Shown: piece by piece, positions 1-25,156 of the stretch
How the letters are laid out: each line of letters opens with the position of its first letter
Numbering within the stretch: the first letter of the stretch is position 1
Origin: a virus
IMG/VR virus record: IMGVR_UViG_3300009603_000056
Location: 1 to 25,156 of that record
Length of the DNA stretch: 25,156 bases
Direction: 5' to 3' (one strand)
The notes under the pieces: model-generated
Told to the model about the DNA's origin: nothing
Seen by the model: only the letters and a program-made list of their open reading frames with translations
Database searches by the model: none
Translations under genes and position numbers: made by a program

Positions 1-288
1 CCTTTTGTAAACTGATGCGAGTACGTTCTTGTTCACTTCATCGATAAACTTTTGATTTTCCTGAAGTTGACGTTTTCGAGTGAATAACTCTAGAGTGTAA
101 ACTAAAACTACACCTATTATAAAGGATGCGCCAAGGTCTCCTAAGAACGACAGCAGTCCTTTTGTAAAAGTGACTTTATCCAAAAAAAGTTCAATATGTG
201 GGCTTGCCAGTAACACCACACCTATAACCAATAGTAATGCTAACCATCCATGTCCAATTTTGGGGTAACCCAATTTCGTTTTACTCAT
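1..288 (-). CDS. Membrane protein downstream of the repressor, C-terminus cut by window edge
   Basis: The reading frame is open from an ATG at 288 to base 1 (96 codons, no stop). The start has a strong ribosome site (AGGGAGGA on the minus strand, 291-299). The product has two hydrophobic stretches, about residues 15-30 and 46-66, followed by a charged Arg/Lys/Gln-rich tail, so it is probably a small inner-membrane protein with two spans. It begins 17 nt after the repressor stop on the same strand and would be transcribed with the repressor in the lysogen. Genes in this position are often lysogenic-conversion or superinfection-exclusion functions. That role is inferred from position only; I do not recognise the family. 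Confidence 0.7.
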   Translation of the reverse strand, partial: MSKTKLGYPKIGHGWLALLLVIGVVLLASPHIELFLDKVTFTKGLLSFLGDLGASFIIGVVLVYTLELFTRKRQLQENQKFIDEVNKNVLASVYKR

Positions 289-305
289 TATTCCTCCCTG
301 AACTT

Positions 306-998
306 CTATAAAGCCCCAGTCCGCATAACAACACGCCCGGCCACCTCATACTGAGCCCATTCTCTGTCAGTAGTAGTGGTCGCACTGTTTTCGCCGCGCG
401 AATCAGTCCATAGCAACTTCCCGAGTGCGTCACCTTTCACGCGGAGTATCAAGAGTGTGGTTTTGTTTTTAACAAGCGCGTAAATATGCTTGGCGTCTCG
501 CTCAATCTCTCTGACACTCGTATCAACAAGCAGAATGTCGCCTTTTGATATCGATGGCTCCATGGACGTATCAGGCATGACTAAGGCGCCGAGGTGACGG
601 GGCTGAAGACTGTACAGCTGCAGCAACTCCTTACGAACCGGGAACAGCTTATTATAGTTTGCTTCGCCCAGGTAATTATCTTTAGATACTTCGTCCAAGC
701 GCGGAACCATGATATCTCGGTATTCGGAATTAAATAGGTCTACATCGTCAGGGAGTTCCCAGGCGTTGACCGGTGGCACATATTCGGGGCTTGCACTTTT
801 ATCACCATTTTCTAGCCAGTCGATTGAAACCCCTAAGGCGTCGGCGAGCTTTCCCAAGTTATTAACTCTTGGCGTAGTAAGACCTTGTTCCCACATCGAT
901 ACATTGCCATGAGTAACGCCAATAGCTTTGGCTAAAGTGATTTGTGTATGACCAGACTCGCGTCTTGCGCTTCTAATTCTATCTCCGATCTTCGACAT
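306..998 (-). CDS. CI-like phage repressor: XRE helix-turn-helix plus LexA/S24-type C-terminal domain
   Basis: It probably maintains lysogeny by binding operators in the divergent region 1011-1186. The N-terminal third (about residues 3-62 from the ATG at 998) is a clear XRE helix-turn-helix (TQITLAKAIGVTHGNVSMWE). The C-terminal half has the S24 nucleophile signature PDTSMEPSISKGD, with Ser145. An upstream in-frame TTG at 1010 would add four residues; the ATG at 998 is preferred. At the position of the catalytic lysine in lambda CI (the FKKL segment) this protein has LILRV, with leucine (residue 185). No Ala-Gly or Cys-Gly bond is visible in the linker. Classic RecA-stimulated self-cleavage may therefore be lost. 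The fold is secure; the loss of cleavage rests on my alignment by eye. Confidence 0.9.
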   Translation of the reverse strand: MSKIGDRIRSARRESGHTQITLAKAIGVTHGNVSMWEQGLTTPRVNNLGKLADALGVSIDWLENGDKSASPEYVPPVNAWELPDDVDLFNSEYRDIMVPRLDEVSKDNYLGEANYNKLFPVRKELLQLYSLQPRHLGALVMPDTSMEPSISKGDILLVDTSVREIERDAKHIYALVKNKTTLLILRVKGDALGKLLWTDSRGENSATTTTDREWAQYEVAGRVVMRTGAL

Positions 999-1031
999 GT
1001 GGCTTACCAAAATAGTTAATTTTAGATATGG

Positions 1032-1053
1032 AGTATTCTCGCACTGAGATACT
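1032..1053. promoter_or_regulatory. Candidate repressor operator dyad
   Basis: The half-sites AGTAT and ATACT flank a 12-nt centre (AGTATTCTC then GCACTGAGATACT) in the AT-rich divergent region just upstream of the repressor start. The inner CTC/GAG pairs are also symmetric with a one-base offset. Size and position suit a CI-type dimer operator. No second copy of this exact dyad was found in the intergenic region, so the call is tentative. Confidence 0.35.
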
Positions 1054-1092
1054 AAGAAATATGCATAAATCTAATCTGTTTTAATTTTTTTG

Positions 1093-1122
1093 TTGATCAT
1101 TAAACTAAGATGATCTAACAAT
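1093..1122 (+). promoter_or_regulatory. Candidate rightward early promoter with an internal dyad
   Basis: A TTGATC hexamer (1093-1098) lies 17 nt before TAACAAT (1116-1122), a reasonable sigma70-like pair. It reads toward the plus-strand early genes that begin at 1187. The perfect inverted repeat GATCAT (1095-1100) / ATGATC (1110-1115) lies across the spacer, where a repressor or Cro-like protein could block polymerase. This was identified by eye only. Confidence 0.4.
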
Positions 1123-1186
1123 ATGGCGTTTCTACTCGAGCGGCAACTCGATTAATAAGCAACTACGTATACAGGGAGTCTACAAA

Positions 1187-1795
1187 GTGTCACGAACAAG
1201 TCGCACGTCTGATCAGGTACAAATTCACGAGCAGGGGCTGAGCAGGCCTCAGGTCATTCGGTATTACGTTAGCGCGGCCATTAACCGACGAGGTCTTTTA
1301 TTCAAGCAGTACGTTGAAAGTGTGGTGCTGAACTATTACGGCAGTGTGTGGGACCGTAATCGGGAATTAAAGCCGTTTGATATCGATTCGGTAAAAGGGT
1401 TACAGGCAGCGCATAAACGTATTCAGCGGATTGTTCACACGCCACATGGCGAGCACGCGCTGTTCATACCGAGTGAACTGGAAGAAGCACTGGTTGAAGC
1501 GTTACCAGAGCCTGAGCGTTCAACCTGCGCACGGGTGTTATGCGAGCGGTATGGGTTTATACCGATGGAAAAGCCTGATTCGGGGCAGTCAAACAGACTG
1601 GCCGACCTGGGCAGTTTCGTAAAAGAAACCGGCGAGGCTATTCAGAAACTGAGTGAGGTACTGGCGGATAACGAGCTTAGTGAGTCGGAATTAGAGCAGG
1701 CGCATGAGACCCGCTCAGAGCTGATGGATGTGGTGAGTACGGCTATGTGCTTAATTCGCCAGTTCGATGGGCTTGAGAGTAGCAAACGGTCATGA
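1187..1795 (+). CDS. Putative phage early regulatory protein (CII/YmfL-type C-terminal pattern)
   Basis: This is the first rightward gene after the divergent control region, in the position of cro/cII-type regulators. The 202-aa product begins at a GTG with AGGGAG (1173-1178) eight nt upstream. The N-terminal half is basic and mixed helical, with no helix-turn-helix I can assign. The C-terminal part (about residues 138-195) is a long acidic helical segment resembling the tail of phage CII/YmfL-type regulators. Its stop overlaps the next gene's ATG (ATGA at 1792-1795), so it is translationally coupled to the replication gene. The coding call is secure; the family is a weak pattern match and the protein could be an accessory replication factor. 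Confidence 0.55.
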   Translation: MSRTSRTSDQVQIHEQGLSRPQVIRYYVSAAINRRGLLFKQYVESVVLNYYGSVWDRNRELKPFDIDSVKGLQAAHKRIQRIVHTPHGEHALFIPSELEEALVEALPEPERSTCARVLCERYGFIPMEKPDSGQSNRLADLGSFVKETGEAIQKLSEVLADNELSESELEQAHETRSELMDVVSTAMCLIRQFDGLESSKRS

Positions 1796-2670
1796 ATTCA
1801 TCAGAGTTTGATACGGTGATGCTATCAGACCTGTGTCATCCGTCTAAGCTGCTTTACGGGTATCTGCGTCGCCACATGGATTACAAGACGGGTTTAACCG
1901 GTACGCCGAGGCGCATCAGTTATCAGTCAATCAGAGAGTTCCTGGAGTTTGTTCCTCCAAGGGGCTCTACTGCAGCTGAGTATAAGCCCAGTAATCAGCA
2001 GATAAACCGTTTGCTGCGCAAGCTTGAAACGCTTGGTGCCATCGAGAGAATGCACGGTAACCACCTCAAAGAAAGCATGGTGTTCAGGCTTGTTTTCGCG
2101 ACCACAGACTTAAACCGTCTGGATGAGGAGCGACAAGGGAGCGACACGAGAGCACCGACAAGAGCAGCGACACGAGAAAACCCAGTAACCACGGGGGCTG
2201 AACCCACTAACCCCGACACGATGAGCGACAAGGGAGCGACACGAGAGGAGCGACACACCTCCGTTACTTCCGATATAAAAGATCTCTCTCTAACGCGCGC
2301 GGGCGCGACGACGGGGTCAGACTTACAGTTCACCTCTGAATTTTTACATCTGGCCAAACTCCATGGCCCAGCTCAAACCACTGCGGAAGAAATCGAAGCC
2401 ATCTTCGATCATTTCCGATTCCACGCAAAACATCACAGCACCCAACGAAGCCAACCTGACTGGTTAGCCGAATGGCGTGCTTGGATGGCAAGGGAGAAAC
2501 GATATGCAACCAAACAACAAACCAAGACCCATTTCGGAACTGGCGGCAACCAGCGTCCGGAGAACTCATCTGCAAAAGCCCTGCGTGAAGCAAAAGAGCA
2601 CTCAGAGCAACTTGCCCAAACAGGATATTACGACCAGGCAGATGAATCTGATGAAGATACTAAATTCTGA
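1792..2670 (+). CDS. Phage replication initiator, lambda O-like with DnaT-like C-terminal segment
   Basis: It probably recognises the phage origin and starts assembly of the replication complex with the P-like protein encoded next. The N-terminal domain (about residues 1-100) looks like the winged helix of O-type initiators, including the segment NQQINRLLRKLETLGAIER. Residues about 110-170 are a low-complexity linker rich in Thr, Arg and Asp. The segment around PDWLAEWRAWMAREKRY resembles the DnaT-like or primosomal motif seen in many phage initiators. The linker DNA carries iteron-like repeats (2128-2256), as in lambda where the origin lies inside O. The last 167 nt overlap the likely start of the next gene. 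Confidence 0.75.
   Translation: MNSSEFDTVMLSDLCHPSKLLYGYLRRHMDYKTGLTGTPRRISYQSIREFLEFVPPRGSTAAEYKPSNQQINRLLRKLETLGAIERMHGNHLKESMVFRLVFATTDLNRLDEERQGSDTRAPTRAATRENPVTTGAEPTNPDTMSDKGATREERHTSVTSDIKDLSLTRAGATTGSDLQFTSEFLHLAKLHGPAQTTAEEIEAIFDHFRFHAKHHSTQRSQPDWLAEWRAWMAREKRYATKQQTKTHFGTGGNQRPENSSAKALREAKEHSEQLAQTGYYDQADESDEDTKF
2128..2256 (+). repeat. Iteron-like direct repeats inside the O-like gene; candidate replication origin
   Basis: A 25-nt sequence occurs exactly twice (2128-2152 and 2223-2247). Both copies are built from a shorter AGCGACA core found at 2129, 2140, 2166, 2224, 2235 and 2249. Within each long copy the cores are 11 bp apart, one helical turn. An AT-richer stretch (GATATAAAAGATC, about 2271-2283) follows, where melting could begin. 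Lambda and related phages place initiator-binding iterons inside the initiator gene, so origin function is a reasonable inference. Confidence 0.55.
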
Positions 2671-3286
2671 ACTGGTACCGATACTGGTTACCTGCTGTCC
2701 GGACTTCGCGTCACGCTTTGGTGAGCATTCCAGGGACACCATGCGCCTGTACGCAGAGCAGCTGATAAAAAATGAAATTGGCCGCAAGGGACTCAACCGC
2801 GGCATTGAGAAACTGAAAGCCGGTAACGCACCGAGCCGGTTTACGCCTACGCCGGCTGAGTTTGTCGAGATGTGCAAGCCGTCAGCTGAAGAACTTGGCA
2901 TTCCGTCGCTGGATGACTGTATGCACGAAGTCAGAGAAGCGAAAGGGCGCTGGCGTTTTGAAAAGTACCCGTTCAGCCATGAGGTGGCCAGACTCCTGAG
3001 CGAGCGTATTGGCTTTGAGTTTTACCAAACGAGCGTGAACCAATTTAAAAAGCGCTGTGAGACCGAATACAAGCGTCTGCTTGAACTGGCTCGTAATGGC
3101 CAATTGGGCACGCACGAGAAGCGCTTACCCCGGCAGGCTGAAGAGCGTAGCCGCATCGAGCAGATGGGTAAACAACTCAATATTTCTCAAGCCAGGAACT
3201 TTCTGAAGAAGCGTTTTGGCATTAATCCGTTTAAACAGGAAGGGGCGCGTGACACGTCGCGCTATACGGCCGTGGATGGCAGGTAG
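2504..3286 (+). CDS. Replication protein P family (helicase loader)
   Basis: Proteins of this family recruit the host replicative helicase to the phage initiator at the origin. The product resembles lambda P through its middle and C-terminal parts, notably the segment APSRFTPTPAEFVEMCKP, which matches the lambda P block around PFLPSPGQFVAWC, and a basic C-terminus. It directly follows the O-like gene, as O and P do in lambda. I chose the ATG at 2504 because AGGGAG (2491-2496) lies seven nt upstream. This gives 260 aa and a long 167-nt overlap with the O-like gene. The alternative ATG at 2642 would cut the overlap to 29 nt but has a poor ribosome site. Confidence 0.8.
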   Translation: MQPNNKPRPISELAATSVRRTHLQKPCVKQKSTQSNLPKQDITTRQMNLMKILNSELVPILVTCCPDFASRFGEHSRDTMRLYAEQLIKNEIGRKGLNRGIEKLKAGNAPSRFTPTPAEFVEMCKPSAEELGIPSLDDCMHEVREAKGRWRFEKYPFSHEVARLLSERIGFEFYQTSVNQFKKRCETEYKRLLELARNGQLGTHEKRLPRQAEERSRIEQMGKQLNISQARNFLKKRFGINPFKQEGARDTSRYTAVDGR

Positions 3287-3378
3287 CAGCTCACACGCAC
3301 TACGTGAGCAACTGACGCGGAACAACCGTGAGTAACGTGTAACAGCCGATGCATGTGAGTAGGAACGATAGCTGGAGA

Positions 3379-3406
3379 GGCGGCGCCAGTGGCTGGAAAC
3401 GCCGCC
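3379..3406 (+). promoter_or_regulatory. Hairpin with GGA motifs in the csrA leader
   Basis: A perfect 7-bp inverted repeat (GGCGGCG 3379-3385, CGCCGCC 3400-3406) encloses a 14-nt loop with GGA at 3395-3397. Further GGA triplets lie at 3362, 3374 and 3425; the last is part of the csrA ribosome site. CsrA-family proteins bind GGA in hairpin loops, so this leader could let the phage CsrA regulate itself. A small inner stem (CCAG/CTGG) may compete for the loop. Confidence 0.45.
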
Positions 3407-3435
3407 ACACTTTCAAAAATATGAGGACCAACAGA

Positions 3436-3621
3436 ATGCTGAATTTAACCAGAAAGCCCGGAGAAACCATCAACATCGGCGATGACATCACCGTCACCGT
3501 ATTGGCCGTGAAAGACAACCAGGTGAAGCTTGGTGTCAATGCTCCGGATGACGTCAAAGTCTTCCGGGAAGAAATCTATCTGCGGATTCAGAATGAGAAT
3601 ACGCCTGATGACGCCGCTTAA
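3436..3621 (+). CDS. csrA: Phage-encoded CsrA/RsmA RNA-binding regulator
   Basis: CsrA is a small dimeric protein that binds GGA motifs in mRNA leaders and alters translation or stability. The product is 61 aa, the same length as E. coli CsrA, and nearly colinear with it. Leu4, Arg6 and Arg44, which line the RNA-binding surface in the host protein, are present, with Lys for Arg at position 7; the segment REEIYLRIQ is typical. I chose the ATG at 3436 because GAGGA (3423-3427) is well spaced. An in-frame extension back to 3349 exists but is not typical of the family. The gene sits between the replication genes and rusA, whose start overlaps its end by 14 nt. It could redirect host metabolism or control phage mRNAs. 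Confidence 0.93.
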
Positions 3622-3976
3622 ACTCACTCTCGGATTTCCACCTAGCGTCAATACCTACTGGCGCAACATCGTCTGGCGCGGTAGACCCAGAACGCTCATC
3701 AGCAAGAAGGGGCGAGCCTATCGTGAAGAGGCTATTTGGCAGTGCCGGGTTCAACGAGCCTGCAAAGGACTCAGTCAACCTCTGGCAGTCAACATTACCC
3801 TGAACCCACCAAGTAACCACAGGCGGGATATCGATAACTACAACAAGGCGCTCTTTGATGCGCTGACTCACGCCAACGTGATAACCGACGACAGTCTGAT
3901 AAAACGCCTGACAGTCGAATTCGGAACCATCGTCAAAGATGGCAATGCCCTGGTAACCATCGAGCCATACCACTGA
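3608..3976 (+). CDS. rusA: RusA-family Holliday junction resolvase
   Basis: RusA enzymes are dimeric endonucleases that cut four-way DNA junctions made during phage recombination and replication. From the ATG at 3608 the product is 122 aa, close to the 120 aa of E. coli RusA. The N-terminus has the typical PPSVNTYWR motif. The catalytic acidic residues align as Asp74 and Asp76 ([15 protein letters not shown]) and Asp95 (ITDDSLI), with Lys80 matching the essential lysine. A longer frame from 3530 would overlap csrA extensively and is unlikely. The 14-nt overlap with csrA suggests coupled translation. Confidence 0.9.
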
Positions 3977-3995
3977 CAAGCAAAGGAGAACACCG

Positions 3996-4349
3996 GTGAC
4001 AACAACGAAAACAAACAGCGTGTGGGAACAGGACTTAATCGAAATCATCGGGGAGGTAGCGCTACTCAAACTGGAAGCCCGTTTCGGGGGCTCGTACTTA
4101 CACGTTCATGTCGAACCGAAAGAAGAAGTGATTGCCGCCATTGGGAAGTCAGCAGCTGCAAAACTCAGCGCTGAATGTGGTGGCCTCGATGTCTACGTGC
4201 CGACCATTCTCTGGCGCATGAGGCGTAACGAGTCTATCGAGAGGGAACAAAACACGGGTAGAACAATCACTGAGCTCGCTTCAAAGTACCGGCTACACGC
4301 AAAGCATATCAAAAAGATCCTACGCGAGAGGCACGGTTACAATGTTTGA
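3996..4349 (+). CDS. Mor-family transcription activator
   Basis: In phage Mu, Mor is a dimeric activator that turns on the middle promoter and leads to late gene expression. This 117-aa product matches Mor over its whole core: the dimerisation part with ECGGLDVYVP (Mu: GGGQVYIP) and the C-terminal helix-turn-helix GRTITELASKYRLHAKHIKKIL (Mu: GRNVSELTTRYGVTFNTVYKAI, broken here at the same residues). It starts at a GTG with AAAGGAG upstream. It lies just before the lysis and packaging genes, where lambda would have the Q antiterminator, so it is a good candidate for the late-operon switch. Its coding sequence contains an 18-nt match to the repeated leader element (4244-4261). Confidence 0.88.
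   Translation: MTTTKTNSVWEQDLIEIIGEVALLKLEARFGGSYLHVHVEPKEEVIAAIGKSAAAKLSAECGGLDVYVPTILWRMRRNESIEREQNTGRTITELASKYRLHAKHIKKILRERHGYNV
4244..4261 (+). repeat. 18-nt copy of the leader element inside the mor-like gene
   Basis: GGAACAAAACACGGGTAG is identical to 20653-20670 and differs at one base from 10693-10710. Here it encodes Glu-Gln-Asn-Thr-Gly-Arg at the start of the helix-turn-helix. One base later comes ACAATCAC, which also follows the intergenic copies, there after a 21-nt spacer. A chance 18-nt match in 25 kb is very unlikely. Confidence 0.75.
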
Positions 4350-5025
4350 AACGGAAATGCTGTTTAAGGTTGGCGAGCAGTACGGTTGGCTGGCCGCACT
4401 GGCAGTTGCGGTGGTTACCGTTGGCGGTAAAATCGTTAACCGATGGCTGGAAAGCCGTTACCTGAGTAAAGAAGCCAGCGAAGCGTCAGAGCTTCAATAT
4501 GTTCAGGACGGTGCCTCGCTCGATGAACACCGATTGTTCCTGGTCTGCAATTACTGGAACCGCCTTGGCATTGACCGCATTCCGTTTCCGGATAAATTCC
4601 CCATTCGCAGTGAAATGTATCGTGACATGCTGAAAATTCTTATCAGCACGATGACCGATCACCTGCAGTCAAACATTGACTCACTCTCGAGCGCCGACAG
4701 CAACGCCGACTGGCAACGCAAGGCAACAGATACGTTGAGTAAAGCCGTTGCCGATTACGAGCACAAATTCAGAGACCAGGGCATCCCTGAGGTGGTTATT
4801 GAGCGCTTTCGCTCCTGGAATGTGCCGGCGCTTGGATTCATCACGCACACCATTGGTACGCTCGAGGAAAGCCAGATAGCAACAGACCATCGCTACAAAA
4901 CCAGTGCAATGCTCTCGACCGTGTTAGGAGCACTTAAAACGGCTTTCTACGATGCCGAACGCACGCTGATTGGCCTTAACGGCCAGTTGACCGGACAAAT
5001 CTACCGTGGGAAGGAGGTCGAGTAA
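4342..5025 (+). CDS. Unknown membrane-anchored protein in the lysis region
   Basis: The product is 227 aa and I do not recognise the family. Near the N-terminus (about residues 14-31) is one hydrophobic segment, GWLAALAVAVVTVGGKIV, followed by a positively charged stretch. The rest is a soluble helical domain of about 190 residues without cysteines in obvious motifs. It overlaps the mor-like gene by 8 nt and ends one base into the endolysin gene, so it is firmly within this operon. Position suggests a role in lysis timing or membrane anchoring, but the soluble domain is too large for a typical holin and lacks a lipobox, so it is not an obvious spanin. Confidence 0.6.
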   Translation: MFETEMLFKVGEQYGWLAALAVAVVTVGGKIVNRWLESRYLSKEASEASELQYVQDGASLDEHRLFLVCNYWNRLGIDRIPFPDKFPIRSEMYRDMLKILISTMTDHLQSNIDSLSSADSNADWQRKATDTLSKAVADYEHKFRDQGIPEVVIERFRSWNVPALGFITHTIGTLEESQIATDHRYKTSAMLSTVLGALKTAFYDAERTLIGLNGQLTGQIYRGKEVE

Positions 5026-5441
5026 TGGCTTTTAAACTGAGCAAGACAAGCCTTTCACGCCTCAAGCAATGTCATCCACAACTCTGCATTGTGGTTACCC
5101 GAGCTATTCAAATTAGCCAAGTCGACTTCATTGTCGGTGCCGGTATTCGCAGCATCGAAGAGCAGCGCGAGAACGTGCGTAAAGGTGTTTCTAAGATCAT
5201 GAACAGCAAGCACCTGCCGCAAGCTGATGGTATGAGCCACGCTGTCGACTTATGGCCATGGGTGAAAGGGGAGATTCCCTGGGATGACTTAAGTGAGTTT
5301 CGTCGTGTTGCCGATGCGATGCTTCAGGCCGCGCGTGAGCTTGATGTTGAACTTCTCTGGGGTGGTGACTGGGATCGCGATGGCGATTCAAGCGACCACG
5401 ACTTTATTGATGGACCACACTTTGAACTGGTGAGCGTATGA
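5025..5441 (+). CDS. Endolysin, M15-family peptidase
   Basis: It probably cleaves the peptide part of peptidoglycan at the end of infection, like the L-alanyl-D-glutamate endopeptidase of phage T5. Zinc-site motifs are visible: SKH (His63) followed by GMSHAVDLWP (Asp75), then DGPHFEL near the C-terminus (His132 as third ligand, Asp129 in the position of the catalytic acid in the T5-type DxxH). The 138-aa length is normal for a single-domain phage M15 endolysin. It has no signal peptide, so it needs the holin encoded immediately downstream for access to the cell wall. The start overlaps the preceding stop and its end overlaps the holin start by 4 nt. Confidence 0.88.
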   Translation: MAFKLSKTSLSRLKQCHPQLCIVVTRAIQISQVDFIVGAGIRSIEEQRENVRKGVSKIMNSKHLPQADGMSHAVDLWPWVKGEIPWDDLSEFRRVADAMLQAARELDVELLWGGDWDRDGDSSDHDFIDGPHFELVSV

Positions 5442-5923
5442 GCTTTTTAAGCAAGGTAACAGATTTCTTCACAGGTGGGCTGGGTGAAAAGATTGTCGAC
5501 GGCGTACAGGCGTACTTCCCGCCTGATATGACACCGGAGCAAAAGGCAAAGCTCGAGATAGCTATTAAAGACCAATCACATAAGCGAGAAGTAGAACTAC
5601 TCACTTTAGCGACTGAGCAGGATGAAGAGTTCAATAATCGCATCCGAGACCTTGAGGGCACAGCTAAAGACCTGACCCAGTTCGGCTGGCTCGGTCGCAT
5701 TGTCGTCTTCCTGCGTGGCTGTCAGCGTCCGGTATGGGGCGGGCTCGTCATGTACATGGATGTTCAGTGGTTCAATGGTAACTGGTCAGGCTTAAGCGAG
5801 CAGCAAGAATCGGCACTCTGGGTCATCAACATACTGGTGCTTGGGTTCCTGTTTGGTGAACGCGCAGTGAAGAACGTTATGCCGTTTATGACCCAGTTTA
5901 TGAAGCAGCGCGCCCAGAAGTAG
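5438..5923 (+). CDS. Holin, 3TM (gene-transfer-agent type) family
   Basis: Holins of this type form membrane lesions that release the endolysin. The 161-aa product has an amphipathic, charged first half and a C-terminal half with hydrophobic stretches around residues 95-110 (QRPVWGGLVMYMDVQWF) and 125-142 (ALWVINILVLGFLFGERAV). The segment LRGCQRPVWGG matches the conserved Arg-Pro-Trp-Gly turn of 3TM holins. It follows the endolysin with a 4-nt overlap, a standard lysis arrangement. Confidence is good for holin and lower for the exact topology. Confidence 0.75.
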   Translation: MSFLSKVTDFFTGGLGEKIVDGVQAYFPPDMTPEQKAKLEIAIKDQSHKREVELLTLATEQDEEFNNRIRDLEGTAKDLTQFGWLGRIVVFLRGCQRPVWGGLVMYMDVQWFNGNWSGLSEQQESALWVINILVLGFLFGERAVKNVMPFMTQFMKQRAQK

Positions 5924-5938
5924 TGAGGTAATCGAACG

Positions 5939-6430
5939 ATGGCAGCGACAAAGCGAACACCCGACCAGGTAATGCGGGACCAGGCAAGTATTGCTGAGAT
6001 GTACCTCAAGGGCTTCAAGATGTTTGAAATCGCTGATGCGCGTGGGCTTTCAATGAATCAGGTTAAGTACGACCTGAGAGAGGTTCGTAAACGTTGGCGT
6101 CAGAGCTCTGTGCGTGACTTTGATGCGCACCGTGAAGAGCAGCTTGCTCGGTTAGACCTGATGGAAGCATCTCTCTGGCGTGAGTGGGAACGTTCGTGTG
6201 GTAACCCTGAACTTGATAAAGAGCCAGGTTTAGAGGGGCCACCGCAGACCGGAGACCCGCGCTACATGACTGTCATGCTGAACATCATTGAGCGCCGCAG
6301 TAAACTCCTTGGTCTGGATGCGCCAACCAAACTGGCTCCGACTAACCCTGATGGTGACGAGCCGTATAAGCAAGTCGCTCCTGATGAAATAGACGCACGG
6401 ATCCATGAGCTACTGGCTAAGTTGGGGTAA
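5939..6430 (+). CDS. Terminase small subunit
   Basis: The small subunit recognises phage DNA for packaging and delivers it to the large ATPase subunit. The 163-aa product has an N-terminal helix-turn-helix (about residues 18-50, MFEIADARGLSMNQVKYDL), a central helical oligomerisation part with LARLDLMEASLWREWERS, and a C-terminal tail that probably contacts the large subunit. It directly precedes the large terminase, whose ATG overlaps its last base. A DNA-binding N-terminus plus this position make the call fairly secure. Confidence 0.8.
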   Translation: MAATKRTPDQVMRDQASIAEMYLKGFKMFEIADARGLSMNQVKYDLREVRKRWRQSSVRDFDAHREEQLARLDLMEASLWREWERSCGNPELDKEPGLEGPPQTGDPRYMTVMLNIIERRSKLLGLDAPTKLAPTNPDGDEPYKQVAPDEIDARIHELLAKLG

Positions 6431-8010
6431 TGTCGCTGGCGGCCAAGCAGGAATTATTAGCGCTACTTGAGCGCAAATTAGCATTGAGAGCGCGTGACGA
6501 CCTCAATGCTTACTGTCGTTATATCGATGTGCCAGGGGCACCGCTTAATGACGATGAAGATTGTGACGAGTTTTATCCCGATAGCGTGACGCCGGCAGAG
6601 CATCACGAGCTCATTAACAACGTGATGATGGATCTTGAGTCAGGCATTAAAAAGCGCGTCATTGTGACAATGCCGCCGGGCTCTGCTAAATCGACTTATG
6701 GCACCGTGGTATTCCCGACCTGGTACATGGGGCGTAACCCGGGTAAGTCGGTTATCAGTACCAGTTACGGCTCGAGCTTGTCGCTCAAATTCTCTCGTAA
6801 GGTTCGCCAGGTGGTTAAGAGCCCAAAGTTCAGTGACGTATTTAATACTGAGCTGGTACCGGACAACCGGGCACTGGAGTTCTGGTCGCTGAAGAACCAG
6901 TCGAGTTACATGTGCGGCGGTATCCTGTCAGGCATTACCGGTAACCGTGCTGATGGTCTGGTAATTGACGACCCGGTGAAAGGGCGTGAACAGGCAGACA
7001 GCCAGACCATACGAGAGAAAACGTGGGAAGCGTATACCTCAGACCTTCGAACACGTCTAAAGCCTAACGGTTGGATCCTGCTCATACAAACGCGCTGGCA
7101 TGAGGATGACTTAGCCGGGCGAATACTCCCTGATGACTGGGATGGTGAAAGCGGCTATGTCACCGCGAAGGATGGCGAGGAATGGTACGTCGTTTGTCTA
7201 CAGGCGCAATGTGAACGTGAGGACGATCCGCTTGGTCGTGAAATTGGCGAATGGTTATGGACCGACTGGTTCACTCCGGAGCATTGGGCACAGGAGAAGC
7301 TATCGCAGGGTAGCCGCAACTGGGAGTCGCTTTACCAGCAGAGGCCGAAGCCGCTCGAAGGCTCCATCATCAAACGCATCTGGCCTAAGCGCTATAACAC
7401 TCGACCGGCTGAATTCATGCGCCTGGTTATGTCTCTCGATACGGCGTACAAACCCGAGCAGCACAACGACCCGAGCGTGCTGAGTATCTGGGGTGAGGCT
7501 GAACAGGGGCATTACTTGCTTCATGTCTGGCGCGACAGGGTGGAATATCCGGAGCTGAAACGCATCGTGGCCAACTACTACATGAATTGGCGAACGGATG
7601 CAGTACTGATTGAGGACAAGGCTTCTGGCCAGTCGCTGATACAGGAGCTGAGGCAGGGCGTAGAGCTTTCACAATACCCGAACAAGATAGTGATGCCGAT
7701 TATTGCCATTGAGCCTGACGGCAGCAAGCTGAACCGGGCAATACGTGTCAGTTCACAATTTGAAGCAGGGCGGGTGTGGTTACCAGAGCATGAGCCCTGG
7801 CTAATTGATTACGAGTCAGAGTTATTTGGATTCCCCCTGGCGACACATGATGACCAGGTGGACAGTACTACGCAGTATTTGGAATGGGCTAGTAATCGGA
7901 CAGTTGATGTTGTTTCCGCAAGTACAGGGCGCAGAGAGACGAGCAACGATTTAGGTTTAGGTGATATGAGCTCCGGTGGTGGCCGTGGCCGTTTTGGAGG
8001 ATATTTATAA
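6430..8010 (+). CDS. Terminase large subunit (packaging ATPase and nuclease)
   Basis: It drives ATP-dependent DNA translocation into the prohead and cuts the DNA. The 526-aa product has a Walker A motif at residues 81-89 (MPPGSAKST) and a Walker B-like acidic pair at about 180 (LVIDDPV). The C-terminal RNase H-like nuclease has its acidic residues at Asp337 (SLDTAYK), Glu395-Asp396 (LIEDKASG) and Asp474-Asp475 with Asp478 (THDDQVDS). The length is normal. The last base of its stop codon is the first base of the portal start (TAATG). Confidence 0.95.
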   Translation: MSLAAKQELLALLERKLALRARDDLNAYCRYIDVPGAPLNDDEDCDEFYPDSVTPAEHHELINNVMMDLESGIKKRVIVTMPPGSAKSTYGTVVFPTWYMGRNPGKSVISTSYGSSLSLKFSRKVRQVVKSPKFSDVFNTELVPDNRALEFWSLKNQSSYMCGGILSGITGNRADGLVIDDPVKGREQADSQTIREKTWEAYTSDLRTRLKPNGWILLIQTRWHEDDLAGRILPDDWDGESGYVTAKDGEEWYVVCLQAQCEREDDPLGREIGEWLWTDWFTPEHWAQEKLSQGSRNWESLYQQRPKPLEGSIIKRIWPKRYNTRPAEFMRLVMSLDTAYKPEQHNDPSVLSIWGEAEQGHYLLHVWRDRVEYPELKRIVANYYMNWRTDAVLIEDKASGQSLIQELRQGVELSQYPNKIVMPIIAIEPDGSKLNRAIRVSSQFEAGRVWLPEHEPWLIDYESELFGFPLATHDDQVDSTTQYLEWASNRTVDVVSASTGRRETSNDLGLGDMSSGGGRGRFGGYL

Positions 8011-9494
8011 TGGCTGATACCAAGAAGCCAAAGTTTACTGAATTATCGAAGGTTGACCATGGAAAACAGATGGCCAAGGCGCTTATCGAGATCATGATCG
8101 ACAACCCCGATTCCATTCTGAAATCGAAAGGGAATGGTCAGCTGAATATCTATAAGGATCTGTTGCGGGACGATCAGGTTAAGAGCTGTTTCCAACAACG
8201 ACGCACTGCAGTAACTCAGTCTGAATATCAGGTAACACCGGCAAGTGAGAGCGCAGCGGATAAAGAAGCGGCAATGTTCGTTGAGGACATGCTCAGTCAT
8301 ATTGGCTTTGATCAGCTGACTGACAAAATGCTTTATGCTATTCACTTCGGTTGGAGTGTTGCTGAGCTGATGTTTGGTCAGGACGAAAGCCGGATTATAT
8401 TAGATCAGGTTAAAGTTCGTGACCGTGGACGCTTTGCCTTCAGCGCAACCAACGACTTACTGCTGAAAAAAGACAGTAAGACATTTCCTATGCCGGCTAA
8501 TAAGTTCTGGGTATTCAGTCACGGTGCAGACCACGATGATAACCCCTATGGTGAAGGGCTGGCACACTCACTGTACTGGCCGGTATTCTTCAAACGCAAT
8601 GGCATTAAGTTCTGGCTCATATTCCTCGAGAAGTTCGGTATGCCCACCGCAACCGCTAAGCTTCCAAGCTCGCAAATTAAAGACCGAAAGCAACGCGAAC
8701 AGGCTTTGGAAGTGTTAGATGCTATTCAGGTGGACAGCGGCGTAGTCGTTCCGGAAGATATGGTTATTGAGTTGGTCGAAGCGTCCCGGAGTGGTACCGC
8801 GGATTACTCCCAATTGCAGGGCGCTATGGACAGGGCAATATCCAAAATCATCCTGTCGCAAACGATGACCACTGATGATGGTTCGAGTATGTCCCAGGCG
8901 CAGGTTCACAAGGGCGTAAAAGACGACATCGTAAAATCGGATGCGGACATGGTGTGCGACAGCTTCAATCGGCAGGTTATCGAACCGTTGATCGCTCTTA
9001 ACTTTGCTAATGCTCAACCGCCTAAGGTTTGGCGTAAGACTGAGCCAGAAGAAGACCTGGCACAAGTTGCTGAGCGTGACCATAAGATCTATCAGTTGGG
9101 CTATGAACCCACCGAAGAGTATGTAAAAGAAACCTATGGACCAGGCTGGCGAAAACGTCAGGCAGCACCATCCATACCATTTGGTAATCAGGTCGAACCG
9201 ATGGGTGCTGAGTTTGCTGAAGTATCGCCCCTGACCGAGAAACGGGTTCAACACCGCCGTGACCAGCGCGACATCGTGGATGCGGGTGAATACTTAGCAA
9301 CTGACCCGGAGCAGGCTGTGGGACCATTGGTTCGGAAAATCGTAGAGTTTGCCCGAACCGCCGGGAGTGAAGAAGAGTTCGTTAAACGCTTAGACGAACT
9401 GGCCGAGCAGGCCCCGGATAATAAGGTCGTTGAGCGGGTACGAAATGCCAATATCATGGCGCGTATGCGTGGTTATACGAAGAACGCGGGTTAA
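8010..9494 (+). CDS. Portal protein, DUF935 (Mu gp29-like) family
   Basis: The portal forms the dodecameric DNA channel at one head vertex and docks the terminase. The 494-aa product matches the DUF935 or Mu gp29 type. Recognisable segments include LLRDDQVKSCFQQRRTAV near residue 50, the FGWSVAELMF region near 112, and SQTMTTDDGSSMSQAQVH near 290. It sits between the large terminase and the gpF-like protein, the standard Mu-like order. The last hundred or so residues are acidic and less typical of the core fold. Confidence 0.92.
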   Translation: MADTKKPKFTELSKVDHGKQMAKALIEIMIDNPDSILKSKGNGQLNIYKDLLRDDQVKSCFQQRRTAVTQSEYQVTPASESAADKEAAMFVEDMLSHIGFDQLTDKMLYAIHFGWSVAELMFGQDESRIILDQVKVRDRGRFAFSATNDLLLKKDSKTFPMPANKFWVFSHGADHDDNPYGEGLAHSLYWPVFFKRNGIKFWLIFLEKFGMPTATAKLPSSQIKDRKQREQALEVLDAIQVDSGVVVPEDMVIELVEASRSGTADYSQLQGAMDRAISKIILSQTMTTDDGSSMSQAQVHKGVKDDIVKSDADMVCDSFNRQVIEPLIALNFANAQPPKVWRKTEPEEDLAQVAERDHKIYQLGYEPTEEYVKETYGPGWRKRQAAPSIPFGNQVEPMGAEFAEVSPLTEKRVQHRRDQRDIVDAGEYLATDPEQAVGPLVRKIVEFARTAGSEEEFVKRLDELAEQAPDNKVVERVRNANIMARMRGYTKNAG

Positions 9495-9496
9495 CC

Positions 9497-10213
9497 ATGC
9501 GCATTAAAGGTATCGTTAACTATTACGAAGCAGCTGCGCAGTTTGAACTGACAGCGGAAGAAGCACTGGAGCTGTTCCTGTCGAAAGGACTCTCACGTTC
9601 ATTCCGCTGGGACCAGATGGTTCGTAATGAGCATGATGTGGCGTTCACTGTTGCTAAGTTGATGAACGGTGACCTGCTGGACTTTGTGAAAAAGGAACTC
9701 ACTAAGGTTATCGATTCAGGCGCCACCTTTGATGACTTTGCCGATAAGATAACGCCCGCACTTCAACGTCACGGCTGGTGGGGTAAGCGTGATGTACTCG
9801 ACCCATACAGTGGTCAGGTTATCGAAGCTCGCCTGGGCAGTGCCAGCCGCCTTGAAACGATATTCCGGACTAACCTACAAAGCGCCTACACAAAAGGTCA
9901 GTGGGAGTCGATTGAAGAGAACATGAGTACGATGCCGTATCTCATGTACGACGCGGTAGACGACTCTCGCGTGAGACCTGAGCACGCTCAATGGGACGGT
10001 ATCGTTCTACCGGCTAACCATTCTTTCTGGGAGAGTCATTACCCGCCTAATGGATACAATTGCCGCTGTGGCGTCATTCAGCTAAGCTGGCAGGACTTGC
10101 AGGATTACGGCTTACGAGTGTCACAGCCGCCATCAATCAACTGGCAAGTACATACGGCTGCGGATGGGCGCGAAATAGCTCACCCACAGGGAGTGGATCC
10201 GACTTTTGTATAG
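9497..10213 (+). CDS. Head morphogenesis protein, Mu gpF/SPP1 gp7-like
   Basis: Minor head proteins of this type are built into the prohead with the portal and help start assembly. The 238-aa product carries the diagnostic C-terminal block: DDSRVRPEHAQWDG (about 155-168), then PPNGYNCRCG (183-192). The conserved Arg, His and Cys pattern is intact, as is the upstream RTNLQSAYTKGQW helix. It is shorter than Mu gpF but complete for a single-domain version. The start is 2 nt after the portal stop. An unrelated AT-rich gene follows. Confidence 0.9.
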   Translation: MRIKGIVNYYEAAAQFELTAEEALELFLSKGLSRSFRWDQMVRNEHDVAFTVAKLMNGDLLDFVKKELTKVIDSGATFDDFADKITPALQRHGWWGKRDVLDPYSGQVIEARLGSASRLETIFRTNLQSAYTKGQWESIEENMSTMPYLMYDAVDDSRVRPEHAQWDGIVLPANHSFWESHYPPNGYNCRCGVIQLSWQDLQDYGLRVSQPPSINWQVHTAADGREIAHPQGVDPTFV

Positions 10214-10222
10214 AGGAAGGTC

Positions 10223-10687
10223 ATGTCAATAGAAGTCGCAGTTTCTGTTTTATTCATTATCTCATCCATATTTTTGCCAATAAAAGTACTGATAATCCTA
10301 TTTTCAAAACCTAAAACTCTTAACGTAAAGGATAATAAACACTCTCGTCAGTTTTTCATATCAAATGCAGGTGCATCCTTAAGAACCTCCATGGCTATAT
10401 CTATAACTTGGATGGTAATAACTAATAAACTTTATCAAGACGACTCCTCTTGGAGCACGTTTTTGGATACTCAAAATGCGATAGAGTTTATTGCTTCTAT
10501 ATCGTTAATTCTTTGTGTATCAGGAATTATGGGGGTTATAAGTGGTCGTCGGGAGTCGGTTTCGGAGGGAGAAGATTGGAATGGTCTAAGTCCCAAAAAC
10601 TTCCTTGTTACACTTTATTGCCTAGTTCCTGTTTTTGCATACTATTTCGGGTTAGCATACCACTCGGTTGTTTTCTACTTTCATTAG
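10223..10687 (+). CDS. AT-rich inserted gene (moron) for a multi-span membrane protein
   Basis: The product is 154 aa with four hydrophobic stretches, at about residues 5-27, 52-67, 87-107 and 127-152. It is probably an inner-membrane protein. I do not recognise the family. The DNA is visibly richer in A and T than the flanking head genes, and the gene splits the otherwise contiguous Mu-like head block, as a moron would. It has a strong ribosome site (AGAGGAAGG) 10 nt after the gpF-like stop. Six nt beyond its stop begins one copy of the repeated leader element. A superinfection-exclusion or host-modifying role would fit the position but is unproven. Confidence 0.65.
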   Translation: MSIEVAVSVLFIISSIFLPIKVLIILFSKPKTLNVKDNKHSRQFFISNAGASLRTSMAISITWMVITNKLYQDDSSWSTFLDTQNAIEFIASISLILCVSGIMGVISGRRESVSEGEDWNGLSPKNFLVTLYCLVPVFAYYFGLAYHSVVFYFH

Positions 10688-10692
10688 AATAG

Positions 10693-10716
10693 GGAATAAA
10701 ACACGGGTAGTCACCC
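10693..10716 (+). repeat. Leader element, copy 1 (conserved 24-nt block)
   Basis: The block reads GGAATAAAACACGGGTAG followed by TCACCC. It matches 20653-20676 at 23 of 24 positions. It contains the partial dyad GGGT-AGTC-ACCC, suited to a dimeric binding protein or a tiny hairpin. After 15 variable bases come ACAATC and then a hairpin that ends one base before the next gene's ATG. Its function is unknown. Confidence 0.8.
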
Positions 10717-10736
10717 CAACCCCATAGGTTGACAAT

Positions 10737-10762
10737 CACGGCAGTCATAGAGGATTGCCGTG
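10737..10762 (+). promoter_or_regulatory. Hairpin presenting the ribosome site of the protease gene
   Basis: A perfect 7-bp stem (CACGGCA 10737-10743, TGCCGTG 10756-10762) has a 12-nt loop that contains the Shine-Dalgarno sequence AGAGGA (10749-10754). The ATG begins at 10764. There is no T-run, so it is not a terminator. A GGA displayed in a loop over the ribosome site is the classic arrangement for CsrA binding. Confidence 0.55.
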
Positions 10763-10763
10763 T

Positions 10764-11912
10764 ATGAAACGAATCAACATTTTTAAAACCGGGACGCATA
10801 CCAGTTCGAATGGTACGACCCTGGACTTTTCCGAAGATAAGCTTCAAGGCTCTGCTGAGTCTTACAGCCCATCCGTTCACGAAGCGCCAATCGTTATTGG
10901 TCACCCTAAAGATAATGGCCCTGCTTATGGCTGGGGTAAGTCTATGGAGTTTTCAGAGGGGAGTCTCGATGCTATCCCTGACCAGGTGAACGAAGACTTT
11001 TCCGAAATGGTTAAGAAGGGCTCCTTTAAAAAGGTCAGCGCCAGCTTCTACCTTCCTGATGCACCGAATAACCCAAGCCCCGGTAATTTGTACCTACGCC
11101 ATGTGGGCTTTCTCGGTGCTCAGCCGCCAGCGATTAAAGGCCTTGCTGCCGTCGACTTTGCTGAGCAGGAAGAGGGCGTGGTCGAGTTTGAAGAAGACTG
11201 GCGCACTTCTATGGATATGTCGTCTATCGCACAGATATTCAAAGCCATGCGCGAATTCATCATCGACAAGTTCAGCAAGGACGAAGCCGACAAAACCCTC
11301 CCGGATTACCTCATTGATGATTTACGAACGTCAGCGGAAGAGCGCCGCAAGGCAGAAGCCTCTCCGGTGACTGATTTTAGCGAAAGCGAAACTGACCCGG
11401 AGCACGATATGAAACTTCAAGAAGCGCTGGATAAGGTCTCTGACCTTGAAAGCAAAAACACTCAGTTAGAGTCGGACAAGCAAAGCCTTACCGATGAAAA
11501 CGAGTCGTTGAAATCAAAGGTTACCTCATTTACTGAAGCTGAAAACAAACGCCGCAAAGAAGCGTTAACAGCCAAGGTTGATGCATTAGTGAAAGACGGA
11601 AAGGTAACCCCGGCAGAGCGTGAAAAGGTACTTGCCTTCGCTGAGCGCCTGGGCGACCAGACCGTCGATTTTGGCGAGGCTGACGACCAAAAAGGCTTGG
11701 ATGCCCAGGCAGAGTATTTGAAGTCACTGGAAGAACGTAGCCCTGCTGTTGATTTTAACGAGCATTCTGGTGACGAAAACGGTGGTGACGAACCGCAAAC
11801 CGCTCAAAGCTTAGCTGCAAAAGCAGTCGAGTACCAGGAGCAACAACGTAAGGCCGGCCGCAATGTTTCTATTGCTGAGGCGGTTAATCATTTATCTAAA
11901 GACGCGGAGTAA
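10764..11912 (+). CDS. Mu-like prohead protease with fused scaffold (gpI-like)
   Basis: It probably shapes the prohead and matures it by proteolysis. I use the ATG at 10764 (382 aa), with AGAGGA upstream, rather than an in-frame TTG at 10755. Residues 1-130 form the protease-like domain, with VSASFY near 91-96 and the typical LRHVGFLGAQPPAIKGL at 111-127. Residues about 217-262 are a coiled coil suited to scaffolding. The acidic tetrapeptide pattern D/E-F-x-E recurs along the chain (near residues 21, 62, 131, 141, 204, 302 and 330), which is unusual. It precedes the decoration and capsid genes, as in Mu-like phages. Confidence 0.85.
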   Translation: MKRINIFKTGTHTSSNGTTLDFSEDKLQGSAESYSPSVHEAPIVIGHPKDNGPAYGWGKSMEFSEGSLDAIPDQVNEDFSEMVKKGSFKKVSASFYLPDAPNNPSPGNLYLRHVGFLGAQPPAIKGLAAVDFAEQEEGVVEFEEDWRTSMDMSSIAQIFKAMREFIIDKFSKDEADKTLPDYLIDDLRTSAEERRKAEASPVTDFSESETDPEHDMKLQEALDKVSDLESKNTQLESDKQSLTDENESLKSKVTSFTEAENKRRKEALTAKVDALVKDGKVTPAEREKVLAFAERLGDQTVDFGEADDQKGLDAQAEYLKSLEERSPAVDFNEHSGDENGGDEPQTAQSLAAKAVEYQEQQRKAGRNVSIAEAVNHLSKDAE

Positions 11913-11918
11913 ACGCAG

Positions 11919-12278
11919 ATGAAAAACTCAGGTTTGATCAAGCAGTTTATCGCCGCCACGGCCATACCTAAAAATCGAGTTGTAAAACTGGCCGCCGGCG
12001 ATAACGAAGTCGCTCTCGCAACAGACGTTGCGGATCCATTAATTGGTGTTAGCGAAGAGCCGCAGGATATCGCTGCAGGCCAGCGTATTGATGTGACGTT
12101 CTCAGGCATCGTTGAGGTTGAAGCCGGTGCGGCTCTCGCTAAGAACGCAGGTGTAACTGTCGACGCTCAGGGGCGCGCTGTTGCTTCCGCTGCTGGCACT
12201 GACTCAACCATCGGTCGTGCTTTAACGGCTGCTAATGCCGCTGGTGACATCATCAGCATCGAAATTCAGAAAGGTTAA
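11919..12278 (+). CDS. Head decoration protein, DUF2190 family
   Basis: Proteins of this family bind the outer capsid surface and stabilise it, like lambda gpD or cement proteins. The 119-aa product is a small beta-rich chain with the recurrent pattern of DUF2190: PLIGVSEEPQDIAAGQRIDV in the middle and IGRALTAANAAGDIISIEI at the end. It lies 6 nt after the protease/scaffold gene and 14 nt before the capsid gene, the usual place for a decoration gene. Confidence 0.85.
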   Translation: MKNSGLIKQFIAATAIPKNRVVKLAAGDNEVALATDVADPLIGVSEEPQDIAAGQRIDVTFSGIVEVEAGAALAKNAGVTVDAQGRAVASAAGTDSTIGRALTAANAAGDIISIEIQKG

Positions 12279-12292
12279 GGGGTAGCTAAATT

Positions 12293-13213
12293 ATGAGCAC
12301 ACCATTTGTACAACAGCCCAACCTAACAGCAATTGCGCTGGGCTATAAGAACGCGCAATTCATTGCTGATCAGGTGTCACCGCGCACACCTGTCGGGGCT
12401 ACTAACTTTAAGTGGACTGAGTTCGAAGCTAAGGACACGTTCACTATCCCTAATACGTTGGTGGGTCGTAAGTCGCGTCCGAACGAAGTCGAGTTTAGTG
12501 CAAAGGAAAACACTGATTCAGTCGTTGACTGGGGTCTGGAAGATCCAATTCCAAACGCGGACATTGAAGAAGCACGCAACAACCCGGCGATTGACCCTCA
12601 GGGTCGTGCGACCATGAAGCTGTCCGAGCTGATTGCTCTGAGTCGCGAAAAGCGTGTAGCCGATATGGTAATGAACGCTAACAGCTATAACCATACCGAA
12701 ACGCTAAGTGGTACTGATAAGTGGAATGACCCGGGTTCTAACCTGATTGAACAAATCAGTGATGCGCTCGATACACCGCTTGTACGTCCTAACAGCCTTA
12801 TCTTAGGCCAGAAAGAAGCAACCGCTATGCGTCGCAATGCAAGCCTGGTTAAAGCCTTTAACGGCTCAACCGGTGACGTTGGCATGGTGCCGTGGGAGTT
12901 CATTCGCGAACTGTTCGAGATTGAAAACATTATGGTAGGAGCCAGCCGCTACAACACCGCCAACAAAGGCCAGGACATGAGCCTGTCGCGCTTATGGTCG
13001 GGTGGTGCGTCCTTGTTGTACATCAACCCAATCGCAGCACTGCGTGACGATGTGACGTTCTCACTAACGGCAGAGCATGGTGAACGTGTTGCCATGACGC
13101 GTGAGGACAGCGATATCGGCTTACGCGGCGGTGTGCGGGTTCGTGTTGGTGAATCGGTGAAAGAAGTCCTGGTCGCCAAGGAAGCCGGCTACTACTTTAA
13201 CGCGGTGCTTTAA
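12293..13213 (+). CDS. Major capsid protein
   Basis: This is the shell-forming subunit. The 306-aa chain resembles the HK97-fold capsid proteins found downstream of DUF2190 genes in Mu-like phages. It has an N-terminal arm with YKNAQFIADQVSPRTPV, a central region with ALSREKRVADMVM-like helix (LIALSREKRVADMV), the segment PNSLILGQKEATAMRRN, and a C-terminal beta region ending GYYFNAVL. There is no long N-terminal delta domain, in keeping with a separate scaffold. The gene ends in a strong hairpin whose loop contains the stop codon (13202-13220). Confidence 0.88.
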   Translation: MSTPFVQQPNLTAIALGYKNAQFIADQVSPRTPVGATNFKWTEFEAKDTFTIPNTLVGRKSRPNEVEFSAKENTDSVVDWGLEDPIPNADIEEARNNPAIDPQGRATMKLSELIALSREKRVADMVMNANSYNHTETLSGTDKWNDPGSNLIEQISDALDTPLVRPNSLILGQKEATAMRRNASLVKAFNGSTGDVGMVPWEFIRELFEIENIMVGASRYNTANKGQDMSLSRLWSGGASLLYINPIAALRDDVTFSLTAEHGERVAMTREDSDIGLRGGVRVRVGESVKEVLVAKEAGYYFNAVL

Positions 13214-13220
13214 GCGCCGC
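13202..13220 (+). other. Hairpin spanning the capsid gene stop codon
   Basis: GCGGTGC (13202-13208) pairs with GCGCCGC (13214-13220) through six Watson-Crick pairs and one G-U pair around the loop TTTAA, which contains the stop codon. No T-run follows, so it is not a standard terminator. It could protect the 3' end of abundant capsid mRNA or slow read-through into the next gene. Confidence 0.4.
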
Positions 13221-13245
13221 TCACTCACCTTAACTGGAGAACATT

Positions 13246-13527
13246 ATGAGTGAGAAGAACGAAAGCATTGTGCTCGCACTACCGGCACGCATTGATGGCA
13301 AGTTGGTAAAAGTTACCGACAAACCGATTAATGTGTCGGCTGATATTGCTGAGCAGTTACGCGCGGCGGGCGCTGTAAAAGAGCAAGAACAAAAAGAACG
13401 CTCGCTGAATGACCTGAAAGTTGATGAGCTGAAAACTATTGCTGTAGCCAAAGGCGTTGACGGTGCTGACGGCATGAAAAAGGCAGAGTTGGTTGAGGCT
13501 ATCGAAAAGCTTGAAGCGAGCGAATAG
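13246..13527 (+). CDS. Small head-region protein with C-terminal HeH/SAP-like domain
   Basis: The product is 93 aa. The N-terminal half is a short beta-like segment (IVLALPARIDGKLVKVTDKP). The C-terminal half (about residues 53-90, SLNDLKVDELKTIAVAKGVD then KKAELVEAIEKL) matches the helix-extended-loop-helix (HeH/LEM/SAP/Rho-N) fold often found in small phage proteins beside capsid genes. Its molecular role is not established; DNA binding or head completion are possible. The start has the ribosome site TGGAGAA. Confidence 0.7.
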   Translation: MSEKNESIVLALPARIDGKLVKVTDKPINVSADIAEQLRAAGAVKEQEQKERSLNDLKVDELKTIAVAKGVDGADGMKKAELVEAIEKLEASE

Positions 13528-13529
13528 CG

Positions 13530-13940
13530 ATGTACGCACAAGCGACTGACATGGTCACTCGGTTTGGTCAGGAGGAGCTGGAGCAATTGGCTCCTTCTGA
13601 TACTGCTGAGAGCTTTGACCAGGACAAAGTGGACTCCGCGTTGAGTGATGCATCGGCTGAGATGAACACGTACCTAGGCTCGGTTTATTCGCTACCGCTT
13701 ACCGACCCGAATCCTTATTTAAAAACCATCTGTTGCGATATCACAAGGTTTCGGCTTTGGGATGATGCTGTGAGTGAGGAAGTTCGTAAACGCTACGAAG
13801 ATGCCGTTGCCTGGCTTAAAAAAGTAGTGAAAGGCGATGTGTCTCTCGGCATTGAAAACCAAGAAGAGTCCTTTTACGCAACGACTTCACGCAGCTCATT
13901 AGATCGCGAGTTTACCCGCAGCAAGCTGGATGGTTTTTAA
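13530..13940 (+). CDS. Head-tail connector, Mu gp36-like (DUF1320)
   Basis: Proteins of this family form a ring below the portal that links head and tail. The 136-aa product shows the family pattern: an N-terminal MYAQATDMVTRFGQEEL, the central helix KVDSALSDASAEMNTYLGSVY, and RYEDAVAWLKKVVKGDVSLG near residue 95. It begins 2 nt after the preceding stop and is followed immediately by the gpG-like gene, the order known from Mu-like phages. Confidence 0.87.
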   Translation: MYAQATDMVTRFGQEELEQLAPSDTAESFDQDKVDSALSDASAEMNTYLGSVYSLPLTDPNPYLKTICCDITRFRLWDDAVSEEVRKRYEDAVAWLKKVVKGDVSLGIENQEESFYATTSRSSLDREFTRSKLDGF

Positions 13941-14465
13941 ATGAAGATACACACCGAGTTCAATGAGAGGGATCTTCTCAGAATTCGGAAGGCGCTCGAT
14001 CGCATGGGGAGTGATCAGCGCAAAGTGTTTTTCCGTCGTGTTGGGGTCGCACTCAAAAGTGACTTTGATATGGGTTTTCGCCGCGGGCGATCACCGCTTG
14101 GGAACCCATGGAAAGCTGTTCGGCGTGGTGGCCAGCCCTTGCGGGATACACGCCGGTTGCAAGGGAGCCTGACTGTTCGCGCAACAAACGACAGCACCGA
14201 AGTAGGAACCAATGTCGATTACGGACCAGCGCAACAGGACGGTGTTGATAAGGCCGTTACGGTTCCAACCCATACGCGACTCATTAACCAGGCATTCGGA
14301 CGCAAGTTACGGACAGGTGTGTACCAGACAGTAAAAAGTCATACCCGGAAGATGAACATTGAGGCTCGCCCATTCTTAGGTATTGAGCGGCCACAGCAAC
14401 GCAAGATAGTCCGGGTGTTCGGTCAGTATATGAGAGAGCTAGGAGCCGAAGGTAATGCTACTTGA
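13941..14465 (+). CDS. Phage virion morphogenesis protein, Mu gpG-like
   Basis: It is needed for joining head and tail in Mu-like and P2-like phages. The 174-aa product has the family's features: a basic N-terminal helix pair, GRSPLGNPWKAVRRGGQPL (about residues 49-67) and LRDTRRLQGSLTVRATNDSTE-type segment (LQGSLTVRATNDSTEVGTN), then RPFLGIERPQ near the C-terminus. It starts the base after the DUF1320 stop and overlaps the next gene by 11 nt. Confidence 0.87.
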   Translation: MKIHTEFNERDLLRIRKALDRMGSDQRKVFFRRVGVALKSDFDMGFRRGRSPLGNPWKAVRRGGQPLRDTRRLQGSLTVRATNDSTEVGTNVDYGPAQQDGVDKAVTVPTHTRLINQAFGRKLRTGVYQTVKSHTRKMNIEARPFLGIERPQQRKIVRVFGQYMRELGAEGNAT

Positions 14466-14895
14466 GAAAATAGAACAACGCCTTGAGGCGATCCAGTTTG
14501 AGGGCAAGGCGCTGTTTAGTGGTGTTGACCAGGTCATCGACCCACAGACCATTGTCGATGCCAATACGGTGAAGAAAGATGCAGCCTTTGTAGTTCCCGT
14601 ATCTGATGGCGCTGAGCCAAATGAGCGGACAACAGGGCGCTTTAGTCAGCTTATGCGGCCTCGCTTTGGCGTTCTCATTGTCTGCCGTGCGGTGAACGAC
14701 CGGATTGGGAAAGGCGTGACAAAGCGACTGGAGTTTATGAAGCAACAGATCCGCGGCGCTCTTATGGGGTGGACACCTGACACTAATTACGAGCCCATCA
14801 CTTTGGTTGAGGGCAATCTACTGGAATTCAAACGAGGTGGCGTTTTCTGGATGGAAGAATACATCACCGAAACAATGTACGAGGGGCAATCATGA
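14455..14895 (+). CDS. Tail terminator-like protein, Mu gp37-like (DUF1834)
   Basis: Proteins of this type cap the tail tube at the head-proximal end. The 146-aa product has the small mixed alpha/beta pattern of the family: an N-terminal helix (LLEKIEQRLEAIQ), the strand segment FGVLIVCRAVNDRIGKG, a following helix (RLEFMKQQIRGALMGW) and a C-terminal strand region (GVFWMEEYITETMY). It lies between the gpG-like gene and the small FluMu-type gene, consistent with this assignment. The family is fairly clear; the exact role is inferred from homologous position. Confidence 0.8.
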   Translation: MLLEKIEQRLEAIQFEGKALFSGVDQVIDPQTIVDANTVKKDAAFVVPVSDGAEPNERTTGRFSQLMRPRFGVLIVCRAVNDRIGKGVTKRLEFMKQQIRGALMGWTPDTNYEPITLVEGNLLEFKRGGVFWMEEYITETMYEGQS

Positions 14896-15056
14896 TCATT
14901 GTGACCGCTGAGAGCAAATGCCGCCGCGCGGGTATTGATTTCAAAAAGGGCAAGAACGAATTCAAGCAGCTGTCAGCTGCGAAGCTTGCGCAAATTGAAG
15001 CCGACGATCGTCTGTCGGTTGAGCACATCAAAGAGAAAGAAGGTGGTGAGAAATGA
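14892..15056 (+). CDS. Small FluMu N-terminal-domain-type protein
   Basis: This is a 54-aa gene that overlaps its upstream neighbour by 4 nt (ATGA) and the tail tube gene by 4 nt. The N-terminal pattern MIIVTAESKCRRAGIDF followed by a Leu-Ala-rich helix and DDRLSVEH matches the short domain named from Haemophilus FluMu (HI1506-related). It is found beside tail tube genes in Mu-like phages. Its function is unknown. The tight overlaps on both sides strongly support that it is translated. Confidence 0.75.
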   Translation: MIIVTAESKCRRAGIDFKKGKNEFKQLSAAKLAQIEADDRLSVEHIKEKEGGEK

Positions 15057-15979
15057 GCCGCAGATCTAAGAAAAAACTGATTGTTGGATTAGCCAACGAT
15101 GGAGCCAGTGCTTACGGAACCGACTTCATTGATGCCGGTGGTACCGGCCAGGCAATACAGACTACCGGTCTTGAAATAACGCCCCTTGAAGGTGAAGAAA
15201 TTGAGCGAGAGCTGGACGACGGTAAACCCGGCAGTAAGCCCATGATCATGTCCGGTATACACGTCAAGCTAAGCGGAAGTGTTGAGGCTGCAGGCTCAGG
15301 GGATGCGATCACTCCGGTTAAGTACCAGGCTATTTTGCAATGCGCCGGACGCACTGCAACCGTTGGTACAACGGAAGTTACTTATACCCGTATCAACGAT
15401 AACTCAGAGCCTGATGCTACGTTTTATTACTACAACGATGGTGCACTCCATAAACTTGTCGGCGCACGAGCAACCAGTGGTGCATCGTTAAAGGTTGGTG
15501 AGCTACCCACCTTCACGTTTGAAATTACCGGTTTGTACGGCGGTGTGGTCGAGACCGGAATGCCTTCGTCGCCTGACTTCTCTGGGTTCCAAACGCCGTT
15601 GAAAGTCGGCCATGAGAATACGACCTTCATGCTCGATGGTACCGAATACCCGATGTTTGAATTCGAGTATGAGGAGAATAACGAAGTCAGCTATTCAGAA
15701 AATACCATCGATGAAGAAATCGACATTACCGACTGGAAACCGGATGGGACCATTGTGGTTGAAGCGCCAGCTTTAAGTGACTTCGATCCTTTCGCGATTG
15801 CAACGTCAAATGCTCAGTTACCGCTTTCAATCACTCACGGGCTAACAGCCGGCAATATCGTTTCGGTTACTTCAACGGCTATTCAGCTGGGTAAACCAAC
15901 CTACGGCGACCGCGAAGGGAAACTGACCCTAAGCATGCCGTTTCGTTTTATTGATGACCCGATCATCGAAAGCAAATAA
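15053..15979 (+). CDS. Major tail tube protein
   Basis: It forms the tube through which DNA leaves the head. The 308-aa product is a beta-rich chain of the phage tail tube type, with the N-terminal KLIVGLANDGASAYGTDF, a central Gly-rich region and the C-terminal segment GKLTLSMPFRFIDD. It lies upstream of the two tail-assembly chaperone frames and the tape measure, as expected for a major tail protein. There is no tail sheath gene in the window, so the tail is probably non-contractile. Confidence 0.82.
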   Translation: MSRRSKKKLIVGLANDGASAYGTDFIDAGGTGQAIQTTGLEITPLEGEEIERELDDGKPGSKPMIMSGIHVKLSGSVEAAGSGDAITPVKYQAILQCAGRTATVGTTEVTYTRINDNSEPDATFYYYNDGALHKLVGARATSGASLKVGELPTFTFEITGLYGGVVETGMPSSPDFSGFQTPLKVGHENTTFMLDGTEYPMFEFEYEENNEVSYSENTIDEEIDITDWKPDGTIVVEAPALSDFDPFAIATSNAQLPLSITHGLTAGNIVSVTSTAIQLGKPTYGDREGKLTLSMPFRFIDDPIIESK

Positions 15980-15990
15980 GGAGCAATTCA

Positions 15991-16320
15991 GTGGCTTTTA
16001 AATTAGCGAAGAACCCTATTAAGTCAGACGCGACAGTTTCAGTATCTGTGCCTGGCCATAAGAAGCCTCAGGAGTTTACGGCGAAGTTTCTGATCATGAA
16101 GCATGAAGACTACCGCGAACGTACTGAAAAGCGCTCTGATGATTTGGAGCTTTTGAAAGAGGTTGTTGTAGGTTGGGACGGTGTTGAAGACGACAGTGGC
16201 AACGACATTCCTTTTTCTGAAGAAGCCCTGGTTCAGCTTTGTGAGTACACCTTTGTGCGAACGGCTCTGCTGCGCGCGTACAACGAACTGATGTTTGGGT
16301 ATACCCCGGCAAAAAACTAG
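15991..16320 (+). CDS. Tail assembly chaperone, upstream frame (lambda gpG-like)
   Basis: This type of protein coats the tape measure during tail assembly and is absent from the virion. The 109-aa product begins at a GTG with AAGGAG upstream. It is small and acidic with a C-terminal helical region (LVQLCEYTFVRTALLRAYNEL). Its last codons read GCA AAA AAC TAG, which makes a textbook slippery heptamer A AAA AAC (16311-16317) right at the stop. A -1 shift there would fuse it to the next frame, as for lambda G and GT. Position between tail tube and tape measure supports the call. Confidence 0.82.
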   Translation: MAFKLAKNPIKSDATVSVSVPGHKKPQEFTAKFLIMKHEDYRERTEKRSDDLELLKEVVVGWDGVEDDSGNDIPFSEEALVQLCEYTFVRTALLRAYNELMFGYTPAKN

Positions 16321-16358
16321 AAGCGGTGGCTCGTTACTGGGCGCATGGTCCCACCGTT
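16311..16358 (+). promoter_or_regulatory. Programmed -1 frameshift site with downstream stem
   Basis: The slippery heptamer A AAA AAC (16311-16317) is in the correct zero-frame register and directly before the TAG. Six nt later a stem begins: CGGTGG (16324-16329) pairs with CCACCG (16351-16356), extendable by a G-U and an A-U pair. Spacer length and stem position match known -1 frameshift signals. The shifted frame enters the 16326-16679 reading frame without a stop. Confidence 0.82.
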
Positions 16359-16679
16359 AACGAACAGGAGCGCCGGGAGCTTACTGCAGAAATGCGAGCC
16401 TTTGGCGCGACTGATGATGATATCGAAAGCTACCTAAAAGCAAACGCAACCGATAATGACTGCGTTGTCATAGAGGAAAACTGGCCTGTACTGCAGTGGT
16501 TCCTGAGTATTGATGATCAGTTTTCGTATGTGAATGGCGTTTGTACCGGTATCGATATTGCGTCCATCCAGGCTGATGCCGAAATGTCAGCGCGAGAACA
16601 TACCTCTGAGCAATATAAGCACCTTCGGTATTTAACCAAGTGTGTAACCCGAGAGCTCAATAGCCGTCTGGAGAAATAG
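16326..16679 (+). CDS. Tail assembly chaperone, downstream frame (lambda T-like), made by -1 frameshift
   Basis: This 117-codon frame starts formally at a GTG at 16326 but has no good ribosome site. It is more likely expressed as the C-terminal part of a fusion of about 229 aa produced by the frameshift at 16311-16317, as with lambda gpGT. Its product is helical, with WAHGPTVNEQERRELTAEMR near the start and LRYLTKCVTRELNSRLEK at the end. In lambda the T part recruits the tail tube protein to the tape-measure complex. The frame ends one base before the tape measure ATG. Confidence 0.75.
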   Translation: MARYWAHGPTVNEQERRELTAEMRAFGATDDDIESYLKANATDNDCVVIEENWPVLQWFLSIDDQFSYVNGVCTGIDIASIQADAEMSAREHTSEQYKHLRYLTKCVTRELNSRLEK

Positions 16680-16680
16680 C

Positions 16681-19329
16681 ATGCCGATGCGTCTGTCCGT
16701 CTTATTTACCGGTAATAATCGGGGTCTAAAAAAAGCCACTCGTGAAGGTCGGTCTGAACTTCAAAAGTTTAAGAGCACTGCAGTAAATGTTGCGGGTACG
16801 CTAGCCGGTGCCTACGGAGCAGCAACAACTGCCCGGGCGATATTCGACACGACTAAAGAAGTTGAACGCCTTAATTCTCAGTTGGGTGTGGCTATGGGCA
16901 GTATGGAAGCCGGAACACGAAAGTTTGACCGACTTAATAAGTTTGCTTCAGACATCGGGGCTAATGTTCAGGAGGTCACAAAAGCGTTTGTTCAGCTTAG
17001 GAACGTAGGCCTGAACCCATCCGAAGATGCAATTCTAAGTTACATGAACACGGCAGGCGCCACGGGTAAGAGCCTTGAGCAGTTTGTTGAGGCAGTTGCT
17101 GATGCGACCATGGGGCAGTTCGAGCGTCTGAACGAGTTTGGCATTAAGGCGCAGAAAGAAGGCGATAAAATTGCTATTCGCTTCCGTGGTACCACTAAAC
17201 TGGTTGAGGATAATGCTCAGGCCATAGAACAATACATGACAGCCCTGGGGCAAAATGAGTTTGGTGGTTACATTGAAAGCCAGCTCGGTGGCGTGAACGA
17301 TGCCCTTGCTAAGTTTAATAACCAATGGATTGACTCTGTTCGGACGCTTGAAAAAGGTGGTATGGGTGAAGCTATTGCTTCAGGAGTTAATGTCGCAACC
17401 GAAGCTTTAGCTGGGTTAACCGAGTTTGTTGATGAAAACGGCGAGCAGATTATTGATGTCGGCAAAGCTATTGCTGCGGTCTTTGCTGCACGTATGGCCG
17501 GTTCGATTGGAACTGCCAGCCAGGCTTTTATTATGCACATGGCTTACCAGCAGCAGGTGACAGCACGTTATGCCGCGATGAATGGTATCGCCACCACAAC
17601 GGCTACACGGTTACGAGTGGTGGGAACAGCTGCACGATTCGCTTCTAGAGGCATGGCCATGCTGGGTGGCCCTGTTGGAATTGCAGCATTGGCTGCTATG
17701 GCTATTTATGATTTTGCATCGGAAGCAGATGCTGCGACTGAACCTACTAAATCTCTTAGAGAGCAAATTGATGGGCTGACTGAAAGCTTCGAGAATATGA
17801 CCGCTGCGCAGCGCGAGAGTGCTCGTATCAAAATTAGCGGGCGTATAGCTGAAATTGAGGATGAGATAGAAGCGGCTGAACGACTAAAGTATACCCAGAA
17901 AACTCTTGCTGAGAATGATGGCGAGAGAGCTGGTTTTGAACAGTACATTGGTTTGGAGCCTGGGGATTTAGAAAACATTGGTGACGCGGCAACGCATTCA
18001 CAATCAAATATTGATGAATTAAAGGCACGCGTTAAGGAATTAAAAAAGGATCTTGAAGACCTCAAAGAGCCAGCCGAAGAATCCTCTGATTCACTAGACA
18101 ACCTGAACAAGTCACTCAAAGCTCAGGCCGAAGAGTATGGAAAGGTAACGCTCTCGTTAACTGACCAGATTTATAAGTTGCAGGAAGGCGAGGCGGCATA
18201 CGAGCGCTTGAGCATGGCTCGTAAACTTGGGTTGTCCTTAGATAGTGAAGAAATGAAGAATCTCGATGGGCTTATCGCTATCCGAGATAAACTGATTCAG
18301 AAGAAGGAAAAGGATCTCGAATTAGAGCGTCAGCGCCAGAATATGCAGAATTCTCTTGGCTCTCTGACTCAGCAACTAACACCAGGCATGGCTGCTGTAA
18401 ATCAACACGCCAACAATATGGATAATCTGGCGGCAGCACAGCAAGACCCAAGTTTGATGTCTACTTTGCAAGTTAGCGATGGCCAAGGTGGTTTCCGTGA
18501 CGAGACGGAAGTAGAGAAGCGTATGCGCATCAATCAGATGATTGAATTAGAGCAGCAGCGCCACGCCGGTGAAATGGCTCGCATCAATGGGGAAATGTCC
18601 TCTCAAATTGACGCGATGTGGTCAGAAACGTTTGATAGGTTCGCAGCTGGTATTGGCGATGCTGTCGCGACTTCAGTTCTGGAAGCCAAAGATTTTGGTG
18701 ACTTGATGCAGAATTTGGCTAAAAGCGTCCTGAAAACAGTTATATCAGGGCTTGTCGAAATTGGCGTTAAACGCATGATTCTTGCGGGGATTGAACAATC
18801 AACGGCTGCATCTACTGCGGCAGCAAATACAGCTGCAGGTGTTGCCAGTGCAACAGCCTTAACAGCGGCCTACACTCCAGCGGCCACCATGGCCAGTTTG
18901 GCTACCATGGGCGGTAACTCTGCCGGCGCGATATCGGGAATGACAGCGGCAGCTTCTACCGCTAAAGGACTGAGTATAACCGGAATGGCTCACGACGGTA
19001 TTGGCCGGGTGCCAGCAGCCAACGAAGGCACCTGGATGCTTAAGCGTGGCGAGATGGTAATGAATCCAGCGCAGCGTGAGAACTTTGAATTTATGATCAG
19101 TGCTATGAAGCAGCAACGCGCTCAATCAGGAGGTCAACAGAGCGGAGGTTCGTCACGCACGGTTCAGATAGTTCAACATGTTCAGGTAGACGCACGTAAT
19201 GCGGAAGCGGGCGTTGGAACGGAAGTCGAAGAAGCCATGGAGCGCGCAAACGAAAAGTTTAAACAAGACCTATACGACGACTTCAGCAATGGTGGGCCGC
19301 TTTATCAGCGGTTGAAGGCGTCTGGGTAA
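16681..19329 (+). CDS. Tape measure protein
   Basis: It fixes tail length and probably takes part in DNA ejection. The 882-aa product is the longest complete gene in the window and lies right after the chaperone frames. The N-terminal 200 residues contain the usual tape measure pattern (GTLAGAYGAATTARAIF, then KAFVQLRNVGLNPSEDAIL). Hydrophobic stretches lie near residues 260-275 and 325-345, a coiled-coil-rich middle spans about 370-560, and an Ala/Thr-rich segment lies near 700-760. If length scales at about 1.5 angstrom per residue, the tail would be near 130 nm; that figure is an estimate. The tail operon is interrupted after it by an inserted cassette. Confidence 0.93.
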   Translation: MPMRLSVLFTGNNRGLKKATREGRSELQKFKSTAVNVAGTLAGAYGAATTARAIFDTTKEVERLNSQLGVAMGSMEAGTRKFDRLNKFASDIGANVQEVTKAFVQLRNVGLNPSEDAILSYMNTAGATGKSLEQFVEAVADATMGQFERLNEFGIKAQKEGDKIAIRFRGTTKLVEDNAQAIEQYMTALGQNEFGGYIESQLGGVNDALAKFNNQWIDSVRTLEKGGMGEAIASGVNVATEALAGLTEFVDENGEQIIDVGKAIAAVFAARMAGSIGTASQAFIMHMAYQQQVTARYAAMNGIATTTATRLRVVGTAARFASRGMAMLGGPVGIAALAAMAIYDFASEADAATEPTKSLREQIDGLTESFENMTAAQRESARIKISGRIAEIEDEIEAAERLKYTQKTLAENDGERAGFEQYIGLEPGDLENIGDAATHSQSNIDELKARVKELKKDLEDLKEPAEESSDSLDNLNKSLKAQAEEYGKVTLSLTDQIYKLQEGEAAYERLSMARKLGLSLDSEEMKNLDGLIAIRDKLIQKKEKDLELERQRQNMQNSLGSLTQQLTPGMAAVNQHANNMDNLAAAQQDPSLMSTLQVSDGQGGFRDETEVEKRMRINQMIELEQQRHAGEMARINGEMSSQIDAMWSETFDRFAAGIGDAVATSVLEAKDFGDLMQNLAKSVLKTVISGLVEIGVKRMILAGIEQSTAASTAAANTAAGVASATALTAAYTPAATMASLATMGGNSAGAISGMTAAASTAKGLSITGMAHDGIGRVPAANEGTWMLKRGEMVMNPAQRENFEFMISAMKQQRAQSGGQQSGGSSRTVQIVQHVQVDARNAEAGVGTEVEEAMERANEKFKQDLYDDFSNGGPLYQRLKASG

Positions 19330-19378
19330 AGGAATCTTGTGGTATTTCCTGCAACCGTGTAACGTAAAGGATACATCT

Positions 19379-19403
19379 CACGCTCAGCGTGGTACTATTT
19401 TTT
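19379..19403 (+). terminator. Weak terminator-like hairpin after the tape measure
   Basis: CACGC (19379-19383) and GCGTG (19387-19391) form a 5-bp stem with a 3-nt loop, and six Ts follow at 19398-19403. The gap between stem and T-run makes it a poor intrinsic terminator. It may reduce late read-through into the inserted cassette at 19436. Confidence 0.3.
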
Positions 19404-19435
19404 AGTTGCAAACTTGGATTGCATGGTAAATACTA

Positions 19436-19693
19436 ATGTCAGGTAAACAGAAAAAGCTCGAGAAGCTACTCGAGCGCCCTAAAACGATGAAATTCAAGGA
19501 CGTCGTTTCGGTCTTAGAGTCTGTTGGTTTTAAGGTTTATGGTGGGGGGAACCACGGCAAAGCATATCACCCAGAATATGATGTGGTGATTATATTAGCT
19601 GATCCTCATCCAAAGAAAGACTGTAAAAAGTATTTCATAAACCAAGTTGTTAACCTTCTGGAAGAACTCAGAATCAAGGAAATTTCAAAATGA
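19436..19693 (+). CDS. hicA: HicA-family toxin
   Basis: HicA toxins are small mRNA-cutting enzymes with a double-stranded-RNA-binding-like fold. The 85-aa product has the key pattern GGGNHGKAYHP (His40 as the likely catalytic histidine) and the typical end DPHPKKDCKKYFINQVVNLLEEL. The ATG at 19436 has no recognisable Shine-Dalgarno sequence, unlike its neighbours, which may keep toxin levels low. It overlaps hicB by 4 nt (ATGA). This is the first gene of an AT-richer three-gene cassette between tape measure and tail-tip genes. Confidence 0.82.
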   Translation: MSGKQKKLEKLLERPKTMKFKDVVSVLESVGFKVYGGGNHGKAYHPEYDVVIILADPHPKKDCKKYFINQVVNLLEELRIKEISK

Positions 19694-20178
19694 GCTTGCT
19701 CGAATATAGAGGCTACCATGGCACAGCAGAGGCTTCGCTAGAAGACGACTGCATGGCTGGTACAGTTTTACATGTACAAGATAAAATTGTTTATTTCGGT
19801 GACACCGTAGCTGAACTGCGCGCGAGCTTTGAAAAAGCGGTAGATGATTATTTGGAGTTTTGTGAAGAGGTTGGTAAAAAGCCAGAGAAGCCATTCTCCG
19901 GGACTTTGAATGTCCGTCTTGGTAAGGAGTTGCATAGAAATGTAGCCATTAAGGCCCGTGCCAAGGGTGTTAGCATAAATGAATATGTTGTCCGTGCTTG
20001 CTCTGATTATGTAAAACACGATGGTGTTCACAAAAGTCACGTATTCAATCATATATATAACTTTGAGACCGAAAAGCGCTCTCAAGTTGAGAATAGAGTC
20101 ATCGAACCTAAAAAGTTAACTTCAGATCAAGGTGGATCGGGATGGAAAAGTCAAAAGCCGCAACTCAAAGTCCTTTAA
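19690..20178 (+). CDS. hicB: HicB-family antitoxin with C-terminal extension
   Basis: HicB binds and neutralises HicA and usually represses its own operon. The 162-aa product has the HicB core at residues 4-68 (YRGYHGTAEASLEDDCMAG then DTVAELRASFEKAVDDYLEF), and an Arc-type ribbon-helix-helix at about 70-108 (GTLNVRLGKELHRNVAIKAR then SINEYVVRACSDYV). Residues 109-162 are an extra, probably disordered tail not needed for either domain. In toxin-antitoxin-chaperone systems such a tail makes the antitoxin depend on a SecB-like chaperone, and a SecB-like gene follows. AAGGA (19676-19680) gives it a good ribosome site inside hicA. Confidence 0.87.
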   Translation: MSLLEYRGYHGTAEASLEDDCMAGTVLHVQDKIVYFGDTVAELRASFEKAVDDYLEFCEEVGKKPEKPFSGTLNVRLGKELHRNVAIKARAKGVSINEYVVRACSDYVKHDGVHKSHVFNHIYNFETEKRSQVENRVIEPKKLTSDQGGSGWKSQKPQLKVL

Positions 20179-20639
20179 AAATATCTGACTTCAAACATAC
20201 ATACATGTTTGTGAACAAATCGGCATTTGAATATGATAGAGAAACTGTTGAGTCCCAATCTGAAAATACGTCAATGAGCCTAGACTTAGGGTTGGCTATA
20301 TCAGGTTTTGACTTTATAAAAGAAAAAGAAGAATGTGTTTTATTGGTCGGTTGGGAAGCAAGAGTTAAGGGGTTAATAGGCGATGTTGAGCAAACCTCTG
20401 ACGAGAAAAGTGAAACACAGTTAGAACAGGTTTTTGAAGCCAGCGTGGGTTTTGATCATGTTTATAGTGTTCCAACGAGCTATTCAAAAGTAGGTGAAAA
20501 GGAGCTTGCTCGCTTTTTTGAAGAGAATGAAGCTAGTTTTAGACCTATCGCAATAGCATCTGCGACAAACACTTTAAAGAGCTTACTGCTTAATACCCCT
20601 TTAGCAGGATTACGTATACCTTATGGAATTGACATGTAA
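20142..20639 (+). CDS. SecB-like chaperone, probable third partner of a HicAB-type TAC module
   Basis: SecB-like proteins hold unfolded clients. In toxin-antitoxin-chaperone (TAC) systems the chaperone protects the antitoxin. The 165-aa product has the SecB pattern: an N-terminal PLKISDFKHTYMFVNKSAF, alternating beta strands (MSLDLGLAISGFDF, CVLLVGWEARVKG, QVFEASVGFDHVYSV), and the C-terminal helix and tail FRPIAIASATNTLKSLLL then PLAGLRIPYGID, like the SecB end with its Pro, Leu and Asp pattern. It overlaps hicB by 37 nt, exactly over the hicB extension, with AAGGTGG upstream. The family call is from memory of patterns, not from a search. Confidence 0.68.
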   Translation: MEKSKAATQSPLKISDFKHTYMFVNKSAFEYDRETVESQSENTSMSLDLGLAISGFDFIKEKEECVLLVGWEARVKGLIGDVEQTSDEKSETQLEQVFEASVGFDHVYSVPTSYSKVGEKELARFFEENEASFRPIAIASATNTLKSLLLNTPLAGLRIPYGIDM

Positions 20640-20652
20640 AGTACCTGCTCAC

Positions 20653-20676
20653 GGAACAAAACACGGGTAGTCACCC
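20653..20676 (+). repeat. Leader element, copy 2 (conserved 24-nt block)
   Basis: GGAACAAAACACGGGTAG followed by TCACCC differs from copy 1 (10693-10716) by one base. It starts 13 nt after the SecB-like stop. As in copy 1, 15 variable bases lead to ACAATC at 20692-20697, with the same spacing, then to a hairpin directly before a structural gene. Outside the two 24-nt blocks, ACAATC and the hairpin position, the sequences differ. Confidence 0.8.
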
Positions 20677-20697
20677 AGCACTAAAATTCCCACAATC

Positions 20698-20728
20698 CAG
20701 CCATTGTCGTTTAATTACGGAATGGCTG
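20698..20728 (+). promoter_or_regulatory. Hairpin directly before the first tail-tip gene
   Basis: A perfect 8-bp stem (CAGCCATT 20698-20705, AATGGCTG 20721-20728) encloses a 15-nt loop. The ATG starts at 20730, one base after the stem, exactly as at 10737-10764, though the stem sequence is different. GGA (20719-20721) sits at the 3' side of the loop. No T-run follows. Confidence 0.55.
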
Positions 20729-20729
20729 A

Positions 20730-21332
20730 ATGCCCGCAAATTTCCCAGAAATACCAAGAACGCGGTCCGGCTTTAAAATACAGCCGGCGACTCGCCTTAT
20801 CCGTTCCCCGTACAACCAGGTAGAAGAAATCTGGGAGGAACCGGGGGATATGTGGCAGGCACGCCTCGGGTTTTCATTTCTGACAAAAGCTGAAGCGCGT
20901 GAACTGCGAGTTGCACTTACCAGTTTGCGTGGCCATGTTGGCACTTTGTTTATTCACGATACTGCGCATAGTAACGAAGGCAGTTGGAACGGTGTGCCAG
21001 TTGTTGATGGAATGGACGAATATGGCGTTACTTTGAACGTCCGGAACTTTGCCGTTTCTCAGGTTGTTGCTAAACGTGGAGACCGCTTCCAGCTCAACAA
21101 CCGACTGCATGAACTTACCGAAGACGCTTTAAGCGATGGTACAGGGCGTGCGTTACTGACATTCCAGCCCGAAATTAAAACTATCCCAGTAGATGGTGAT
21201 CCCATCATAAGTGATGAGCCTAAAGGTTTATTTCGGCTATCCAACCCAAATCAAATCCCTGATTGGTCCGGTACTAAAGCTGGTGTTCGCAATGTCCAAA
21301 TAGAGTTTGTGGAGGCACTCAGTGAGGTTTAG
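20730..21332 (+). CDS. Tail-tip protein, probable distal tail-type component
   Basis: This 200-aa product is encoded first in the tail-tip block after the tape measure and cassette. The N-terminal half (SGFKIQPATRLIRSPYNQVE then LTKAEARELRVALTSLRGHV) and beta-rich C-terminal half resemble the small tail proteins that attach below the tube in siphoviruses. I do not recognise a precise family. It is followed with an 11-nt overlap by another tail-tip gene. Its start is set by the ATG at 20730, just downstream of the hairpin element; the ribosome site is weak. Confidence 0.65.
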   Translation: MPANFPEIPRTRSGFKIQPATRLIRSPYNQVEEIWEEPGDMWQARLGFSFLTKAEARELRVALTSLRGHVGTLFIHDTAHSNEGSWNGVPVVDGMDEYGVTLNVRNFAVSQVVAKRGDRFQLNNRLHELTEDALSDGTGRALLTFQPEIKTIPVDGDPIISDEPKGLFRLSNPNQIPDWSGTKAGVRNVQIEFVEALSEV

Positions 21333-21945
21333 CGACGCGTCTATTCAACAGATGCTGGCAGGCTATGACCCGAAGCGTCTGTTAGTTTTTGGTGAGCTTC
21401 AGTTTCCTTCTGGTTGGGTTCGCGCGCATACAGGTATTGGTGATCGTACATACCAGGGACAGGTTTACAAAGGTGTCGGTGAACTGGCGAAAATTGGTTC
21501 GTTTAAAGAAAGCGGAGGACGTAGCAGTCGCGGCTTTGATGTGTCATTAGTTGTGCACGACGTTACGCTCTTTGCCGATACCGTCCAGGAAGATCCTACA
21601 AATGGTACCGCTAGGCTCCACCTTGTTGGTCTTGATGAGAACCGCCGAGTCACTGAGGGGGCGCTACTATTTGACGGTGATATCGGTGCAGTATCTGTCA
21701 AGAAGGGCAAGCCATTCGTTATCACCTTAAAACTTACCGACTGGTACGAGCGTTGGAGCAGCCCTGTTCAGAACGCGCGTATGACTGACGAAGCGCAACA
21801 GGCAAAACATCCGGGTGATAAGTTCTTCGACCAGGTAGAAAAACTGGCTAAAGGCATTGAGAGCGATGCTCCAGGGCAATACGTTGGCTCTCCTGGTGGC
21901 GGTGGTGGCTCTACTCATCAAAGAAGGACCTTGCAGCAGCGATGA
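21322..21945 (+). CDS. Tail-tip/hub assembly protein (DUF2163-like pattern)
   Basis: I start this gene at the GTG at 21322 (207 aa), which has GGAGG (21311-21315) six nt upstream; an in-frame TTG at 21307 is less likely. The product has a beta-rich core with GIGDRTYQGQVYKGVGELAKIG and a repeated strand pattern, resembling the tail hub proteins that precede NlpC/P60-like peptidases in gene-transfer-agent and Mu-like siphovirus tails. The C-terminus ends in a Gly-rich tail (SPGGGGGS). It overlaps the next gene by 4 nt. The structural role is well supported by position; the family is approximate. Confidence 0.65.
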   Translation: MRFSDASIQQMLAGYDPKRLLVFGELQFPSGWVRAHTGIGDRTYQGQVYKGVGELAKIGSFKESGGRSSRGFDVSLVVHDVTLFADTVQEDPTNGTARLHLVGLDENRRVTEGALLFDGDIGAVSVKKGKPFVITLKLTDWYERWSSPVQNARMTDEAQQAKHPGDKFFDQVEKLAKGIESDAPGQYVGSPGGGGGSTHQRRTLQQR

Positions 21946-22343
21946 AACGATTAAATGACTGGCCAACACAGCTCGCCAACTTCCTGTTGGAGAAACAAAA
22001 GCAGCCTTTTGAGTGGGGAAGTAATGACTGCTGCCTGTTTGCAGCCGATGCAATTTTAGCTATGGGAGGGCGAGACGTAGCAAAGGACGTTCGTGGTCGT
22101 TACAAAACCGCTATTGGTGCTCACCGGATAATGAAAAAGCTCGGCGCTGGCTCTCTCGTTGAGCTCTTAACGCAGCGATTAGGTCAGCCAGACGGAGTGA
22201 TTACTCGTGGCTCTATCATCGTTGTAGATTCTAATGGCGAACAAGTCGCGGGAGTGTTTTATCAGAAGCCGTGGGCGCTGACTGAGAGAGGTTTGCAGGG
22301 CATGCCATTGGAATCTGTTGTTCAGTCATGGAGTCTTAGTTAA
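21942..22343 (+). CDS. NlpC/P60-like tail peptidase (DUF6950-like)
   Basis: Small cysteine peptidase-like proteins at the tail tip help cross the cell wall during infection. The 133-aa product has the diagnostic N-terminal block PFEWGSNDCCLFAADAIL, in which Cys32 after Asn-Asp is the likely nucleophile. RGRYKTAIGAHRIMKKLG and RGSIIVVDSNGEQVAGVFY follow. It is flanked by the tail hub gene (4-nt overlap) and the J-like gene (TAATG overlap), the common order of such tail tips. Confidence 0.8.
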   Translation: MKRLNDWPTQLANFLLEKQKQPFEWGSNDCCLFAADAILAMGGRDVAKDVRGRYKTAIGAHRIMKKLGAGSLVELLTQRLGQPDGVITRGSIIVVDSNGEQVAGVFYQKPWALTERGLQGMPLESVVQSWSLS

Positions 22344-25156
22344 TGCCTCCGGCTATTGCTGCAGTTGCGGTTGGAGTCGCTGCCGGTGTCGCGGCCAGCT
22401 CAGTAGTTGTAGGTATTGCCGTTGCAATAGGGACGGTTGCACTTCAGAACTCATTAAAACCTGATATGCCTGGAGTAGATGAGTCTGCTCGGGAGGCGCA
22501 AACCCTAACAACTGAGCCACTACAGCCAAGACGGGGAGTTTACGGTGAGTGCGTTGTATCAGGCTCAATCGTTGGCTACGGCAAACGTAAGATGGGAGAT
22601 AAGGAAGCTCACGTTGTTGCCGTTACTCTAGCCGGTCACAACATTGAAGCCGCTGAACTTTATGAAGTTAACGGTAAGACTAAGCCCTCCGGAACAACGA
22701 CTGAAATTTTTAAAGGTGGCCAAAGCTCGGCAAGTTCAACACTTTTACAATATGCCGATGGGTGGACTGAGGATCATATCGGCTTTGGTCTCTCTTATGC
22801 GGTAGTTACCATTCCTATAGATCCGGAAGAAATGCCGTCAGGCCTTCAAAACATTACGTTCAAGGTCAAGGGTAAGCGTGTCTATGATCCCCGAAAAGAT
22901 ACAATGGTTGGTGGTGATGGTCCGCATAGAGCGAATGATGAAACAACTTGGGAATGGTCAGATAACTCTATTCTCTGTGCTTTTGACTATCAACGATTTC
23001 ATGGATACAAGCTTCTTGGATTAAATAAGTTTGACCTCCCTCACATCATGGAGCAGGCGAATATCTGTGATGAGTTGGTGAGTTACACAGACGCAGACGG
23101 CGAAGAACAAACCGAGAAGCGCTTTACCTGTAACGGTTCATGGACATTCGATCAGTCTCCATCCCGTGTTCTCGAGCGGTTAATGGGCTCGTGTGGAGGG
23201 CAACCATATCGCCGCGGCGGGAAAATGTACCTGCAAACAGCAAGCTATCATGGCATGGCTGAAATAACGCTGACGGACATAGACGCCGCTGGCGAGATAA
23301 CCATTACTCCGCATCGGGAATTAAAGGATCGTACCAACACTGTGCGTGCTGCGTTTCAGAACCCCAAGAAAGGTTATCAACCAACCGACGCTCCGGTGGT
23401 AACAAACAGTATTTATGTCGATCGCGACGGTATGGAGTTAGAGGATGAACTTCAGCTGAACTTCACGAATTCATCGACGATGGCTCAACGTTTGATGAAA
23501 TACCACCTGGAACGGAATAGGGCGGGTATGCGTCTGGAGTTTCCGTGTAAATCGAAAGGGCTATTAGCACTGGCAGGCACAACCGTGCGTGTTGACTTGC
23601 CAAACGAGGGGATTGATAAAGAATTCATCGTCTCGGACTGGCAGTTCGACTTTAAGGCGAAAAAGACAAAGCTCATTCTCGAGGAAGAATCCCCCGAGCT
23701 TTATAGTGACAGTCTGGTGCCTTCGGAAGGCAACGTGACTCCCAACACTGAGCTACCCGATTTAACACGCCCGGATCCGCCGGAGTCGTTGTTGTTTACT
23801 CTCGACCCTATATCAACGCACCGGCAGGGGTATGTGAGCTGGTCGCATCCGATACCACGAGCAGTAACTGAGTACCGTGTGGTCATCCGCAAAGACGGTG
23901 ACAACATTGTTGAGTATCCGGTTATTGCAAGAAGTGGCGCTCAACTTAAGCAGGACATTAACGGGCTTGATGCCGGTCAGTACAGCCTTGAAATATACGC
24001 ACGCAACCGATACGACCGGACGTCGTTACCGGCCACCATTTCATTAACCCTGAATATTCCGTCGCCTCCAACCAACTTAGGCATTACTGCCGGCAACTGG
24101 GAAGTAACGTCTGCACCGGTATTAAGTGGTGTTGGCCTGGGCACAGTATTTGAATTCGCTTTTGATGAGGTAACCAACATCATTGGGCTTGGCATGACTA
24201 TCGTTAAGCCTGGCTTAAAACCAGCAACCGACTATACGCTCTTCGCCCGGACAGTGAATCCACTGGGTAAGTCTGACTGGGTATCAGAGACCTTTACGAC
24301 AACAGAACACGACGAGCAACTTTCTCCCTGGCTTCAGGGGATTCGTGAAGAGCTGGATGCGGTCGATCTAGTCATTGATAACTGGTATAGCTGGAACCCG
24401 GCGCGGGAGGTTTCTGAGCAACTGACTAATATCTTTAGTGACCATAAGCGTCAGGAAGATAATCGAGCGACTCTAGAGGTTGCGAGAGATGCCGGTCTAG
24501 CCGCGGACGGAGCTTTAGAGGCTATAAATGGAATAAGAGCGGAAATAGACGACCCTGTCAGCGGGCTGGGTGCCGCGTTCGCATTTGCACAACAAATTAA
24601 AGTTACTGCAGAAGGCAATTCAGACGCAATAAACACATTACAAAACAGCGTTAATGATGAAAGTACGGGGCTTTCAGCAACGAATACATTGGCTCAGTCA
24701 GCAAAGACAGGAGCCGATAATAATGCCAGTGCCATAAGCGGATTAGATTCACGGGTTGAGAGTAACGAAGAGTTTGCTGCCGCACAGCTTCAGTTGAATG
24801 CGACCTATGATGACGAACTCGACCAATTGGTAGCGAGAGCCGCCTTGGTTACGGACGTTAACGACCGTATCACCGGGATGGTAATAGAAGACGATGGCAT
24901 TGAACGTAAGCTCGAATTCATTGGCGACAGCGCCCGTTTTGTTGATGGTAACGGGCAGTTAAAAGTCTACTTCAGTTTGACTCAGGGCCGGTTTGTCTTT
25001 GATGGCCATGTAGTCGCTCGCAGCGGCTCATTTGCAGGTGAATTGCAGGCCGCTTCCGGAACCTTCACGGGTGAGCTTCAAGCGGCAACGGGCACGTTTA
25101 AAGGCGATTTACAGGCCGCTAAAGGAACGTTCTCAGGTGACCTTGAAGCCGCCGGC
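22343..25156 (+). CDS. Tail tip / host specificity protein (J-like), C-terminus beyond window
   Basis: This long frame is open from the ATG at 22343 to the right edge (938 codons, no stop). J-like proteins form the tail-tip fibre that contacts the receptor. The N-terminus has a hydrophobic stretch (about residues 4-34, Ala/Val-rich). Then come tail-tip domains with PSRVLERLMGSCGGQPYRR near 275, a fibronectin type III-like region near 475-580, a helical section near 690-850, and a DUF1983-like region near 860-895 (DSARFVDGNGQLKVYFSL). It ends in four 11-residue repeats (895-938) that run off the edge. The start shares a base with the preceding stop. Confidence 0.88.
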   Translation, partial: MPPAIAAVAVGVAAGVAASSVVVGIAVAIGTVALQNSLKPDMPGVDESAREAQTLTTEPLQPRRGVYGECVVSGSIVGYGKRKMGDKEAHVVAVTLAGHNIEAAELYEVNGKTKPSGTTTEIFKGGQSSASSTLLQYADGWTEDHIGFGLSYAVVTIPIDPEEMPSGLQNITFKVKGKRVYDPRKDTMVGGDGPHRANDETTWEWSDNSILCAFDYQRFHGYKLLGLNKFDLPHIMEQANICDELVSYTDADGEEQTEKRFTCNGSWTFDQSPSRVLERLMGSCGGQPYRRGGKMYLQTASYHGMAEITLTDIDAAGEITITPHRELKDRTNTVRAAFQNPKKGYQPTDAPVVTNSIYVDRDGMELEDELQLNFTNSSTMAQRLMKYHLERNRAGMRLEFPCKSKGLLALAGTTVRVDLPNEGIDKEFIVSDWQFDFKAKKTKLILEEESPELYSDSLVPSEGNVTPNTELPDLTRPDPPESLLFTLDPISTHRQGYVSWSHPIPRAVTEYRVVIRKDGDNIVEYPVIARSGAQLKQDINGLDAGQYSLEIYARNRYDRTSLPATISLTLNIPSPPTNLGITAGNWEVTSAPVLSGVGLGTVFEFAFDEVTNIIGLGMTIVKPGLKPATDYTLFARTVNPLGKSDWVSETFTTTEHDEQLSPWLQGIREELDAVDLVIDNWYSWNPAREVSEQLTNIFSDHKRQEDNRATLEVARDAGLAADGALEAINGIRAEIDDPVSGLGAAFAFAQQIKVTAEGNSDAINTLQNSVNDESTGLSATNTLAQSAKTGADNNASAISGLDSRVESNEEFAAAQLQLNATYDDELDQLVARAALVTDVNDRITGMVIEDDGIERKLEFIGDSARFVDGNGQLKVYFSLTQGRFVFDGHVVARSGSFAGELQAASGTFTGELQAATGTFKGDLQAAKGTFSGDLEAAG
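25025..25156 (+). repeat. Four tandem 33-bp (11-residue) repeats at the J-like C-terminus
   Basis: Four in-frame 33-bp units encode G-[ST]-F-x-G-[ED]-L-[QE]-A-A-x, for example GTFTGELQAAT and GTFKGDLQAAK. The period is exact, and the last unit ends at the window edge, so more may follow. Similar short Gly-Thr-Phe repeats occur near the ends of some phage J proteins and may form a beta-helical rod or vary in number. Confidence 0.85.

Follow-up and report, generated by a model that had tools for sequence, protein, structure and literature searches.

Three predicted Mor/C-type late promoters in a Mu/B3-type phage of Idiomarina, two of them overlapped by hairpins at start codons

The phage and its relatives

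The window, by which we mean the whole 25,156-bp stretch of DNA analyzed here, is a linear virus record belonging to a Mu/B3-type phage of Idiomarina. Pfam and PHROG assignments identify repressor, lambda P-like, RusA, CsrA, Mor-family activator, lysis, terminase, portal, Mu F, and I-type protease genes, together with head genes and tail genes of the siphovirus type, and all genes from position 1187 onward lie on one strand. The features around the three sites discussed below, named Plys, PI, and PP after promoters of phage Mu, include the following genes and gene cassettes.

3436 to 3621, plus strand: phage CsrA, a possible translational regulator (Pfam CsrA, E = 3e-25; NCBIfam PRK01712)
3996 to 4349, plus strand: Mor/C-family activator of late transcription, presumed to act on all three promoters (Pfam PF08765, E = 9.3e-10; PHROG 836, E = 2.2e-20)
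10223 to 10687, plus strand: exchangeable cassette before PI, a small membrane protein according to a sequence-only reading of the window (comparison of genes with relatives)
10764 to 11912, plus strand: head maturation protease/scaffold gene, Mu I-like (PHROG 976, E = 1e-113)
19436 to 20639, plus strand: exchangeable cassette before PP, with HicA, HicB, and a third gene (Pfam HicA/HicB)
20730 to 21332, plus strand: distal tail protein gene, which opens the PP unit (PHROG 1302, E = 4e-33)

The gene at 5939 to 6430 carries the PHROG family name “RNase E”; its place directly before the large terminase subunit suggests that it encodes the small one.

Close relatives comprise three viral contigs (L038 to L040) and prophages of Idiomarina and Pseudidiomarina (L041 to L044). 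L048 is a distant relative (protease 49% identical), and Pseudomonas phage B3 is among the more distant ones (34%). The Mu F protein of L048 (2156 to 5776) has 1,206 amino acids versus 238 in the window, resembles MuF-fused polymorphic proteins, and has a long C-terminal part without a Pfam match; about 4 kb of small genes separate it from the protease promoter.

A repeated box followed by a −10 hexamer at three sites

A 24-nt block is repeated with one mismatch at 10693 to 10716 and 20653 to 20676, where the sequence-only reading had placed it, and its part AAAACACGGGTAGTCACCC is identical at 10698 to 10716 and 20658 to 20676 (expected in shuffled sequences, 0). The equal spacing which that reading reported also holds, as ACAAT begins 30 nt past the first base of CACGGGT at both sites. 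Its count of two was incomplete, since a third copy at 4243 to 4287 had been overlooked; in a weight-matrix (PWM) scan this copy ranked directly after the two known sites with a score of 31.2. It lies within the Mor-family gene, ahead of the lysis region, and has neither a cassette nor a hairpin abutting an ATG. The same scan places it at the equivalent position in L038 to L043, L045, and L046, and it is also found in L048. The 24-nt block itself is present in the window, but its TCACCC part is not kept in the sister phages: L042 to L044 retain only GGAAnAAAACACGGGTRG, followed by nAMAAT at a fixed distance. The core conserved among the window and its sister phages is GGAAnAAAACACGGGTRG plus a −10 hexamer, CAMAAT, exactly 22 nt after the box. 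A search of Rfam gave no match to a curated family in the window, and the likeness to start-associated repeats of mycobacteriophages is not required to account for the element.

4243 to 4287, plus strand: third copy, a Plys-like predicted late promoter with box GGGAACAAAACACGGGTAG, spacer, and −10 hexamer CAAAGT; predicted +1 at 4294 (PWM scan)
10693 to 10710, plus strand: PI activator box with the conserved core GGAATAAAACACGGGTAG, placed by prediction at −50 to −33 (conservation over 11 sites; exact match, chance test)
10731 to 10736, plus strand: PI −10 hexamer GACAAT; predicted +1 at 10743 (conservation peak; spacing scan)
20653 to 20670, plus strand: PP activator box, conserved core GGAACAAAACACGGGTAG (exact match, PWM scan, conservation)
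20691 to 20696, plus strand: PP −10 hexamer CACAAT; predicted +1 at 20703 (PWM scan, conservation)

The +1 positions are predictions, set seven bases after the −10 hexamer. Over 11 sites from four lineages conservation shows two peaks only, at −49 to −33 and −12 to −7, with a flat spacer between them; the repeated box lies upstream of and overlaps the −35 position, and a −10 hexamer is present while a −35 hexamer is absent. The choice of a −10 in any single sequence was too noisy, and a scan anchored on the box settled the spacing: for 13 boxes of dereplicated relatives the sigma70 −10 score was +2.1 at 22 nt and at most −3.3 at other spacings. Other relatives carry boxes of the form YRCGGKT in sequences that otherwise differ, and at 22 nt, and at no other spacing, these are followed by TACATT, TATAAA, TACAGT, or TACTCT. 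The arrangement of a box, 22 nt, and NANNNT occurs in 8 of 45 upstream regions versus 0.14 in shuffles. The PP site of L048 has the 22-nt spacing if shifted by one base.

In whole records, seven relatives have three exact AAAACACGGGTR sites per phage, and the L048 record has three sites with one mismatch, one of them within mor; the I. loihiensis chromosome holds one extra exact match elsewhere (G005:C1:470143). The three boxes of a phage vary jointly, with GGAAYAAAACACGGGTAG in the window group and GGAAAAAACACGGGTG in L042, L043, L045, and L046, as is expected for sites of one protein. Each of the eight relative records searched has a single Mor-family gene in its phage region, and PHROG 836, to which the window gene belongs, is annotated as “late transcriptional activator.” The activator gene carries the presumed site for its own product in its C-terminal coding part, an arrangement conserved down to L048. 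Because this Plys box sits in coding sequence, part of its conservation could be protein-driven.

Several candidates were set aside. The dyad GGGTAGTCACCC is present in the window group, but it was rejected as an operator because L042 to L044 do not keep it. Exact-pattern matches in other viral contigs were mostly chance or belonged to other genes. A fourth, mom-like site was not found in the phage records scanned, and candidates in G003 and G004 were taken as coincidence, lying inside the avd-like gene of a diversity-generating retroelement. Such an apparent retroelement lies near the right end of L133 (53 to 2681) and L134 (6 to 2634), where a variable-type target protein, an avd-like gene, and a reverse transcriptase were identified by eye from translations. 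The element is absent from L140 to L149, other phages whose tail gene is 60% identical, and there the coding sequence of the preceding gene extends up to the tail gene.

The C protein of Mu serves promoters ahead of lys, I, P, and mom, and its half-sites differ from the box sequence of the window phage. The sites of the window phage precede the lysis, I-type, and P-type gene blocks (genes by PHROG), so that with the third copy ahead of the lysis region the set matches Plys, PI, and PP of Mu; the P-block match is by place only, since the tail gene encodes a siphovirus distal tail protein. These places in the gene order (lysis, protease/scaffold, tail) are the same as in Mu, where Plys, PI, and PP depend on C and Pm on Mor, and in both phages the lysis region closely follows a Mor-family activator gene (PMC4287176, PMC4461284). 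Mor of Mu recognizes a dyad spanning −51 to −36 and works without a −35 hexamer (PMC4287176); the box of the window phage is at the Mor position, again with no conserved −35 (PMC4287176, PMC4461284). In view of this close fit to Mor/C features of Mu, we take the element to be a late promoter set of the Mor/C type. Unlike in Mu, one activator seemingly serves all three promoters, Plys lies inside the activator gene, and PI and PP bear a hairpin over the promoter.

On these comparative grounds it is almost certain that the 24-nt block and the ACAATC following it form a late promoter, which bears out the earlier suggestion of a late-operon restart element. Family, position, and the joint change of boxes between phage groups make it very likely that the phage's own Mor/C-family protein activates the three promoters (Plys at 4243, PI at 10693, PP at 20653). 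This protein would bind the GGAAnAAAACACGGGTRG box about 35 to 50 nt upstream of the start and recruit host RNA polymerase to the CAMAAT −10 hexamer without a −35 element.

Cassettes upstream of PI and PP

Similarity between the phages begins at the first bases of the box, and the cassettes stop at the left edge of the element. The cassette place before PI holds other small open reading frames in L038 to L041 and is empty in L042 to L044. Before PP, the HicA-HicB pair and the third gene are common to the window and L041, absent from L042 and L043, and replaced by other genes in L039 and by a two-gene unit in L038 (18946 to 19912), L040 (19092 to 20094), and L044 (11712 to 12972). The second protein of this unit has an RNCVSRAYY motif like that of HEPN proteins (by eye), and the unit is perhaps another toxin-antitoxin pair.

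The description of the element as placed after each inserted cassette fits the window, but L042 and L043 hold both sites with no cassette upstream. Since these cassette-free relatives keep the element, it is not a component of the cassettes; that reading was rejected, as was a recent duplication, because there are three sites per phage that are retained without cassettes and change jointly. The proposal that the repeat is a recombination site through which foreign genes enter draws on the differing cassettes of close relatives, on homology beginning with the first bases of the box, and on the usability of near-identical boxes as short homologies. That cassettes vary and end at the box lends this indirect support, but the element persists without a cassette in L042 and L043 and within mor, where there is no insertion, and a fixed 22-nt spacing to a −10 hexamer serves nothing in recombination, so we consider such a role highly improbable. 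The near identity of the two 24-nt blocks of the window would fit a single duplication devoid of function, but this reading has practically no chance of being right: each of seven relatives has three sites, an eighth has a looser set, the sites of a phage change jointly, and beyond the box and the −10 they are not homologous to one another. The simplest account of the cassettes is that a transcription unit tolerates added genes at its end, immediately ahead of an independent promoter, and that they gather there because the unit end directly precedes a promoter sufficient in itself.

Hairpins directly before the start codons

10737 to 10762, plus strand: PI hairpin, 10-bp stem (10737 to 10746 with 10753 to 10762) and loop ATAGAG; ends 1 nt before the ATG at 10764
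20698 to 20728, plus strand: PP hairpin, 8-bp outer stem CAGCCATT/AATGGCTG; ends 1 nt before the ATG at 20730

Both stems end one base ahead of the ATG, as previously noted. The 8 bp reported for the second stem is correct, while the first has not 7 but 10 bp, one of them G-U (CACGGCAGTC/GATTGCCGTG). The PI hairpin includes the Shine-Dalgarno (SD) sequence AGAGGA; the stem itself takes in just part of the SD in the window. The PP stem is extended inward in the predicted fold. Local fold z-scores are −4.8 for the PI hairpin and −3.0 for the PP hairpin.

It had been argued that pairing is kept while bases change; the two stems of the window could not show covariation, but the wider family does swap its stems. 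Swap and shuffle tests took the place of a covariance model, because the arms show no sequence conservation. A strong stem ending 0 to 3 nt before the protease ATG is found in 19 of 45 dereplicated relatives, a count from related phages that are not fully independent, versus a mean of 3.9 and a maximum of 8 in dinucleotide shuffles of the protease upstream regions (100 rounds). At the strictest cut, 8 stems are observed versus 0.44 in shuffles. The excess vanishes once the required end point is shifted by 8 nt, and 24 other genes of the same phages yield stems in 10 of 238 cases. When the 5′ portions are exchanged between phages, the 19 falls to a mean of 6.0 (maximum, 14; 300 rounds). The stems have no common sequence; examples are those of L044 (ATAGCGTCAA/TTGGCGCTAT), L054 (CTGCCCACTTGT/ACAGGTGGGCAG), and L090 (GGCGCCCG/CGGGCGCC).

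Phage B3 has a 6-bp stem, GCCGCC/GGCGGC, directly before a protease ATG, and the protease stems of L092 and L094 are similar to it. B3 differs in that the box is not recognized and in its annotated protease start, a CTG ten codons upstream of the ATG that follows the stem (L123, 8858 to 8890); this ATG is the likelier start. PI of Mu has a CTGCTCA/TGAGCAG stem separated from the ATG by six or seven bases, between which and the stem the SD is found.

The PI stem is broken in L042, L043, and L046 (z-score of L042, −0.4; the L045 sequence equals that of L042), and the PP stems of L042 (−0.7) and L044 (−1.1) are weak, so the hairpin is not strictly required. Judged from these counts and swaps, the hairpin before the head protease is under selection across many Mu/B3-type phages, which supports the idea of a translation control element.

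Proposed gating of translation

At both PI and PP the hairpin overlaps the promoter, with the predicted −10 in or between its arms. The 5′ arm would fall at the −10, discriminator, and +1, and the 3′ arm would lie between the SD and the ATG or take in part of the SD. This placement should leave the 5′ arm out of the promoter's own RNA, and the assumption that the hairpin is part of the element's own RNA is probably wrong. Folding of PI in the window group gave −24 to −27 kcal/mol for read-through RNA versus −5.2 for the promoter's own RNA, in which the AUG is predicted to be weakly paired; for PP the values are −13 to −19 and −3 to −6 kcal/mol, respectively. In read-through RNA a predicted stem includes or closes off the SD and start at the window sites and at PI of L044, and is weak or absent at PI of L042. 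Read-through from the early genes is plausible because of the one-strand gene order and because no strong plus-strand terminator-like site was found between the early genes and PI.

Read-through RNA from upstream genes would thus hold both arms and keep the protease and tail start regions closed, while RNA from the late promoter, lacking the 5′ arm, would leave them open, which would limit synthesis of protease/scaffold and tail proteins to the late phase. Points against such gating are the broken PI stems and weak PP stems noted above, the partial inclusion of the SD, the weak pairing of the AUG in the promoter's own PI RNA, the lack of an ATG-abutting hairpin at Plys, and a strong stem in fewer than half of the distant relatives. 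We consider hairpin-based gating somewhat better than an even bet, and we assign a probability of roughly 0.75 to the account as a whole, namely, three Mor/C-type promoters with hairpin gating at PI and PP.

A start closed by RNA structure is also known for mom of Mu, a late gene dependent on C; there the hairpin forms in RNA made from the gene's own promoter, and Com is needed to open it. Unlike in mom, the 5′ arm in the window phage is predicted to be missing from RNA that starts at the promoter. Phage T4 offers a nearer likeness: the starts of genes e, soc, 49, and I-TevI are sequestered in an RNA helix, long transcripts of gene e are shut while late transcripts without the 5′ part are translated, and in I-TevI the 5′ part of the structure adjoins the late promoter (PMC3014915). 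By analogy, the hairpin of the window phage would close the start on read-through RNA, with the late promoter predicted to lie at the 5′ arm. T4 is an unrelated phage that uses the sigma factor gp55, whereas here host sigma70 and a Mor-type activator would act; in the window phage the hairpin recurs before structural genes, and its gating is a prediction.

The overlap of hairpin and promoter depends on where transcription starts. If transcription began 6 to 10 nt further upstream, the late mRNA would begin with the hairpin, which might guard it against decay or set its translation level. TAGGTT is indeed the best consensus −10 when PI of the window is considered alone, giving RNA from the first base of the stem, and TAAAAT, located upstream at PP, would likewise leave the entire hairpin at the start of the RNA. 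These hexamers lie at unequal distances from the box, however, and neither the L042 sites nor PI of L044 have them, whereas the 22-nt spacing is kept in the sites of the group and is the unique peak in other phages. Moreover, in L070 and L048 the 5′ arm is upstream of the box-anchored −10 and cannot be in that promoter's RNA. We therefore judge an upstream start unlikely. Slightly less credible still is that the hairpin is the RNA target of a phage translational regulator, in the fashion of Com and mom, e.g., of phage CsrA through a GGA in the loop or SD. CsrA is encoded by the window phage and conserved in those Idiomarina relatives whose early region is present (61 to 96%), and all group members have GGA at the PI SD. 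GGA is expected at an SD anyway, though; PP of L044 lacks it, PI of L042 has it without a hairpin, and no CsrA gene was detected in distant hairpin-bearing loci, which are fragments. CsrA is carried by about 1% of phages, where its role is unknown (PMC7366521), and the SD-overlapping hairpins of the window phage are candidate CsrA targets.

Implications

The promoter set is mostly an ordinary Mu-type core, to which the selected start-codon hairpin around the promoter is a less ordinary addition. The odd repeat thereby becomes a defined late regulon, comprising three sites with predicted starts and an activator that can be named. In L059, L070, and L091 the box-anchored −10 (TACAGT or TACATT) ends 7 to 8 nt before the protease ATG, and the protease mRNA of these phages is predicted to be leaderless or almost so.

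We propose tentatively, with the odds slightly against it, that in Mu/B3-type phages the late promoter of the protease commonly lies inside a start-codon hairpin of freely changing sequence, so that the choice of transcription start acts as a translation switch. We found no earlier description of hairpins over late promoters in these phages in the open-access literature. If true, this would be a general, so far undescribed timing device in a large phage group, and some lineages would have near-leaderless mRNAs. Phages unrelated to T4 would then, provided that the gating holds, have reached the same trick, in which the position of a promoter decides whether an RNA can be translated.
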